Source of the DNA: Streptomyces cynarae
GTDB lineage: Bacteria > Actinomycetota > Actinomycetes > Streptomycetales > Streptomycetaceae
Reading direction: 5' to 3'
DNA: 64,000 nt
Assembly: GCF_025642135.1 (NCBI RefSeq)
Contig: NZ_CP106793.1
Location: forward strand, 992,001 to 1,056,000
Positions 1-64,000 of this stretch are shown here, in pieces (the stretch's first letter is position 1; every line of letters starts with the position of its first letter). Both the position numbers and the translations under genes were made by a program. The notes below the pieces were generated by a model. It saw nothing but the letters and a program-made list of their open reading frames with translations. It was not told the DNA's origin and made no database searches.

Positions 1-904
1 ACTCACGGCGCACCGCCATGAAGATGCGCGGCATGACCGGGAAGTGGAAGGCCATGTGGCACTCGTCGCCGCCGCCGGCGTAGTCGCCGAAGTAGTCGAC
101 CACGTCCTCCGGCCACTGGTTCGCCTCCGCCAGCAGCACCTTGTCGGGGTACTGCGCGTCGATCTCCTTGCGGACCCGCTTCAGGAACTCGTGCGTCGCC
201 GGAAGGTTTTCGCAGTTGGTGCCTTCCTGCTGGTAGAGGTACGGCACCGCGTCCAGACGGAAGCCGTCGATGCCGAGGTCCAGCCAGAACTTCAGGGCGG
301 AGATCATCTCCTCCTGCACGGCCGGGTTCTCATAGTTGAGGTCCGGCTGGTGGGAGAAGAACCGGTGCCAGTAGTACTGCTTGCGGACCGGGTCGAAGGT
401 CCAGTTGGAGGCCTCGGTGTCGACGAAGATGATCCGCGCGTCCTGGAACTGCTTGTCGTCGTCGGCCCAGACGTAGTAATCCCCGTAGGGGCCGTCGGGA
501 TTGGCGCGCGACTCCTGGAACCACGGGTGCTGGTCGCTGGTGTGGTTCATCACGAAGTCGATGATCACGCGCATGCCCCGCTGGTGGGCGGCGTCGACGA
601 ACTCCACGAAGTCCGCCAGGTCCCCGAACTCCGGCAGCACCGCCGTGTAGTCGGAGACGTCGTAACCGCCGTCCCGGAGCGGGGACTTGAAGAACGGCGG
701 CAGCCACAGGCAGTCGACGCCCAGCCACTGCAGATAGTCCAGCTTCGCGGTCAGCCCCTTGAGGTCGCCCACGCCGTCCCCATCGCTGTCCTGGAACGAC
801 CTGACCAGGACCTCGTAGAAGACGGCACGCTTGAACCACTCCGGGTCGCGCTCCGCGGCGGGAGTGTCCTCGAAGGTGTCCGGAACGGGCTCGTTGACGA
901 TCAT
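1..904 (-). CDS. treS: Trehalose synthase / maltose alpha-D-glucosyltransferase, N-terminal part, cut by window edge
   Basis: Interconverts trehalose and maltose in the cytoplasm and so feeds maltose towards GlgE through a maltokinase. I translated about 300 residues on the minus strand from the ATG at 904. They show a GH13 alpha-amylase-type barrel: the [14 protein letters not shown] region, the nucleophile in [15 protein letters not shown] and the acid/base Glu in VLLAEANQ. The frame is open to base 1, so the C-terminal half lies outside. The start overlaps the stop of glgE in an ATGA, so the two are translationally coupled with glgE first. The order glgE-treS is the usual actinobacterial arrangement, and a maltokinase gene would be expected beyond the left edge. 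Confidence 0.95.
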
Positions 905-2946
905 CGTGTGGGTGACCCTCCGATCTGCGGTGAGGACGGTCGCAGGACGGTCAGCACGTGCGCGGGGCTGTCGCCCGGCGTCAGACGTACATAGTTGGCC
1001 CTGCCCCAGTGGTAGATGACACCGGTGAGCTCATCGCGCACCGGTACGGTCTCGTGCCAGTCGAGGCCGAGCCGCGGCATGTCCAACGAGACCGTCGCCT
1101 CCTGGGAGTGGTGAGGGTCGAGATTGACCACGACCACGACCGTGTCGGCGTCGGCGCTCGCGCGCTTGCTGTACGCGATGACCGCGTCGTTGTCCGTCTG
1201 GTGGAAGTGCAGGTTCCTGAGCCGGTGGAGGGCGCTGTGCTGCCGTCGGATCGCGTTGAGTTGTGCGATGAGGGGCGCGATGCTGCGGCCCTCGCGTTCG
1301 GCGGCTTCCCAGTCCCGGGGCCTGAGTTGGTACTTCTCCGAGTCCAGATACTCCTCACTGCCCTCCCGCAGCGGCACGTTCTCACACAACTCGTACCCCG
1401 AGTACACCCCCCACGTCGGCGACAGCGTCGCCGCCAGCACCGCCCGCACCTCGAACGCGGGCCGCCCCCCGTGCTGCAGATACGCATGCAGGATGTCCGG
1501 AGTGTTCACGAAGAAGTTCGGCCGCATGTACGCCGCCGCCTCCCCCGACAACTCACTCAGATACTCCGTCAGCTCCTGCTTCGAATTCCGCCACGTGAAA
1601 TACGTGTAGGACTGCTGGAACCCCACCTTGGCCAGCGTGTGCATCATCGCCGGCCGCGTGAACGCCTCCGCCAGGAAGATCACATCCGGATCCGTGGCAT
1701 TGACGTCCCCGATCACCCGCTCCCAGAACACCACCGGCTTGGTGTGCGGATTGTCCACCCGGAAGATCCGCACCCCATGCCCCATCCAGAACCGCAGCAC
1801 CCGCAGCGTCTCCGCCACCAACCCGTCCATGTCCGCATCGAAATGGACCGGATAGATGTCCTGGTACTTCTTCGGCGGATTCTCCGCATACGCGATCGAC
1901 CCGTCCGGACGATGCCGGAACCACTCCGGATGCTTGTCCACCCACGGATGATCCGGCGAACACTGCAACGCGAAATCCAGGGCCACCTCCAGCCCCACCT
2001 CCCGCGCCCGCCCCACGAACCAGTCGAAATCCTCGACCGAGCCCAGATCCGGATGCACCGCGTCATGACCGCCCTCCGGCGACCCGATCGCCCACGGCAC
2101 CCCCACATCCCCCGGCCCCGCCGACAGAGAATTGTTGGGCCCCTTGCGGAACGTCGTCCCGATCGGATGGATCGGCGGCAGATACACCACATCGAAACCC
2201 ATCCCCGCGATCACCGGCAGCCGCCGCGCCGCCGTACGGAACGTCCCGTGCGGCCGCTCCGAAGTCCCCTCCGAACGCGGGAAGAACTCGTACCACGACC
2301 CGAACAACGCCCGCTCCCGCTCCACCACCAACGGCAACGCATCAGAAGACGTCACCAGTTCACGCAGCGGATACCGCGCCAACACCGCATCCACCTCGGG
2401 AGTCAGCGCAGCCGCGAGACGGGCGACCGGTGCGCTGGACTCGTCGCGCAGGGCGCGGGCTGCCGCGCACAGCAGGTCCCGCAGCGGTCCTTGCGGCACC
2501 GCTCCGGCCGCGCGCTCGTAGAGGTCGGCGCCCTCCTCCAGGACCAGGGCGACGTCGATGCGGGACGGAATCTTGATCCGGGCGTGCCGGCGCCAGGTGG
2601 TGACCGGATCGCTCCACGCCTCCACGGCGTAGGTCCAGTGACCGGCCGACAGCGGGGTCACCTCGGCGCCCCAGCGGTCACTGCCGGGCTCCAGCTCGCG
2701 CATCGGCGTCCACCGGCCCGGGCGGCCCTCGGGGTCGCAGAGGACGACGTTGGCGCCGATCGCACCCTGCCCCTCACCGAAGACCGTGGCGGTGACCTGG
2801 AAGGTCTCCCCCTCCACCGCTTTGGCGGGGCGTCGGCCGCCGTCGACGGCCGGACGGACGTCCGCGATCGGTATGCGTCCGATCGCGGCCCTCGCGCCCC
2901 CGGCGGCAGGGCTCGCCCCGTCCCGGTGTGCGGTCTGCGGTTCCAT
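901..2946 (-). CDS. glgE: Alpha-1,4-glucan:maltose-1-phosphate maltosyltransferase GlgE
   Basis: Extends alpha-1,4-glucan with maltosyl units from maltose-1-phosphate, the polymerising step of the trehalose to glycogen route. The protein has 681 residues, normal for the family. An N-terminal carbohydrate-binding-like region (about 20-130) and a linker precede the GH13_3 barrel (about 200-560). The nucleophile Asp lies in IFRVDNPH and the acid/base Glu in [10 protein letters not shown]. The start ATG follows AAGGAGG by a normal spacing. The stop overlaps the treS start. Upstream on the same strand, 84 bp away, is a DUF5133 gene that may share the transcript. Confidence 0.96.
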
Positions 2947-3030
2947 CCGTCTTCGCCTCCTTCGCCGTCGTCGAGCTCGGTGGGCGCCGGCTCTGCGGTC
3001 ATGGGTCCAGGGCTGCGTACGGCGCTCTGC

Positions 3031-3276
3031 CTACCCGTCCGTCGAAGCTGCCGGGGATGGACGTGCGGTTCGCTCACTGTGTGTGCGGAGATACAGCTCG
3101 GCGGCGTCGGCGGCCTCGCGTGCGCAGCGCTTCCCCATGAGCACGCACAGGCTGTAGCCGGTGCTCTCGAAGGTGCCGCGCACCTCCCGGTTGTCGGGGG
3201 ACGCGAGCATCAGGCGCTCCCACTCCCGATATCGCTCGAGATGTCTGGCGACCTCGGCTCTGGCCGGCAGGGGCAT
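3031..3276 (-). CDS. Small DUF5133-type protein
   Basis: A protein of 81 residues from the ATG at 3276, which has GGAGG upstream. A GTG at 3315 in frame would add 13 residues. The pattern of a short N-terminal helix (ARAEVARHLERYREWERL) followed by STGYSLCVLMGKR and a C-terminal helix is that of the streptomycete DUF5133 family, whose members carry a similar YTLCVxTGTR core. Function is unknown. It lies upstream of glgE on the same strand, so co-transcription is possible. Cytoplasmic, with no signal or membrane segment. Confidence 0.7.
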   Translation of the reverse strand: MPLPARAEVARHLERYREWERLMLASPDNREVRGTFESTGYSLCVLMGKRCAREAADAAELYLRTHSERTARPSPAASTDG

Positions 3277-3513
3277 GGCACCGGTCACCTCCGCTCTCAG
3301 CGCTGAGTGTTTCACCTATGGTGCACGGCCCATCACTCAGCGTCCTGTTCGGTATTCAACCACTGGGGCTGGAGGGCTTCCTGTTGCACGAATGGAGTAG
3401 TGCTCGCACTCTGGGACTGACTCGAGAGCGACGACCGCTCACGCTTCGTGATCGGGGCCCGGCCCGCAGGGGCGAGGAGGAGCGAGAGCTTCGCCGGTGA
3501 GGAGCCAACGACA

Positions 3514-4044
3514 ATGAAGACCGCAGCGCCCTGCTACTACCACCTCGACGTCGAGGTCAGCCCGGAGCGGATCGGGCACGTCCGGCGGATCCTGGCCGCC
3601 CACCTCCGCTACTGGGATCTGGAGATCCTCGTCGAACCCGTCTGCCAGTGCGCCGAAGCGCTGCTGCGGACGATCGACGCCCACGCCGCGGACAAGAACA
3701 CCACCATCGAGATGTGGTGGAACGGTCACCACCTGATCACCGCTGTGCAGGACAGCGAGCGCGACATCCGGCCGCACTACGCGCCGAGCGGCTGTCTGGC
3801 GCAGATCGCGGCGCTGAGCAACGGCTGGGGCTGCTGCGCCACCGACGCCGGCGGAAAGATCATCTGGTTCTCGCAACGGGCCCGGGCCGGCGATCCCGCT
3901 GCGCTCGTGCCGGTGGCCCCCGCGCCGAGTCTGCGCGAGACGCGCCCCCTCCCGCGCGCACTGCCGCTCACGGCGGACGCCACGGGACGGGAGCGGGAGG
4001 CCGCGAGGGACGGCCGGCGCGAGCCGGTCGCGGCCCCCGCCTGA
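3514..4044 (+). CDS. ATP-binding protein of the streptomycete RsbW-like (HATPase_c_2) type
   Basis: A 176-residue cytoplasmic protein. The start ATG follows GGTGAGGAG. Residues 1-135 resemble the short anti-sigma-factor-like ATPase proteins abundant in Streptomyces: HLDVEVSPERIGHVRRILAAHLRYWDLE, then a helix with EPVCQCAEALLRTIDAH, then a GWGCCATDAGGKIIWF strand near the end. A normal GHKL N-box is replaced by a degenerate one (QCAEALLR), so ATP binding is not certain. The C-terminal 40 residues are Pro/Arg-rich and probably disordered. Such proteins act as regulators by protein-protein contact in other cases, but no partner sigma factor lies next to it. Confidence 0.7.
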   Translation: MKTAAPCYYHLDVEVSPERIGHVRRILAAHLRYWDLEILVEPVCQCAEALLRTIDAHAADKNTTIEMWWNGHHLITAVQDSERDIRPHYAPSGCLAQIAALSNGWGCCATDAGGKIIWFSQRARAGDPAALVPVAPAPSLRETRPLPRALPLTADATGREREAARDGRREPVAAPA

Positions 4045-4214
4045 CCACCGCGGCAAGCCGGACCCTGCCGGGCGGCACACCCCGCCGCCCGGTGACCTCG
4101 GACCCGACGGAAGCCGGGAGCCTGACTCGCCGTCAAGGGCTCCCGACCACGGACGTGCGCGCCCGAGGCCCGGTCACGTGGACAGCGCACCCCCGCGTGA
4201 TCGACACTCGGCGG

Positions 4215-4835
4215 ATGGCGAAGTACTTCGACGTTCATCCCGACAACCCTCAGCCGCGCACGATCGGCCAGGTCGCCGACAGCATCCGTGACGGTGCGCT
4301 CGTGGTGTATCCGACGGACTCCTGCTTCGCGCTGGGGTGCCGGCTGGGCAGCCGGGACGGCATGGAGCGTATCCGGGCGATCCGCCAACTCGACGAGCGC
4401 CACCACTTCACACTGGTCTGCCGGGACTTCGCGCAGCTCGGCCAGTTCGTGCACGTCGACAAGGACGTGTTCCGCGCGATCAAGGCCTCGACGCCCGGCA
4501 GCTACACGTTCATCCTGCCCGCGACCCGCGAGGTGCCGCGCAAGCTGCTGCACCCCAAGAAGAAGACGGTCGGGGTGCGCATCCCCGACCACGTGGTGGC
4601 GCAGGCGCTGCTGGCCGAGCTCGGCGAGCCGCTGCTGTCGAGCACCCTGCTCCTGCCGGGCGAGGAGGAGCCGCTGACCCAGGGCTGGGAGATCAAGGAG
4701 CGCCTCGACCACGTCGTGGACGCCGTGGTCGACTCCGGGGACTGCGGCACCGAACCGACGACGGTCATCGACTTCTCCGGGGGCGAGCCCGAGATCGTAC
4801 GCAAGGGAGCGGGCGACACCTCGCGCTTCGAGTGA
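4215..4835 (+). CDS. YciO/YrdC/Sua5 family protein, L-threonylcarbamoyladenylate synthase-like
   Basis: A 206-residue single-domain protein. Family knowledge: YrdC/Sua5 proteins make threonylcarbamoyl-AMP for tRNA t6A, while the YciO branch has an unclear role. Visible features are the ALVVYPTDSCFALGC motif near residue 30, the KRxxR-like element as RAIRQLDERHHFTLVC, and LLHPKKKTVGVRIPDH. MAKYFDVHPDNP is the conserved N terminus of the actinobacterial subgroup, so I start at 4215. A GTG at 4197 is in frame but adds non-conserved residues. It is probably an extra paralog and not the essential TsaC, judged by its YciO-like shape and its setting among stress genes. Confidence 0.85.
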   Translation: MAKYFDVHPDNPQPRTIGQVADSIRDGALVVYPTDSCFALGCRLGSRDGMERIRAIRQLDERHHFTLVCRDFAQLGQFVHVDKDVFRAIKASTPGSYTFILPATREVPRKLLHPKKKTVGVRIPDHVVAQALLAELGEPLLSSTLLLPGEEEPLTQGWEIKERLDHVVDAVVDSGDCGTEPTTVIDFSGGEPEIVRKGAGDTSRFE

Positions 4836-4866
4836 CGTCGTGCTCCCCCAGCCGCACCGGTGAGGT

Positions 4867-4878
4867 GGCCGTTCGGCC
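4867..4878. promoter_or_regulatory. Candidate OsdR/DevR-type operator before the hemerythrin gene
   Basis: The sequence GGCCGTTCGGCC is an inverted repeat of GGCC arms with a 4-base spacer, 136 bp before the hemerythrin ATG. It matches the core GGCCGNTCGGCC of the better sites at 6815, 11564 and 16061, but lacks the outer G and C. This is an inference from motif similarity only. Confidence 0.45.
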
Positions 4879-4896
4879 GATCCGGGGACTACGGGC

Positions 4897-4913
4897 GGGT
4901 GTCGTTAACACCC
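4897..4913. promoter_or_regulatory. Inverted repeat GGGTGT-N5-ACACCC upstream of hemerythrin
   Basis: Perfect 6-bp arms flank CGTTA, and the centre holds a GTTAAC palindrome. It lies about 100 bp before the hemerythrin start in otherwise very GC-rich DNA. It could be an operator for an unidentified regulator; nothing else in the window repeats it. Confidence 0.35.
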
Positions 4914-5013
4914 TGTTTGTCCGGGGAAATGATGTCCGGGCGGTTCAGGGCTGCCGCAAGCAGCCCGGACAGCCGTCCGCCCCACACATCAGCCACGTCA
5001 CAGGGAGGCCGCT

Positions 5014-5574
5014 ATGGCACACGGTGGCGACGTCATCGCCGAGCTCACCACCGACCACCGGGAGGTGGAAAGCCTCTTCCAGCGGATCGAGTCGCTGCCC
5101 AGCGGCCACAAGGACCGCCGCAAGCTGGCCGACGAGATGACGATCGAACTCGTACGGCATTCCGTCGCGGAGGAGCAGTACCTGTACCCGGCGGTGCGGG
5201 AGCACGTCGAGGGCGGCGGCGCGATCGCCGACAAGGAGCTCGCCGACCACGCGCGGGTGGAGGAGGCCCTCAAACAGCTGGAGGGGTGCTCCGTGGAGGA
5301 CCCCGAGTTCGACCGGACGTTCATGACCGTGAAGAACGAGGTGACCTCGCACGTCCAGGACGAGGAGAACAACCTCTTCCCCAGGCTGCGGCAGGCCTGC
5401 GGCCAGGAGATGCTCGACCAGCTCGGCGACAAGATCCGCACCGCCAAGAAAATGGCCCCCACGCGCCCCCACCCGGCGGCTCCCGACACGCCTCCGCTCA
5501 ACAAGCTGCTCGCGCCCGGGACGGGCCTGGTCGACCGGGTCCGCGACTTCGTCACCGGCCGCGGCCGGTCCTGA
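5014..5574 (+). CDS. Hemerythrin HHE domain protein
   Basis: A 186-residue cytoplasmic protein predicted to bind a non-haem di-iron centre. The four-helix bundle spans about residues 5-135, with likely ligands His15 (TTDHREVE), His49 and Glu53 (RHSVAEEQYLYP), His79 (ADHARVEE), His113 and Glu117 (SHVQDEENNLFP). The C-terminal 50 residues are Pro-rich and poorly conserved. Family roles include O2, NO or redox sensing and oxidative-stress protection, which fits the neighbouring hypoxia block. The start ATG follows CACAGGGAGG. Two inverted repeats lie upstream, one resembling the operator that precedes other stress genes here. Confidence 0.92.
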   Translation: MAHGGDVIAELTTDHREVESLFQRIESLPSGHKDRRKLADEMTIELVRHSVAEEQYLYPAVREHVEGGGAIADKELADHARVEEALKQLEGCSVEDPEFDRTFMTVKNEVTSHVQDEENNLFPRLRQACGQEMLDQLGDKIRTAKKMAPTRPHPAAPDTPPLNKLLAPGTGLVDRVRDFVTGRGRS

Positions 5575-5590
5575 ACGCGCAAGCAGCCTC

Positions 5591-5720
5591 AACGCCGGGG
5601 CGGCCCGCCAGAACACGAACGCCGGGGCGGCCCGCCAGAACACGGGAGCAGCCCGCCTGAACACGGGAGCAGCCCGCCTGAACACGGGAGCGCAGCCGGC
5701 CTGGACACCGAGCCGCCCGC
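5591..5720. repeat. Short tandem repeats, about 130 bp
   Basis: Two exact 27-bp units (AACGCCGGGGCGGCCCGCCA plus GAACACG) at 5591-5617 and 5618-5644 are followed by two exact 21-bp units at 5645-5665 and 5666-5686, then degenerate copies to about 5720. The common element is GCCCGCCxGAACACG. There are no unique spacers, so it is not a CRISPR array. It fills the convergent gap between the hemerythrin gene and the next minus-strand gene. Confidence 0.85.
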
Positions 5721-5777
5721 CTGGGCACCGGAACCGCCGACCTGGACGCGACGGGAGCAGCCGCCCCCGGACCCGCG

Positions 5778-6329
5778 TCAGCCTGCGACCGGGTCCCCGA
5801 CAGGGCCGCCCTCGTCCACGGGCTCGCCGTGCAGTCGCTGCACGAGGGAGTCCCGGTGCAGGCCGACGAGCGGCGCCAGCAGGTCGGGGTGGCGCAGCAG
5901 GGGCGCCGCCCGGTGGTCCTGCTCACCGGGGTCGGTGAGCCTGCGGAAGTCGAACACCAGCCCCCGGGTGTGCTCGCCGCCGTCGAGTGCCGAGACGGCG
6001 TCGCGGGCGAGGGACGGCGTGGTCAGCAGGCAGGCCGCCCAGCTGGCGACCACCTCGTCCACCCAGGTCCGCCAGCCGGCGTCGGCCTCGTCGACGGCTG
6101 CCGCCTCCGCTCCGGCCAGCCAGTCCAGGCGGTCGGAGCCGCCGGGCCCGACGAACACGACGAGGGCCGCGTCGGCCTCGGTGGGGTAGCGCAGCCAGGC
6201 GGCGACCATGACGGCCTGGGACGCCTGGGCCTCGGCGAGGGCGGCGCCCAGGGCTCCTCCGGTCCCGGGATAGGAGCGCAGCAGCCACTGGGTGGTGGCG
6301 GCTATGACGGGGGACAGATCGGCTGACAT
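5778..6329 (-). CDS. Hypothetical protein of unknown function
   Basis: A 183-residue protein from the ATG at 6329; a longer frame to 6374 has no support. I do not recognise the family. It has no signal peptide and no clear membrane span, is Ala/Leu-rich in its first half (TQWLLRSYPGTGGALGAALA) and has a Trp-rich middle (WRTWVDEVVASWAACLL). Codon use and frame openness are normal for the region, so it is probably a real gene. It is convergent with the hemerythrin gene across the tandem repeats and stands alone. Confidence 0.6.
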   Translation of the reverse strand: MSADLSPVIAATTQWLLRSYPGTGGALGAALAEAQASQAVMVAAWLRYPTEADAALVVFVGPGGSDRLDWLAGAEAAAVDEADAGWRTWVDEVVASWAACLLTTPSLARDAVSALDGGEHTRGLVFDFRRLTDPGEQDHRAAPLLRHPDLLAPLVGLHRDSLVQRLHGEPVDEGGPVGDPVAG

Positions 6330-6525
6330 CGGCGTCACGCTACCGGCCGGCCGGAAACGGAGAAATGGCGCCAATCACATGGGGAGCCCGCCAAACGGTG
6401 TGTTCCGTCACAGGTGCGGCCCATGACCGCGGCACACCGGTGTGGACCGGGCCTGGAGACAGGCGCAGGCTGGAAGAAGCCGAAGAAGAGGGACGAACAC
6501 CTCGTGGTGCGGGGAAGTGATCCCA

Positions 6526-6783
6526 ATGGAAGCCAAGCAGTGGACCGTGGACATCTACATCACCGAGGACGGCGACGACACCCATGCCCGCGCCGTGCTG
6601 AGGGCGCCTGACGCGTCGACCGTCGCCGGCAGAGGCGCGGCCCGGCGCAACCCCGTCGACCGGCCGATTCCCGAGATCGGCGACGAGCTCGCCGCCAGCC
6701 GGGCGCTGGAGGACCTGGCCATCCGGCTGCACGACGTCGCCTCCGAGGACATCGTCCAGATGGCGGGCCCTGCCGAACCGTGA
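6526..6783 (+). CDS. DUF1876 family protein
   Basis: An 85-residue protein. The pattern WTVDIYITEDGDDTHARAVL, then a G-x-G-x-A-R-x-NP loop and PEIGDELAASRALEDLA, is the DUF1876 signature, a small actinobacterial family with a double-stranded-RNA-binding-like fold and no assigned role. Members are frequent in dormancy or stress regulons of Streptomyces and mycobacteria. The start ATG is preceded by GGGGAAGTG at a suitable distance. It precedes the cyclic-nucleotide-domain gene by 273 bp on the same strand. Confidence 0.85.
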   Translation: MEAKQWTVDIYITEDGDDTHARAVLRAPDASTVAGRGAARRNPVDRPIPEIGDELAASRALEDLAIRLHDVASEDIVQMAGPAEP

Positions 6784-6814
6784 CGGGTGTCCTCCGCGTA
6801 CCCGGAGGGCCATG

Positions 6815-6828
6815 GGGCCGATCGGCCC
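6815..6828. promoter_or_regulatory. Candidate OsdR/DevR-type operator, perfect 14-bp palindrome
   Basis: GGGCCGATCGGCCC is perfectly palindromic and lies 229 bp before the first cyclic-nucleotide-domain gene, in a 273-bp gap. The same motif occurs before the alcohol dehydrogenase and response-regulator genes. Assignment to the DevR-like regulator encoded at 16170 is inference. Confidence 0.6.
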
Positions 6829-7056
6829 TGGTGGTCGCGGCGGGTGCGTGGTGTGCTGATGATGACGGGAAGGACCTGCGAAAGACGCGGAGAAGCGGCC
6901 GGCGGCCGCGCACCGCGCAATCAGGATCCGAGAGAACCGGATGGGTCCTTCCCGCCCCGTCGTGCGTCCTGTGGAGTCCCGGCGCCGAGTGAGTCCCGGC
7001 GCCGAGTGCGGCCTGCCCGGCCTTCGCGGCGGCAGGAACGAAAGGACAGTGAAGCC

Positions 7057-7512
7057 ATGGCCTCTGTCACCACCGTGGGCGCGGCCCTTCCCGCCGAGCA
7101 CCGCGAGCGGCTGATGCGGATCGCCCGCGAGGTCTCCTTCGACGAGGGGACCCGGCTGTTCGAGGAAGGCCGGCGGGCCGACCGGTTCTGGATCGTACGG
7201 ACCGGCACCGTGGCTCTGGACGTGCATGTGCCGGGCCGACGGCCCGCCGTCATCGACTCGCTGGGCCACGGCGAACTGGTCGGCTGGTCCTGGCACTTCG
7301 AACCGCATGTCTGGCAGTTGGGTGCCGAGGCCATGTCCCCGGTGCGGGCCTACGAGTTCGACGCGGTGACCGTGCGGGCGATGTGCGCCGAGGACCCCGA
7401 GTTCGGCCGTGCCGTTGCCGTCTGGGTGGGCCAGGTCCTCGCCCACCGGCTCAACGCGGCCCGCATCCGGCTGCTCGACCTGTACGGCCCCTACGGCAGC
7501 GGCAGCCCCTGA
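7057..7512 (+). CDS. Cyclic nucleotide-binding (CNB) domain protein, first copy
   Basis: A 151-residue protein that is almost only a CNB beta-roll (about residues 20-130: FDEGTRLFEEGRRADRFW, VIDSLGHGELVGWS). It lacks the C-terminal helix-turn-helix of Crp/Fnr factors, so it cannot be a classical DNA-binding Crp protein. The phosphate-binding cassette is degenerate and the ligand is unknown. The C terminus RIRLLDLYGPYGSGSP is shared with the paralog at 15468. It is followed 48 bp later by a CBS-BON gene. A 14-bp palindrome upstream suggests control by the DevR-type system. Confidence 0.85.
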   Translation: MASVTTVGAALPAEHRERLMRIAREVSFDEGTRLFEEGRRADRFWIVRTGTVALDVHVPGRRPAVIDSLGHGELVGWSWHFEPHVWQLGAEAMSPVRAYEFDAVTVRAMCAEDPEFGRAVAVWVGQVLAHRLNAARIRLLDLYGPYGSGSP

Positions 7513-7560
7513 GGGCCGGGCCCGACCGCCGGGGACCGCGTCCGAGCCCGAGGAGGAACC

Positions 7561-8214
7561 GTGACCGCCGGCCCGCATGTCGTCAGCGACGTGATGACGC
7601 ACACCGTCGTCGCCGTCGGCCGTGACGCCCCGTTCAAGGACATCGTCAAGCTCATGGAGCAGTGGAAGGTCAGCGCGCTGCCCGTGCTGGAGGGCGAGGG
7701 CCGGGTGGTCGGCGTGGTCTCCGAGGCCGACCTGCTGCCCAAGGAGGAGTGCCGCGACAGCGATCCGGACCCGTACAGGCAGGTGCGGCGCCTGTCCGAC
7801 CCGGCCAAGGCCGGGGCGCTGACCGCGGGCGAGCTGATGACCGCTCCGGCGGTCACCGTGCACGCCGACTCGACCCTCGCCCAGGCCGCTCGCATCATGG
7901 CCCTGCGCAAGGTGAAGCGGCTCCCCGTGGTCAACGACGAGGGTCTGCTCGAGGGCGTCGTCAGCCGCGCCGACCTGCTCAAGATGTTCCTGCGGGAGGA
8001 CAACGACATCGCCGACGAGATACGCCGCGACATGGTCGACGTCCTCTTCCCCGCACCCGTGGAACCGATCCACGTCCTGGTCGCCGAGGGTGTCGTCACC
8101 CTCACGGGGAAAGTGAGCGACACGACCATGATCCCCATGGCCGTCCGGCTGGCGCGTGCCGTCGAGGGAGTGGTCGACGTGGACTGCCACCTCTCCGGAG
8201 CCGGGACGGGCTGA
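7561..8214 (+). CDS. CBS-pair and BON domain protein, first copy
   Basis: A 217-residue protein with a GTG start. CBS1 is at about residues 8-65 (VMTHTVVAVGRDAPFKDIVKLM), CBS2 at about 95-150 (LMTAPAVTVHADSTLAQAA), and a C-terminal BON domain at about 150-215 (VHVLVAEGVVTLTGKVSD type). CBS pairs bind adenosyl ligands and BON domains are thought to contact membranes or macromolecules. The target is unknown. It is likely co-transcribed with the preceding CNB gene. A close paralog lies on the other strand at 8885-9607, with the Rv1733c-like gene between. Confidence 0.92.
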   Translation: MTAGPHVVSDVMTHTVVAVGRDAPFKDIVKLMEQWKVSALPVLEGEGRVVGVVSEADLLPKEECRDSDPDPYRQVRRLSDPAKAGALTAGELMTAPAVTVHADSTLAQAARIMALRKVKRLPVVNDEGLLEGVVSRADLLKMFLREDNDIADEIRRDMVDVLFPAPVEPIHVLVAEGVVTLTGKVSDTTMIPMAVRLARAVEGVVDVDCHLSGAGTG

Positions 8215-8281
8215 CCACCGACCAGACCGCCCGCTTCAGCGGGCCGCGCGCGGCAACAGGCGCCCCCGCTTCAGCCGGTCC

Positions 8282-8860
8282 CTACCGCCACTGCGGCCCG
8301 ACACACTCCCACTCCCGGGCCCATTCCTCCATGCGCTGCCGCTCCAGGCGCCCGCGCACCAGCCACCCGCAGGCCAGTACCCCGCCCGCGGCACCGCACC
8401 CGACGATCGTGCCGACGAGCGACGCCTGCAACCGTGTCTCGGCTCCGGTGGCCGGTTTGGACACCAGGTTCCCGGCGCCATCCGTCCACACGGTGACCGG
8501 GTCTCCCGCCTTCAGCCCGGGCTCGACCCTCGCCAGACCCGTGTGCGGGCCTCCGGGTGCGCTCCAGCGGACGTTCGCCCACACGCCGCCGTCGCCGTAG
8601 CCGTGCACGTCTTCCGTGGTTCTCGCCGCGTCCTGGGTCAGCACCGCCCGCACGGGGTGGGAGTGGGCGGCCCGCACGGCCAGACCGTGTTCCACGGCGC
8701 CCGCCCCCGCTCTCCCCGCGAGCACCCCGGCCAGCAGGACCAGCAACCAGGTGACGAGGACGATCCAGGCCTCGAAGCGGTCGCTGCGCCGCAGCAGCGG
8801 ATTGCGCCGCCACCGCCACAGCCACACCCTGGTCCCCGCCGTACGACAGGTCGTCGCCAT
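8282..8860 (-). CDS. Rv1733c-like membrane protein
   Basis: A 192-residue protein with two transmembrane helices (about residues 30-55, WIVLVTWLLVLLAGVLAG, and 148-168, GTIVGCGAAGGVLACGWL) enclosing an extracytoplasmic domain of about 95 residues with WSAPGGPHTGLARVEPG and GDPVTVWTDGAGN. This topology and the WTDGxGxL signature match the Rv1733c family of actinobacteria, a DosR-regulon antigen in M. tuberculosis; biochemical function is unknown. It is the last gene of a minus-strand run that begins with the alcohol dehydrogenase. Confidence 0.82.
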   Translation of the reverse strand: MATTCRTAGTRVWLWRWRRNPLLRRSDRFEAWIVLVTWLLVLLAGVLAGRAGAGAVEHGLAVRAAHSHPVRAVLTQDAARTTEDVHGYGDGGVWANVRWSAPGGPHTGLARVEPGLKAGDPVTVWTDGAGNLVSKPATGAETRLQASLVGTIVGCGAAGGVLACGWLVRGRLERQRMEEWAREWECVGPQWR

Positions 8861-8884
8861 CGGTCGTCACCTTCTCGGGGCGCG

Positions 8885-9607
8885 TCATGTGACGCTGTCG
8901 GCTCTGCGGGGCCACCGCGACACCTCGTCCTGCGGGAAGTCGGCCTCGAGGTCCGGGACCCGGGGCGGCCCCATGAGCACGCAGTCCACGTCCACCACGC
9001 CCTCGACGCCCCGCACCAGCCGTGCGGTGACGGGCACGAGACCGGTGTCGCGGACCCGGCCGGTGAGCCGCACGACGCCGTCCCGCACCTCCACGCGGAT
9101 CGGCTCCAACGGGGCGGGGAACAGACGGGCGACGATCTCGCGGCGGATCTCCTCGGCGATGTCCTCGTCGTCGCGCAGGTACACCTTGAGCAGGTCGGAG
9201 CGGCTGACGATGCCGAGCAGCGTGCCCCCGTCGTCGACCACCGGGAGACGTTTCACCCTGGCCTGGGCCATGGTCCGGGCGGCCTGGGCAAGGGTCGCCT
9301 CCACGTGGACCGTGACGGCGGGCGCGGTCATGAGCTCCTCGGCGGTCACCGCGCCGGCCTTCGCGAGGTCGGCCGCCCGCTCCAGCGACGCGTACCGGCC
9401 GGGTTCGCCGTCGCGGAACTCCTGCTTGCGCAGCAGGTCGGCCTCGGAGACGACGCCGACGACCCGGTCGCCCTCCCGCAGGACGGGCAGGGCGCTGACC
9501 TTCCACTGTCCCATGGCCTTGACGATGTCCTTGAACGTCGCCGCGTGGCCGACGGCGACGACCCTGCGGGTCATGACGTCGCCGACGAGGTGGGGGGTGC
9601 CGTGCAT
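8885..9607 (-). CDS. CBS-pair and BON domain protein, second copy
   Basis: A 240-residue paralog of the protein at 7561-8214, sharing VVAVGHAATFKDIVKAMGQWKV, KVSALPVL, VVGVVSEADLL, LMTAPAVTVH and the BON segment with VVRLTGRV. It has an extra C-terminal tail of about 25 residues. Domain order is CBS1 (8-70), CBS2 (95-150), BON (150-215). It sits between the HTH-PPOX gene (51 bp upstream) and the Rv1733c-like gene (24 bp downstream) on one strand, so an operon is likely. The ligand is presumably an adenosyl nucleotide; this was not determined from sequence. Confidence 0.92.
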   Translation of the reverse strand: MHGTPHLVGDVMTRRVVAVGHAATFKDIVKAMGQWKVSALPVLREGDRVVGVVSEADLLRKQEFRDGEPGRYASLERAADLAKAGAVTAEELMTAPAVTVHVEATLAQAARTMAQARVKRLPVVDDGGTLLGIVSRSDLLKVYLRDDEDIAEEIRREIVARLFPAPLEPIRVEVRDGVVRLTGRVRDTGLVPVTARLVRGVEGVVDVDCVLMGPPRVPDLEADFPQDEVSRWPRRADSVT

Positions 9608-9658
9608 GGTGTCCTCCGATCGGTGCCACAGGCGTCCGGGTGAGGGCCGCCGGCCCGG

Positions 9659-10345
9659 TCACACGGTGATGCGCCGTCCGGTGATTCTGTGGGGATCGAT
9701 ACGGATCCACAGGTCACGTTGCCCGCCCGCCCACGGCGTGCTGTACGCCTGCTCCTCCAACCGCCGTACGGAGTCGGGGTCCGTGACGGTGCGGGCGTGT
9801 CCGCACACCAGCACACTCCAGCCCTGGCTGAACGATCCGTCGATGCGGTCGACCTCGAAGGCCACCTGGGAGTCGGCGGCCTGTGAGGGCACCGCCTCGG
9901 GGGCGGTCCTGAAGACGATCGAGCCGCCGACGACGCCGTAGTTGACGGGAACGATCACCGGCCCCGACTCCGTGGGCACCGCGAGCCGCCCCACGCCGTG
10001 CGTGCGCAGCAGGTCCCGGCACTCCCGGATGCTGAGTTCGGTGAAATTCGGGTGCCCTCCGGCCTGTCCGAGGCCGGGCGGAAGGTCGACGTCCCCGCCG
10101 GTGAGTTCGAGCACGGTGGTCTCCAGTGCGCCGGCCAGCCTCAGCAGGGTGCTGACGCCGGGCGCCGCGGTGGGCTGCTCCTCCAGGTACTGCAGATAGC
10201 TGGAGGCCATGCCGGCCCGGCACGCCGCCTCCTTGCGGGACAGTCCGAGCTCCTCGCGCCGCAGGGCGATCCGGCGTCCGAGATTGCCGGGTGGGTGGTG
10301 ACCCTGGTGACCCTCCACCGCGTCCGGCGATGCGTGTGTGGGCAT
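9659..10345 (-). CDS. HTH-XRE / pyridoxamine-5'-phosphate-oxidase-like fusion protein
   Basis: A 228-residue two-domain protein. Residues about 22-80 form an XRE-type helix-turn-helix (LGRRIALRREELGLSRKEAACRAGM, with SYLQYLEE as recognition region). Residues about 105-225 form a split-barrel flavin-binding PPOX-like domain (LLRTHGVGRLAVPTESG, VIVPVNYGVVGGSIVFRT). The fusion occurs in actinobacteria near hypoxia genes and could be a flavin- or redox-sensing repressor; that is inference. It lies 19 bp after the alcohol dehydrogenase gene and is probably in its operon. Confidence 0.88.
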   Translation of the reverse strand: MPTHASPDAVEGHQGHHPPGNLGRRIALRREELGLSRKEAACRAGMASSYLQYLEEQPTAAPGVSTLLRLAGALETTVLELTGGDVDLPPGLGQAGGHPNFTELSIRECRDLLRTHGVGRLAVPTESGPVIVPVNYGVVGGSIVFRTAPEAVPSQAADSQVAFEVDRIDGSFSQGWSVLVCGHARTVTDPDSVRRLEEQAYSTPWAGGQRDLWIRIDPHRITGRRITV

Positions 10346-10364
10346 GGCGCGTCACTTCCTTCGG

Positions 10365-11432
10365 TCAGGTCGCCCGGACGGCGACGACTTCGTGCTGCTC
10401 CCCGCCCAGTACGACCTTGAGCGCGCCGGTGTCGGCGCCCCGGCCGAAGACGTCGTACGCCTCCTCCATCCGGTCCAGCGGGAAGGTGTGCGTGACCAGC
10501 GACGAGGTGGGCAGCCGGCCGGCGGCCGCCATCCGCAGCAGTGTGGGCGTGGAGTAGGTGTCGACCAGACCGGTGGTGATGGTGACGTTCCTGCTCCACA
10601 GGTCCTCCAGGTGCAGGGTCACGGGCCGCCCGTGCACGCCGACGTTGGCGATGTGCCCGCCGGGCCGCACCACGCGTGTGCACAGCTCGAAGCTCTCCGG
10701 CACGCCGACCGCCTCGATGACCACGTCCGCGCCCAGTCCGTCGGTGAGGTCGGCGATCAGCTCCTGGGCGTCGACGGGGTCGGCCAGGGCGTCGGCGCCG
10801 AGCCCCTTGGCGGCGTCCAGCCGCATCGCGGCCGGGTCCACGGCGACGATCCGCTCGGGGGCGAACAGCCGGGCGGTGGCGATCGCCGCGAGCCCGATGG
10901 GGCCGGCTCCGACGACGACCACGCTGTCCCCGGGGCGGACGTGTCCGTTGAGCACGCCCACCTCGTAGGCGGTGGGGAAGATGTCCGCGAGCAGCACGGC
11001 GTCCTTGCCGTCGACCGTGCCGGGCATGGCGTGCACGGACAGGTCGGCGTGGGGCACCCGGACGTACTCGGCCTGCGTTCCGTCGATGACATGCCCGAGG
11101 GTCCAGCCGCCGCCTCCGCGGCACTGGCCGTACGTCCGCTCCCAGCAGTAGCCGCACCGGCCGCAGGCCGTGATGCAGGAGACCAGGACGCGCTCCCCCG
11201 GCTGCACGGCGTGCAGGTCCCGTCCGGCCTCCACGATCTCGCCGACCGCCTCGTGCCCCAGCACCGTGCCGGGGCGCACCTCGGGCACGTCGCCCTTGAG
11301 GATGTGCAGATCCGTCCCGCAGATGGTGGTGGTCTCGACGCGCACGATCGCGTCGGTGGATTCCTTGATGTCCGGGTCCGGGACCTCCTCCCAGGCGGAC
11401 TTTCCCGGGCCGTGGAAGACGAAGCCCTTCAT
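10365..11432 (-). CDS. Zinc-dependent alcohol dehydrogenase (MDR family)
   Basis: A 355-residue NAD(P)-dependent dehydrogenase. The catalytic zinc ligands are in TTICGTDLH and the GHEAVGEI motif, the structural zinc lobe is CGRCGYCWERTYGQC, and the Rossmann motif is VVVVGAGPIGLAA at about residue 170. Substrate is not deducible; close relatives oxidise or reduce simple alcohols. The ATG at 11432 has a strong GGAGGAAGGA site. In the mRNA leader a hairpin (11452-11473) and a candidate OsdR operator 132 bp upstream are visible. With phosphoketolase next to it, it may dispose of acetaldehyde or reductant under low oxygen. Confidence 0.92.
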   Translation of the reverse strand: MKGFVFHGPGKSAWEEVPDPDIKESTDAIVRVETTTICGTDLHILKGDVPEVRPGTVLGHEAVGEIVEAGRDLHAVQPGERVLVSCITACGRCGYCWERTYGQCRGGGGWTLGHVIDGTQAEYVRVPHADLSVHAMPGTVDGKDAVLLADIFPTAYEVGVLNGHVRPGDSVVVVGAGPIGLAAIATARLFAPERIVAVDPAAMRLDAAKGLGADALADPVDAQELIADLTDGLGADVVIEAVGVPESFELCTRVVRPGGHIANVGVHGRPVTLHLEDLWSRNVTITTGLVDTYSTPTLLRMAAAGRLPTSSLVTHTFPLDRMEEAYDVFGRGADTGALKVVLGGEQHEVVAVRAT

Positions 11433-11451
11433 GACGATCCTTCCTTCCTCC

Positions 11452-11473
11452 CCCCGGGCGCCAGGGCCCGGGG
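11452..11473 (-). promoter_or_regulatory. Hairpin in the alcohol dehydrogenase leader
   Basis: CCCCGGGC and GCCCGGGG form a perfect 8-bp stem with a 6-base loop, ending about 20 bases before the ATG and directly upstream of the ribosome-binding site. It could affect translation or mRNA stability; no ligand class is recognisable. Confidence 0.4.
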
Positions 11474-11563
11474 ACCGTCCGGAAGCCGGTACGGCGGTAC
11501 ATCCGGCGTCGAGCCGGACTTCCCCATCACATCCAGCTTGTCCCACCTTGCGGGGTTCTGCTT

Positions 11564-11577
11564 GGGCCGGTCGGCCC
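11564..11577. promoter_or_regulatory. Candidate OsdR/DevR-type operator before the alcohol dehydrogenase operon
   Basis: GGGCCGGTCGGCCC, 132 bp before the alcohol dehydrogenase ATG. Together with three flanking bases (CTT) it is identical over 17 bases to the site before the response-regulator gene at 16061. Confidence 0.6.
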
Positions 11578-11651
11578 CCGATCACCGGCCGGCCCTGGCG
11601 GACCGCACGAACTGGATGCGAACGGGCCTTTCGAGTACCCCTCTGCGCGCC

Positions 11652-11714
11652 CCTGCCGCTCCGGAGGTCACGCCTGCTGCTCCGGAGGCCACGTCCGCCG
11701 CTCCGGAGGCCGCT
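11652..11714. repeat. Three 21-bp tandem repeats
   Basis: Units at 11652-11672, 11673-11693 and 11694-11714 share GCYGCTCCGGAGGYCRCG with few changes. They lie 40 bp beyond the phosphoketolase stop. The CTCCGGAG core is self-complementary, so several small hairpins could form after the phosphoketolase gene. Confidence 0.75.
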
Positions 11715-11752
11715 CCTGCCCCCAGGAGGTCCCCGGTCCCGGACGGGTGGGG

Positions 11753-14131
11753 TCAGGACGCCCAGGTCCAGTCCGCGACCTCCGGCATGTCCGTACCGTG
11801 ATCGCGGATCCACGCCTCGTGGCGGGTGCGGGCGTCGGCCATCTGCTGGCGCACGGCGGCGGCACGCACCGCGAGGCCGGGGACGCGGTCGATGACGTCC
11901 ATGACCAGGCGGTAGCGGTCGAGGTCGTTGCGGACCACCATGTCGAACGGCGTGGTCGTGGTCCCGGCCTCCTTGTAGCCGCGCACGTGCAGGTTCCGGT
12001 GGCCGGTGCGGCGGTAGGCCAGGCGGTGGATCAGCCACGGGTAGCCGTGGTAGGCGAAGATCACGGGCTTGTCGGCGGTGAACAGACCGTCGTACTCGAA
12101 GTCCGACATGCCGTGCGGATGTTCCTCGCGCGGCATCAGCCGGGCCATGTCGACCACGTTGACCACTCGGACCGCGAGCTCGGGCAGGTGCCTGCGCAGT
12201 AGTTGCGCGGCGGCCAGCACCTCCTGCGTCGGCACGTCTCCGGCGCAGGCGAGGACCACGTCGGGCTCTGCGCCGTTCTCGGTGCCCGCCCACTCCCAGA
12301 TCCCGGCGCCGCGCGCACAGTGGGCGCGGGCCTGGTCCAGGGACAGCCAGTCGAAGCACGGCTGCTTGCCCGCCACGATCACGTTGACGTAGTCGCGGCT
12401 GCGCAGGGCGTGGTCCGCGACGGACAGCAGTGTGTTGGCGTCCGGCGGCAGATAGACCCGGACCACCTCCGGGCTCTTGTTGAGCACGTGGTCGACGAAG
12501 CCGGGGTCCTGGTGGGAGAAGCCGTTGTGGTCCTGGCGCCACACGTGCGAGGTCAGCAGGTAGTTGAGGGAGGCGATGGGGGCGCGCCAGGGCAGCCGCC
12601 GGGAGGTCTTCAGCCACTTGATGTGCTGGTTGACCATCGAGTCGACGATGTGCACGAACGCCTCGTAGCAGGAGAACAGCCCGTGGCGGCCGGTGAGGAG
12701 GTATCCCTCCAGCCAGCCCTGGCAGAGGTGTTCGGACAGGACCTCCATCACACGGCCGTGCCGGTCGAGGTGTTCGTCGACCTGGAGCACCTGGGCCTGC
12801 CAGGCCTTGCCGCTGGCGTCGAGGACGGCCTGCAGCCGGTTGGAGGCGGTCTCGTCCGGGCCGACCAGGCGGAAGTCCCGCCGCGTCGCGGTGTCCTTCA
12901 TGATCTGTCGCAGCAGGGCGCCGAGGACGCGGGTGGGTTCGTGCAGGGCCGAGCCCGGCTTCTCGACGGGTACCGCGAAGTCGTCAAGGGACGGGATGGG
13001 CAGACCCCGCACGAGCAGCCCGCCGTTGGCGTGCGGGGTGGCGCCGAGCCTGCGGGCACCGGAGGGCACGCAGGCGAGCACGTCGGCACGCGGGCGGCCG
13101 TCGGCGCCGAAGAGTTCCTCGGGCCGGTACGACTTCAGCCAGGCCTCCAGCTGGCGCAGATGCTCGGGGTTCTCCCGGACACCCGCCAGCGGCACCTGGT
13201 GCGAGCGCCAGGTCCCGGCGACCGGTTCGCCGTCCACCTCGGCGGGCCCGGTCCAGCCCTTGGGGGTGCGCAGCACGATCACCGGCCAGTGCGGCCGCTC
13301 GGCCCCCTCGTCCTCGCGTGCCGTGCGCTGCAGTTCGGCGATGCGGTCCAGGGCGGCGTCGAAGGCCTCCGCCATGGCGCGGTGCACCTGGAGGGGGTCG
13401 TCGCTGGTGACGTGGATCGGCTCGTGGCCGTACCCCCGCAGAAGTTCGTCGAGTTCGGGTTCCGGGAGCCGGGCCAGGACGGTGGGGTTGGCGATCTTGT
13501 AGCCGTTGAGGTGGAGGATCGGCAGGACGGCGCCGTCGTGGACGGGGTCGAGGAACTTGTTGGAGTGCCAGGAGGCGGCAAGCGGACCGGTCTCCGCCTC
13601 GCCGTCACCGATCACGCAGGCGACCACCAGGTCCGGGTTGTCGAAGGCGGCTCCGTAGGCGTGGGCGAGCGAGTAGCCGAGTTCGCCGCCCTCGTGGATG
13701 GAGCCCGGCACGTCCGGTGCGACATGGCTGGGTACGCCGCCCGGGAAGGAGAACTGTTTGAACAGCTTCGCCATCCCCTCCGCGTCCCGTGTCACGTCCG
13801 GGTAGGTCTCGCTGTAGCTGCCCTCCAGCCAGGAGCCCGCGAACACGGACGGCCCTCCGTGCCCGGGCCCCCAGATGCACAGGGCGTTCAGGTCGCGCGC
13901 CTTGATGACCCGGTTGAGGTGGGTGTACACGAGGTTGAGCCCGGGCGAGGTGCCCCAGTGGCCGAGGAGGCGGGGTTTGATGTGCTCGGGCCTGAGGGGC
14001 TCGGTCAGCAGCGGGTTGGACATCAGGTAGATCTGACCGGCGGCCAGGTAGTTGGCGGCCCGCCAGTGGGCGTCAAGGGTGCGCAGTTCCTCGTCGGTCA
14101 GTACGGTGCCGGGGTGCTCGGCGTCGGGCAT
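11753..14131 (-). CDS. xfp: Phosphoketolase (xylulose-5-phosphate/fructose-6-phosphate)
   Basis: Thiamine-diphosphate enzyme that cleaves xylulose-5-phosphate or fructose-6-phosphate to acetyl-phosphate, giving ATP or acetyl units without the pyruvate dehydrogenase step. The protein has 792 residues, normal length. Visible family motifs are [46 protein letters not shown], the TPP-binding [14 protein letters not shown], and [17 protein letters not shown]. The ATG at 14131 has GGAG six bases upstream; a GTG at 14143 is in frame but has no such site. The universal stress gene lies 159 bp upstream on the same strand. Xfp next to stress genes fits an oxygen-limited carbon route. Confidence 0.96.
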
Positions 14132-14290
14132 CGGTGACTCCACACGTCGTCGGGGTGTTCATCGGGCGCGGCGGGCTGGGGTACCCGTTGCGCGGGGATA
14201 CGAACGCCGCCGGTCCCGTCCGCCGGGGGGCGACGGCGACCGGGCAGACGGCACGGTGCAGCGGGGTGGACCGCCGTCCCGAGGCCGGTG

Positions 14291-15178
14291 TCAGGCATGC
14301 GGGACGACGGCGACCGGACAGGCCACATGGTGGAGCACGGCGTGCGCGACGGAGCCGATGTGCGGGCCGAACACGCCGTCCCGCGTCCGGCGCCCCACGA
14401 CGACGAGACAGGCGCGGGTGGAGGCACGCACCAGCTGCGGGGCGGGGCGGCCCGTGGAGACGGTCTCGGACACCGGGACCCCGGGGAACTTCTCGCGCCA
14501 GGGCCGCAGCGCTGCGTTCACGAGGTGTTCCTGTTCGGCCAGCACCTCCGGCCCCCCGGCCGCGTGCGCATGGACGTCGCCGACGGCGTGCACCACGTGC
14601 AGCGCGGTGCCGCGGCGGCGGGCCGAGTCGAAGGCGAACTCGATCGGCTCGTCGAGCCGGTGCCGCGGGTCCAGCCCGAGCACGACGTCGCGGTAGGGGA
14701 TCTCGGGGATCTCCTCGGGCGAGACGCCGTCCAGGGCCGGAAGGTGCTCATCGGCGGAGGCCTCACCGGCGCGTACGAGCACCACGGGGCGCGCTGCCCT
14801 GGCGACGACACGCTGGGACACCCAGCCGACCACGAACCCGGCGACGCGGCCCAGACCACGGGATCCGAGCACCAGCATCTCCGCATCCCCGGCCGCGGCG
14901 AGCAACGCGGTCACCGGGGACTCGGCCGGCAGAAGTGCCTCCACCTCCAGCCCCGGATGCGCGGCGCGCACGCTGCGCACGGCCCGCTCCAGGATCTGCT
15001 CCCCCAGCTCGCGCCGGTCGTCCCCGTACCCGCCGGACGGCGCCGGGAGCGGCTGCCGCCTCCAGGCGTGGACGACGTGGAGCGGCGCTCCCCGGCGCAG
15101 TGCCTCCCGGGCGGCCCAGTGGGCGGCCGCGAGGCTCTCGCCGGACGCGTCGACTCCCGCGGTGACCGGCCGGACCAT
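14291..15178 (-). CDS. Universal stress protein, tandem Usp domains
   Basis: A 295-residue cytoplasmic protein with two Usp domains (about residues 4-140 and 160-294). Each carries a nucleotide-binding signature: GSRGLGRVAGFVVGWVSQ in the first and VGRRTRDGVFGPHIGSVAH in the second. The start MVRPVTAGVDASGES is typical; the longer frame to 15277 is not supported. Tandem Usp proteins are hallmarks of DosR/OsdR-type regulons. The gene is divergent from the second CNB gene, and the shared 289-bp gap contains two GGCC-N4-GGCC elements. Downstream on the strand is phosphoketolase. Confidence 0.94.
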   Translation of the reverse strand: MVRPVTAGVDASGESLAAAHWAAREALRRGAPLHVVHAWRRQPLPAPSGGYGDDRRELGEQILERAVRSVRAAHPGLEVEALLPAESPVTALLAAAGDAEMLVLGSRGLGRVAGFVVGWVSQRVVARAARPVVLVRAGEASADEHLPALDGVSPEEIPEIPYRDVVLGLDPRHRLDEPIEFAFDSARRRGTALHVVHAVGDVHAHAAGGPEVLAEQEHLVNAALRPWREKFPGVPVSETVSTGRPAPQLVRASTRACLVVVGRRTRDGVFGPHIGSVAHAVLHHVACPVAVVPHA

Positions 15179-15267
15179 GGCGCGCACCTCCTGTCCGGGC
15201 TCTGCTGTTCCTGCGTCGAGCCTGGCGCGGGAACGGCGCCGCGCGCAGGGGCCGCAGGGACCCATCA

Positions 15268-15283
15268 GGGGGCCCAACGGCCC
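15268..15283. promoter_or_regulatory. Degenerate candidate OsdR/DevR-type site before the stress protein gene
   Basis: GGGGGCCCAACGGCCC keeps the GGCC-N4-GGCC arms but not the spacer of the strong sites. It is 90 bp before the universal stress protein ATG. Confidence 0.35.
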
Positions 15284-15383
15284 AACGCCCCCACGCCCGG
15301 CCCGTCACCTCCCGGTGCCCCGGCCGGGCCCATGACCCCAGGTGGCCGGGGTCGCCGACGCGGTGCCGGACGTCCCGGCCCGG

Positions 15384-15397
15384 GGGCCGTGTGGCCC
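15384..15397. promoter_or_regulatory. Candidate OsdR/DevR-type site before the second CNB gene
   Basis: GGGCCGTGTGGCCC, with perfect GGGCC/GGCCC arms and a 4-base spacer, ends 71 bp before the ATG at 15468. It lies in the divergent region shared with the universal stress protein gene. Confidence 0.5.
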
Positions 15398-15467
15398 ATG
15401 GCCCGGAAACGGGAGGCGGGGTCACGCTGGGAGCGTCGGGTCCCCACGCCGCCCCCTGGAGGCCGTG

Positions 15468-15932
15468 ATGAACGCTCCCCCCGCGACCAGCATGCTGCGC
15501 GCGCTGCCCTTCGCGCACCGCGAGCGGCTGATGCGCAGCGCCCGTGAGGTGTCCTTCCCACAGGGAACCCGCCTGTGCGTGGAGGGCGGACGCGCCGACC
15601 GTTTCTGGATCATCCGCTCCGGCACCGTGGACCTCGATCTGCACGTGCCCGGCCGCCGCGCCGCGGTCATCGAGACCCTGGGACACGACGAACTCCTCGG
15701 ATGGTCCTGGTTGTTCGGGCCGCACGCCTGGCACCTGGGCGCCGAGACGACGACACCGGTGCGGGCGTACGAGTTCGACGCCGCAGCGGTCCGCTCGATG
15801 TGCCAGGACGACCCGGTGCTCGGCTTCGCGGTCGCCCAGTGGATGGGGGGCATCCTGTCCCACCGCCTCGGCTCGGAACGCACCCGGCTGCTGGACCTGT
15901 ACGCCCCCTACGGCAGCGGCAGCTTCGGGTGA
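15468..15932 (+). CDS. Cyclic nucleotide-binding (CNB) domain protein, second copy
   Basis: A 154-residue paralog of the protein at 7057-7512, sharing AHRERLMRSAREVSF, RADRFWIIRSGTVDLD, GHDELLGWSW and the terminal RLLDLYAPYGSGS. It consists of a single CNB fold with no DNA-binding domain. CTGGAGG precedes the ATG. It is divergent from the universal stress gene and 237 bp upstream of the response regulator on the same strand. Family knowledge gives no ligand; the preserved C-terminal tail in both copies suggests it contacts a common partner. Confidence 0.85.
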   Translation: MNAPPATSMLRALPFAHRERLMRSAREVSFPQGTRLCVEGGRADRFWIIRSGTVDLDLHVPGRRAAVIETLGHDELLGWSWLFGPHAWHLGAETTTPVRAYEFDAAAVRSMCQDDPVLGFAVAQWMGGILSHRLGSERTRLLDLYAPYGSGSFG

Positions 15933-16060
15933 CGAGGACCCGGCAAGGGCGTGGTGACGGGGACGGTCCCTCCGAGGGACGGCGGTCCCTCCGGGGACGG
16001 CTCGCCGCTGGGCTGCCGGTCCGCGGCGTGTGGGCCGAGAAGGGCGCACGGCGGCGACTT

Positions 16061-16074
16061 GGGCCGGTCGGCCC
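16061..16074. promoter_or_regulatory. Candidate OsdR/DevR-type operator before the response-regulator gene
   Basis: GGGCCGGTCGGCCC ends 96 bp before the response-regulator ATG and is identical to the site at 11564-11577, including the preceding CTT. It would imply autoregulation of the two-component system. Confidence 0.6.
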
Positions 16075-16169
16075 TAGTGCGTGCGGGCGAGGCGCGTGAT
16101 GATCGTCGACAGTGGGCGGCCGGCGGTCCGTCCTTCGGCAGAGGTTCGACAGGGGAACGAGGAGTCGTC

Positions 16170-16871
16170 ATGGCCGAGGCGCGCACCTTCAGCGAGCAGG
16201 ACCCGATCCGGGTGTTCCTGCTGGACGACCACGAGGTCGTGCGGCGTGGCCTGGCCGACCTGCTGGACGCCGAACCCGACATCTCGGTGGTCGGGGACGC
16301 CGACACCGTCGAACACGCGCTCGCCCGTGGCCCGGCGGTGCGGCCGGATGTGGCCGTCCTCGACGTGCGCCTGCCGGACGGCGACGGCATCACCGTCTGC
16401 CGTGAGCTGCGCAGCCACATGCCGGAGCTGGCCTGTCTGATGCTGACCTCGTTCGACGACGAGGACGCGCTGCTCGACGCGATCATGGCGGGCGCCTCAG
16501 GGTACGTCCTGAAGCAGATCAGGGGCTCCGACCTGGTGTCCGCGGTCCGCACCGTCGCCTCCGGCCAGTCGATGCTCGACCCGGCGACGACCGCGCGGCT
16601 GATGCACTCGCTGCGCGCCGACCCCGCCGAGCAGCCGGCCCTGTCACCCGAACTGGCGAGCCTGTCCCCGCGCGAGCGTGACATCCTCGCGCTGATCGGG
16701 GACGGGCTGACCAACCGGGAGATCGGCAAGAGGCTCTATCTGTCGGAGAAGACGGTCAAGAACCACATCTCGAGGCTGCTGGCCAAGCTGGGCGTGCAGC
16801 GCCGCGTCCAGGCGGCAGTCCTCGCCACCCATCTGGAACCGTCCGAATCGGCGGAACGCACCGCCCGCTGA
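16170..16871 (+). CDS. osdR: LuxR-family response regulator of the DevR/DosR (OsdR) type
   Basis: A 233-residue two-domain regulator. The receiver domain (about 12-130) has acidic pocket D19/D20, phosphoacceptor D65 (VAVLDVRLPDGDG), T93 and K115. The LuxR helix-turn-helix (about 165-225) reads LSPRERDILALIGDGLTNREIG and LSEKTVKNHISRLLAKLGV. GAGGAG precedes the ATG. The kinase gene is convergent, ending 38 bp downstream. Content of the block (Usp, CBS, Rv1733c-like, HTH-PPOX) matches the SCO0203/SCO0204 OsdK/OsdR region of S. coelicolor and the DosR regulon, so I assign orthology with good but not full confidence. Confidence 0.88.
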   Translation: MAEARTFSEQDPIRVFLLDDHEVVRRGLADLLDAEPDISVVGDADTVEHALARGPAVRPDVAVLDVRLPDGDGITVCRELRSHMPELACLMLTSFDDEDALLDAIMAGASGYVLKQIRGSDLVSAVRTVASGQSMLDPATTARLMHSLRADPAEQPALSPELASLSPRERDILALIGDGLTNREIGKRLYLSEKTVKNHISRLLAKLGVQRRVQAAVLATHLEPSESAERTAR

Positions 16872-16908
16872 GCCGTACCGTAGGCGCTTCGGGACGCCGC
16901 ACCGCCAG

Positions 16909-18654
16909 TCACCCGCTGACCGCCCCGTCACCCGCCCGCACCGGAACACACCACACCAGCCGTGTCCCGCCGCCCTGCGGGCGTTCCCCCACGCCGAGCG
17001 TGCCGCCGAGGGCGACGGCCCGTTCCTCCAGGTTCCGCAGGCCGCTGCGGACGGCACCGGCGGGCACGCCACAGCCGTCGTCGGCAACCGTGAGGGTCAG
17101 CTCGCCCCCGCCGAGCCGCAGATGGACGTCCACGGCCCGTGCCCCGGAGTGCCGGGCCACGTTGCTCAGGGCCTCCCCGAGCACGGCGGTCACATCGTCG
17201 GCGACGTCGCCCGGGACGTCGGTGTCCACCAGGCCCTCGATGCGCAGCGCGGGCGTGAAGCCCAGCGAGTCGGCCGACGCCGTCACCGCCTCCGACACCC
17301 GTCTGCGCAGCCCGGACTCCTCCTGCCTCCGGTCGCCGTGTGCGCGCAGCCCGAAGATGGTGGAACGGATGATCTTGATGGTCTCGTCGAGGTCGTCGAC
17401 GGTCCGCGAGAGCCGTTCGGCGGCCTCGGGGTGGTCGACGAAGCGCTGGGTGCTCTGGAGGGTCATGCCGGCCGCGAACAGCCGCTGGATCGCGAGGTCG
17501 TGCAGATCGCGGGCGATACGGTCGTGGTCCTTGAGCAGGGTGATCTGCTCGGCGTCCCGGCGCCGCTCGGCCAGCTCCAGCGCCAGCGCCGCCTGCCCCG
17601 CGAAGCCGAGCAGGGGGCCGGCATCGGTGTCCGTGAACGGGGTGCGCCCCGCGATGCGCCCGAGCACCAGGACGCCGATGGACTTGCCGCTCGCCACCAG
17701 CGGTACACCGACCACGGGGCCGAGCCCGGCCCACAGCGCCGATTCCGGGTCGATCCGGGGATCGCGCCGGATGTCGGGGCTGACCACCGGTTCGGCGGTG
17801 CTCAGCGCGGCCTCCACGAAACCGTCCTGCCGGGACATCACGAGGCCGCGGCGTCTGTCGGCCTCGAAACCGACCGCGAGCAGCGGGCGCAGCACGTCCT
17901 CCCCGGGGACCCGTTCGGCGATCATGCCGACCTCTGCGGAGGCGATCCGGCGCGCCTGCTCGACGATCAGCTCCAGCACGTCCGCACTCGGGGCACCCGA
18001 CAACAGGGCGCTCGTGACCTGGGAGCTGGCCCTCACCCAGCGCTCACGCAGTCGTGTCTCCTCGTAGAGCCGGGCGTTCTCGATGGCGACGCCGGCCGCC
18101 ACCGCCAGTGCGGAGAGCACGGCCTCGTCCTCGGCGTCGAACTCCTCGGCGCCGCGCTTCTCGGTGAGGTAGAGGTTGCCGAACACCTGGTCGCGGACCC
18201 TTATCGGCACGCCGAGGAACGAGTGCATCGGCGGGTGATGGGCCGGGAAGCCGTAGGAGGCCGGGTGGTCGGAGATCTCGGACAGGCGCAGCGGCTCCGG
18301 ATGGCGGATCAGCTCGCCGAGGATGCCGTGCCCACTGGGCAGCGCTCCGATCCTGGTCCGCGCGTCCTCGCTGACCCCCACGGTGAGGAACTGGGAGAGC
18401 GTGAGGTCGTCGCCGATGACGCCCAGCGCGCCGTACTCGGCGTCCACGAGCACCACGGCCGCCTCGACGATGCTGCGCAGCACCTGCGCCAGATCGAGTT
18501 CGCGTCCGACCGACAGGACGGCCTGAAGGAGGCGGTGCACCCGGTCCTGGGTGCCGCGTGCCGCGTCGATGCGGGCCTGCAGTTCGTCCAGCAGCTCGTC
18601 GAGCCGGAGCTGGGGCAGGTGCTGCTCGGACCGCCCGCGCGCTTCCCCGCTCAT
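16909..18654 (-). CDS. osdK: GAF-domain sensor histidine kinase of the DevS/DosS (OsdK) type
   Basis: A 581-residue cytoplasmic kinase with GAF-A (about 55-200), GAF-B (about 220-365), a HisKA_3 dimerisation helix with phospho-His385 (IARDLHDLAIQRLFAAG), and HATPase_c with N498 (LSNVARHSG) and D525 (VADDGCGVP). In GAF-A the segment GFPAHHPPMHSFLGVPIRV resembles the DosS region thought to carry the proximal haem histidine, so His140 is a candidate haem ligand (inference). The ATG at 18654 follows GGAGG; the frame is open to 18756. It is convergent with, and surely the partner of, the adjacent response regulator. Confidence 0.92.
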   Translation of the reverse strand: MSGEARGRSEQHLPQLRLDELLDELQARIDAARGTQDRVHRLLQAVLSVGRELDLAQVLRSIVEAAVVLVDAEYGALGVIGDDLTLSQFLTVGVSEDARTRIGALPSGHGILGELIRHPEPLRLSEISDHPASYGFPAHHPPMHSFLGVPIRVRDQVFGNLYLTEKRGAEEFDAEDEAVLSALAVAAGVAIENARLYEETRLRERWVRASSQVTSALLSGAPSADVLELIVEQARRIASAEVGMIAERVPGEDVLRPLLAVGFEADRRRGLVMSRQDGFVEAALSTAEPVVSPDIRRDPRIDPESALWAGLGPVVGVPLVASGKSIGVLVLGRIAGRTPFTDTDAGPLLGFAGQAALALELAERRRDAEQITLLKDHDRIARDLHDLAIQRLFAAGMTLQSTQRFVDHPEAAERLSRTVDDLDETIKIIRSTIFGLRAHGDRRQEESGLRRRVSEAVTASADSLGFTPALRIEGLVDTDVPGDVADDVTAVLGEALSNVARHSGARAVDVHLRLGGGELTLTVADDGCGVPAGAVRSGLRNLEERAVALGGTLGVGERPQGGGTRLVWCVPVRAGDGAVSG

Positions 18655-18862
18655 CGATTCCTCCGACCGGATCACGCAGACAGGGTGCGGGTCAACGGCG
18701 ACTCTCCCGCCCTCACGATACTGACTTTCCGCCCGGACGGCGGCTCTTGCGCTCACTCGGAGTGACTCGTCGGCGGTGTGCGCGGGGCGCGGCCGTCGCG
18801 TCGGCCGTAGGGGCGCGTGGTGTGGCGGCCCGTGTGCGGTTGGTGCCTACTGACTTCAGCAG

Positions 18863-20053
18863 GTGACCGGCAGTCGGCGCGCGGGAGGTGTGGTGGCGGA
18901 CGCGGGCGGGACGGGGCCGGGGCGGCGCGGGGTGAGTGGGGTGCGGGGCAGCCGGCCGTCCCCGTCCGTACGCCTCCCTCCGCGCGCCCGGGCCGCCGAA
19001 CGGGTGCCCGCGGCCGAGCGTGTCGTCCCCTGGTTGCGCGTCGCCGCCGCCTACGCCTGGCGCCTGGTCCTCGTCGGGCTCGTCGTCTACGGCATCTTCA
19101 CCATTCTGGGCCGCTTCCAGCTCATCGCCGTCTCGTGGTTCCTCGCACTGGTGATCACCTCGGTGCTGCGCCCCCTGGCCGACCTGCTCGGCCGCTGGTT
19201 GCCTCGGCCCCTGACCGTCGCGGTCTCCCTCGTCGGGAGCCTGCTGCTCCTGCTCGCCCTGTTCGCCCTCGTGGGTGAGGCGGTGGCGGGCGAGTGGGGA
19301 AGACTGACCGGGGAGTTCCGCGGAGGGATCAACAGGATCGAACGATGGCTCGAGGGCCCGCCGTTCCGGCTCAGTCACAAGAGTCTCTCGCATCTCCAGG
19401 ACCAGATCGGCTCGTATCTCTCGTCCCACCGGGCGGCCGTGTTCAGCAGCGCACTCAGCGGCCTGAGCCGGGTCGTCGAGCTGGTCACCGGGCTCGCCCT
19501 CGCGCTGTTCTTCGCCGTCTTCTTCATCCACTCGGGCGAACGCCTGTGGTCCTGGATACGCGACCAGCTCCTCCCCCGGGGTGCCCGACCGGCGTGGGAC
19601 CGGGCGGGGCACGCGGCCTGGCGGACCTTCGCCGGGTACACGCGGGGCATCATCATCGTGGCCGGCACCAACGCCATCCTCGTCGGCATCGTCCTGCTGT
19701 TGCTTCGGGTGCCGCTCGCGCTGCCGCTCACCCTGCTGGAGTTCTTCGCCACGTTCGTGCCGCTGGTCGGCTCGCCTGTCGCGCTCGCTGTGGCCACCGT
19801 GGTCGCCCTGGCCGGGCGCGGCCCGATCACGGCGGCGGCCGTGGTGCTGCTCATCGTCGTCATCGGAGAGATCGAGGGGCACGTCCTGCATCCCCTCGTG
19901 ATGAGCTGGGCCGTCCGCCTGCACCCTCTGGTCGTCGCCGTCTCCGTCCTCGCGGGCTCCATCGTCGCGGGCGTGGTCGGCGCCGTGGTGGCCGTGCCGT
20001 TCGTGTCCGTCGCCTGGGCGGTGCTGCAGGCGCTGCGCCCGGCGCCTCCTTGA
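18863..20053 (+). CDS. AI-2E family (PerM-like) membrane transporter
   Basis: A 396-residue polytopic membrane protein. A hydrophilic N terminus of about 50 residues precedes paired helices (AWRLVLVGLVVYGIFTILG; VSWFLALVITSVLRPL; VAVSLVGSLLLLLALFALVG), a soluble middle (160-210), and further helices to the C terminus with TNAILVGIVLLLLRVPLALP and the family-typical FVPLVGSPVALAVATVVAL and GHVLHPLVMSW. Substrate is unknown in actinobacteria. The start is uncertain: GTG at 18863, or GTG at 18890/18893 close behind GGGAGG. It is divergent from osdK. Confidence 0.88.
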   Translation: MTGSRRAGGVVADAGGTGPGRRGVSGVRGSRPSPSVRLPPRARAAERVPAAERVVPWLRVAAAYAWRLVLVGLVVYGIFTILGRFQLIAVSWFLALVITSVLRPLADLLGRWLPRPLTVAVSLVGSLLLLLALFALVGEAVAGEWGRLTGEFRGGINRIERWLEGPPFRLSHKSLSHLQDQIGSYLSSHRAAVFSSALSGLSRVVELVTGLALALFFAVFFIHSGERLWSWIRDQLLPRGARPAWDRAGHAAWRTFAGYTRGIIIVAGTNAILVGIVLLLLRVPLALPLTLLEFFATFVPLVGSPVALAVATVVALAGRGPITAAAVVLLIVVIGEIEGHVLHPLVMSWAVRLHPLVVAVSVLAGSIVAGVVGAVVAVPFVSVAWAVLQALRPAPP

Positions 20054-20133
20054 GGCGCGCGCCCCCGCGTGCTGTGCCACGCTGACTCGCGGAGGCAGCG
20101 GTGGGCACCCGAGCCGGACGCAGGGGAGGCGAT

Positions 20134-21711
20134 GTGGGCTCTGACCGGCGAGACATCCCGCGGCACGGGACGGAGCACACACCGTGGCTGCGGCGCAGGA
20201 CCTTCCTTCAAGCGTGCACGGGCGCCGGGCTCGCCGCGTCGGCCGCCGCCTGCGACCCGGCCCCTTCCGCACACGACCATCCGCCGGCGGCCGCTTCGTA
20301 CCGCCCCGAGGCGGAGCGGGACCGCGCCGGGACACGCGATTGGCGTATCCGCTCCCAAGGTCCCGCGACGGCCGTCGTCGGGTATGCGGACCGGGTGAGC
20401 GTGACCCCGGGCGAGGAGTGCGGCCTGTATGTGTCGACGACCGCGTCCTCCTTCCGTGTCTCGGCCTTCCGCGTGGGCTGGTACGGCGGGGCCGAGGCCC
20501 GGCTGGTCTGGTCCTCCGGGCGCATACCGGGCCGCGTCCAGGCGGAGCCGCACCTGACGTCCGGCACCCGCACCGTCCGCACCGACTGGAAGCGCACGCT
20601 CGCCTTCAGCACGGCGGGCTGGCCGGAGGGCGCGTATCTGCTGCGACTGGACGCGGAGGGCGGCCACCAGCGGTACGTCCCGCTGATCGTGCGCTCCACG
20701 CTGGGCGCGGGCCGGACGGTGCTGATGCACGCCCCGGCGACCTGGCAGGCGTACAACCGGTGGGGCGGTTACAGCCTCTACGAGGGTCCCTCCGGTGCGT
20801 ATGCCGCCCGGTCCCTAGCCGTCAGCTTCGACCGGCCCTACGACTCCAGTGGCGCGGAGAAGTTCCTGGTGTACGAGCGGGCGGCGGTGGTGCTGGCCGA
20901 ACGGCTCGGGATTCCCCTCGCCTACACCACCGGGACGGACGTGCACCGCGACCCGGCGGTGCTGCGGGGCGCGAGGGCCGTCATCTGCCTCGGTCACGAC
21001 GAGTACTGGACCCCGGAGCAGCGCCGGCACGTCACCCAGGCCCGCGACGCGGGCACCAACGTGGCCTTCCTCGGTGCCAACACCTGCTTCCGCCGGGTCC
21101 GGCTGGAGCAGGGCGAGGCGCGCCCCGACCGTACGGTGGTCTGCTACAAGTCCTCCTTCCGCGCCGACCCCTGCTACAGCACCCACCCCACGCTGGTGAC
21201 GACGGACTTCCGTCAGGCCCCGGGGGCCGACCCGGAGTCGTCGATGACGGGCGTGCTGTACGAGGGGTATCCGACGGACGCGCCGTACGTCGTGCACGCG
21301 GCTGACCACTGGCTGCACGAGGGGACGGGTGTACGCCCCGGGGACGGCTTCGGCCATCTGGTCGGTGTGGAGTACGACCGGGTCACCCCGGGCGCCCCCG
21401 TCCCGGAGCCCTTGGAGATCACGGCTCATTCGTCGCTGGTGTGCAACGGCCGGCGCAGCACCAGCGACTCGGCGTACTACACGGTGCCGAGCGGGGCGGG
21501 GGTCTTCGCCACCGGCACCATGCGCTGGGTGGAGGCCCTGATGGCAGGCACCCCGGACGGGGGCCACGACCACGGCATGGACGCCCGCACCCGCGCCTTC
21601 GTCACCCGGACGACGGAGAACCTGCTGCACGCCTTCGCGCTGGGCCCGGCCGCCCGCCATCGGCCCGCGCCGCGCCCGAACGTGAAGCAGGTGTACAAGG
21701 GATCGACGTGA
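20134..21711 (+). CDS. Secreted Tat lipoprotein with DMFase-beta-like (N,N-dimethylformamidase beta subunit-like) domain
   Basis: A 525-residue exported protein. The N terminus LRRRTFLQACTGAGLAASAAAC combines a twin-arginine-like motif with a lipobox ending in Cys. The mature part has an Ig-like strand region (GLYVSTTASSFRVSAFRVGWYGGAEARL) and a domain with NRWGGYSLY, FLVYERAAVVLAE, CLGHDEYWTPEQRRHV and FLGANTCFRRV, as in the C-terminal domain of dimethylformamidase-type proteins. Substrate is unknown. GTG at 20134 follows GGGGAGG at five bases; a GTG at 20101 is also in frame. It probably stands alone. Confidence 0.82.
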   Translation: MGSDRRDIPRHGTEHTPWLRRRTFLQACTGAGLAASAAACDPAPSAHDHPPAAASYRPEAERDRAGTRDWRIRSQGPATAVVGYADRVSVTPGEECGLYVSTTASSFRVSAFRVGWYGGAEARLVWSSGRIPGRVQAEPHLTSGTRTVRTDWKRTLAFSTAGWPEGAYLLRLDAEGGHQRYVPLIVRSTLGAGRTVLMHAPATWQAYNRWGGYSLYEGPSGAYAARSLAVSFDRPYDSSGAEKFLVYERAAVVLAERLGIPLAYTTGTDVHRDPAVLRGARAVICLGHDEYWTPEQRRHVTQARDAGTNVAFLGANTCFRRVRLEQGEARPDRTVVCYKSSFRADPCYSTHPTLVTTDFRQAPGADPESSMTGVLYEGYPTDAPYVVHAADHWLHEGTGVRPGDGFGHLVGVEYDRVTPGAPVPEPLEITAHSSLVCNGRRSTSDSAYYTVPSGAGVFATGTMRWVEALMAGTPDGGHDHGMDARTRAFVTRTTENLLHAFALGPAARHRPAPRPNVKQVYKGST

Positions 21712-21766
21712 AAGGAATTCCGGGTTTCCCGCCGGCCGGTCCTCATTTCAAGGATAGAGTCGCCCC

Positions 21767-22251
21767 ATGGTCAAAAGCGAATCTCCTTCCCGCGTCTCCC
21801 TCAAGCGCGTTACTCCCGAGGTGTCGGGTGCCATGGGCGCGCTGCACCAGGCCGCAGTTTCCGCGGCGCTCGACGCCAAGGTTGACCGGAGATCCTGGAA
21901 CTGATCCGCATTCGGGCCTCGCAGATCAACGGCTGTGCGTTCTGCCTCGACATGCACACCAAGGACGCCCGCGCCCAGGGTGAGAGCGAGCAGCGGATCT
22001 ACGCGCTGAACGCCTGGCGGGAGACGCCGTTCTTCACCGAACGGGAGCGTGCCGCACTGGCGTTGACCGAGGCGGTGACCCTGGTGCACGACGGGCACGT
22101 CCCGGACGGGGTCCATGCCGAGGCGGCGGATGTCTTCGACGAGGCGCAGACCGCGGCGCTGATCTGGGCGGCCACCGTCATCAATGCGTACAACCGGATC
22201 GCGATTTCGACCCGCATGGCCCCGGGGGCCTATCAGCCCACCCGGAAGTGA
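21767..22251 (+). pseudogene. AhpD-like carboxymuconolactone decarboxylase family protein, frameshifted
   Basis: Two overlapping frames together give a 161-residue protein. The first (from ATG 21767) ends at a TGA at 21902 after LDAKVDRR. The second carries EILELIRIRASQINGCAFC and DMHTKDARAQGE to 22251. Restoring one G in the CCGG of the segment around 21885-21891 (to CCGGG) joins them exactly. The core has the redox CxxC (CAFC) and the following His of AhpD-like proteins, which reduce peroxiredoxins or act on lactones. One missing base in a G run may be a sequence error. It is convergent with pabC across a strong hairpin. Confidence 0.85.
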
Positions 22252-22274
22252 ATTCCTCCGAAAACGACTTGTGC

Positions 22275-22306
22275 GGCGCCGGGGCCCGAAATCGGGTCCC
22301 GGTGCC
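22275..22306. terminator. Bidirectional hairpin terminator between convergent genes
   Basis: GGCGCCGGGGCCC and GGGTCCCGGTGCC pair over about 13 bp (with G-T wobbles in RNA) around the loop GAAATC. It sits in the 67-bp gap between the AhpD-like gene and the pabC-like gene, which converge. There is no T tract, as is common in Streptomyces. Confidence 0.75.
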
Positions 22307-22318
22307 TCTTGATGGAAT

Positions 22319-23116
22319 TCAGTGGCTTTCCGGCAACGGCTCCATGACGTCGTCGAGCCAGCCCCGCCATTCCGGCGCGCGTGCGGCGGCCCCCGCCGTC
22401 ATGGACCGTTCCGTCCACTCCGTCACGGGCCGGATGCCGTGCAGGGCGTTCACCAGCCACACCTCGCGGCCGTCGAGTTCCTCGACGGCGCGCTCGCGGT
22501 GAGCCACGCGGACGCCGGTCCGGGCGGCGCGTTCCTGGACGAGGGCGGCGGTCACCCCGGCAAGGACGGGCAGGTGCGGTGAGGGCAGGCACAAGGTGTC
22601 CTCCTCCCACCACACCACGCTGGAGTGGGCGGCCTCCAGCACCACCCCGGACGGGGTGATCAGCACGGCCTCCTCGGCGCCGTGCAGCGAGGCCCGGTTG
22701 CGGATCCTGGCCAGCCGGTCCAGGTCCGGGCCCTTGCGGCGAGGCACGGTCCGCGGGTCGGGCTGACCCACCGCCCACACCCGCACATCCGGCGCGAGCG
22801 GCGGGGCCTGACGCAACCGCAGCCTCAACCGAGGCGGCTGAGCGGCGAGTTCCACCCGCGGGAACCACTCCCCCGTGCGCGGCAGCGCGGCGGTCATGTC
22901 CTGCCAGAACTCCACGAGCCGGCGCAGCGGCGGCCCGTCGCAGCCGGCGCAGGCGCGCAGGAAACGCTCGCGGTGGCGCTCGAAGCCCCGGACACGTCCG
23001 TCGCGCAGCAGCCAGGAGTCGGCGACGAGCAGCCGCTCGCCCGTGTCGGGTCCGGCGGACAGCCCGTCGGCGGGTGTCCACGTGAGCAGGCCCTCGGCGA
23101 TGGCCGGTCGGATCAT
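22319..23116 (-). CDS. pabC: Class IV aminotransferase fold, 4-amino-4-deoxychorismate lyase-like
   Basis: Predicted to release pyruvate from aminodeoxychorismate, giving 4-aminobenzoate. The protein has 265 residues. A fold-type IV PLP enzyme pattern is visible: GERLLVADSWLLRDGRVRGFERH near the start, the catalytic-lysine region GPDLDRLARIRNRASLHGAEEAVL (the exact lysine, in RRKGPDL, is tentative), and EAAHSSVVWWEE. The ATG at 23116 is preceded by GAAAGGAACC. It lies 13 bp after a monooxygenase fragment in an operon with a fused ADC synthase and an aryl-CoA ligase, which supports the PABA assignment. Confidence 0.82.
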   Translation of the reverse strand: MIRPAIAEGLLTWTPADGLSAGPDTGERLLVADSWLLRDGRVRGFERHRERFLRACAGCDGPPLRRLVEFWQDMTAALPRTGEWFPRVELAAQPPRLRLRLRQAPPLAPDVRVWAVGQPDPRTVPRRKGPDLDRLARIRNRASLHGAEEAVLITPSGVVLEAAHSSVVWWEEDTLCLPSPHLPVLAGVTAALVQERAARTGVRVAHRERAVEELDGREVWLVNALHGIRPVTEWTERSMTAGAAARAPEWRGWLDDVMEPLPESH

Positions 23117-23129
23117 GGAGGTTCCTTTC

Positions 23130-23642
23130 TCAGTACCTGCGGCCGGCGCTCGCCGGCGAGCCGTTGCGGGGCCCGTACGGGGCGTGCTCCAGCCAGGCGC
23201 CGCACCACGGCAGGACGGGGGCGAGCGCGGCGGCGGCACGCTGTCCGACCCGGACGATCCGGCGCCCGGGCCGCAGACGGGCCAGAGCCGTGCCCGCGGC
23301 GGCGCTGTGGAACAGGGCCGCCGTCCGCCGCGCGGCGGCGTACTCCGCGACCGCCGCCACAGTTCCGGCGGCGACGGCCTCGGCGGCCGCCGCCGCGTCC
23401 GCGATGCCGCTGTTCATGCCGCGGGCGCCGAACGGCGGGAAGAGGTGCGCCGCCTCACCGGCGAGCAGCACCCGGTACTGCGAGTCGGTGAAGTCCGCCG
23501 CGACCTTGCGCAGGAAGCGGTACGTCGACACCCACAGGACGCGGTCCTCGTACGGCCGGTCCAGGGTGACGAAGACCGCTCCATGGCGGTTCGCCGCCCG
23601 CCGGAACACCGGGCCCAGGTGAAAGGCGCGTGCGTCTGCCAT
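23130..23642 (-). CDS. C-terminal fragment of an FAD-dependent aromatic monooxygenase
   Basis: Only 170 residues, about one third of the usual length. It keeps the second FAD-binding motif, LLAGEAAHLFPPFGARGMN, and the C-terminal helices with WLEHAPYGPR, but the N-terminal GxGxxG Rossmann part and DG motif are missing. The start is fixed by the upstream ligase stop two bases away. Without the dinucleotide fold it should not bind FAD normally. It may be a decayed remnant after a deletion that fused the operon, or a partner subunit. The full-length relatives hydroxylate aromatic rings. Confidence 0.72.
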   Translation of the reverse strand: MADARAFHLGPVFRRAANRHGAVFVTLDRPYEDRVLWVSTYRFLRKVAADFTDSQYRVLLAGEAAHLFPPFGARGMNSGIADAAAAAEAVAAGTVAAVAEYAAARRTAALFHSAAAGTALARLRPGRRIVRVGQRAAAALAPVLPWCGAWLEHAPYGPRNGSPASAGRRY

Positions 23643-23644
23643 GG

Positions 23645-25171
23645 TCACCACGCTCCCCGGCGGACCTGGTGACGGCGGAGCTTGCCGGTGGGGGTGCGGG
23701 GCAGCGACGGTACGAAGCTGACGCCGCGGGGCACCTTGAAGGCGGCGAGGTTCTCGCGGGCCAGGCAGATGAGGTCGGCCTCCAGGCCGACGGGTATCGG
23801 GGTGACGGGGACGACGAAGGCGCGCAGCCGGCCCGCGCCCCGGTGGTCGGTGACGGCGGCGACCGCGACCTCCTTCACCGCCGGGTGCGTGCGCAGCAGT
23901 GCCTCCACCTCCAAGGGGGAGACGGTGATGCCGCCGACCATCTCCATGTCGTCCGCGCGGCCGAGATGCGTGAAGGTGCCGTCGGGGTTGCGGCGCGCCC
24001 GGTCCCTGGTGGCCAGCCAGCCGCCGACGAGGGTGCGGGCGGTCTCCTCGGGCCGGCCCAGGTAGCCGGGCGTGACCGTCGGCCCGCGCACCCACAGTTC
24101 ACCCTCCTCGCCGTCGGGCAGTGGGCGTCCGGCGTGGTCGCGCACCTCCACCTCGAAGCCCGGCACGGGCCGGCCGACGGTGCGGGGGTGGTCGTGGTCG
24201 AAGCTGTTGGCGCAGAAGGCGTGTCCGGCCTCGGTGGACGCGATCTGCTCCAGGACGGGGGCGCCGAGCAGATCGGTGATGCGCCGGCCGAGACCGGCGG
24301 GCAGGCCCTCCCCGGCCGACACTGCGGCCCGGACGGAGGCGAAGCACGCCTCGTGCCCGTCCGCCCGCTCCGCGACCAGAGCCGCGTACTGGGAGGGCAC
24401 CGAGTAGAGCAGGGTCACCCGGTGGCGTACGACGAGCTCGTCCACGACGGCGGGGTTCGGATGGCGGTCCACCAGGACCGCCGAGGAGCCGGAGAACAGC
24501 GGGAAGACGAAGGCGTTGCCGAAGCCGTAGGCGAAGAACAGCTTCGACACCGAGAGGGTGACGTCGTCGGGGGTGATCCGCAGCAGCCGGCGGCCGATGA
24601 GGTCGTGGTACGCCTTGGGGTCGCCGTGGCCGTGGACAACTCCCTTGGGGCGGCCGGTGGTTCCGGAGGTGTACTGGATGTAGAGCGGGGTGTGCCGGTC
24701 GGCCTGGTGGGCGGCGGTCGTGGGCGGTGCGGTCCGGGTGAGCGCGACGAGTTGGTCGGCGCCGAGCCGGACGCGGCGCGGGAACCGGTCGTCGAGGCCC
24801 GGCCCGGTCACGCACAGCACGGCATCGGTGTCCTCCGCCATGAACTTCAGTTCGGGCGGGGTGAGTTCCGGGTTGACCAGGACCGCGACGGCACCGAGTC
24901 GCGCGGTGCCGAGGAACGCCGTCACCCAGGCGACGGAGTCGGGCAGCGCGAGCAGCACCCGGTCGCCGGGGCCGACCCCGCGGTCCGCGAGAACGGTGGC
25001 CGCGCGGGCCGCGAGGTCGTGCACCTGGCCGTGGGTCCAGGTGCGGTGACCCTGGTGGAAGGCGGGCCGGTCGGTCCACGCGCGCCGCTCGGCGAGCGCG
25101 GCGAGCTGGGCCGCGAGGTTGCCGGGCGCCTCGGCGTCGGCGGGAATCAGCGTGGCCTGGGGTGTCGTCAT
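23645..25171 (-). CDS. Benzoate-CoA ligase family (aryl-CoA ligase) protein
   Basis: A 508-residue adenylate-forming enzyme. Motifs in order: YIQYTSGTTGRPKGVVHGHG (A3 P-loop, about residue 165), LSVSKLFFAYGFGNAFVFP (typical of the benzoate-CoA ligase branch), STEAGHAFCANS, GELWVRGPTVTPGYLG, GRADDMEMVGGITVSPLEVE and the C-terminal lysine in PRTPTGKLRR. It presumably activates 4-aminobenzoate or a close aryl acid as the CoA thioester; substrate is inferred from the PABA genes around it. Its ATG overlaps the ADC synthase stop (ATGA) and GAGGAGGAG precedes it. Confidence 0.9.
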   Translation of the reverse strand: MTTPQATLIPADAEAPGNLAAQLAALAERRAWTDRPAFHQGHRTWTHGQVHDLAARAATVLADRGVGPGDRVLLALPDSVAWVTAFLGTARLGAVAVLVNPELTPPELKFMAEDTDAVLCVTGPGLDDRFPRRVRLGADQLVALTRTAPPTTAAHQADRHTPLYIQYTSGTTGRPKGVVHGHGDPKAYHDLIGRRLLRITPDDVTLSVSKLFFAYGFGNAFVFPLFSGSSAVLVDRHPNPAVVDELVVRHRVTLLYSVPSQYAALVAERADGHEACFASVRAAVSAGEGLPAGLGRRITDLLGAPVLEQIASTEAGHAFCANSFDHDHPRTVGRPVPGFEVEVRDHAGRPLPDGEEGELWVRGPTVTPGYLGRPEETARTLVGGWLATRDRARRNPDGTFTHLGRADDMEMVGGITVSPLEVEALLRTHPAVKEVAVAAVTDHRGAGRLRAFVVPVTPIPVGLEADLICLARENLAAFKVPRGVSFVPSLPRTPTGKLRRHQVRRGAW

Positions 25172-27300
25172 CGGGCCGGCTCCTCCTCGGTGGCCGGGGC
25201 GGCGGTGTGCTCCCGGTAGGCGCGCATCGGGGCGGCGGTCTTCAGCAGCATCTCGTCGTACTCGGCGGCCGGGTCGGAGCCGAGGACGATCGCACCGCCG
25301 GCGCCGAGGTGCAGCTCGTCGCCGGCGATGACGGCGGTGCGGATGACGATGCTCAGGTCGGCGCCACCGCCGCAGCCGAAGTAGCCGAGGGCGCCGGAGT
25401 ACACGCCGCGGGCCTCGGTCTCCAGGCCGTCGATGATCTCCATGGTGCGCAGCTTGGGCGCGCCGGTCATGGAGCCGCCCGGGAAGCAGGCGCGGACGCA
25501 GTCCACGGCGTCCGTGCCCTCGCTCAGCCGCCCCTCGACGGTCGAGACCAGCTGGTGCACGGTGGCGTACGTCTCGGTGGCCATGAGCCGGGTGACCCGT
25601 ATGGATCCGGTCTCGCACACCCGGCCGAGGTCGTTGCGGAGCAGGTCGACGATCATGAGGTTCTCGGCGCGGGTCTTGTCGTCCACGGCCAGCGAGTGCC
25701 GCAGCCGTGCGTCCTGCGCCGGGTTCTCCCCGCGGGGGGCGGTGCCCTTGATGGGCCTGCCCTCCGCGACGCCGTCCGGGGTGATCCGCAGGAACCGCTC
25801 GGGCGAGGAGCCGGCCACCTCCAGGTCGCCGAACCTCAGGAACGCCGCGTAGGGGGCGGGGTTGACCCGGCGCAGTTCCCGGTAGAAGGCGTACGGGTCG
25901 CGCGGTGCCGGTAACCGGACGGCGTCGGTCAGGCAGACCTCGTAGCTGGTGCCCGCCCGGAGCGCGTCCTTGCAGGCCTCGATGTCCGCGAGGTAGGTGG
26001 CGCGGTCCCGGACGAGCCACGGCTCGGCGGCGGTGGGGTCGGCGCCGGGCTCGTCGCCCGGCGGTCCGGTCGCCGTGTCCTGGCCCGAGGGTCCGGAGAC
26101 GAAGGTGAGCTGGGCCGTCGCGGCGTCCAGCCAGTCGGTCGCCTCCCGCGTGGCCTGCGGGGTGTCCTCGGCGAGGCAGACCGCGTAGGTGGCGCCCTCC
26201 TCGTGGTCCACCGCGATGATGCGGTCGGCGAACAGCCAGCAGGCGTCGGGGGTCCGGGCCCGGTGGCGGTTCACGGAGCCGCAGTCGGCCTTCGTCTCGT
26301 AGCCGAGGTAGCCGACATAGCCGCCGGTGAAGTCGAAGGGCAGTCCGGTGGCGTCGACGCGGCGGGTCGCGAGCTGCCGCTTGAGGTAGTCGAAGACGCT
26401 CGCGCGCACCTTGCGCGGGGGCCGCCCGGGCCGTTCGACCTCGCACACGCCGGCGTCGACGTCGTAGCGCACGAATTCCGCGAGCGGGCCGGTGCCGTCA
26501 CCGAGGAACGAGAAGCGGGCGAGGCCCGGTTCGACGCGCGAGCTGTCGAGCCAGAACGCGCGCTGGGCGTCCGCGTACATCCGAGTGAACGCGGCCTCGG
26601 TGTCGACGGCGCCGGGCAGGCGGCGGTAGTGCAGGCGGTGGGCGGGTGACATGGCGCGGCGGGGTCGGGGGACGGCCGCGGAACGGGGAATGGTGGTGTT
26701 CTTCGTACGGGGTCTGCGGGCGCGCTCGGCGGTGAGGTTGCGGAAGTTCACGAGCATGCGGTGGCCGTAGTCGGTGAGCACGGACTCCGGGTGGAACTGC
26801 ACGCCCCACAGCGGCCTGGTGCGGTGCCTCAGACCCATGACCACGCCGTCCTCGGCCCAGGCGGTGGCCTCCAGGGTGTCAGGCAGCGGCTCGGTGACGG
26901 CCAGCGAGTGGTAGCGCACGGCGGTGAAGTTCTGCGGCAGTCCGTGGAACAGGTCCCGACCGTCGTGCCGGACGGTCGACAGGTGCCCGTGCCGGGGCTG
27001 CGGTGCGGGCGCGATGCGGCCCCGCTCCCCCGCGGCGATGCCCTGGTGGCCGAGGCAGACCCCGAGCACGGGGACGCGGGAGTCGACGACGATCCGGGCG
27101 GCGATGCCGAAGTCCCTGGGTTCGGCGGGGTGTCCGGGTCCCGGCGAGATCACCACGTTGTCGAACTCCCCCAGGTCCGGCACGGCCTCGGCAGGGGTGT
27201 CGTTGAGGATCACCACCGGCTGCTCGCCGTTGACCTCGGCGAGCAGCTGGAACAGGTTGTACGTGTACGAGTCGTGATTGTCGATGAGCAGGGTCTTCAC
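25168..27300 (-). CDS. pabAB: Aminodeoxychorismate synthase, fused PabA-PabB
   Basis: A 710-residue bifunctional enzyme that makes 4-amino-4-deoxychorismate from chorismate and glutamine. Residues about 1-195 form a class I glutamine amidotransferase (VVISPGPGHP, catalytic Cys in LGVCLGHQG, His-x-Glu in VQFHPESV). Residues about 220-700 form the chorismate-binding part with EGRPIKGTAPRGE; the PIKGT lysine marks ADC synthases and argues against anthranilate synthase. FPGGSMTGAPK follows. The GTG start has GGGAGG upstream. The PabAB fusion is typical of antibiotic clusters (for example candicidin, chloramphenicol) rather than folate housekeeping. It heads the operon. Confidence 0.95.
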   Translation of the reverse strand: MKTLLIDNHDSYTYNLFQLLAEVNGEQPVVILNDTPAEAVPDLGEFDNVVISPGPGHPAEPRDFGIAARIVVDSRVPVLGVCLGHQGIAAGERGRIAPAPQPRHGHLSTVRHDGRDLFHGLPQNFTAVRYHSLAVTEPLPDTLEATAWAEDGVVMGLRHRTRPLWGVQFHPESVLTDYGHRMLVNFRNLTAERARRPRTKNTTIPRSAAVPRPRRAMSPAHRLHYRRLPGAVDTEAAFTRMYADAQRAFWLDSSRVEPGLARFSFLGDGTGPLAEFVRYDVDAGVCEVERPGRPPRKVRASVFDYLKRQLATRRVDATGLPFDFTGGYVGYLGYETKADCGSVNRHRARTPDACWLFADRIIAVDHEEGATYAVCLAEDTPQATREATDWLDAATAQLTFVSGPSGQDTATGPPGDEPGADPTAAEPWLVRDRATYLADIEACKDALRAGTSYEVCLTDAVRLPAPRDPYAFYRELRRVNPAPYAAFLRFGDLEVAGSSPERFLRITPDGVAEGRPIKGTAPRGENPAQDARLRHSLAVDDKTRAENLMIVDLLRNDLGRVCETGSIRVTRLMATETYATVHQLVSTVEGRLSEGTDAVDCVRACFPGGSMTGAPKLRTMEIIDGLETEARGVYSGALGYFGCGGGADLSIVIRTAVIAGDELHLGAGGAIVLGSDPAAEYDEMLLKTAAPMRAYREHTAAPATEEEPAR

Positions 27301-27331
27301 CCGCCCACCTCCCTTGCGTCGTTCTCGGACC

Positions 27332-28033
27332 TCAAGCGGTCTGCCGCTTGTGCCGTCCACGGAGCGCCTGGAGCGGCGGATACAGCCATTTCTTGAAGAA
27401 ACGCTGGAGCCGTGGCATCAGAATCCATGTGACGAGGGCCGTCACACACAGGCACAGCAGCAGAGTGCGGATGAGAGGGTTGAGGCTGCCGAGATAGGGG
27501 AGCACTGTCAGATTGAACAGGAGCACGGGCGGGAAAACCGCGCTCATATTCACGAACCACAACTTCCATTTCGCCGGCGGGCCCGGCGCGGGTGGGGTCG
27601 GCTTCCGCGGTTCCTGGGAGTCGAACCAGACCCTGGAACCATGGACACTCCGTCGTCCCGTCTCCCGGGCGAGTCCTTCGACCCGGGCCGCCCACTGTGC
27701 CCGGACGAGGGAATTCCCCCAGGCGCGGACGGAGTCCTCGCTCCCGAAGCGCTAGATCACATGCCAGTCCGCCTCTCCGTCGACGAGCACCCCACCACCG
27801 AGAAAACCAGGCTGCTGCGCGGTCGCACGCAGCAGGGCCCATCCCCACGAGTGGAAATCGGCCTCGCGACCCGGCACCACCTCATATGCGAGGGTGACGG
27901 TAACGGGATTCCTGGTCACACCATCGAGTACGGAAGGATCTCGAGTCACGTTCAAACCTTCAACCAAGGTCATTTTGAGTGTCCGGAACGTGACTCTTGC
28001 TGTCGTTTGCTCCCCCTTGCCGCCTTCTGCCAC
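27332..28033 (-). pseudogene. Antibiotic biosynthesis monooxygenase (ABM)-membrane protein, interrupted by an amber codon
   Basis: One uninterrupted frame apart from a TAG at 27752-27754. The upstream part (from about 28033 or the ATG at 27973) is an ABM ferredoxin-like domain (TLAYEVVPGREADFHSW). The downstream part continues the same domain (RFGSEDSVRAWGNSLV) and ends in a two-helix membrane anchor (FPPVLLFNLTVLPYLG; LLLCLCVTALVTWILMP) with the family-typical WLYPPL. Relatives read WHVxYRF at the broken position, so TAG probably replaces a Tyr codon. The gene is either dead or needs readthrough; a restart at 27562 would give only the 76-residue membrane part. Confidence 0.75.
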
Positions 28034-28139
28034 CCCATACCGCGAGTAACTTCCGCCGAATTACTGAAACCGCTTGCCGTGCCTGCGGAAATGACTTATC
28101 GATCGCCGTCCGGCGCGGAAAAGGAATCAGGGCCGGCGC

Positions 28140-28181
28140 ACGAGGACGCCGCCGGGTCGCAGGACCCGGCGGCGTCCTCGT
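28140..28181 (-). terminator. Strong hairpin terminator after the hyp operon
   Basis: ACGAGGACGCCGCCGGGTC and its exact complement GACCCGGCGGCGTCCTCGT form a perfect 19-bp stem with the loop GCAG. It starts 36 bp after the hypE stop codon on the transcript and so terminates the maturation operon before the broken ABM gene. Confidence 0.85.
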
Positions 28182-28216
28182 CCACCAGCGGGTGGATCAC
28201 CCTCGGTGCCCTCCGG

Positions 28217-29296
28217 TCAGCAGATCCGCGGCAGTTGCTCGCCGAGCGGCATGTCCACCACTCGCGTGCCACCCAGGCCGGTACGGGCCACCACCATGCC
28301 TGGATGGTCCCGGACCACCTCACCGATGATCGCGGCCTCGGCACCGCGCGGATGCGCCCGCATCGCGTCCACGACCGCGTCGGCGTGCTGGCGGGGCACG
28401 AACGCCACCAGCTTGCCCTCGTTGGCCACGTACATCGGGTCCAGGCCCAGCACGGCACAGGCGTTGGCGACGGCGGGAGGAACGGGGACCTTGCGCTCCT
28501 CGATGACGACCCCGGCGCCCGCGGCGGCGGCGACCTCGTTCAGGGCGGCCGCCAGCCCGCCCCGCGTGGGGTCCCGCAGCATGTGCAGGTCCCGGGTGAC
28601 GGCGAGCATGGCGTCCACCAGTCCGCCGAGCGGCGCGCAGTCACTCACGATCTCCACGCCGAACTCCAGCCCCTCCCGCACACTCATGATCGCCACACCG
28701 TGCACGCCGATCGCACCGCTGACGATCACGACGTCACCGGGGACGACCCGCTGCGGTCGAAGGTCGACACCCGCCGGGATGAGCCCGATCCCGGCCGTGT
28801 TGATGTAGATGCCGTCGCCGTGGCCGGCCTCCACCACCTTGGTGTCGCCCGTCACCACCTCGACCCCGGCCGCCCGCGCGGCCGCGCCCAGCGCGTCGGC
28901 GACCCGGGTGACCGTGTCGATCTCGACGCCCTCCTCCAGGATGAACCCGCAGGAGAGGTAGGCCGCCCGGGCCCCGCTGACGGCGAGGTCGTTGACGGTG
29001 CCGTTGACGGCGAGGTCGCCGATGCTCCCGCCGGGGAAGAACAGCGGGCGCACCACGAAGGAGTCGGTGGAGAAGGCCAGGCGCAGGCCGCCGAGCGACA
29101 GGGCGGCGGCGTCGCCGAGCCGGTGCAGCACCTCGCCCCCGAACGCGGGCGCGAACACGTTCTGGACCAGTTCCGCGGACAGCGCCCCGCCCCCGCCGTG
29201 GCCCATCACGATGCGGGACTGGTCGCGCAGCGGGGCCGGGCAGGTCCAGGCCGCCGGGTCCGGCAGGGGCGCGGTCAGGTCGATGGCGTCAGACAA
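28217..29296 (-). CDS. hypE: Hydrogenase maturation protein HypE
   Basis: Makes the thiocyanate-like cyanide donor for the [NiFe] active site by dehydrating the carbamoyl group that HypF places on its C-terminal Cys. The protein has 359 residues. Visible features: [16 protein letters not shown] near the N terminus, the PurM-like ATP site ([28 protein letters not shown]), [28 protein letters not shown], and the obligatory terminal PRIC. The start appears to be TTG at 29296, nine bases after GGGAGG, overlapping the hypD stop. Last gene of the operon. Confidence 0.96.
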
Positions 29297-30413
29297 CGGA
29301 GGTCGCCTCCCGGGCCGCAGGGGTGGTGTCCAGGCGCCGGTAGAGGTAGTACGCGGCGCAGGCGCCCTCGCTCGAGACCATCGTGGCGCCGAGCGGGGTG
29401 CGCGGGGTGCACACGGTGCCGAACGCCTCGCACTCGTGCGGCTTGAGCAGGCCCTGCAGCACCTCGCCGCTGCGGCACGCGGCCGGCTCCTCGGTCCGGA
29501 TGCCCTCGACCGAGAAGCGGTGCTCGGCGTCGTAGTCGCGGTACTTGGCGGACAGCCGCCAGCCGCTGTCCGGGATCACGCCGATGCCGCGCCAGGAGCG
29601 GTCGGTGACCTCGAAGACGTCCTCCAGCATGGCCTTGGCCGCCGGGTTCCCCTCGGGGCGGACCGCGCGCGCGTAGGCGTTGTCGACGGTGTGCTCGCCG
29701 CGCTCCAGCTGGGCAACGGTCCGGCGCACGCCCTCCAGGACGTCGAGGGGTTCGAACCCGGTCACCACGATCGGGACCCGGTGGCGCTCGGCCAGTTCCG
29801 GGTACTCGTCGATCCCCATCACGCTGCACACGTGCCCCGCGGCCAAGAAGCCCTGCACCCGGCACTGTGGGGACCGCATGATGGCCTCGATCGCGGGCGG
29901 CACGCGCACATGGGAGACCAGCATGCTGAAGTTCGGGATGCCGAGCTTGCGCGCCTGATACACCGTCATCGCGTTGGGGGGCGCGGTCGTCTCGAAGCCG
30001 ATGCCGAAGAACACCACCTGCCGGGCGGGGTTCTGCTGGGCGACCCTGAGGGCGTCGAGGGGGGAGTAGACGACCCGTACGTCTCCGCCCTCACCCCGCA
30101 CCTGGAACAGGTCCCGCCCGGTCCCGGGCACGCGGAGCATGTCACCGAAGGAGCAGAAGATCACCTCGGGTCGGGAGGCGATCTCCAGCGCCTTGTCGAT
30201 GACCTCCAGCGGGGTCACGCACACTGGGCAGCCGGGCCCGTGGATCAGTTCGACCTGGTCGGGCAGCAGCTGGTCGATGCCGTGGCGGATGATGCTGTGC
30301 GTCTGTCCGCCGCAGACCTCCATCAGCGCCCAGGGCCTGGTCACCGTGGAGTGGATCTCGTCGAGGAGCCGGCGTGCCAGATCCGGGTCCTGGAACTCGT
30401 CGATGTACTTCAC
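29289..30413 (-). CDS. hypD: Hydrogenase maturation protein HypD
   Basis: A [4Fe-4S] scaffold protein that with HypC assembles the Fe(CN)2CO group. The protein has 374 residues. Conserved motifs: [16 protein letters not shown], the cysteine pair in [29 protein letters not shown], and the cluster cysteines near the C terminus ([28 protein letters not shown]). Translation starts at a GTG that overlaps the hypC stop (GTGA), with GGAGG upstream. Confidence 0.97.
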
Positions 30414-30721
30414 TGCTTCCGCGCCTCCTCGCGTGCGGGCGGCAGCACCCCGCCCGCCTCCGCGGCCATTTCCCAGGGGTCGCCGAACTCCTCCTGCAGC
30501 ATGCCGAGTTCGGCGAACAGCTCGAGCGTCTGCCGCGCCGACTCCTCGTCCAGGCGCTGCAGGGCGAAGCCGACGTGGACGATGGCGTACTCGCCGACCT
30601 GGAGGTCGGGCAGGTACTCCAGGCACACCTCCTTGACCACACCGCCGAAGTCGACGGTGGCCATCCGGGTGCCGTCACGTTCCTCGATGTCCAGCACTCT
30701 GCCGGGTACCGCCAGGCACAT
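30410..30721 (-). CDS. hypC: Hydrogenase maturation chaperone HypC
   Basis: A 103-residue chaperone with the essential N-terminal Met-Cys ([13 protein letters not shown]) that holds the iron together with HypD and carries it to the large subunit. The OB-like barrel has [16 protein letters not shown] and [19 protein letters not shown] tail of about 20 residues (after EMAAEAGG) is longer than in E. coli. It overlaps hypD and lies 53 bp after hypF. Confidence 0.95.
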
Positions 30722-30774
30722 GGGCCTCTCCTCGCTGTGGGTGGTGCGTCGCCCGGCGCTGCCGGGACGGTCGG

Positions 30775-33207
30775 TCAGTCGGGGGCCGCCCCGGCACGTG
30801 CCGCGACGACGAGCTGGCCGAGGGCCAGGCCGCCGTCGCCCGGCGGGACAAGGTGGTGGCGCAGCACCGTGAAGCCGTCCGCGCCCAGCGCCCTCGCGCA
30901 GGCCGAGGAGAGCGGTGAGTTGAGGAACACGCCGCCGGTCAGGGCGACCATGTCCACTTGGTGCCGCTCCCGCCCGAGCGCGCACACGCGGTGCACCAGA
31001 TGAGCGACGGCCCGATGGAAACGGGCCGCGATCAGGTCCGGTCCCATGCCCGCGCGCAGGTCGTCGACGATCGCGGCGAGGACGGGCGCCGGATCGGCCC
31101 GCAACGGGCCGATGCCCTCAGGGCCGCCGGTTCTCTCCGCGCCGCCGCTTCTCTCCGCGCCGCCGTCCGTCTCCGGCTCCCGTAGCGCGAACGCGTACGC
31201 GGAGGTGTCCCCCGCCGGTGCCCGAAGCGCGGCGGCCTCCAGCTCGACCGCGGCCTGGGCCTCGTATCCCGCCCGGTGGCAGACGCCGGCAAGGGACGAC
31301 ACCGCGTCGAACAGCCGGCCCATGCTGGACGTGGGAACGCAGTTCAGGTTCCGCTGCAACTGCCGTGCCAGCACCCGGCGTTCCTCGGGCGGGCAGGCGG
31401 CCACGCAGGGCAGCTCCGCGGACCACTCGAGGCCGGCGGCGCGCAGATGCGCGAGCGCCATACGGTACGGCCGGTGCACCGCGGCGTCGCCGCCGGGCAG
31501 CGACACATAGGCGAGATGGCCGAGTCGGGTGAATCCGTCGTAGTCCGCGAGCAGGAACTCCCCGCCCCACACGGCCCCGTCGTCGCCGTAGCCGGTGCCG
31601 TCGAAGGCCACGCCGAGCACCGGCCTGCTGCCGTCGAGTCCGTGTTCGGCCATCGCGGCGGCGACGTGGGCGTGGTGGTGCTGGACGCGGACGACGGGGC
31701 GGCCCACCGCGTTGCGGGCGGCCCACCGGGCGGATCGGTAGGCGGGATGCCGGTCGGCGGCAAGGAGCCGGGGCCGGACGGGGGTGATCGACTCCAGTTG
31801 GGCGACGGCACGTTCGAAGGCGTGCTGGGTGGCGAGGTCGTCCATGTCGCCGATGTGGGCGGACAGCCAGGCCCGGCGGTCCTCGCCGAGGCAGCAGACG
31901 TTCTTCAGGTCGCCGCCGACGGCGAGGGCCGGACGCACGGGAACGGGAAGGGTCAGCGGCAGGGGGGCGTAACCCCGGGCGCGGCGCACGATCAGCGGCC
32001 TGCCGTCGCACACGCGCACCACCGAGTCGTCGCACGGCACATGGATGGGCCGGTCGTGGGTGAGCCAGGCGTCGGCCAGATGCGCCAGCCGTTCGAGCGC
32101 CTCGTCGTCGTCGGTGACGATCGGCTCGCCGGAGACGTTGCCGCTCGTCATGACGAGCAGTCGCGGGCCCTCGGCGTCGCCGGGCAGGCCGAGCAGCAGA
32201 TGGTGCACGGGGGTGTAGGGCAGCATGACGCCGAGGTCGGGGCTGCCGGGTGCGACGGCGTCGGCGGGTCGGCGGACTCCACGCGCGGGCGTCATGCGGC
32301 GCAGCAGCACGATGGGGCGGACGGTGCCGGTGAGCAGGCTCCGCTCCTCGTCGGTGAGCCGCACCAGGTGCGCGATGTCGTCCGTGTCCCGAGCCATCAG
32401 GGCGAACGGCTTGTCCCCGCGGGCCTTGCGGCTGCGCAGCCGGGCGACGGCGTCGGGGTCGGTGGCGTCGCAGGCCAGGTGGTAGCCGCCCAGGCCCTTG
32501 ACGGCGAGGATCGCGCCGGACGCCAGCAGCCGGCGCGCCCCGATGACCGGGTCGGTGTCCGTGACCGGTCGCGGCGGGCCGTCGCCGTCCCGGGGGCGGA
32601 CGAGCAGCCGCAGTCGTGGCCCGCAGGCGGAGCAGGCGACCGGCTGCGCGTGGAAGCGGCGGTCGGCGGGATCGGCGTACTCACGGGCGCAGTCGGTGCA
32701 CATAGGGAAGCCGGCCATGGTGGTCGCCGCCCGGTCGTAGGGCAGGCCGGTGACGATCGTGAACCGGGGGCCGCAGTGCGTGCAGGTGATGAAGGGGTGG
32801 CGGTGGCGCCGGTCGGCGGGGTCCGCGAGCTCCCGCAGGCACGCGGCGCAGGTGGCGGTGTCGGGTGGGATCAGGGTGCCCGCGGGGCCGTCCGTGCGGG
32901 AGGCGAGGATGGTGAACGCGGTGTCGCCCGCGAGGGGCACGTCCTGGTGGTCGACGCGCTCGACGCGGGCCAGCGGTGGGGCGTCCTCGGCGATGCGGTC
33001 GCAGAACCGGTCGACGGCGGCGGGCGCCCCCTCGACCTCCGCGACGACGCCCTCGGGGGTGTTCGTGACATGTCCCGCCAGGCCGAGGGAGGTGGCGAGG
33101 GCGTGGACGTACGGCCGGAAGCCCACGCCCTGCACCACGCCCCGTACGGTGACCCTGCGGCGCAGCGGCGCCTGGACGGCGACGGCCGTCGGGGGCGGAG
33201 CGCTCAC
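30775..33207 (-). CDS. hypF: Carbamoyltransferase HypF
   Basis: Transfers the carbamoyl group of carbamoyl phosphate, through carbamoyl-AMP, to HypE, supplying the cyanide ligands. The protein has 810 residues. Domains: acylphosphatase (about 15-100, RRVTVRGVVQGVGFRPYVHA), two zinc-finger motifs (CAACLREL, CTHCGPRFTI, CTDCAREYAD, CSACGPRLRL, about 115-195), YrdC domain (about 210-390, LAVKGLGGYHLACDA), and Kae1-like domain (about 420-800, HHHAHVAAAMAEHG, AFDGTGYGDDGAVWGGEF). The GTG start overlaps the hypB stop (GTGA). A low-complexity insert (GGAERSGGAERTGG) is near residue 705. Confidence 0.97.
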   Translation of the reverse strand: MSAPPPTAVAVQAPLRRRVTVRGVVQGVGFRPYVHALATSLGLAGHVTNTPEGVVAEVEGAPAAVDRFCDRIAEDAPPLARVERVDHQDVPLAGDTAFTILASRTDGPAGTLIPPDTATCAACLRELADPADRRHRHPFITCTHCGPRFTIVTGLPYDRAATTMAGFPMCTDCAREYADPADRRFHAQPVACSACGPRLRLLVRPRDGDGPPRPVTDTDPVIGARRLLASGAILAVKGLGGYHLACDATDPDAVARLRSRKARGDKPFALMARDTDDIAHLVRLTDEERSLLTGTVRPIVLLRRMTPARGVRRPADAVAPGSPDLGVMLPYTPVHHLLLGLPGDAEGPRLLVMTSGNVSGEPIVTDDDEALERLAHLADAWLTHDRPIHVPCDDSVVRVCDGRPLIVRRARGYAPLPLTLPVPVRPALAVGGDLKNVCCLGEDRRAWLSAHIGDMDDLATQHAFERAVAQLESITPVRPRLLAADRHPAYRSARWAARNAVGRPVVRVQHHHAHVAAAMAEHGLDGSRPVLGVAFDGTGYGDDGAVWGGEFLLADYDGFTRLGHLAYVSLPGGDAAVHRPYRMALAHLRAAGLEWSAELPCVAACPPEERRVLARQLQRNLNCVPTSSMGRLFDAVSSLAGVCHRAGYEAQAAVELEAAALRAPAGDTSAYAFALREPETDGGAERSGGAERTGGPEGIGPLRADPAPVLAAIVDDLRAGMGPDLIAARFHRAVAHLVHRVCALGRERHQVDMVALTGGVFLNSPLSSACARALGADGFTVLRHHLVPPGDGGLALGQLVVAARAGAAPD

Positions 33208-33953
33208 GAGCGGGACTGCGCCAGGGCGCCGGCGCGGTCCGCGTGGTCATGGGTGTGGCCGTGGGCCGGCCGGGCCATGACGGGGGTGTGCAGGGGGACG
33301 CCGTCCGCGGCGGCCAGCGCCCGGTCGAGCAGGACGCCGGGCCCCAGATCCCGGCGGGCGGAGGTGAGCAGCACCTCCACACCGGGGTTGACCTGCTCGA
33401 CGTTCGCACGGAACGCCGCCAGGTCGAAGGCGACGGCCTCGGCGATGTCGGTCTTGGTGACCACCACCAGGTGGGCGAGGCCGAAGGCGGTGGGGTACTT
33501 CAGCGGCTTGTCCTCGCCCTCCGTCACGGAGGCGAGGACGACGCGCAGCGTCTCCCCCAGGTCGTAGGATGCCGGGCAGACGAGGTTGCCGACGTTCTCC
33601 ACGAACAGCAGCCGGGTCCCCTCCGGCAGCCATCCCTGGAGGTGGCGGGCGAGCATGTCGGCCTCCAGGTGGCACAGTCCGTCGGTGAGGACCTGCTTGA
33701 CCGGCACGCCCGAACGCGCCAGCCGTGTGGCGTCGTTCTCGGTGGCGAGGTCGGCGGTGAGCGCCGCGACCGGCACGGACCGCTCCCGTGCCAGCACGAG
33801 TTCGCGTTCGAGGAGGGCGGTCTTGCCGCTGCCCGGGCTGGACAGCAGGTTGACGACGGTGGTGCCGCGGGCCGCGAGCTCCGCGCGCAGGGTGTGCGCG
33901 GCCTGGTCGTTCTTGGCGAGTACGGCCTGCTGCAGGTCGACCACTCGGCACAT
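33204..33953 (-). CDS. hypB: Hydrogenase nickel-insertion GTPase HypB
   Basis: A 249-residue SIMIBI GTPase that with HypA delivers nickel to the large subunit. P-loop LLSSPGSGKTALLE (about residue 36-49), ENVGNLVCPASYDLGE with the metal-binding Cys, and VVTKTDIAEA. Unlike many HypB proteins the His-rich stretch is at the C terminus (HGHTHDHADR) and not at the N terminus; it may store nickel. It begins three bases after the hypA stop and overlaps hypF. Confidence 0.96.
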   Translation of the reverse strand: MCRVVDLQQAVLAKNDQAAHTLRAELAARGTTVVNLLSSPGSGKTALLERELVLARERSVPVAALTADLATENDATRLARSGVPVKQVLTDGLCHLEADMLARHLQGWLPEGTRLLFVENVGNLVCPASYDLGETLRVVLASVTEGEDKPLKYPTAFGLAHLVVVTKTDIAEAVAFDLAAFRANVEQVNPGVEVLLTSARRDLGPGVLLDRALAAADGVPLHTPVMARPAHGHTHDHADRAGALAQSRS

Positions 33954-33956
33954 GGT

Positions 33957-34352
33957 TCAGCGCTCCTCGGGGACGGTTTCGCGGGTGGGTGCGTGCGTCC
34001 GGGCGTCCTCCCAGTGCACGCTGACGATCTGCAGTTCGCGGCCCGACAGCAGGTCGATGGCGGCGCCGTCGCACCGCGGGCAGCTCAGCAGGGGCGGCAT
34101 GCCTACGGCCCATTCGTTCGCGCACGGCTGGCAGCGGGCCCGCCCCGGGACCTCGTCGGTGACGAGTTCGGCGCCCTCCAGCAGGGTCCCGGCGCAGGCC
34201 AGTTCGAAGCAGAAGGACAGGGCGTCGGGTACGACACCGGCGAGTTCACCCACCTGGAGCCGTACCGAACGCACCGCCGTGACGTCACCGGCCCGCTCGG
34301 CCGCCTCTTCCACCTGGCCGATCACCGCCAGCGCGATGGACATCTCGTGCAT
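33957..34352 (-). CDS. hypA: Hydrogenase nickel chaperone HypA
   Basis: A 131-residue chaperone with the nickel-binding N terminus MHEMSIA (His2) and a rubredoxin-like zinc site formed by ARCQPCANEW and LSCPRCDG. VGELAGVVPDALSFCFE is the conserved helix region. It stands 75 bp after the maturation protease gene; the gap contains a strong hairpin (34378-34404). Confidence 0.96.
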   Translation of the reverse strand: MHEMSIALAVIGQVEEAAERAGDVTAVRSVRLQVGELAGVVPDALSFCFELACAGTLLEGAELVTDEVPGRARCQPCANEWAVGMPPLLSCPRCDGAAIDLLSGRELQIVSVHWEDARTHAPTRETVPEER

Positions 34353-34377
34353 GGGTCTCCGTCCCGGCGAAGGCCGG

Positions 34378-34404
34378 GTCCCCGCCCCGTGGGGACGGGG
34401 ACCG
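34378..34404. promoter_or_regulatory. Strong hairpin between the protease and hypA genes
   Basis: GGTCCCCGCCCC and GGGGACGGGGACC pair with one bulged base around a three-base loop. It is the only sizeable structure inside the otherwise overlapping hyp operon, and may be a partial terminator or mRNA-processing site that sets gene dosage. Inference. Confidence 0.5.
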
Positions 34405-34427
34405 CGTGCGCGGCCCGCCGGGAACCA

Positions 34428-34970
34428 TTAGAGGTGAGGCACCCCGGGCCCGTGGACCGGCGCGCCGTCGCCGCCCGGCGGCGTACGCCGTTCGCCGCAC
34501 AGCATCTCCTCGATCAGCCGGACGGCCTCGGGGACCGCGGCGGACACGGGCGGGCTGAGCCCGACGCGCTCCTCCACGGCGGCCGGTTCGCAGCCGACCA
34601 CCAGCGTGCGGCGCGGCGGTTCGGCTCCGGTTCCGGCGCACAGGGTGCTCAGCAGGGCGAGTACGGCGTCGGGGGTCATCCGGTGGCCGTCGATCGTGGC
34701 CGCTTCGACATCGTCGGCGCCGGTGTCGTCGTGCTCGATGACGTACAGGGTGCCGGGGGCCTCGCCGCGCGCGGTGGCGTCCACGAGGATCAGGGTGTCG
34801 TAGCCGTCGAGGAGCTGGTAGGCGAGGTGCACTCCGCGCACCCCGATGTCCACCACCTCGACGTGTGCGGGCAGTCGGCGCCGGGTGAGCGCTTGGACGG
34901 TCTCCACGCCGAAGCCGTCGTCCCCGAGGAAGACGTTCCCGATGCCGGCGACGAGGACGGTGCCGCTCAT
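34428..34970 (-). CDS. [NiFe]-hydrogenase maturation protease (HyaD/HycI type)
   Basis: A 180-residue endopeptidase that removes the C-terminal extension of a hydrogenase large subunit after nickel insertion. Motifs: VAGIGNVFLGDDGFGVE (nickel-recognition Glu/Asp), VVDIGVRGVHLAYQLLDGYDTLILVD, and the family HRMTPDAVLALL with GCEP. Such proteases are specific for one large subunit, so a substrate hydrogenase is expected in the genome although none is in the window. The ATG overlaps the upstream stop (ATGA). Confidence 0.93.
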   Translation of the reverse strand: MSGTVLVAGIGNVFLGDDGFGVETVQALTRRRLPAHVEVVDIGVRGVHLAYQLLDGYDTLILVDATARGEAPGTLYVIEHDDTGADDVEAATIDGHRMTPDAVLALLSTLCAGTGAEPPRRTLVVGCEPAAVEERVGLSPPVSAAVPEAVRLIEEMLCGERRTPPGGDGAPVHGPGVPHL

Positions 34971-36157
34971 ACGTGGCCCTCCAGCGGGGTGACCTCGTCG
35001 AGGCGGAAGTAGTGGAAGGTTCCCCGCTCGCGGCGGACGTCGGCGCCCGGGTCGTCGTCCACGGTCACCGCCAGGTGGACCGAGCCGTCCACGTCGTGCC
35101 GCACGGCCTCGACGGTCGCGGGGCGGCCGCGCAGGAACACGTCCTGGGCGTCGGTACGCCGCAGCCCCGGGTTGAGCCGCACCCGGCTCCCGGGACCCAC
35201 CGGCCGCCCGTTCACCACGATCCGCCCGCCCTCCGGTTCGCCGCCGGGCTCGCCCACCGGGTCCCGCCACGGCGTGTCCGCAGGCGGCACGCCCTGCGGA
35301 TCGGTCCTCGGGTGGTCCTCCAGGACGACCGGTGAGGACAGCATCACGTCGGCGCGGCCCGGTTCGCCGGAGAGGACGGGCCAGGTGTGCAGATTGCGGC
35401 AGGACGCGATCGCGGCCCGGGCCCACTCGGGGGGATCGCTCATCGACAGGAAGGAGCCGGCGCTCAGCCCCATCAGCAGATGAGTGGAGATCAGGGAGTG
35501 CGGCAGTGCCGCGCCCCGGTCGGCACTCTCCCCGGCCTCGGGCGCCCAGACGCTGGTGTTCTCGACCACGGCGGTGAGTCGCAGGAGCGGGCAGGGCCCC
35601 TCGACCCGGTGTGCGGACAGCCGCAGCAGACCGCGGATCTCCTCGCCCTGGCGGACCGTTCGGCCGACGACCCGGCCGTCCTCGTCGAGGATCTGCTCGC
35701 ACTCCTCCCCCGCCCGGCGGCCGAAGGCGACGATGACCCCGTCACCGTCGGTGAGCTCGTCCACGGTGACGACCGCCTCGACGCGCTCCTCGGTGCCCTC
35801 GTCGCAGGACACCAGGAGCCTTTCGTCCAGCCGGAGTTCGGCCACCGTCTCGAAATCACCGTCGGAGCAGCTCCGTTGCACCATGCGCCGCCGGGCGCGC
35901 AGGAAGCGCAACTCCACCGCGAGGGTGGCGCCGGGTCCCGGCTCCATCAGGCATTCGGTGTGCTGGAAGTCGTACTCCTCGCTGCCCGCGCCCCAGGCGG
36001 GCGGTACGAGCACCCCGCACTGCCTGCGCAGCCGGGCGCCAGGGGCGGAGGTCCGATAGGGGTGGAGCGGGCAGCCCTCGAAGAGGACGGCGTCCGCCAC
36101 CTTCCGGGCGAGGGCGAAGCGGGCCTCCATCTGCGGGGCGAACGCGGTCACGCTCAT
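34967..36157 (-). CDS. Hydrogenase-operon protein of unknown function, 396 aa
   Basis: I do not recognise a named domain. The protein is soluble, beta-rich and acidic, with a central segment LLVSCDEGTEERVEAVVTVDEL, two Cys-containing stretches (GCPLHPYRTS, CSDGDF), SLISTHLLMGLSAGSFLSM near 245, and a C-terminal part (about 320-396) with GRIVVNGRPVGPGSRVRL that looks like a small beta barrel. It is locked between hypX and the protease gene with an ATGA overlap, so a role in maturation or hydrogenase assembly is likely. GGAAGGA precedes the ATG. Confidence 0.75.
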   Translation of the reverse strand: MSVTAFAPQMEARFALARKVADAVLFEGCPLHPYRTSAPGARLRRQCGVLVPPAWGAGSEEYDFQHTECLMEPGPGATLAVELRFLRARRRMVQRSCSDGDFETVAELRLDERLLVSCDEGTEERVEAVVTVDELTDGDGVIVAFGRRAGEECEQILDEDGRVVGRTVRQGEEIRGLLRLSAHRVEGPCPLLRLTAVVENTSVWAPEAGESADRGAALPHSLISTHLLMGLSAGSFLSMSDPPEWARAAIASCRNLHTWPVLSGEPGRADVMLSSPVVLEDHPRTDPQGVPPADTPWRDPVGEPGGEPEGGRIVVNGRPVGPGSRVRLNPGLRRTDAQDVFLRGRPATVEAVRHDVDGSVHLAVTVDDDPGADVRRERGTFHYFRLDEVTPLEGHV

Positions 36158-36180
36158 GGCGGTCCTTCCGGTGGTGCCGG

Positions 36181-37905
36181 CTACGGAGTGCGCTCGTCGG
36201 CGGACCGGACGGGTTCCGCCGTGGTGCGGGGGCCGGTGGCCTGGGCCAGGTGCGGGGGCGTGCACGACGGCTTCTCCTTGCGGACGAAGGCGCGTCTCAG
36301 TGCGTGGTAGGGGGCGTCCGGGTCGTGGAAGACACGGTGCATCGCGGCCAGCTCCCGTTCCCTGAAGTCGGACAAGGGCTCGGTGCTCTCCTGGCGCTCC
36401 AGTGCCTCCTTCTTCGCCGCGATCCGTGCCCGTGTCCCCGGCAGCGACGCCAGCCGTGCCGCCAGCCGGCCGGCCTCCGCGGCGAAGTCCTGTGGCGCGC
36501 ACTCGACCACCCGGTCGACGAGCCCGAGGCCGAGGGCGCCGGCGGCGCTCATCGGCAGCGCCTCGCGCACGATGCGGTCGGCCGCGGCGGCGCCCACTCT
36601 GCGGGGCAACGTGTACGTCCAGTACTCCGAGCCGGTGAGGCCCATCAGCCGGTAGTGCGGGTTCAGTACGCAGCCGGAGCGGCACCACACCTCGTCGGCG
36701 GCCAGGGCCAGCATCGCGCCGCCCGCCGCCGCGTTGCCCGCGAGTGCGGCTACCACCAGCCGGTCCGTGGTCGTCAGGACCGCCTCGACCAGGTCGTCGA
36801 TGGCGTTGATGTTCGCCCAGGACTCGGCCGCCGGGTCCTCGGCCGCCTCGATGACGCCCAGGTGGATCCCGTTGGAGAAGAAGTCCCGCTGCCCGCCGAG
36901 CACCAGCACCGAGGTGGGGCGCGCGCAGGCCTGGCGGTAGGCGTCCAGGAGGCGCCGGCACTGTGTGGTGCTCATCGCGCCGCCCGGGAAGGAGAACGAG
37001 AGGAAGCCGACGCCGCCCTCCTCCCGGTAGCGGATGTCCGTCCAGGTGGGCCACCGCGCGCCCGGCGGGACGGGCAGCTCGGGCAGCGCGGGCAGCCGGT
37101 CGCCGAGGGCCTGCACGGCGGGGAGCTTGACCGAGCGCGGCTGCCCGGGGCGGCGCCGCCGTCTCAGCTCGGGGATCCACACGGCGCCGTCGCGTGTCGC
37201 CCGGCAGATCGCCCCGGCCCGGGTGGCGAGCAGCTCCCCGGGGGCACCGCGCAGGCCGTTGTCGGGGTGGCCGCCGTGCAGGTACCACTCCTCGCCGAGC
37301 AGCACGTCCAGCACGCCGGGTTGCGAGTCGGCGGCGCGCAGCTTGCGCAGGACGGTGTCGGTCGTGTCGGTGTCCCAGTCGATGCGCCGCACGCTCTGGT
37401 CGAGATACGGACGGGGCCGCGACGTCTCCTGCCGCACGGGCGTGTGGGTCCCGGAGGCGAAGCGCTCGACGGCGAGCAGGACGGCGGCGAGGGCCGCGTC
37501 GGCGATCTCGCCTCGGTACAGGTCGCTCTTGGACAGCGGCGGGAGGGGGCAGGCGACGGACGCCCACACGTCACCGGCGTCCATCTCCTCCTCCGCCTGG
37601 AGGACCGTCACACCCCAGCGCTCGGCGCCCTCCTGGACGGCCCAGTCGAGGGAGGACGGCCCCCGGTCGCCGACGGGACCCGGGTGGACGATGAAGCACG
37701 GGTACGCCGCCCACACCTCGCGGGGGACCACCGTCTTCAGCAAGGGCGCCAGGACGAGTTGGGGGGCGTGCCGCCGGACCGCCTCGCTCAGCGAACCGTC
37801 GGGCAGGGCGAGTTCCACCGCGACGGTGTGGCCGCGGTCGCGCAGTTCGGCATGGACGCGCTGGGTGAGGCTGTTGAACGCGCTGGCCACGAGCAGGATG
37901 TGCAC
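36181..37905 (-). CDS. hypX: Hydrogenase maturation protein HypX (HoxX), CO-ligand synthesis
   Basis: A 574-residue two-part enzyme known in aerobic hydrogenase producers to make the active-site CO from formyl-tetrahydrofolate via formyl-CoA. Residues about 1-260 are the formyltransferase part (VHPGPVGDRGPSSLDWA, DAGDVWAS). Residues about 290-500 are a crotonase domain (LGGQRDFFSNGIHLGVIE, NAAAGGAMLALAADEVWCR). The GTG at 37905 (VHILLVAS) is the family start; upstream frame is open but unconserved. First gene of the operon. Its presence points to an oxygen-tolerant or aerobic hydrogenase. Confidence 0.93.
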   Translation of the reverse strand: MHILLVASAFNSLTQRVHAELRDRGHTVAVELALPDGSLSEAVRRHAPQLVLAPLLKTVVPREVWAAYPCFIVHPGPVGDRGPSSLDWAVQEGAERWGVTVLQAEEEMDAGDVWASVACPLPPLSKSDLYRGEIADAALAAVLLAVERFASGTHTPVRQETSRPRPYLDQSVRRIDWDTDTTDTVLRKLRAADSQPGVLDVLLGEEWYLHGGHPDNGLRGAPGELLATRAGAICRATRDGAVWIPELRRRRRPGQPRSVKLPAVQALGDRLPALPELPVPPGARWPTWTDIRYREEGGVGFLSFSFPGGAMSTTQCRRLLDAYRQACARPTSVLVLGGQRDFFSNGIHLGVIEAAEDPAAESWANINAIDDLVEAVLTTTDRLVVAALAGNAAAGGAMLALAADEVWCRSGCVLNPHYRLMGLTGSEYWTYTLPRRVGAAAADRIVREALPMSAAGALGLGLVDRVVECAPQDFAAEAGRLAARLASLPGTRARIAAKKEALERQESTEPLSDFRERELAAMHRVFHDPDAPYHALRRAFVRKEKPSCTPPHLAQATGPRTTAEPVRSADERTP

Positions 37906-38066
37906 GGCGTACTCCCGGCGGACGACGGTACGGACAGGTGTGCCCGGCCGTCTGCGATCGTCTGCCACGGCCGTCGGCCGCCCCCGCAGACAGGCGGCAG
38001 ATTCACCCGAAAGGCGGTTACCGGGGCCACCACTCGGCGGCGGGCAGGTCACGGCCGGCCCCGCCC

Positions 38067-38097
38067 TTGACAATAGGCAGGTGAATACCTGCATAAT
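38067..38097 (+). promoter_or_regulatory. Promoter of the ArsR-SRPBCC gene
   Basis: A consensus TTGACA (38067-38072) is followed 19 bases later by CATAAT (38092-38097), or 17 bases later by TGCATA. Transcription from CATAAT would begin at about 38105, exactly at an in-frame GTG, so a leaderless mRNA is possible. Such canonical elements are rare in this GC-rich window. Confidence 0.65.
38077..38092. promoter_or_regulatory. Operator palindrome inside the ArsR promoter
   Basis: GCAGGT-GAAT-ACCTGC is a perfect 6-bp inverted repeat lying between the -35 and -10 elements, the usual place for an ArsR-family autorepressor. Binding by the adjacent regulator is inference. Confidence 0.65.
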
Positions 38098-38125
38098 GTC
38101 GAGGGTGAGCCTCGAAGCAACAGCG

Positions 38126-38914
38126 ATGGACTCGGTTTTCAAGGCGCTGGCCGATCCCACCCGGCGGCTCCTGCTCGACCGGCTACGCGAGCACAACGGG
38201 CAGACGCTGCGCGAACTGTGCGAGCGCCTCGACATGGCACGCCAGTCGGCGACGCAGCACCTGGACATACTCGTGGGGGCCAACCTGGTCACCGTGGTAC
38301 GACGCGGCCGGGAGCGGCTGCACTACCTGAACCCCACCCCGATCCACGAGATCGAGGAGCGCTGGATCTCCGGCTTCGACAGACCCCGCCTGCAAGCGAT
38401 CAGCGCCATCAAGCACCAGGCAGAGGAGTACGCCATGAGCAACGCACCCACACCGGTGCCGGACTACGTCTACGTCACCTACATCCGCGCCAGTGCGGAG
38501 CAGGTGTGGCAAGCCCTGACCGACGCCGACCTGACGGCGCGCTACTGGGGACACGCCAACGTCTCCGACTGGCAGCCGGGTTCGGCCTGGGAACACCGGC
38601 GAGCCGACGGGTCAGGCAAGATCGACGTGGTGGGCCGTGTCCTGCAGGCCGAGCCCCCGACCCGGCTGGTCATCACCTTTGATGACGCCCCCGATGCCGA
38701 ATCGCCGAGAGAGCCGTCGGTCGTCACCTTCCTCGTCGAACCGCATCATGACATCGTTCGCCTCACCGTGACCCACGAGAACCTCCCCAACCAGGAGATG
38801 CTGGGCGGCATCTCGGCCGGCTGGCCGGCTGTGCTGGCGAACCTCAAGTCGCTGCTGGAGACCGGCGAGGTCCTGCCGCAGGCGCCCTGGGAGATGTCCC
38901 GCGCCCACACCTGA
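38126..38914 (+). CDS. ArsR-type regulator fused to an SRPBCC (AHSA1) domain
   Basis: A 262-residue protein. The N-terminal winged helix (1-95) reads MDSVFKALADPTRRLLLDRL with recognition helix LDMARQSATQHLDIL. No metal-binding cysteines of ArsR/SmtB sensors are visible. The C-terminal SRPBCC domain (about 115-250) has VYVTYIRASAEQVWQALTD, a ligand-cavity fold that could sense a small molecule. In-frame upstream starts exist at ATG 38096 and GTG 38105; GTG 38105 could be leaderless. Followed 58 bp later by a DinB-like gene, probably its target. Divergent from hypX. Confidence 0.88.
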   Translation: MDSVFKALADPTRRLLLDRLREHNGQTLRELCERLDMARQSATQHLDILVGANLVTVVRRGRERLHYLNPTPIHEIEERWISGFDRPRLQAISAIKHQAEEYAMSNAPTPVPDYVYVTYIRASAEQVWQALTDADLTARYWGHANVSDWQPGSAWEHRRADGSGKIDVVGRVLQAEPPTRLVITFDDAPDAESPREPSVVTFLVEPHHDIVRLTVTHENLPNQEMLGGISAGWPAVLANLKSLLETGEVLPQAPWEMSRAHT

Positions 38915-38972
38915 GCCGCACCTCTCCGCCCCCTGTCCATTCCGCATACGCCCGCGCAGAGAGGTGCAGCAC

Positions 38973-39488
38973 ATGCCGGCCACCGCCCCACTCCAGGACG
39001 CCTACCGCGCACTGCTCGACGCCGCCGCCACCGTGGCCAACGCCGACGACCCCAACCCCGCCCTGGCAGACGGCGAGTGGAACGCCGACCAGATACTTGC
39101 GCACGTCTCTCTCGTCAGCGCCGCCACCATCGCCGCCGTCGCAGGTATCACAGCGGGGGCCCACACGACGTACGACAACCGGATCGCCCTCGACGCCTGG
39201 ACCATCGAGCAAACCATCGCGCACGCCGGCGGCAACTCCGGGCTCCGGGACCGCATCAGCGGCCAGGCAGCCGCCCTGTGCGCACTCGCCGGAGGTGCGG
39301 CGCTCAGCGACGCCGAGCTCAATACCCTTGCGCCCGTACGGCTGCTGTCCAACGGCACCCTCCTAGTCGATCAGCCCATGTCCCTGCGCGACATCGTCAC
39401 CGGACTGGCGGAGGCAGAACTGCCCGGCCACACGAAACAGCTCCTCGCCCTCCTCCCCGACAAGGCCGTGGCCGAGGCCACGCGATGA
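38973..39488 (+). CDS. DinB-like / maleylpyruvate-isomerase-like helical bundle protein
   Basis: A 171-residue, all-helical soluble protein. The pattern ALADGEWNADQILAHVSLVS, with a Trp followed by a His, and a later AGGNSGLRDRI helix resembles the DinB superfamily of mycothiol-dependent or metal-dependent proteins. Only one clear candidate ligand (His in LAHVS) is seen, so assignment is moderate. The ATG follows GAGAGG. It is likely co-transcribed with the ArsR-SRPBCC gene and may detoxify the compound sensed by it (inference). Confidence 0.6.
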   Translation: MPATAPLQDAYRALLDAAATVANADDPNPALADGEWNADQILAHVSLVSAATIAAVAGITAGAHTTYDNRIALDAWTIEQTIAHAGGNSGLRDRISGQAAALCALAGGAALSDAELNTLAPVRLLSNGTLLVDQPMSLRDIVTGLAEAELPGHTKQLLALLPDKAVAEATR

Positions 39489-39692
39489 CCAGGTCACAGC
39501 GATCCTGACTTCGGCTCGTCAGGGAAATCTTCGGGGCACTTGCCGATACCGGGGGGCGTTGGCTGTCGTCCGTGATGCGTGAGGTGCGCGGGCGGCGGCG
39601 GGTTGAACGCCGGAGACCCACCAGGGCTGCAACGAGGCACGCGGTGTCGACACACCCGTTTGACAGCGAACCCAGTCGTTCAGGCTTCCTTG

Positions 39693-40250
39693 TCAGCGCA
39701 CCTGGTCGCTCTTCGGCCCGACGCCTTTGATCCTGGTCCAAGTTCCCTCCGGGGCGAACGAGTGGTGGAAGGTGAAGGCGTGCGGCACGGCGCCGTGGTC
39801 GTGGAGGTGTTCCAGCCTGGAAACCCCGTCCTGCCAGGTGGGTATCACGCCGTCGGAGGCCCACCAGATCACGTAATTCGGGTGCCCTGTCCTCTCGAAC
39901 CAGTCGTAACGCCTGTTCAGCGCCTCACGGTGCAGACCGGTGTAGACGGCGTCGAAGGCGGGGCGCAGGTCGGTCCAGAGTGAGAGGGTCGCGGCCAGGG
40001 CGGTGGTTTCCACCGTACGGCCCTTGCCGTACCAATTCGGTACGGCGAACTCTCCCCATGCACCCCAGTCCGCCTCGAAGAGCACGCCCCGGTCACCGTC
40101 TGCCGCTTCAGCACGAGCGAGATATCCGGGGTGCTGACTGATCTTCCGGTAGACGGCCTCACCAAGGTCGTAGAACTCGCGCGTGAGAGGTCCGGGATCG
40201 GCAAGAGGTGACTTCAGGACGCCGAATGTGTACAGCGCAAGATGGGGCAT
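39693..40250 (-). CDS. DUF3291 domain-containing protein
   Basis: A 185-residue cytoplasmic protein from the ATG at 40250, preceded by GGGAGAG. The N-terminal PHLALYTFGVLKSPL, the middle VPNWYGKGRTVETTALAATLSLW and WWASDGVIPTWQDGVSRLEHLHDHG match the DUF3291 family, which has a dimeric alpha-beta barrel fold related to ABM proteins. Function is unknown. It is convergent with the DinB-like gene; the 204-bp gap between them shows nothing recognisable. Confidence 0.82.
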   Translation of the reverse strand: MPHLALYTFGVLKSPLADPGPLTREFYDLGEAVYRKISQHPGYLARAEAADGDRGVLFEADWGAWGEFAVPNWYGKGRTVETTALAATLSLWTDLRPAFDAVYTGLHREALNRRYDWFERTGHPNYVIWWASDGVIPTWQDGVSRLEHLHDHGAVPHAFTFHHSFAPEGTWTRIKGVGPKSDQVR

Positions 40251-40556
40251 GCGTCTCTCCCTGGTTGGGGGTGCCTGGTGTGGACCCGGTTCGGTGGCTT
40301 TCGCATGGGGGCGAGGCTTCGTGGGGCGTGACCGACTCATCCCGTCGCGGGTGGCTCAGCCTGAAGGAACTCCTGTGCGACCGTGGGCGGTCGCCGAAGA
40401 CCAGATGAAGGTAGCTGCCTCTGCGGGCCATGTCGAAGTTGCGTTTTCCCTGTCCAAGTGGCCTCTTGCACCGGCCATCGCGGGGGCTGGGGCGGTGACG
40501 GGCGGCGCAGGCTGCGGGGTACCAGTGATCCACTTCGGCCGATCGGTTCGCCCGCC
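40251..40556. other. 306-bp stretch without a gene
   Basis: Between the DUF3291 start and the transposase remnant. Several short frames exist but none resembles a protein family. A partial match GGCCGATCGGTT (40537) to the stress operator is probably chance. Part of it may be old insertion-element flank. Confidence 0.5.
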
Positions 40557-40860
40557 ATGCCCGTCCGCACCCCCTGTCCGACAGCCCCGAGTGCCGCCGA
40601 ACGCGTGCGGTTGAAGAAGACGGCCCACGGCCAGAAGACCGAGCACCGGCTGCGGCTGCGTGCACAGGTGGTGCTGCACGCAGCGCATGGACGCTCCAAC
40701 GCATGCATGGCCCCGGAGACGGGCCTGCACGGTCATGGTCCACACCCCCGTGCACGCCTCCCGGCTCAACCAAGTCGGGATCTGCTTTTCTGCCGTCCAG
40801 CGCAAGGCCCTCTCGCCCAACGACTTCACCGACCTGACCCAGGTCAGGGCCGCTGGTAGT
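40557..40860 (+). pseudogene. IS630-family transposase remnant, internally deleted and frameshifted
   Basis: The first part, from ATG 40557, gives the N-terminal helix-turn-helix of IS630 transposases (AAERVRLKKTAHGQKTEHRL, VVLHAAHGRSN, ETGLH). Directly after GLH, at about 40730, the frame changes and the sequence jumps to the C-terminal DDE region (VHTPVHASRLNQVGICFS, then AVQRKALSPNDFTDL). Roughly 250 residues with the first catalytic acids are absent. It is a dead copy and the only insertion-sequence trace in the window. Terminal inverted repeats were not found by eye. Confidence 0.85.
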
Positions 40861-41018
40861 CGGACCGATCCTCTGCCTTCGGGTGCCCACCGGCGCGCCG
40901 CATGAGCGCGTGAATCTCCTCGTTCACCTCGGCAGCAGGCCGCACGGAATCAGACACCCGGGGGTCGGGAACATGACACACGCCTGGGGGCGGCACCGAC
41001 AGTGCACAATGGCCGACG

Positions 41019-41050
41019 TCTCACACACATCTCACAGACCTGGTGTGAGA
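41019..41050. promoter_or_regulatory. Inverted repeat TCTCACAC-N16-GTGTGAGA
   Basis: Perfect 8-bp arms (41019-41026 and 41043-41050). A second TCTCAC at 41030-41035 can pair alternatively with the right arm. It lies 87 bp before the phosphatase-kinase start, in the middle of the gap, and is a candidate operator or leader hairpin. Confidence 0.5.
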
Positions 41051-41136
41051 CGGCTGCCGTGATGTCTCCGCTCAGGACGTCATTGCCTTAGGGACACGCC
41101 CTCCCGGACACAGTTGCCGCCCGATAGAGTCGGCAC

Positions 41137-43929
41137 ATGGTCCGGCTTCCGGGTCGACCCGGTACCCGTTCGCCCCGTCGTGTCGGCGGTGTGCGCGCAC
41201 CGGCGCACGACCGCGCTTCAGGGGCGTCCGAGCAGGGACCGGGGCGAGCGGCGCGCCGTTCGCTCGCGCGCCGCGAGCAGGAGGCGGCGGGCCGGTCCCG
41301 GTCGGGACTGCGTGCGGCGCTGAGCGGGCGCAGCGTCGCCGGGCAGGTCTTCGTCCTGCAGGTCGTCATCGTGCTGCTGCTGGTCGTCGCGGCGGTGACG
41401 GCGCTGCTGCTACAGGTGCGCCACGACACCACACAGGAGGCCCGCAACCGCTCCCTCGCGGTGGCCGAGGCGTTCGCCAACGCGCCGGGAACGGTCCAGG
41501 CGCTGGGCAGCCCCGACCCCACGGCCGTGCTGCAGCCGCGTGCCGAGGCCGCCCGCAAGGCCACGAAGGTCGACTTCATCGTCGTCATGAACACCGACGG
41601 GATCCGCTACACCCACCCCAGACCCGACCGCATCGGCAAGAAGTTCGTCGGGAACATCCAGCCGGCGCTGGCCGGTGGCACCGAGATCGAGGAGATCAAC
41701 GGGACCATCGGGCGGCTGGTGCAGGCGGTGGTGCCCGTCAGGGGTCCCGACGGCAAGGTCGTGGGCCTGGTGGCGGCCGGGGTCACGACGGAACACGTGG
41801 GCGGCGCGGCGAACCGGCAGATGCCGCTCGTACTGGCCGCCGCGGCCGTGGGCCTCGCCCTGGCCACGGCGGGCACCGCACTCGTCAGCAGGCGGCTGCT
41901 GCGCCAGACCCACGGCCTGGGGCCGCGGGAGATGACCCGCATGTACGAGCACCACGACGCGGTGCTGCACTCGGTACGGGAAGGGGTGCTGATCCTCGGC
42001 GGAGACGGCGACCTGCTGCTCGCCAACGACGAGGCGCACCGCTTGCTCGGTCTGCCCAAGGACGCCGAGCGGCGGCATGTGTCCGAGCTCGGCCTCCCCG
42101 CGGAGACCGCCGCCCTCCTGGCGTCCGGACGGGTCGCCACCGACGAGGTGCACCTGGTCGGGGACCGGCTGCTGGCCATCAACCAGCGGCCCACCGACGT
42201 GGACGGCGGCCCGCCCGGAAGTGTGGCCACGCTCCGCGACTCGACGGAGCTGCGCGCCCTGTCCGGCCGGGCCGAGGTGGCGCGGGAACGCCTCAGCCTC
42301 CTCTACGACGCCGGTGTGGGCATCGGCACGAGCCTGGATGTGACGCGTACCGCCGAGGAGCTGACCGAACTGGCCGTCCCCCGGTTCGCGGACTTCGCCA
42401 GTGTGGACCTGTTCGACGCGGTGCTGGACGGCGAGGAGCCGGAGACGCGGAACGAGCTGCGCCGCGCGGCGTTCAGCGGTGTCCGCAAGGACACTCCCCT
42501 GTACTCGGTGGGCGAGCGGATCCAGTGGGTGGAGTCCTCTCCGCAGGCCGAGGGGCTGCGCGGCGCACGGGCCGTCCTCGAGCCCCGTCTCGACGAGGCT
42601 CCGGGCTGGCTGGCGCAGGACGCGGAGCGGACCGCCCAGGTGGTGGAGTACGGGATCCACTCGCTGATCACGGTGCCGGTGCGGGCGGGGTCCCTGATCC
42701 TGGGCCTGGTCAACTTCTGGCGCTGCGAGAAGCCGGAGCCCTTCGACGCGGAGGACCTGGCCCTCGCCGAGGAGCTGGTCGCCCGCGCCGCGGTCTCCAT
42801 CGACAACGCTCGCCGCTTCACCCGCGAGCACAGCATGGCGGTGACGCTGCAGCGCAGTCTGCTGCCGCGGACACTACCCGAGCAGGGGGCCCTGGACATC
42901 GCCTACCGCTACCTTCCGGCGCAGGCCGGAGTGGGCGGTGACTGGTTCGACGTACTGCCGTTGTCCGGTGCCCGGGTGGCGCTGGTGGTGGGCGATGTCG
43001 TGGGCCACGGGCTGCACGCCGCCGCCACGATGGGGCGGCTGCGTACCGCGGTGCACAACTTCTCCGCGCTCGACCCGCCGCCCGACGAACTCCTCGGGCT
43101 GCTCGACGAGCTGGTCGGCCGCATCGACCAGGACGAGGCGGCCGATCCGGGCAGCGCCCCCGTCACGGGCGCGACCTGTCTGTACGCGGTCTACGACCCG
43201 GTCTCCCGGCGCTGCACCGTCGCCCGGGCCGGCCATCCGCCGCCGGCCGTGGTCCGGCCCGACGGCAGCGTGGAGTTCCCCGACGTTCCGGCCGGTCCCC
43301 CGCTCGGCCTCGGGGGGCTTCCGTTCGAGACGGCCGACCTGGAGCTGGCGGAGGGCAGCCGGTTGGTGCTGTACACCGACGGACTGGTCGAGGACCGGGA
43401 CCGGGACATCGACGACGGTCTGGAGCTGCTGCGCACCGCGCTGGCCGGAGCCGGGCCGTCCCCGGAGGACACCTGCCGGGCCGTCCTGGAGTCGGAGCTG
43501 CCGGAGCGGCCGAGCGACGACATCGCCCTGATCGTCGCGCGCACCCGGGCCCTGGCCGCCGACCGGGTGGCCGAGTGGCCGGTGCCGACGGACCCGGCGG
43601 CCGTGGGCGAGGTGCGCGCGTCGGTGACCCGGCAACTGGCGCGGTGGGGTCTGGAAGAGCTGACGTTCACCACGGAGCTCATCCTCAGCGAGCTGGTCAC
43701 CAACGCGATCCGGTACGGCAACGCGCCCGTGCTGGTCCGCATGCTGTACGACCGCAGCCTGATCTGCGAGGTCTTCGACGGCAGCACCACCTCACCCCAT
43801 CTGCGGTACGCGGCCATGACCGACGAGGGCGGGCGCGGCCTGTTCCTCGTCGCCCAGCTCACCGAGCGCTGGGGCACCCGCTACACGCCCCGGGGCAAGG
43901 TCATCTGGGCCGAGCAGCCGCTGCCCTGA
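41137..43929 (+). CDS. Membrane sensor SpoIIE-family phosphatase with PAS, GAF and RsbW-like ATPase domains
   Basis: A 930-residue regulator, probably of an anti-sigma/anti-anti-sigma pathway. Order: basic N terminus (1-65), TM1 (about 72-92, VFVLQVVIVLLLVVAAVTALLL), extracytoplasmic PDC/sCache sensor (95-225, VDFIVVMNTDGIRYTHPRPDRIGKKF), TM2 (230-250), PAS (265-370), GAF (385-555), PP2C/SpoIIE phosphatase (580-800, GVGGDWFDVLPL, VGDVVGHGLHAAATMG, LVLYTDGLVEDRD), and a HATPase_c domain (810-930, LILSELVTNAIRYG, DEGGRGLFLVAQLTERWG). The PDC type resembles citrate/dicarboxylate sensors. The ATG at 41137 is the plausible start. Stands alone. Confidence 0.93.
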   Translation: MVRLPGRPGTRSPRRVGGVRAPAHDRASGASEQGPGRAARRSLARREQEAAGRSRSGLRAALSGRSVAGQVFVLQVVIVLLLVVAAVTALLLQVRHDTTQEARNRSLAVAEAFANAPGTVQALGSPDPTAVLQPRAEAARKATKVDFIVVMNTDGIRYTHPRPDRIGKKFVGNIQPALAGGTEIEEINGTIGRLVQAVVPVRGPDGKVVGLVAAGVTTEHVGGAANRQMPLVLAAAAVGLALATAGTALVSRRLLRQTHGLGPREMTRMYEHHDAVLHSVREGVLILGGDGDLLLANDEAHRLLGLPKDAERRHVSELGLPAETAALLASGRVATDEVHLVGDRLLAINQRPTDVDGGPPGSVATLRDSTELRALSGRAEVARERLSLLYDAGVGIGTSLDVTRTAEELTELAVPRFADFASVDLFDAVLDGEEPETRNELRRAAFSGVRKDTPLYSVGERIQWVESSPQAEGLRGARAVLEPRLDEAPGWLAQDAERTAQVVEYGIHSLITVPVRAGSLILGLVNFWRCEKPEPFDAEDLALAEELVARAAVSIDNARRFTREHSMAVTLQRSLLPRTLPEQGALDIAYRYLPAQAGVGGDWFDVLPLSGARVALVVGDVVGHGLHAAATMGRLRTAVHNFSALDPPPDELLGLLDELVGRIDQDEAADPGSAPVTGATCLYAVYDPVSRRCTVARAGHPPPAVVRPDGSVEFPDVPAGPPLGLGGLPFETADLELAEGSRLVLYTDGLVEDRDRDIDDGLELLRTALAGAGPSPEDTCRAVLESELPERPSDDIALIVARTRALAADRVAEWPVPTDPAAVGEVRASVTRQLARWGLEELTFTTELILSELVTNAIRYGNAPVLVRMLYDRSLICEVFDGSTTSPHLRYAAMTDEGGRGLFLVAQLTERWGTRYTPRGKVIWAEQPLP

Positions 43930-44034
43930 GGAGACGTCCCGCCAGGGGGAGGGCCCACCAGGGGACGGTCCGCCCATCTCCCGCTCTTTACCAGGAACTT
44001 GCCCGCCGCACGGGTGACGGCGCGCGCCACCTCT

Positions 44035-44062
44035 GATAGGAAACCGATAGGAAACCTTCCTA
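44035..44062. promoter_or_regulatory. Operator-like repeats before the chitosanase gene
   Basis: GATAGGAAACC occurs twice head to tail (44035-44045, 44046-44056), and the second copy forms the perfect palindrome TAGGAA-ACC-TTCCTA (44048-44062). It lies about 50 bp before the start. Actinomycete GH46 chitosanase genes are known to have a palindromic operator bound by the ROK-family repressor CsnR; this is a good candidate for it. Confidence 0.65.
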
Positions 44063-44110
44063 ACAGTGCGCGCCCCAAGTTCCCACCCCCCACCTTCACT
44101 TGGAGTCCCT

Positions 44111-44959
44111 GTGGTGCATCTGAACCATGCCCCGGCAGCCACCGCCGGCACCTCGCGTCGCGCCGTCCTCGCCTTCCTGGGCGCCTCGCTGGCGGCCGTC
44201 CCGCTCCTCGACGCCCCGCGCGCCGCGGCGGCCCCCGAGGCCGCGAGAGCCGTCGGGCTCGACGACCCCGCGAAGAAGGAGATCGCCATGGAGCTGGTCT
44301 CGAGCGCGGAGAACTCCTCCCTCGACTGGAAGGCCCAGTACAAGTACATCGAGGACATCGGCGACGGCCGCGGCTACACCGCCGGCATCATCGGATTCTG
44401 CTCCGGCACCGGCGACATGCTGGAGCTCGTCCAGCTCTACACCGACCGCAAGCCCGGCAACGTCCTCGCCAAGTACCTGCCGGCACTGCGCCGGGTGAAC
44501 GGCAGCGACTCCCACGACGGACTGGACCCGAACTTCCCCAAGGACTGGCGCAAGGCCGCGCAGGACACGGCGTTCCAGCAGGCGCAGAACGACGAACGCG
44601 ACCGGGTGTACTTCAACCCGGCCGTCCAGCAGGGCAAGGCGGACGGGCTGGGCGTCCTGGGGCAGTTCACGTACTACGACGCCATCGTGATGCACGGCGA
44701 CGGGGACGACCCGACGAGCTTCCGCAACATCCGCAAGCGGGCCCTGCGCACGGCGAAGCCGCCGGCGCAGGGCGGCGGCGAGGTCGCCTACCTGAACGCC
44801 TTCCTGGACGCGCGGGTGTGGGCCATGAAGCAGGAGGCGGCCCACAGCGACACCAGCCGGGTCGACACCGAGCAGCGGGTGTTCCTGCGCAAGGGCAATC
44901 TGAACCTCGACCCGCCGCTGGACTGGAAGGTGTACGGCGACAGCTACCACATCGGCTGA
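44111..44959 (+). CDS. csnA: Secreted chitosanase, glycoside hydrolase family 46
   Basis: Endo-hydrolyses chitosan. The protein has 282 residues, beginning at GTG 44111 or 44114 behind TTGGAG. A twin-arginine signal peptide (SRRAVLAFLGASLAAV, cleavage near AAAAPEA) precedes the mature enzyme. The catalytic pair is Glu67 (SSAENSSLDW) and Asp85 (EDIGDGRGYT), with the same 18-residue spacing as Glu22/Asp40 of the N174 enzyme. FQQAQNDERDRVYF and HSDTSRVDTEQRVFL are also conserved. Tat export and the upstream palindrome match known Streptomyces csnA genes. It converges with the DUF2264 gene at 17 bp. Confidence 0.95.
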   Translation: MVHLNHAPAATAGTSRRAVLAFLGASLAAVPLLDAPRAAAAPEAARAVGLDDPAKKEIAMELVSSAENSSLDWKAQYKYIEDIGDGRGYTAGIIGFCSGTGDMLELVQLYTDRKPGNVLAKYLPALRRVNGSDSHDGLDPNFPKDWRKAAQDTAFQQAQNDERDRVYFNPAVQQGKADGLGVLGQFTYYDAIVMHGDGDDPTSFRNIRKRALRTAKPPAQGGGEVAYLNAFLDARVWAMKQEAAHSDTSRVDTEQRVFLRKGNLNLDPPLDWKVYGDSYHIG

Positions 44960-44976
44960 CGAGCCGTCACCGTCAC

Positions 44977-46877
44977 TCACTCGAGGAGCGAGACGCCGAA
45001 CGGCCGGAACCCGACCCGGGACCGCACTCCGTCGCGGGCCCACGTCACCTCGACACCGTCGTCGTCGACCGTGACGTCGGCGACCGCCTCCGCCAGGGGC
45101 GCCGGGTCGGGTTCCGCGGTGAGACTCGCCAGGCACACGTGCACGGTGGTGCCGCCGGCCCGACCGGTGAGCCGGGGGACCCGGGCCCAGCGGGCGTAGG
45201 CGGTGCCGCCGGGCGCGGGCACCGGCTCCGGGTCTTCGTCCCAGCCGTACAGCCCGTGCAGCGCCGACACGAGGGGCTCCTCCGGGCCGGTGGCCCAGCC
45301 GGTGTGGGCGACCCGGGCGCCGTCCGGGGCGCCGATCACACGGTGGACGCGCAGCTCGTACCGTCCGCGGACCACCGTGACGCTCTCCACCCTCAGGCCG
45401 GGCGCCATCGGCGGCCCGGCGGCGAACACGGGCCGGTGCCAGGAGGCGGCCCAGCCCCAGCCGTCGCCGTGGTGCGCCCCCAAGGGGTGGACGCGCCGCC
45501 GTACGGTTCCCCGCCCCTCGACCTCGACGGACAGGTGGTTGTCCGGGATGTTCCCGATGGCCGTGGGACCGGTGCGGGTGGAGTACGCCTGGCGCCCGTA
45601 GTGCGGATCGTCCTCGGCGGCGAACTCGCCCTCGTGCGGCCGCACATGGTCGCTGCCGTGGTTGTGCAGCCGTACGATCCCGTCGGCCCGGGTGGCCTGC
45701 ACCAGCAGCCCCGGCGCCGGCAGGGCGAGCACCCGGTCGGCCTCCTCGGCCGGCGCGGGCTCCTCCCGGGCCGTCCACAGGGGGTGACCGACGGGTGCCA
45801 GCAGGGACACGAACGCCTTGGACGCCCAGTACGGTGACGCCGGACCCGAGTAGGTCTGCAGGGTCGCCTCGTGCGGGCCGTGCCAGCCGAGGCTCAGCAG
45901 CCCGTCCTCGTTCAGTGCGCCGTGGTCCAGGAAGTAGCGCAGGCTGCCGCTCGCCAGGCGCCGGGAGGTGCCCGGGGTCAGCGGGGTGTGGCCGGTGAGG
46001 GCGCCCAGGCCGACGGCGGCCGACGCGGCGAAGCGGTACGCGAGCGACCGGCCGAAGTGCAGCGGCGCGCCGTCGGCGCCGAACATCAGCGAGAAGCCCT
46101 CCAGGTGCTCCCGCAGCCGCGCCCCGTAGCGCGCGGACGACTCCTCGTCCCCGGCGAGGTGGGCGTCGAGCACCGGGTACAGGTGCAGGGCCCAGCCGTT
46201 GTAGTGGTCGAAGGCGCGGCCGTCACCGTCCGCGTACCAGCCGTCGCCCCGGTACCACTCCTCCAGCAGCTCCAGCGCCCGCTGCCGTACCGCGGCCGTC
46301 TCCGCGTCGCCGCGGCCGACCGACTCCAGGAACCCGGCGACGGTGTACGGGAAGAGGTACCAGTTGTTGGGCGCGGGCGTGTGGCGCAGCGACCCGCGCA
46401 GCCATTCCTCCGCCCGGTCCTGGACGTCCGCGTCGAGGTTCTTCCACAGCCAGGGCGCGGTCAGCCGCAGCCCGAGCGCGACCGACGCGGACTCCACCAT
46501 CGGCTGGCCCTGCACATCGTGGTCGAGGATCAGCGGCCAGGACTCGGCGTCGCCGCGTCCGGGAGTGCGGGTGCGGCGGCGAGGCCGCGCGCGTACCGCT
46601 CCAGCCAGCCGTGCGGGTCGTCCCCGGCGGCGCCCGCCACCCGGAAGGCGGCGGCGAGGAACGTGCGGGCGTAGCCCTCCAGTCCGTCGGAGCGCACTCC
46701 CGAGCGTGAGGGACGCCCGGGCAGGTCGAGCAGGGCGCAGCCCGGAGTGCTCCAGCGCCACGCGGACGCGAGCAGCCCGTCGGCGACGGCCTCCCAGTGG
46801 GCCCGCGTGTATCCGGTGTACGGGCTCGACTCGTGGTTCTCAGGGGGGAGTTCGAAGGGGGTGCCGGGGGTGCTCAT
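44977..46877 (-). pseudogene. DUF2264 protein, frameshifted near its N terminus
   Basis: Corrected length is 633 residues. The true start MSTPGTPFELPPENH (ATG 46877) runs in one frame to about 46575. The rest (DAESWPLILDHDVQGQPMVE to the C terminus) is in another. Adding one G in the GCCGCCGCACC near 46571-46577 restores LAAGTRTPGR. DUF2264 proteins are alpha/alpha-toroid proteins linked to breakdown of uronic-acid or plant-derived oligosaccharides; enzymatic role unproven. It overlaps the dehydrogenase stop (ATGA). Likely a live gene with a sequence error, but a recent mutation cannot be excluded. Confidence 0.85.
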
Positions 46878-47905
46878 GCCTGGAAGGCCAGCCTTTCGCG
46901 TCGTACGGGATGCAGGAAGCCTGCGCCGGAGGCCCAGCGCGCGGCCTCGGCGAGGGCGAGGTCGGCGAGGCGGCGCCACTCGTTGCCCTGGGAGCCGGCC
47001 AGGTGGGGGGTGAGGAGAACGTTGTCGCAGTCCCACAACGGGTGCCCGGGCGGCAGGACTTCGGGGTCGGTGACGTCGACGACGGCCCGGATGCGGCCGG
47101 CCGCGGCGGCCTCCGTGAGCGCGTCCTGGTCGACGACCGCGCCACGGGCGGTGTTGATCAGGACGGCGCCGGGGCGCATGGCCTCGACCAGTTCACGGCT
47201 GACCAGGCCCCGGGTGGCGGGCAGCAGCGGCGTGTGCACGCTGACGGTGTCGCTGCGGGCGAACAGCTCCTCCAACTCGACCCGTTCCACGCCGAGTTCG
47301 GCGGCGTCGGCGTCGGTGACGTACGGGTCGTGCAGGAGGAGGTGGAGGTCGTGGGGGTGGAGCAGTTCGATGACGCGGCGGCCGGTGAGCGATGCGGACA
47401 GGATGCCGACGGTGCGGCGGTGGTTGCCGATGGTGCGGGGGGTGCGCAGCCAGTCGTCGCGGGTACGGGTCGCGCGGTAGGCGCGGGCGCGTTCCAGGAC
47501 GTGCTTGCCGGTGAGCAGGATCATCGCGAGGGTGTACTCGGCGACCGGGACGGCGTTGGCGGAAGCGGCGGAGGACACCTCGATGCCGCGCTCCCAGCAG
47601 GCGTCGGTGATGTGGCCGCGGACGCTGCCCGCGGTGTGCACGACCGCCCGCAGCCGGGGCGCCGCCGCGAGCGTGTCCTCGTCGAGCGGGGGGCAGCCCC
47701 AGCCGGTGACCAGCAGGTCGACGTGGGCGAGGACGGCCCGGGCCCGGGGTGTGGTGAAGTCGTCCAGGGCGGGCGGCGGGGTGAGATCGCAGAGCGCGGC
47801 GAGCGCGTCCAGCGACTCGGGGTCGAGGACGGCCGCGGCGGCCTCGGGGGACATGGCGAGGGCGGCACGGGGGCGAAAGCCGGGGCCCGGCGTCGAGACG
47901 GTCAT
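46874..47905 (-). CDS. D-2-hydroxyacid dehydrogenase family protein
   Basis: A 343-residue NAD-dependent oxidoreductase. Signature parts: VDLLVTGWGCPPLDE, the substrate-binding HTAGSVRGHI, the active-site Arg in VLINTARGAVVDQDAL, Glu in DVTDPEVLPPGHPLW, and His in LLTPHLAG. The Rossmann glycine motif is weak: RTVGILSASLTGRRVIELL has GILSAS in place of GxGxxG, an oddity shared by some members of sugar-operon clades. It lies between the permease genes and DUF2264 and probably acts on a sugar-acid product of the imported saccharide. Confidence 0.88.
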   Translation of the reverse strand: MTVSTPGPGFRPRAALAMSPEAAAAVLDPESLDALAALCDLTPPPALDDFTTPRARAVLAHVDLLVTGWGCPPLDEDTLAAAPRLRAVVHTAGSVRGHITDACWERGIEVSSAASANAVPVAEYTLAMILLTGKHVLERARAYRATRTRDDWLRTPRTIGNHRRTVGILSASLTGRRVIELLHPHDLHLLLHDPYVTDADAAELGVERVELEELFARSDTVSVHTPLLPATRGLVSRELVEAMRPGAVLINTARGAVVDQDALTEAAAAGRIRAVVDVTDPEVLPPGHPLWDCDNVLLTPHLAGSQGNEWRRLADLALAEAARWASGAGFLHPVRRERLAFQA

Positions 47906-47961
47906 GTCGGTCGGAGAACTCCTGACGGGAGGGGCTGTTCGGGGAACTCCTGCGAGAAGGG

Positions 47962-48825
47962 CTATTTGACGGCGCCGGCGGTCAGTCCGCTGCGCCAGAA
48001 GCGCTGCAGCAGGGCGAAGGCGAGGATCAGCGGGAGGACGGCGAGCAGCGAGCCCATGATCACCACGGGGTAGTACTCGGGTGACACGGAGGCCGAGCTG
48101 TTCCAGGTGTACAGGCCCAGGCTGACCGGATACAGGTCCTGGTCGGACAGCATCACCATGGGCAGGAAGAAGTTGTTCCAGATGGCGGTGAGCTGGAAGA
48201 GGAACACGGTCACCAGACCGGGGCCGAGCATGCGCAGCGCCACCCTGACGTACGTGGTCAGCTCGCCGGCGCCGTCCATACGCGCGGCCTCCAGGACCTC
48301 GTCGGGCACGTAGCCCTGGCTGAAGATACGGCCGAGGTAGACGCCGAACGGGTTGAACAGGACCGGGATGAACACCGCCCAGAAGGTGTTGACCAGGCCG
48401 GTGCCGGAGGCCATCAGGTACAGCGGCAGCGCGAGGACGGTCTGCGGGACCATCACCGCCGCGAGGACCAGGCCGAACAGCTTCTCCTTGTGCCGGAAGC
48501 GGTACTTGTCGAAGGCGTACCCGCAGGCCACGCTGATCAGGGCCCCGAGCGCGGCGCCGACGACCGCGTAGAGCAGGCTGTTGAGGTACCAGCGGCCGTA
48601 CTGGCCGTCGTCCATGGCGAACAGGTCGTGCAGGTTCGTCAGGAAGGAGAAGTCCTTCAGGGACAGCAGATTGCTGCCGAACAGCGCGTCCCTGGTCTTG
48701 CCCGCGGCGAGGACCAGCCACAGCACCGGCAGCAGGGTGTACAGCACGGACAGCGCCACGATGGTGTTGACGGTGGCCCGGCCGAGCAGCCGGTGGCGTG
48801 GGAGGGTGGTGCCGGCGGCGCTCAT
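47962..48825 (-). CDS. Carbohydrate ABC transporter permease (MalG type)
   Basis: A 287-residue inner-membrane permease with six predicted helices (first VNTIVALSVLYTLLPVLWLVL) and the EAA loop EVLEAARMDGAGELTTYVRV that contacts the ATPase. It overlaps the MalF-type permease by ATGA. No ATPase gene is near; many Streptomyces sugar importers share the general ATPase MsiK. Confidence 0.94.
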   Translation of the reverse strand: MSAAGTTLPRHRLLGRATVNTIVALSVLYTLLPVLWLVLAAGKTRDALFGSNLLSLKDFSFLTNLHDLFAMDDGQYGRWYLNSLLYAVVGAALGALISVACGYAFDKYRFRHKEKLFGLVLAAVMVPQTVLALPLYLMASGTGLVNTFWAVFIPVLFNPFGVYLGRIFSQGYVPDEVLEAARMDGAGELTTYVRVALRMLGPGLVTVFLFQLTAIWNNFFLPMVMLSDQDLYPVSLGLYTWNSSASVSPEYYPVVIMGSLLAVLPLILAFALLQRFWRSGLTAGAVK

Positions 48826-49799
48826 CGGGCCTCCTCGGCGGTCGTGGAGCGGCTGGTGAAGCGGGTGACGCCGTAGGACAGGGCGATGGTGCACAGCAGC
48901 AGGACGACCGAGGCGGCCGCCGCCAGGCTGTAGTTGTTGCGGGTGAAGGCCGCGTCGTAGATGTACATGCTCGGCGAGAAGCGAGAGTTGATCATCGGTG
49001 AGGACTGGCTGAGGAGCATCGGCTCGGTGAACAGCTGCAGGCCCCAGATGAGGGTGAACATGGCGACCATCACGATGGAGGCGCGCACCAGCGGCGTCTT
49101 GACCTGCAGAGCCGTGCGCACCGGTCCGGCGCCGTCGACGACGGACGCCTCGATCACCTCGCGGGGCACGGCCTGCAGGGCGGCGTAGAAGACGACCATG
49201 TTGTAGCCGAGGTTGCTCCACAGGGCGATGTTCACCATGGAGGGCAGCACGGTGTGCAGGCCGAGGAAGTCGATGGTGATGTCGGCCTTGGCGAACAGGG
49301 CGATGACGGGGCTGATGCCCGGCGTGTAGAGGTAGAGCCAGATCAGGGCCGCGATGATGCCGGGAACGGCGTGCGGCAGGAAGAGCCCCAGCTGGGCCCA
49401 GGCGCGCAGGCGTACCACACCGGAGTCCAGCAGCAGCGCGAGCGCGAGCGCGCCGACGACCATGACCGGGATGTAGACCAGGCAGTACAGGGCGACCGTG
49501 CCGAGCCCGGACAGGAAGGTCGGGTCGGTGAGGACGGCCGCGTAGCTGCGCAGCCCGACGAAGACCGTGCGGCCGGGGCCGAAGCCGAGACCGGGGTGGT
49601 CGTCGCTGTAGAAGCTGAGGTAGAGGGCGGTGCCGACGGGGATCAGGAAGACGGTGACGAGCAGGACGAAGAAGGGCGCCATCAGGGCCGCGCAGGCGGC
49701 GAGTCGACGGCGCCTGGCGGCCCTGCGGGTGCGGCCGGCGGCGGCCGGGGCGGCGGTGTGGAGCGTGGTGGTCCGCGCGTGCGGGGTGGTCGCGGTCAT
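48822..49799 (-). CDS. Sugar ABC transporter permease (MalF type)
   Basis: A 325-residue permease. A basic N terminus precedes helix 1 (LAACAALMAPFFVLLVTVFLIP). The EAA loop is EVIEASVVDGAGPVRTALQV, and six helices are predicted. It lies 26 bp after the binding-protein gene and overlaps the second permease, so all three are one transcript. Confidence 0.94.
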   Translation of the reverse strand: MTATTPHARTTTLHTAAPAAAGRTRRAARRRRLAACAALMAPFFVLLVTVFLIPVGTALYLSFYSDDHPGLGFGPGRTVFVGLRSYAAVLTDPTFLSGLGTVALYCLVYIPVMVVGALALALLLDSGVVRLRAWAQLGLFLPHAVPGIIAALIWLYLYTPGISPVIALFAKADITIDFLGLHTVLPSMVNIALWSNLGYNMVVFYAALQAVPREVIEASVVDGAGPVRTALQVKTPLVRASIVMVAMFTLIWGLQLFTEPMLLSQSSPMINSRFSPSMYIYDAAFTRNNYSLAAAASVVLLLCTIALSYGVTRFTSRSTTAEEAR

Positions 49800-49825
49800 G
49801 GGGCATCACCTGCCTTTCGGGCGGC

Positions 49826-51157
49826 TCAGGTGCTGTGCTGGGTGGTGGAGAGGCCCAGGGCCTTCAGGTCGGGCATGGTGCCGTCCTGAGCCGCGCGCAC
49901 GGCGTCGATGAGGGTGCCCTTGCCGGCACCGACGCGGGCGAAGGAGTCCTGCATCACTCTCCCGGTGGCGGTCATCCGGGGTCCCCAGACCCAGCCGTCG
50001 CGGATCTTGTGGGCCTCCTGCTCGAAGAGCCGGTAGATGTCCTGGCCTCCGTAGTACGACCGGTCGAAGGCGGCGCGCCCCACGGCGACCAGGGCGGAGG
50101 CCGCCGGGTACTGGCTGCTGGTGCCGCTGGAGAGGCGGGCGCGCAGCGCGTCCGGGTGGGACACCTGCCACTCGATGAACTCCATGGCGGCCTCGGGGTG
50201 CCTGCTGTCCTTGGTGACGGCGAAGGTGGAGCCGCCGTGCGTGCCGACGTAGGGCCGGCCCGTGTCCCACTGGGGCAGCGGGGCGATCCGCCACCGGCCC
50301 TTCTGCGCGGGCCGCGCCTTCATCTGGGCACCTGCGTCCCAGGCGCCGCTCAGCCGGGTGAGGACCAGCCCGTTGCCGATCTGCGCGTCGGACTGCCGGC
50401 TTTCGACGGCGTTCATGAACACCACGTCGTCGTCGATCAGCCGCTGCCAGTACGCCGCGGTGCGCCGGGTGGGGGCGTCGGCGAGGGAGACGTTCCACGC
50501 GCCGTGGGAGGTGTCGAACCAGTGGGCGCCCGCCTGCCAGGAGTACGCGGCGAACTGCGTGGCCCCGTCGGTGGGGAACAGCACCAGCCGCCGCTCCGGG
50601 GCCTTGCGCCTGACGGTGCGGGCCAGGTCCGCGAACTCGTCCCAGGTACTCGGTACTTGGAGTCCGTACTGTTCGAACAGGTCCGCCCGGTAGTGCATGA
50701 CCATCGGCTCGACGTCGAGGGGGACGCTGAACACGCGACCTTGAAAGGTGGTCAGGCCGAGGGCCTGCGGGAGCAGTCTGGCACGCAGGGTGTCGCTGAC
50801 GAGCGCGGTGATGTCACGGGCGACGCCGTCGATGGCGAAGCCGGGGACCTGCGGGTACTCGATGGTGGCGACGTCGGGTGCGTTGCCGGCCCGGGCGGCG
50901 TTGCTGAGTTTCGCGTAGCCGCCCTGTCCTCCGGAGGGGATCTGCTGGAAGTCGACCTGGATGCGGTCATGTGTGCGATTGAACGCGTCCACCACCTCCT
51001 TGCTGCCGCGCAGGGCGGACCAGAAGGTGATGCGCGTGGTCCTGCCGGTGCCGCGCGACGGGGAACCCGCCGAGCCGCTGCAGGCGTTCACGGCCCCTGT
51101 CAGCGGTAGCGCGGCCATCGCGGCGAGCACGGATCGACGGCTCTGTCGACCAGGCAT
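49826..51157 (-). CDS. Extracellular sugar-binding lipoprotein of an ABC importer
   Basis: A 443-residue substrate-binding protein. The signal sequence RQSRRSVLAAMAALPLTGAVNAC has a twin-arginine-like start and a lipobox ending in Cys (about residue 26). The mature part is a type-1 solute-binding fold (ITFWSALRGSKEVVDAFNR, PDVATIEYPQVPGFA, PLDVEPMVMHYRADLFEQYG, TWDEFADLA). The ligand is presumably an oligosaccharide; the adjacent DUF2264 and dehydrogenase genes hint at an acidic or unsaturated sugar. The ATG at 51157 has GGGAGG four bases upstream. Confidence 0.94.
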   Translation of the reverse strand: MPGRQSRRSVLAAMAALPLTGAVNACSGSAGSPSRGTGRTTRITFWSALRGSKEVVDAFNRTHDRIQVDFQQIPSGGQGGYAKLSNAARAGNAPDVATIEYPQVPGFAIDGVARDITALVSDTLRARLLPQALGLTTFQGRVFSVPLDVEPMVMHYRADLFEQYGLQVPSTWDEFADLARTVRRKAPERRLVLFPTDGATQFAAYSWQAGAHWFDTSHGAWNVSLADAPTRRTAAYWQRLIDDDVVFMNAVESRQSDAQIGNGLVLTRLSGAWDAGAQMKARPAQKGRWRIAPLPQWDTGRPYVGTHGGSTFAVTKDSRHPEAAMEFIEWQVSHPDALRARLSSGTSSQYPAASALVAVGRAAFDRSYYGGQDIYRLFEQEAHKIRDGWVWGPRMTATGRVMQDSFARVGAGKGTLIDAVRAAQDGTMPDLKALGLSTTQHST

Positions 51158-51213
51158 GGTGCCTCCCGCGGCTGCTGGTGTCCGTACGGACACGACCTGT
51201 TCGAGACACGGGA

Positions 51214-51242
51214 ATCCTCACGGCCGCATAAGAAACGGTCAA
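51214..51242 (-). promoter_or_regulatory. Promoter of the sugar importer operon
   Basis: On the minus strand TTGACC (51242-51237) and GAGGAT (51219-51214) are separated by 17 bases, a good streptomycete housekeeping promoter. It gives a leader of about 50 bases before the binding-protein ATG. Confidence 0.6.
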
Positions 51243-51273
51243 GAGATCGATCAGAAGAAAATGAAACGGTCAA
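51232..51273. promoter_or_regulatory. Direct repeats GAAACGGTCAA, candidate operator
   Basis: Two identical 11-base copies (51232-51242, 51263-51273) lie 31 bp apart, about three helical turns. The first overlaps the -35 element of the importer promoter. They are natural sites for the DeoR/LacI hybrid regulator encoded just upstream. Confidence 0.55.
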
Positions 51274-51277
51274 ACGC

Positions 51278-52360
51278 TCATACCCGCTCGTGGGGCTCGC
51301 CGGTGGAGTCGCGGACCACCAGCGTGGGCAGCAGCTCGATGCGCTGGACCGATGGGAGCGCGCCGTTGCCGGAGCCTTCGAGCCGTCGCAGCAGCAGTTC
51401 GGCGGCGACGCGGCCCACCTCGCCCTTGGGCGGCGAGACGGCGGTCAGTCGCGGTGTGCCGAGCCCCGCCACCACGTCGTCGTACGCCACGACCGAGCAG
51501 TCCTGGGGGACCCGCACACCGTTCTCGGCGAGCTGCTGAACCAGCATCAGGGCGTCGACGTCGCCGTGCAGCACGGCCGCGGTGGCCCCGAGTTTGCGCA
51601 GCAGAGCGGCCAGGTCCGTCGACCCGCCCTCACCGGCCGCGGGCGAACTGAGCGCCCAGGCCCACTCCTCGACGAGCGGATGCGCCTCGGCGACCTCGCC
51701 CAGGGCGGCCCGCAGGCTGCGCGCGGTGGGGCTGTCGTCGCGTGTCGCGAAGACGATCCGCCGGTGCCCGAGACCCACCAGGTGCTGCACGGCGAGATGG
51801 GCGCCGTACCAGTGGTCGGAGCACACCGAGTCCATCGCGTGCAGGGCGCTGCCCTTGCGGGGCCGCCGTTCCATCAGCACCGTCGGTACGCCCAGGTCCG
51901 CGAGCCACTCGTGGTCGGCCTCCTCGGCCGCCGGAGTGCGCCACCGCGGCGCGAGGAGAACACCGCGTACGCCCTCCGCCAGCGCCCGCTCCACCTGCGG
52001 GCGTTCCGCTCCGGGAACCTGCGGCGCGATGTGCAGGGCGATGCGCAGGCCGGCCTCCTCCAGCGCGGTGCGGGCCCCGTGCAGGGTCTCGTAGAGGTAC
52101 GAATGCCGCTCGGGCACCACCACGGCGACCGTGTCCCCGTCCGCGACGGGGGTGCCCGGCACCTCCTGAGCGGGAAGCGTCGAGCGGACCACCCCGTGAC
52201 CGCGCCGAAGCTTCCCCTCTCGGGTCAGCTCCTCCACGTCCCGGCGGATCGTCACCACGGACACCTGGAGCTCGGCGGCGAGGTCCCGCACACGCGCCGC
52301 ACCGCGCGTCTGCACCGCGGCCAGGATCCGCCGACGCCTGAGATCGACCGGCTCACGCAT
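51278..52360 (-). CDS. Transcriptional regulator with DeoR helix-turn-helix and LacI-type sensor domain
   Basis: A 360-residue hybrid. Residues 1-60 form a DeoR-type winged helix (RRRRILAAVQTRGAARVRDL, VSVVTIRRDVEEL) and not the LacI headpiece. Residues about 75-350 form the periplasmic-binding-protein-like effector domain of LacI/GalR (GVRGVLLAPRW, VPTVLMERRP, SVCSDHWYGAHLAVQHLVGLGHRRI, CSVVAYDDVVAG). It probably represses the downstream importer operon and responds to a sugar. It sits 120 bp before the binding-protein gene on the same strand. Confidence 0.9.
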   Translation of the reverse strand: MREPVDLRRRRILAAVQTRGAARVRDLAAELQVSVVTIRRDVEELTREGKLRRGHGVVRSTLPAQEVPGTPVADGDTVAVVVPERHSYLYETLHGARTALEEAGLRIALHIAPQVPGAERPQVERALAEGVRGVLLAPRWRTPAAEEADHEWLADLGVPTVLMERRPRKGSALHAMDSVCSDHWYGAHLAVQHLVGLGHRRIVFATRDDSPTARSLRAALGEVAEAHPLVEEWAWALSSPAAGEGGSTDLAALLRKLGATAAVLHGDVDALMLVQQLAENGVRVPQDCSVVAYDDVVAGLGTPRLTAVSPPKGEVGRVAAELLLRRLEGSGNGALPSVQRIELLPTLVVRDSTGEPHERV

Positions 52361-52448
52361 GAGGCCTCCCCGCCCTTGAATGTTCGTTTGAGCGATTCGG
52401 GGACCAGCATACGAGCGAATGCGCCGACGGGCGTCGAGTCGTCGGAGT

Positions 52449-53180
52449 CTACGCCTCGGCTCGCTCCAGCAGCTGGGGGCCGTTGTTCCGGACGTCGTTG
52501 ACGGCCGTGGAGACGGGGTGGGCGTCCAGACGGCCGTCCGCGGGAGGGTTCAGCAGGGCGCGCAGCCGGGCCGGGTCCTGGTGCGCGGGGTCGAGCCAGG
52601 CGTCCTGGTGGCCGGGGTCGACGGCCAGCGGCATCCGGGGGTGGATGCGGCCCGCGGCGTCGGTGGCCTCCGTGGTGAGGATGGTGCAGGTCGTCCACCA
52701 GGCGGAATCGTCGTCCTCGGCCGCCGAAGGGTCGCGCCAGAACTCGTACAGCCCCGCCAGGGCCATGACCTGACCGTCCTGCGGGCTGATGAAGTACGGC
52801 TGCTTGCGGGCCTTCCCCTTGCCGGTGGCCGGGATCTGCTGCCACTCGTAGAAGCCGTCGGCGGGCAGCAGACAGCGCCGCCTGACGAAGGCCAGGCGGA
52901 AGGCGGGCTTCTCGTGCACTGTCTCCATCCGCGCGTTGATCATCCTGGCGCCGATCTTCGGGTCCTTCGCCCAGGACGGCACCAGGCCCCACCGCAGCGG
53001 GCGCAACTGCCGCCGGACGGCTCCCGAGCCGTGAGGGGCGCGTTCGAGGACCGCCCACACGTCGTCCGTCGGAGCGACGTTCCAGCTCGGCGGCAGGTCG
53101 TCCCGCTGGTCCCAGTCGGTGACCCTGAACAGTCGTACGAGGTCCTGGGGGCCACGGGTGGAGACATATCGACCGCACAT
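52449..53180 (-). CDS. SOS response-associated peptidase (SRAP/YedK/HMCES family)
   Basis: A 243-residue protein that shields abasic sites in single-stranded DNA by a thiazolidine link from its N-terminal Cys2. Visible conserved residues: MCGRYVS with Cys2, SWNVAPTDDVW, RWGLVPSWAKD, INARMETV (Asn and Glu of the site), CLLPADGFYEW, and HPRMPL with the conserved His. Length is normal. The promoter region is AT-rich (TATACT/TAGTAT around 53208-53220). Divergent from the DUF4132 operon. Confidence 0.95.
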   Translation of the reverse strand: MCGRYVSTRGPQDLVRLFRVTDWDQRDDLPPSWNVAPTDDVWAVLERAPHGSGAVRRQLRPLRWGLVPSWAKDPKIGARMINARMETVHEKPAFRLAFVRRRCLLPADGFYEWQQIPATGKGKARKQPYFISPQDGQVMALAGLYEFWRDPSAAEDDDSAWWTTCTILTTEATDAAGRIHPRMPLAVDPGHQDAWLDPAHQDPARLRALLNPPADGRLDAHPVSTAVNDVRNNGPQLLERAEA

Positions 53181-53207
53181 ACCAGACCACCCCTCTGACC
53201 TGGGGAA

Positions 53208-53219
53208 ATACTAAAGTAT
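53208..53219. promoter_or_regulatory. AT-rich palindrome in the SRAP / DUF4132 divergent region
   Basis: ATACT-AA-AGTAT is a perfect inverted repeat 28 bp before the SRAP start. Read on the minus strand it contains TATACT, a good -10 element; read on the plus strand TATACG follows. It may serve both directions or be an operator. Confidence 0.45.
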
Positions 53220-53418
53220 ACGGTTCGGTCCGCAGCAGGTCAGAACGGTGCCGGGTCAGCGCCGGATCCGCCACCTTCACCGCAGGCCGCTGGGCACGGC
53301 CGTCGTGGTGGTCGGATGCCATTGCGGGCGGGGAGTTGTCAGTGGGCCCGGCTACGGTGGCGGCCAACTGATCAAGCGATCGATCCGGCCACAGGTCGGC
53401 GTCGGCGGAGGAGGGGCT

Positions 53419-56400
53419 GTGCGGCAGCGTTGGGAGTCGACGGAAGACGGTGCGGAAAAGGAGCCGTCCGGCGCCGGTGCGCAGGGGGCGGACGGGCACG
53501 GGCCCGTCGCGCTGCCCGACGAGGAGTCCTTCCGGATGCCTCCCGCCTGGCGGCGGCTGGTGTTTCCGCGGCGCGGCGGGATCGCGCGGAGCGTCGACGG
53601 CCTGCACCCCGAGGCCGAGGTGCGGGCGGCGCACCGGTTGAAGGAGGAGGCCGACTGGGTCGAGGCGATGCTCACCGCCCCGAAGAGCGACCCGCGGATC
53701 GTCGAGGCCACCCGCGCGCATCTGAACGGCAGCCACAACCCGTTGGGGGCTGCGGTGGTGGCATCGCTGACCTTCCACTGGCAGTATCCGGACGGCGTCT
53801 TCGTCGACGCCTGGGTCAGCGCGCACGGTCTGCCGTTCGCCGCGCAGGCGGTGGTGGAGTACTTCGACGTCGAGCCGCACTACATGCAGTACGGCGGTCG
53901 CCGTGAGGATCCCTGGCTCGGTTTCCGCGCGGGAGCCGCCGCCGACAGCGCCTGGGCGCGGCTGAAGTTCGCCGACCGGATGCGCGCCCTGCTGTCCGTT
54001 GCCGACGACGAGGCCTATCAGCAGACCGTCGATGCCCTGGCCCGCTGCCGGAGCGGCGTGCGCCGCCGCTTCGTCGTGTCGTATCTACTGCCCACCGAGC
54101 AGGCGTGGGTCGACGAGTGCTGCGCGGAGGTGGCGGCGGCCGACGCGAGGCTGCGAGAGATGCTGCTGTGCTCGCTGGGCTCCCCGGCGCAACTGGAGCC
54201 CTTCGGCCGGCGGCCCGGTCTCGGCTGGAGCGGCTGGTCCACCGCCCTGGTCGCCACGCTCGCCGAGGGCACCGGCAAGGCCTTCGCACCGCTCCTGGAC
54301 GAGGCCCTCGACCAGGCGTACGGATCCGACCGGGTCAAGGGTCTCGCCGGTGCCCTGGTGGAGCTGCCGACGGACGACGCCTTCCGTGTCCTGCTGGACC
54401 GAGTCGAGGACAAGCACGTCCGTCCCCACCTGCTGGAGGCGACGCGGCGCTACCCGGTGCGTGCGCTGCGGCTGCTCGGCGCGGCGGCGACCGGCCCCGG
54501 CAAGAACGCGTCCATGGCCGGCCAGTTGCTCGGCGCGCACGTCCGCGCCCACGCCGACCTGACCGCGGCCGTCCTGCACGACCTGCCCGCCGAGACGGCA
54601 GCCCTCGTCGAGCCGCTGCTCAGCCGCAGTGACCGGGTGGCCGACGCCCCCGCGCAGGCGCTGCCCCCGCTCCTGGTCGGCCCGCCGTGGACGACGAAGC
54701 GCAAGACCCGCAAGGCGCGTGTGGCCGCGGAGACGCCGGCGGCCCCGGAGGCGCAGGTCGCCTGGCAGCCGGGCGAGCAGCAGGCGTGGGCCGACACCGA
54801 GGGCTGGTATCGCGGGTGGCGCCGTCAGTACGGCTGGGCCGACGAGATCAAGGCCCTCCAGCAGGGCAGGCAGATGAAGAGTGTCCGGGACGTCGGGCTG
54901 TTCGTCGACGGACCCGAGGACGTGGTGCGCCCGCTGCTCGCCGAGTGCGCCCCGGAGGACTACTGGGACGGCGAGGCCGCGCTGAAGCCGGTCGCCGCCA
55001 AGTACGGGGTGGCCGCCCTGCCGCTGCTGCGGCGCGCCGCCGCCCGGCACCCGAGCACCCTCGGAGGGCTGCTGCTGCCCTATCGGAGCGTCGAGGTCGC
55101 CGAGTTGGTGTGCGACTGGCTGGCGCGGCTGAAGTCGGCCGACGCCACGGCCCGTGCCTGGCTGGCGCGGCACGGTCTGGACGCCGTCGCCGTGCTCGCA
55201 CCGCACGCGGTGGGCCCGGTCGGCGCGGTCCGGCGCGGCGCCGAGAAGGCGTTGCGGCTGGTGGCCGACGCCCACGGCGGCGAGGCGGTGCTGGCGGCCG
55301 TCGCCGGATGCGGCCCGGAGGCCGCGGTCATCGTCGAGGAGACGCTGTCCGCCGACCCGCTGGTCAGCGCCCTGCCCACGCGCATACCGGCTGTCGGTGC
55401 CTGGGCCGACCCCGCGCTGCTGCCGCAGATCCTGCTCACCGAGGGCGGCGCCCTGCCCGACCACGCTGTGCGCCACGCCTTGACGATCCTGGCGCTGTCC
55501 AAGCCCGGCGAGGTCTACCCGGGCCTGGAGGTGCTGACCGAGCACTGCACCGCCGACTCCCTCGCCGCTTTCGTCTGGGACCTGTTCGAGCAGTGGCGGC
55601 TGGCCGGGATGCCCGCCAAGGAGAGCTGGGCGCTGCATGCGCTCGGCTGGCTCGGGAACGACGACACGGTGCGCCGGCTCACCCCCGTGCTGCGGGCCTG
55701 GCCGGGCGAGGGCGCCCACCACCGCGCCGTGGAGGGACTGACCGTGCTGGCGAGCATCGGCACCGACGTGGCGCTGATGCATCTGCACGGAATCGCCCAG
55801 CGGGTGCCCTTCAAGGCGCTGAAGCTCCGCGCGCAGGAGAGGATCGCCGAGGTCGCCCAGGAGCTGGGGCTCACCGGCGAACAGCTGGGCGACCGGCTCG
55901 TGCCCGACCTCGGCCTCGACGCGAACGGCAGCACCGTCATCGACTACGGGCCCCGGCAGTTCACCGTCGGCTTCGACGAGCAGCTGCGCCCCTACGTCCG
56001 GGACGCCGACGGCAAGCCGCGCAAGGCCCTGCCCGCGCCCGGAGTCAAGGACGACCCGGAGCTGGCGCCGGCGGAGCGAAAGCGGTTCGCCGCGCTGAAG
56101 AAGGACGTCCGCACGATCGCCGCCGACCAGGTGCGGCGGCTGGAGGCGGCGATGGTGGCCCAGCGCACCTGGACCGCCGCGGAGTTCCGGGAGCTGTTCG
56201 TCGCCCACCCTCTGGTGTGGCACCTCGTCCGCCGCCTGGTGTGGCTCAGCGACGACGCACCCGGGGACGGCTCGGGCGGGACGAGGGCCTTCCGGGTGGC
56301 GGAGGACCGCACCTTCGCCGACGTCCACGACGACGAGTTGCCCCTGCCCGAGGAGGCCACCGTACGGGTGGCGCACCCGCTGCACCTGGGTGATGACCTG

Positions 56401-56838
56401 GCGGCCTGGTCGGAGCTGTTCGCCGACTACGAGATCCTCCAGCCGTTCCCTCAGCTGGGCCGGGCCGTGCACACGCTGACCGAGCAGGAGGCCGCCGGGC
56501 ACCGGCTGACCCGGTTCGAGGGCGCGACCGTACCGGTCGGCAAGCTGCTCGGCCTGACCAAGCGTGGCTGGGAGCGCGGCGAGCCGCAGGACGCGGGCGT
56601 GGAGCGCTGGTTCCACCGGCGGATCGACGACGGCCACTACGTGGTGATCGGACTCGACGAGGGGATCGCCGTGGGCGTGCCGGACATGTTCCCCGACCAG
56701 ACCTTCGAGACGGTCTGGCTCGACTCCCAGCCCTGTGACTACTGGCGGAGCCGGACATACCCGCTGCGCTTCGGCGCTCTGGACCCGGTCATCGCCTCCG
56801 AGATCCTCGCCGACCTGACGGAGGTGACCGCCAAGTGA
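53419..56838 (+). CDS. DUF4132 (MolR/YehI-like) protein
   Basis: A 1139-residue soluble protein, first gene of a five-gene set. The body (about 100-850) is built of alpha-helical, HEAT-like repeats (for example ARAWLARHGLDAVAVLAPHAV, RRGAEKALRLVADAHGGEAV). The C-terminal third (from about 880) carries the DUF4132 domain proper (ERKRFAALKKDVRTIAADQVRRLE, FRELFVAHPLVWHLVRRLVW, DYEILQPFPQLGRAVHTL). Function is unknown; E. coli YehI/MolR is the namesake. The GTG at 53419 follows GGAGGAGG; an open frame to 53248 is not conserved. The ATPase gene starts at an overlapping GTG. Confidence 0.88.
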   Translation: MRQRWESTEDGAEKEPSGAGAQGADGHGPVALPDEESFRMPPAWRRLVFPRRGGIARSVDGLHPEAEVRAAHRLKEEADWVEAMLTAPKSDPRIVEATRAHLNGSHNPLGAAVVASLTFHWQYPDGVFVDAWVSAHGLPFAAQAVVEYFDVEPHYMQYGGRREDPWLGFRAGAAADSAWARLKFADRMRALLSVADDEAYQQTVDALARCRSGVRRRFVVSYLLPTEQAWVDECCAEVAAADARLREMLLCSLGSPAQLEPFGRRPGLGWSGWSTALVATLAEGTGKAFAPLLDEALDQAYGSDRVKGLAGALVELPTDDAFRVLLDRVEDKHVRPHLLEATRRYPVRALRLLGAAATGPGKNASMAGQLLGAHVRAHADLTAAVLHDLPAETAALVEPLLSRSDRVADAPAQALPPLLVGPPWTTKRKTRKARVAAETPAAPEAQVAWQPGEQQAWADTEGWYRGWRRQYGWADEIKALQQGRQMKSVRDVGLFVDGPEDVVRPLLAECAPEDYWDGEAALKPVAAKYGVAALPLLRRAAARHPSTLGGLLLPYRSVEVAELVCDWLARLKSADATARAWLARHGLDAVAVLAPHAVGPVGAVRRGAEKALRLVADAHGGEAVLAAVAGCGPEAAVIVEETLSADPLVSALPTRIPAVGAWADPALLPQILLTEGGALPDHAVRHALTILALSKPGEVYPGLEVLTEHCTADSLAAFVWDLFEQWRLAGMPAKESWALHALGWLGNDDTVRRLTPVLRAWPGEGAHHRAVEGLTVLASIGTDVALMHLHGIAQRVPFKALKLRAQERIAEVAQELGLTGEQLGDRLVPDLGLDANGSTVIDYGPRQFTVGFDEQLRPYVRDADGKPRKALPAPGVKDDPELAPAERKRFAALKKDVRTIAADQVRRLEAAMVAQRTWTAAEFRELFVAHPLVWHLVRRLVWLSDDAPGDGSGGTRAFRVAEDRTFADVHDDELPLPEEATVRVAHPLHLGDDLAAWSELFADYEILQPFPQLGRAVHTLTEQEAAGHRLTRFEGATVPVGKLLGLTKRGWERGEPQDAGVERWFHRRIDDGHYVVIGLDEGIAVGVPDMFPDQTFETVWLDSQPCDYWRSRTYPLRFGALDPVIASEILADLTEVTAK

Positions 56839-57931
56839 CCGCCGCCGTCGAAGAGACCGGCGAGGCGCTGCTCCAGCGGCCGCCCGCCGAACTGCGCCAC
56901 GCCGACGAACTCGCCGCCCTGCGCGCGGCGGACGGCGATCCCCGTCCCCCGGCTGGCAGCTCAGCCTGCGGGCCGCCCGCCGCTTCATCGTCGGTGACGA
57001 ACAGGCGGGTGTCAGCCGCAAGTTCGTCGGCGACGTCTCCCTCGTGGAGCGGGCCCTGGTGACGCTGGCGACCAACCGCGGCCTGATGCTCGTGGGCGAG
57101 CCCGGCACCGCCAAGTCGCTGCTGTCGGAGCTGATCGCGGCGGCCGTCAGCGGCAGTTCCGCGCTCACGGTGCAGGGCGGTGCGGCCACCACGGAGGACC
57201 AGATCAAGTACTCCTGGAACTACGCCCTGCTGGTCTCCGAAGGTCCGTCCCCGCGCTCGCTGGTGCCCGCGCCGATGCTGCGCGGCATGGCGGAGGGCCG
57301 GATCGTACGCTTCGAGGAGATCACCCGCTGCCCGCTGGAGGTGCAGGACTGCCTGCTGTCCCTGCTGTCCGACCGGGTCATCACCATTCCTGAACTGGAC
57401 GGCCCGCAGGGCCTGGTCTTCGCCAAGCAGGGCTTCAACGTCATCGCCACCGCCAACACCCGCGACCGGGGCGTCAACGAGATGAGCGCCGCGCTCAAAC
57501 GGCGGTTCAACTTCGAGACGGTGTTCCCCATCGCCGACTTCGACACGGAGCTCGCCCTCGTCGAGGCCGAGGCCACGGCACTGCTGCGGCAGTCCGGGGT
57601 CGAGCCGCCGCCGCGCCGGGACGTGCTGGAGGTGCTGGTGGGCACCTTCCGCGAACTGCGGGGCAGCGCGGCGCAGGGCGAGCGGCTGTCCACGGTGATG
57701 AGCACCGCGGAGGCCGTGTCCGTGGCACACGCGGTCGGGGTACGGGCCTGGTTCCTGCGCGGGGAACCGGGCAGCGCCGCCGACGTGGTGGCGTGCCTCG
57801 CCGGTACGGCCGCCAAGGACAGCCCCGAGGACCTGGCCCGCCTGCGCCGCTTCCTTCAGCAGGAGGCGCCGCGCCGTGCCGGTCCGCAGTGGCAGGCCCT
57901 GTACGACGCACGTCACCTCATGGCCGGCTGA
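56835..57931 (+). CDS. MoxR-type AAA+ ATPase (YehL-like), one-base frameshift near the N terminus
   Basis: Corrected length is 365 residues. The GTG at 56835 overlaps the DUF4132 stop. Its frame (ETGEALLQRPPAELRHADEL) is lost at the CCCCC run at 56946-56950; one more C gives PPGWQLSLRAARRFIVGDEQ and joins the rest. I keep it as CDS because the ATPase core is intact in a 295-residue frame from 57044: Walker A GEPGTAKS, Walker B IVRFEEITR, sensor ATANTRDRGVNEMSAALKRR with arginine finger. In this family the ATPase works with a vWA partner, here encoded two genes later. Confidence 0.85.
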
Positions 57932-60300
57932 TGCCGGCCATGAGGTCGCCCGTCTTCCTCGGGGTCCGTCACCACTCCCCCGCCTGCGCCCGCCTGGTGG
58001 CCCGGACGATCGGCTCCCTGCGGCCGGCGTATGTGCTGGTGGAGGGGCCGGCGGACATGAACGACCGGCTGGAGGAACTGCTCCTCGGGCACACGCTGCC
58101 GATCGCCGTGTTCAGCCACTACCGCGACGAGCAGCGCGTGGCGACGTCCTGGACACCGCTGTGCGACTACTCCCCGGAGTGGATCGCCCTGCGGGAGGGG
58201 CGGGCGGCGGGAGCCCAGGTGCGCTTCATCGACCTGCCGGCCTGGCATCCGGCGCTCGCGGAGGGCGGCGACCGGTACGCCAACCGGTACGCGGACGCCG
58301 AGGCGAGGTACGCGGAGGCGACGACACGGCTGTGCACGCACTTCGCCGTCGATTCGGTGGACGCACTCTGGGACGGGTTGTTCGAGGTGACCGACCCGGG
58401 TGACGCCGACGGTTCCGGGGCCGGCGGCGAACCGGGCGATGCGGAGGACCTGCGTGCCCGGCTCGACGCCTACTTCTCCCTGGTGCGCGGCGACGCGGAG
58501 GCGGATCCGGGAGACCGGGCGCGCGAGGAGTACATGGCGTCCTGGGTGCGCGCCGCGCTCGCTCGGGCCGGAGACCGCCCGGTGCTGGTGGTCACCGGCG
58601 GCTTCCACCAGCCTGCGCTCCGCGCCCTGTCCGCCCTGCCGTCCCCGCAGGGGGCCGGCGGGGCCGACTGGCCGAGCGTGCCCGAACCGCCCGAGGGGGC
58701 GCTCGGCGGAAGCTTCCTGGTGCCGTACTCCTTCCACCGACTGGACGCCTTCGCCGGCTACCAGTCCGGCATGCCCTCGCCCGGCTACTACCAGCAACTG
58801 TGGGAGACGGACCCGGCAAACGCCGCGCGGGGTCTGCTGCGCGCGGTCACCGAGCGGCTGCGCACCCGTGGGATCCGGCTGTCGACGGCCGACCTGATCG
58901 CAGCCCGCACTCTGGCCCAGGGGCTGGCCCGGCTGCGCGGTCATCCGTACGAGACCCGGGTGGACGTCCTCGACGGCCTGGCCGGCGCCGTGATCGCGGA
59001 CGACCTGGACCGGCCGCTGCCGTGGACCACCCGAGGCACGCTCGGCGCCGGCACCCATCCGGTGGTGGTGGAGATGGTCGCCGCCTGCACCGGCGAGGCC
59101 GTGGGCCGGCTGCACCCGGACACCCCGCTGCCCCCGTTGGTGCACGACGTGGCCGCACACCTCGCCCGCCTGGGTCTGGCCGACGCCGACGCGCCGGTCA
59201 CTCTGGACCTGACGAAGGCGCCGGACCTGTCCCGCAGCCGCGCGCTGCACCGGCTGCGCGTGCTGGGCGTACCGGGCTTCAGCCGGGTCTCGGGCCCGGC
59301 CGACGGAGCCGACCCGGTGTTCACCGAGGTGTGGACGCCAGGGCCGGCAGCCCGGCGCGAGGCCGCTCTCATCGAGGCAGGCGCCTACGGAGCCCGCCTG
59401 GACGAGGCCGCCGCGGCGCTGCTCGGCGAGCGGATGCACGCGGCGGGCCCGGCGGTCGGTGCGCTGGCCGGGTTGCTGTTCGACGCGGTGCTGTGCGGGG
59501 TCGGGCCCCTCTGCGAGGACCTGCTGGTGTCCCTCGCGGCCCGGGTGGGACAGGTCGGCGACCTGGGGTCGCTCGGCGAGGTGCTGGCGGCGACGCTCGG
59601 CCTGTGGCGGCACGACCGGGTGTTCGGCGTGGCCCGCGACCGGCTGCTCGGAGCTGTGGTCGGCGGCGCCGCCGACCGGGTGTTCTGGCTGGCGGAGGGC
59701 CTGCACGGCGACCGCGGCGCGGACCTTCCCCGGCTGCGTGCCATGGCGGCCGCGCGGGACGCGCTGCGGCACGCGCCCGACCTGATGTCGGTCACCCCGC
59801 AGGCCGCCGCCGAGGCCGCCGCGCGCATCAGCCGCGATCCGCGCGCCCCAGCCGATCTGCGCGGCGCCGCCTTCGGGCTGCGCTGGGCCCTGGGCGTCCC
59901 GGGCGATCCCGGACCGGTGGTGCAGGCGCTGGCCTCGGCCGCCGTGGACACCCTCGGCGACTGGCTGACCGGCCTGTTCGCCGTGGCCCGTGAGGAGGTG
60001 GCGCGGGCCACTGGGACTGGCGAGGACTCCCTGGTCGACGTCGTGGACGGCGTCGTATCGGCGATGGCCGAGGGCGACTTTCTCACCGGCCTGCCCGCGC
60101 TCCGGCAAGCCTTCGCCTTCTTCCCGCCCCGCGAACGGGAGCGCATCGCCGAACACCTGCTGCACCGCCGCGGCCTGCGCGGCTCGGCGCGCTCCCTGCT
60201 GCGCACCTCCGCCGACCCCCTGCTGCAGGCCCGTGCCCGGGCCCTGGAGGAGAACGTGATCCAACTGCTCGACCGCCACGGCCTGGGGGCACCCCGATGA
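57931..60300 (+). CDS. DUF5682 (YehM-like) protein
   Basis: A 789-residue soluble protein. The N-terminal FLGVRHHSPACARLVARTI and YVLVEGPADMNDRLEELLL, with DLPAWHPALAEGG and VLVVTGGFHQPALRAL, is an alpha/beta domain recalling ChaN/TraB-like erythromycin-esterase folds with His/Glu clusters, so an enzymatic activity is possible. The rest (about 330-789) is helical. TGATG overlap with the ATPase stop, ATGA overlap with the vWA gene. Function is unknown; it is constant in the MoxR-vWA-SWIM clusters. Confidence 0.87.
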   Translation: MPAMRSPVFLGVRHHSPACARLVARTIGSLRPAYVLVEGPADMNDRLEELLLGHTLPIAVFSHYRDEQRVATSWTPLCDYSPEWIALREGRAAGAQVRFIDLPAWHPALAEGGDRYANRYADAEARYAEATTRLCTHFAVDSVDALWDGLFEVTDPGDADGSGAGGEPGDAEDLRARLDAYFSLVRGDAEADPGDRAREEYMASWVRAALARAGDRPVLVVTGGFHQPALRALSALPSPQGAGGADWPSVPEPPEGALGGSFLVPYSFHRLDAFAGYQSGMPSPGYYQQLWETDPANAARGLLRAVTERLRTRGIRLSTADLIAARTLAQGLARLRGHPYETRVDVLDGLAGAVIADDLDRPLPWTTRGTLGAGTHPVVVEMVAACTGEAVGRLHPDTPLPPLVHDVAAHLARLGLADADAPVTLDLTKAPDLSRSRALHRLRVLGVPGFSRVSGPADGADPVFTEVWTPGPAARREAALIEAGAYGARLDEAAAALLGERMHAAGPAVGALAGLLFDAVLCGVGPLCEDLLVSLAARVGQVGDLGSLGEVLAATLGLWRHDRVFGVARDRLLGAVVGGAADRVFWLAEGLHGDRGADLPRLRAMAAARDALRHAPDLMSVTPQAAAEAAARISRDPRAPADLRGAAFGLRWALGVPGDPGPVVQALASAAVDTLGDWLTGLFAVAREEVARATGTGEDSLVDVVDGVVSAMAEGDFLTGLPALRQAFAFFPPRERERIAEHLLHRRGLRGSARSLLRTSADPLLQARARALEENVIQLLDRHGLGAPR

Positions 60301-61496
60301 ACTCCACGCTGCCCGAACCGGCGCCGGAGCCGTCCGGCGCACCGTCGGCCCCCGACCCCGGCCTGGAGCGCTGGCGGCTCGTCCTGGGCGCCGCCGCCGA
60401 ACGCTGCACCGGCCCCCTGCACGGCGCGGCCGCCGCGCGGGACGCCGCCCTGGAGTGGCTCTACGGCCGCGACGACGACCTGCGCCGACGCGGGGTGCGC
60501 CGCGGTACGGCGGACTCCCGCGAGGCCGGCACCGGCCCGTCCCGACCGACCGCGGTCGACTGGCTGGACGACATCCACCGCCTCTTCCCCAAGACGACGG
60601 TGGAACGGCTGGAGCGCGACGCGGTGGAGCGGTACCAGATCCATGAGATCGTCACCGACCCGGACGTCCTCGCCCGCGTGGAACCGAGCCAGACCCTCCT
60701 GCGCGCCGTCCTGCGCACCAAGCACCTGATGAACCCCGAGGTGCTGGCGGCGGCCCGGCGGATCGTCGAGACGGTCGTACGGCAGCTGATGGAGCGTCTG
60801 CGGCCACAGGTGCGGCGCGCGTTCACCGGTTCCCGCTCCCGCCGCCCCAGCCGGCTGCCGATCGCCCGGGACTTCGACTTCCGCGCCACCATCCGCGCCA
60901 ACCTCGCCCACTACCAGCCCGAGGAGCGCCGCATTCTCATCGAGCGGCCGCACTTCCACTCCCGCACCCGCCGCCACCTGGAACAGTGGCAACTGGTGCT
61001 GCTGGTCGACCAGTCCGGCTCCATGGCCGGCTCGGTGATCCACTCGGCGGTCACGGCCGCCTGCCTGTGGAGCCTGCCGGGGCTGAAGACGCACCTGGTC
61101 GCCTTCGACACCGCGGTGGTCGACCTGACCTCCGACGTGACCGACCCGGTGGAACTGCTGATGCGGGTACAGCTCGGCGGCGGCACCGACATCGCGCGGG
61201 CCGTCGACTACGGCGCCTCGCTGGTCGAGAACCCGCGGCGGGCCATCGTCGCCCTCGTGTCCGACTTCTACGAGGGCGGCGACCCGTACCGCCTGGTGCG
61301 CACCGTGCGGCACCTCGTCGAGCAGGGCACGACCGTGCTGTGCCTGGCCGCCCTCGACGAGGCCGCCGATCCCGTCTACGACCGTGCCCTGGCCGGGAGG
61401 CTGGCCGAGGCGGGTGCCCCGGTGGGCGCGATGACGCCGGGCGCGCTCGCGGAGTTCGTCGCCGAGCACATCGGCCGGGGAGGGCAGGCCCGATGA
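60297..61496 (+). CDS. vWA domain protein (YehP-like)
   Basis: A 399-residue protein. Residues about 85-230 are a helical region with DDIHRLFPKTTVERLERDAVE. The von Willebrand A domain (232-399) has a complete metal-dependent adhesion site: D238-x-S240-x-S242 (LVDQSGSMAG), T297 (GGGTDIA) and D323 (VSDFYEGGD). In MoxR-vWA pairs the ATPase remodels complexes held by the vWA protein. ATGA overlaps at both ends show strict co-translation. Confidence 0.92.
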   Translation: MNSTLPEPAPEPSGAPSAPDPGLERWRLVLGAAAERCTGPLHGAAAARDAALEWLYGRDDDLRRRGVRRGTADSREAGTGPSRPTAVDWLDDIHRLFPKTTVERLERDAVERYQIHEIVTDPDVLARVEPSQTLLRAVLRTKHLMNPEVLAAARRIVETVVRQLMERLRPQVRRAFTGSRSRRPSRLPIARDFDFRATIRANLAHYQPEERRILIERPHFHSRTRRHLEQWQLVLLVDQSGSMAGSVIHSAVTAACLWSLPGLKTHLVAFDTAVVDLTSDVTDPVELLMRVQLGGGTDIARAVDYGASLVENPRRAIVALVSDFYEGGDPYRLVRTVRHLVEQGTTVLCLAALDEAADPVYDRALAGRLAEAGAPVGAMTPGALAEFVAEHIGRGGQAR

Positions 61497-63490
61497 CCCG
61501 TGCGGACCTGCTCGTGCTCACGCCGGAGACCCTCGCGTCGCTCGCCAACCGCGGCCTCGTCAAACGCGCCGAGAAGGACCTGGCGGCCGGCTCCGGGCCG
61601 GTGGTGACGACCGGCGACGACGGCACCGTACGCGGCGCCTTCCCGGACGGCACGGAAGCCGCGCTCCCTGCGGGCATCGCCCTGGAGGCCGCCGACTGCA
61701 GCTGCGCCGCACCGGGCGTGTGCCGGCACCGGATCGCGCTGGTGCTGGCCTACCAGCGATCCGCGCCCTCGGCGCCGGACGACACGCAGGTGGCCGAGGA
61801 GCCGTTCACCGACTGGTCGCCGGCCGAGTTCGACGACGACGGGCTGGCGACGGCGCTGGGCCGCCCCGCCGTGACCGCCGCCCGCCGCACCAGGGAGCGC
61901 GGCTACACGGCCCGTGTGCACCGTCCCACCGCCACCGACCCGGCGCCTCGCGTGGAACTGCCCACCTGCACCGTCCGCTTCCCGGTCCCGCACGAACTGG
62001 GCTACGCCCTCTCCGACGCGGCGGCTCCGCTGCGCGGCGAGGTCGTCACCCTGGCGGTCTGGGCGTTCCGCGCCGCGGACGCCGAACAAGCGGAGGAAGT
62101 GACCGTCGGTGGCCGTACGACCGCCCCGGCCGGAGCCGACGACGCGCTACGCGCGGCCGTGGCACTCGCCGACGAACTCCTCCTGGACGGCGTGCAACAG
62201 GCCGGGCCGGTCTTCACCGGCTCACTACGCCGCGCCGAACAGGCGCTGACCGCCGTCTCCCACCACTGGCCCGCCGGCGCGGTGGCCGACCTGCGGGACC
62301 AGTTGGAGGCCTACGCGGCCCGCGCCAGTCGCTACGCGCCCGAACGCCTGGCCCTGCTCCTTGCCGAACTGCACGCCCGGCACCGCGGGGCCGATCGCAA
62401 CCGGGTCGGCGTGCTGGGCACCTCGGAGGCACCGGTGACACCGCTGCGGCGGGTGCGTCTGGTGGCGCTGGGTTGCCGGATCGGCGGCACCGCCCGGGAC
62501 CGTACGGCCGAGACGTACTTCGCGCACGCCGACGCCGGCACCGTGCTGGTCCTGCGCAAGCGGTGGGAGCTGACGGGAGATCAGGCACCCACCGGCCACG
62601 AGCTGTCGACGCGCCGCCTGCTCGGTTCACCGCTGCGCGCGCTGGCCACGGCCAACGTCGTCAGCGAGCACACCGCACGGGCCGCCGACCGCACAGTCGT
62701 CCTCTCGCGGGGCCGGATCGCCGCGACCAGCATCACACCCGTCGGCTCCGCATGGACGGAACTGCCGGACAGGCTGCTGCTGCGGGACACCGCCGCACAT
62801 CTGCGGGAGGCCGGCGAACGTCCACCACGTCTGATCCGTCCCCGGGTCGAGGCGGATGCGGTACGGGTCATCGCGGTCGACACCGTGGACGACATCGGCT
62901 ACGACCCCGCCGGGCAGCGCCTGGAAGCGGTGCTGCGCGATCCCGCGGGCAACCCCGTCCACCTCCGTGCCGAGTACAACCCGCTGTGCCCCGGTGGCCT
63001 GGACGCCCTGGCCGCCGCGCTGGCCGACGGCGAGGTCCACTGCGTCAGCGGCATGCTGGGCCGGGGCCGCGGCCGGATCGTCCTGGACCCGCTGGCCGTC
63101 CTCACCTCTGAGGGCGTCACCGTCCCGGACTTGGCCCCGGGCGAGGGCGACACCAGGCTCACCACGATCCGCCCCCGCCCGTCCGACCCGATCACGACGA
63201 CCCTCGAGTCGGCACTCACCGCCCTGGCCGACGCGGCCCATCACGGCCTGCGCCACCTCACCGGCACGTCCCGCACCACCCTCGCGGACACTGCCACACA
63301 CCTGCGCCGCACCGGCCTGCGCACCGCCGCCCGCCTCGTGGACGCCCTGACCGGCGCCCTGCACACCCAGGGCGCGACGGCGGCCGTCCCCCACTGGGTG
63401 GCTGCCCACATCCACCTGACGACGAGCCTGGACCTGCACCAGGAGAACGCACTGGAGACACCGGTGGCGGAAAGGGGAGGCAGCCACTGA
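61493..63490 (+). CDS. SWIM zinc-finger protein (YehQ-like)
   Basis: A 665-residue protein. The SWIM motif is C69-x-C71 and C77-x-H79 (CSCAAPGVCRH) after a beta hairpin (DDGTVRGAFPDGTEAAL). SWIM fingers bind nucleic acid or protein. The remaining 550 residues show no known enzyme motif; beta-rich parts (about 370-560) include VLVLRKRWELTGD and FAHADAGTVLVLRK. Last gene of the coupled set; no hairpin obvious just after it. Confidence 0.88.
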   Translation: MTRADLLVLTPETLASLANRGLVKRAEKDLAAGSGPVVTTGDDGTVRGAFPDGTEAALPAGIALEAADCSCAAPGVCRHRIALVLAYQRSAPSAPDDTQVAEEPFTDWSPAEFDDDGLATALGRPAVTAARRTRERGYTARVHRPTATDPAPRVELPTCTVRFPVPHELGYALSDAAAPLRGEVVTLAVWAFRAADAEQAEEVTVGGRTTAPAGADDALRAAVALADELLLDGVQQAGPVFTGSLRRAEQALTAVSHHWPAGAVADLRDQLEAYAARASRYAPERLALLLAELHARHRGADRNRVGVLGTSEAPVTPLRRVRLVALGCRIGGTARDRTAETYFAHADAGTVLVLRKRWELTGDQAPTGHELSTRRLLGSPLRALATANVVSEHTARAADRTVVLSRGRIAATSITPVGSAWTELPDRLLLRDTAAHLREAGERPPRLIRPRVEADAVRVIAVDTVDDIGYDPAGQRLEAVLRDPAGNPVHLRAEYNPLCPGGLDALAAALADGEVHCVSGMLGRGRGRIVLDPLAVLTSEGVTVPDLAPGEGDTRLTTIRPRPSDPITTTLESALTALADAAHHGLRHLTGTSRTTLADTATHLRRTGLRTAARLVDALTGALHTQGATAAVPHWVAAHIHLTTSLDLHQENALETPVAERGGSH

Positions 63491-63558
63491 TGTCAGGCGG
63501 TGTCACGGGCGTCGGCAGCCGCCGCCCCCGGCGGGCGGCCGGACGGCGCCGGGCGGCG

Positions 63559-63711
63559 TCACCGAGGGAAAGCCATGCGGAACAGGTCCCAGGCGGTCGC
63601 GTCACCGACTGCCGCGCTGCCGCCCTGCGCGGCTCGCACACGCCGGTACGCCGACTCCGTGAACGCGGTACCGGATCGCGCCGGTTCGGAGTCGACCGGG
63701 ATCATCTCCAC
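63559..63711 (-). CDS. Possible small protein of 50 aa, unknown
   Basis: GTG at 63711 behind GGAAGGAAGG gives a 50-residue peptide with SAYRRVRAAQGGSAAVGDAT and a C-terminal AWDLFRMAFPR. No family recognised, and a longer frame to 63897 has no support. The Shine-Dalgarno and the less arginine-biased composition argue for a real gene; otherwise evidence is thin. The remaining 289 bp to the right edge hold nothing I can support. Confidence 0.35.
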   Translation of the reverse strand: MEMIPVDSEPARSGTAFTESAYRRVRAAQGGSAAVGDATAWDLFRMAFPR

Positions 63712-64000
63712 GGACACCCCTTCCTTCCGTACGCGCCGTCCAGGGACCGACGGCCCACACGGCGCGCGAGCGTGGTACCGCCCGGCAGGGCCACGGTTCG
63801 CCCAGACGGACCCGACCCGACCCCGCAGCCTGCCACCCCGGCACCCCGCACGCGCTCCCGCCCCGCATACGCGCCGCACCGACTCCCACGCGTCCACCCG
63901 AACGGCCCAACGCGGCCGAGCCGTCCGGATCGCCGCGGTTCCGCGCTCTCAGTCGGCCCCCTTCTCCCCCTCACCCCTGCGCACCCCCGTCGGAACGGCC

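Follow-up and report, generated by a model that had tools for sequence, protein, structure and literature searches.

A five-gene MoxR–vWA operon in Streptomyces cynarae encodes a DUF5682 protein with a candidate hydrolase-like active site

Five adjacent + strand genes at 53419–63490 of the window, a 64,000-nucleotide stretch of the Streptomyces cynarae genome (NZ_CP106793.1, positions 992,001 to 1,056,000), form a block in which a motor for protein remodelling appears to be combined with a hydrolase-like enzyme. E. coli and many other bacteria share the block, which has never been explained. Our preferred reading, to which we assign a probability of about 0.4, is that a MoxR–vWA remodeller controls a TraB-fold hydrolase and that helical-repeat, WGR and SWIM parts choose its target. 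The elements new to this analysis are the TraB/Tiki-like N-terminus predicted for DUF5682, its invariant His-Glu-Arg-His set, its junction with a helical repeat and its fusions with vWA or MoxR. The candidate active site, the fusions and the defined five-part set make an old puzzle testable.

Table 1. Genes of the five-gene block, with positions numbered within the window
Gene	Product	Position	Strand	Length and start	Domain evidence
g1	DUF4132 protein	53419..56838	+	1139 aa, GTG start	Pfam 216 bits
g2	YehL-subfamily MoxR AAA+ ATPase	56835..57931	+		AAA_5/MoxR 121 bits, part from 57044
g3	DUF5682 protein	57931..60300	+	789 aa	Pfam 337 bits
g4	VWA_CoxE-type protein	60297..61496	+	399 aa	Pfam 193 bits
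g5	SWIM-type protein	61493..63490	+	665 aa	Pfam SWIM 15.3 bits, cut-off 19.6

A preliminary description of the sequence placed the block at the same position and named the same five families, all of which are matched by Pfam, SWIM below its threshold. It also reported overlaps of 1–4 bases at all four junctions. Three of them stand, with an overlap of one base between g2 and g3 and of four bases at both the g3/g4 and g4/g5 junctions. A GTGA overlap is present at the g1/g2 junction, but its frame encodes just ~40 residues of the MoxR N-terminus, and the ATPase continues in another frame. In the assembly, g2 is split by a frame break into N-terminal ~40 codons, read from the GTG at 56835, and a remainder in the other frame, whose first available start is the GTG at 57044. 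The MoxR protein of an intact relative aligns to the genome as two pieces (residues 1–41 and 36–365), and the MoxR gene is intact in nine related loci. Because the ATPase gene is frame-broken in the assembly, the window copy of the operon may be inactive; alternatively, the break may be a sequencing or assembly error. The break went unremarked in the preliminary description. Among eight complete relatives, the 4/5 overlap is kept in eight, the 1/2 overlap in six and the 2/3 and 3/4 overlaps in five each, as counted with the start codons picked by the gene caller, on which these numbers depend.

The predicted structure of g3 consists of a TraB/Tiki-like α/β domain (residues ~1–243) followed by a helical repeat (residues ~430–780). 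A possible hydrolase had been suspected here, and a search for active-site residues in the N-terminal domain had been proposed. The search yielded a candidate His-Glu-Arg-His set (H14/H15, E38, R198 and H226) that is invariant in 81 of 81 DUF5682 sequences and follows the same order as the catalytic residues of EreC. Judged from the model, the DUF5682 N-terminus is a probable hydrolase-like domain with a candidate active site. DUF5682 also occurs as a fusion with vWA or with MoxR.

DUF5682 resembles the erythromycin esterase/TraB/Tiki/ChaN group in the His-Glu-Arg-His set and tentatively in the fold of its model but differs in its attachment to a long helical repeat and in being encoded in an AAA+/vWA operon, and its sequence-profile match to the group is not significant. 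Comparison of the N-terminus by hhalign, with few sequences in the TraB/Ere-side profiles, gave p values of 0.15 and 0.13 against Ere (the latter off the motifs), 0.027 against YbaP (over 16 columns only) and 0.5 and 0.82 against another TraB; except for YbaP, these values are no better than those of the controls (0.12–0.62). Position 11, in the first GX2H motif, is proline in 73 of the 81 sequences, which counts against TraB/Tiki kinship, and a Foldseek search of the DUF5682 model against the PDB returned zero matches at E ≤ 1e-3. Taken by themselves, the sequence profiles are no proof of the kinship. Moreover, a TraB/Ere fold need not imply a hydrolase because ChaN binds haem.

YehL is a named subfamily of MoxR ATPases, and all 80 of the YehL-type loci sampled contain the PGTAK and EE[IVL][TS]R motifs, PGTAK having partly been used to pick these loci. 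A profile built from g2 relatives matches both Midasin and NorQ. The window set shares a MIDAS-type vWA partner with the NorQ–NorD and Midasin remodellers but adds DUF5682, SWIM and a giant helical-repeat protein and has no known client. The g4 protein, described earlier as a MIDAS-bearing vWA, does contain MIDAS-type residues in DQSGS (238), GGGTD (294) and VSDFY (321); of the 73 vWA proteins sampled, 61 have the D-x-SGS form and 59 have GGGT[DN]. In g5, the motif C69-x-C71...C77-x-H79 is observed, and its CxC...CxH pattern is invariant in 36/36 aligned homologues. Of the 69 loci sampled for it, 67 have a loose form of the SWIM motif.

The g1 protein fits its earlier designation as a helical-repeat giant. 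Its AlphaFold2 model (pLDDT 82.9, pTM 0.66) folds residues ~63–827 into a mostly helical HEAT-like solenoid, and helical-repeat proteins dominate its Foldseek and VIA match lists. The DUF4132 domain (residues 865–1051) is poorly modelled. No N-terminal WGR domain is present in g1, an absence overlooked in the preliminary description; WGR is labelled in 83 of 120 homologues among the matches listed (counted by eye from the table). A damage-box pattern was sought upstream of g1 in ten loci and was seen in none.

In the proposed mechanism, the YehL-type MoxR AAA+ ring of g2 and the vWA protein g4 would constitute an ATP-driven protein remodeller of the NorQ–NorD kind, with g3 as its dedicated TraB/Tiki-fold hydrolase partner. 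The g1 giant, most of whose listed relatives carry an N-terminal WGR domain, and g5 would recognize a target or trigger, which is probably either a nucleic acid or some damaged complex. Through ATP turnover, the g2 and g4 pair would open up or move the hydrolase domain or else its target, and cleavage, of a peptide or an ester bond, would be confined to moments when the sensor is engaged. A narrower version, in which DUF5682 would be a TraB-fold intracellular peptidase opened by the AAA+/MIDAS motor while the WGR/HEAT giant and SWIM read nucleic-acid or DNA-damage signals, is possible but distinctly more tentative. If this version is true, the set would define a class of ATP-gated hydrolase machine that extends over approximately eight phyla and is near-fixed in E. 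coli, and for which we found no description.

Of the 80 YehL-type loci sampled, 68 have all five components, with eight phylum-level labels and several gene orders represented. The E. coli yehI-yehK-yehL-yehM-yehP-yehQ cluster contains the same five families, and the order stated in the preliminary description is correct except that the 105-aa yehK, which has no counterpart at this place in the window, intervenes between yehI and yehL. The yehI–yehK, yehK–yehL and yehL–yehM junctions do not overlap. Upstream, E. coli also has yehF, a separate gene of the PF05406 (WGR) family, and its YehQ carries a second SWIM-like motif. YehM is 36% identical to the window DUF5682 protein and groups with it in the DUF5682 tree (SH-aLRT 99), although the E. 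coli branch is long. Whereas yehLM is near-fixed in E. coli (5164/5426 genomes, 95%), the complete five-gene set is sporadic in the genus of the window and is present in nine of 150 genomes; some DUF5682 gene is found in 146 of the 150. Despite its prevalence in E. coli, no functional study of YehL or yehLM was found in the open papers searched.

The preliminary description linked the block to MoxR–vWA ternary conflict systems, and in an anti-phage or conflict system of this kind DUF5682 would be the effector. This reading draws on the sporadic occurrence of the set in the genus, its varied positions, its HEAT, WGR and SWIM parts, an SNF2 helicase matching DrmD/DpdE beside two loci (L039 and L040), an NB-ARC gene 3 kb from a third (L067) and hits to DUF5682 in a plasmid collection (34 of 72,556 records, some chromosome-sized). 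The MoxR and vWA core is shared with the systems of Kaur et al. (eLife 2020), but the effectors vary in those systems, whereas the same five families recur here. The proposed membership was not supported: a Pfam scan of the five proteins (E ≤ 1) detected no VMAP, iSTAND, FtsH or beta-propeller third component and scored bpMoxR at 14.1 bits, short of its 27-bit cut-off, and the main text of Kaur et al. contains no 'yeh', 'SWIM' or 'DUF4132'. For the operon proteins, PADLOC gave two weak matches, each involving the MoxR piece (E 0.034 and E 0.082); for ten proteins from the window flanks, it gave no match at 1e-5. Among 97 flanking proteins from ten loci, 63 PADLOC families were matched, and the best 25 of these 63 are accounted for by a single helicase and a single kinase. 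Relatives keep the same candidate effector instead of exchanging it, and one phage record was found. Because of the near-universal presence of DUF5682 in the genus and of yehLM in E. coli, the set looks like physiology and not like a typical defence system, and a conflict role is improbable.

Metal or cofactor insertion in the NorQD/CoxDE style, in which MoxR and vWA would mature a metalloenzyme and DUF5682 would bind the cofactor as ChaN binds haem, without cleavage, is a weaker candidate than the gated hydrolase. The g4 protein belongs to the VWA_CoxE family, its MIDAS-type vWA adjoins MoxR as in MoxR–vWA metal-insertion chaperones, and the window set is followed downstream by genes for NiFe hydrogenase subunits. 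The E. coli yehH/yehI locus is presumably molR. The molR gene maps to 47.3 min and owes its name to molybdate use (cited in PMC8533742, PMC4245954), and NorQD inserts iron (PMC13036017). However, no client metalloenzyme is consistently adjacent: g1 and the 368-aa gene preceding the hydrogenase are both present in nine of the 150 genomes, of which two (G000 and G144) have them side by side, four have them on different contigs and three have them 0.2–5.2 Mb apart. Neighbour clusters around the 80 loci were inspected by eye, and no metalloenzyme was recognized among the 25 largest, which span at most 10/80 loci each; moeA and moeB were unchanged alongside the DUF4132 genes in a Deinococcus report. 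A non-catalytic assembly or quality-control scaffold, with the five subunits forming one chaperone complex and the TraB-like domain structural, is unlikely. It is consistent with helical repeats making up most of g1 and of the C-terminal half of g3 and with the TraB-family accessory subunit described for ciliate complex IV in PMC10060162; the invariance of the entire candidate active-site set in 81 of 81 sequences argues against it.

A related core set, SWIM/DUF5691-MoxR-DUF5682-vWA, lies beside sucC (L033) and, unlike the window set, is present in most genomes of the genus. SWIM and DUF5691 proteins adjoin MoxR-DUF5682-vWA there, with DUF5691 replacing DUF4132, and identities to the window proteins are 41% for MoxR, 31% for DUF5682 and 41% for vWA. 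SWIM and DUF5691 are divergently transcribed at L033. In 17 of the 18 core-type loci examined, DUF5682 has MoxR and vWA as neighbours. The window genome also contains a second, divergent set at C1:5.32 Mb, which the preliminary description had overlooked.

The five genes form a real, ancient and conserved operon, whose type is known but still uncharacterised. As the preliminary description had it, genes for DUF4132 (g1), MoxR (g2), DUF5682 (g3), vWA (g4) and SWIM (g5) proteins are found together on one strand of the window, and the families are matched, SWIM below the Pfam cut-off. A simple coding-score gene caller, for which the MoxR gene begins only at GTG 57044, produced plausible gene sets outside the operon too; it was trained on g1-g5 themselves and thus provides no independent test of them. 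The genome comprises 9.36 Mb in two contigs, the window spanning C1:992001-1056000, and the closest named relative of g3 is from Streptomyces cynarae (92% identity). Directly upstream of the set lies a divergent SRAP (SOS-response-associated peptidase) gene, for which a look-alike was seen by eye at the same position in L036, the closest related locus, and which is absent from the other relatives' gene lists examined. A 368-residue gene preceding the downstream hydrogenase genes occurs in 65 of 150 genomes and adjoins the five-gene set only in the window's genome (G000) and G144.

Coordinates of the five-gene set, its surroundings and compared features
Feature	Location	Strand	Remarks
g1-g5 set	window 53419-63490	+	DUF4132, AAA_5/MoxR, DUF5682 and VWA_CoxE matches, SWIM below cut-off (Pfam)
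MoxR frame break	window 56835-57044		between N-terminal part and ATPase domain
Open frame	window 63490-63999		uncalled by coding-score caller; without Pfam match
SRAP gene	window 52449-53180	-	
NiFe hydrogenase small and large subunit genes	L035 8299-11222 (G000)		downstream of set, past window's right end
Core-type set	L033 3273-11713 (G000:C1 ~5.317-5.326 Mb)		SWIM/DUF5691 - MoxR-DUF5682-vWA
838-aa DUF4132 protein	L034 5442-7958 (G000:C1 ~5.85 Mb)		
SNF2 helicase	L039 1-4578; L040 15509-17713		upstream of set, divergent
1659-aa giant	L067 1682-6661		between small DUF4132 protein and MoxR
E. coli YehQ	L051 13101-14945		

The five-part set is kept together across great distances with permuted gene orders. 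In a scan of named genomes with the MoxR alignment, 68 of the best 80 loci contain all five components according to profiles built for this analysis, and several of the 12 incomplete loci are short contigs. The complete loci span eight phylum-level labels (Pseudomonadota, Actinomycetota, Bacillota, Cyanobacteriota, Melainabacteria, treated as separate, Verrucomicrobiota, Planctomycetota and Spirochaetota). Among the best 80 loci, the order DUF4132-MoxR-DUF5682-vWA-SWIM is the most common (27 loci, plus 12 in which DUF4132 is matched twice), followed by MoxR-DUF5682-vWA-DUF4132-SWIM (11) and vWA-SWIM-DUF4132-MoxR-DUF5682 (5). The E. coli counterparts yehLM are present at a query coverage of at least 80% in 5164 of 5426 E. 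coli genomes. In a DUF5682 tree of 83 rows, the window clade groups with E. coli YehM (SH-aLRT 99), and the 74 rows that the other query retrieved lie apart from it. This apparent relationship is support, not proof, because the E. coli branch is long.

A sister set beside sucC forms a second, core type. DUF5682 is matched in 146 of 150 same-genus genomes, with a best copy at an E-value of about 1e-226 or lower in 138. The window's genome has its best copy at C1:5322262; the score of the window copy is 337 bits. The core DUF5682 gene is flanked by MoxR and vWA genes in 17 of 18 same-genus loci (L003-L012 and L052-L059), the exception, L012, being cut by a contig end, and in all seven loci from other actinobacterial families (L060-L066). 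A phylum-level sample yielded DUF5682 in 17 of 198 actinobacterial genomes. In the window's genome, SWIM and DUF5691 genes diverge from MoxR-DUF5682-vWA, which is followed by sucC; a B12-binding protein is encoded on the opposite side. SWIM, DUF5691, MoxR, DUF5682 and vWA are collinear in L073 and L074, and one frame of L071 matches both SWIM and DUF5691. A third layout (L067, L068 and L075) consists of a small DUF4132 protein, a giant of 1659-1699 residues, MoxR, a DUF5682-vWA fusion and a 580-612-residue protein. Pfam was applied to L067 only, where the giant has no match over the cut-off and an NB-ARC/TPR gene lies nearby. A fourth layout (L069) combines vWA, MoxR and a distant DUF5682, which scores 99 and 130 bits in two profile searches yet is unlisted by hmmscan.

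Within Streptomyces, the five-gene set is sporadic. Long g1 relatives (main piece of at least 840 bits) occur in 16 of the 150 genomes sampled, including the window's; any g1 match occurs in 45, mostly to a separate, shorter DUF4132 protein. Inspection of the window and the other 15 long-g1 loci identified nine complete sets (the window, with g2 broken, L036, L038, L039 and L041-L045), a lower bound since only long-g1 loci were inspected. L049 is a contig fragment carrying g1-g2-g3. L040 is disrupted, its shortened g3 adjoining genes that match chorismate-binding and PhzG-type proteins. In the stretches covered of L037, L046, L047, L048 and L050, g1 was the sole set gene recovered; the L037 contig ends less than 1 kb downstream, and L046 has flanks resembling those of L042-L045, yet lacks g2-g5. 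Across the nine loci, the identity matrices of the five genes are mutually correlated (r = 0.865-0.977), and conservation is highest for MoxR and lowest for g1 and g5. The SNF2 helicase upstream of two sets matches DrmD/DpdE models, and L039 additionally encodes a DUF4132-DUF7737 protein, with genes for trypsin-like and PknG-like proteins lying downstream. The 14 kb surrounding the 838-residue DUF4132 protein gave no match to other set genes.

The start-stop coupling that had been described for g1 and g2 holds in part. GTG 56835 overlaps the DUF4132 stop and opens a frame encoding the conserved MoxR N-terminus, but this frame leaves that of the ATPase after ~40 residues, and the ATPase frame has no start upstream of 57044. 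MoxR reads through unbroken in nine related loci, and the break is private to the window assembly among the 10 loci compared. An intact relative's MoxR, searched against the whole genome, retrieved g2 as a pair of overlapping segments, each in its own frame; the only further hits were the core MoxR at 5.32 Mb (45% identity) and a single weak match. The ATPase part differs from that of L036 by 15 synonymous versus 4 non-synonymous codon changes, which makes the break either recent or an assembly error.

A putative remodelling function is well supported by family. MoxR-vWA pairs (NorQD) remodel clients via a finger-in-pore arrangement, as outlined in PMC13036017, and the MoxR profile matches Midasin as well. 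DUF5682 has a TraB-like model, which tentatively favours membership of that fold, with invariant His, Glu, Arg and His residues at its N-terminus, and this candidate TraB-type active site is the new, testable piece. DUF5682 is found fused to vWA and to MoxR (protein P0029). DUF5682 may be a hydrolase gated by the MoxR-vWA motor, with the helical, WGR and SWIM parts selecting the target. The defence reading is weak. Deinococcus DUF4132 and WGR genes are strongly induced upon DdrO depletion (PMC8533742), a hint that DNA damage may be the trigger; a simple pattern search did not detect a damage box ahead of g1. PMC3893208 and PMC11432383 recognise YehL as a subfamily of MoxR. The literature searched contained no paper pairing DUF4132 with MoxR or naming DUF5682, and the listed papers naming at least two yeh genes are, by their titles, genome descriptions or unrelated.

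The predicted g1 structure (pLDDT 82.9, pTM 0.66) is long and mostly helical, with a poorly modelled DUF4132 region, and its best Foldseek matches are HEAT-type proteins at E-values of 2.7e-4 and up with low TM-scores. Of the 120 g1 homologues listed, 83 carry an annotated WGR domain; the window g1 has no such label. MIDAS-type residues are kept in g4, and the SWIM motif is kept in g5. E. coli YehQ contains a second C-x-C...C-x-H motif, whereas the aligned Streptomyces proteins do not; in a loose search, 12 of the 69 SWIM proteins sampled contain the motif twice.
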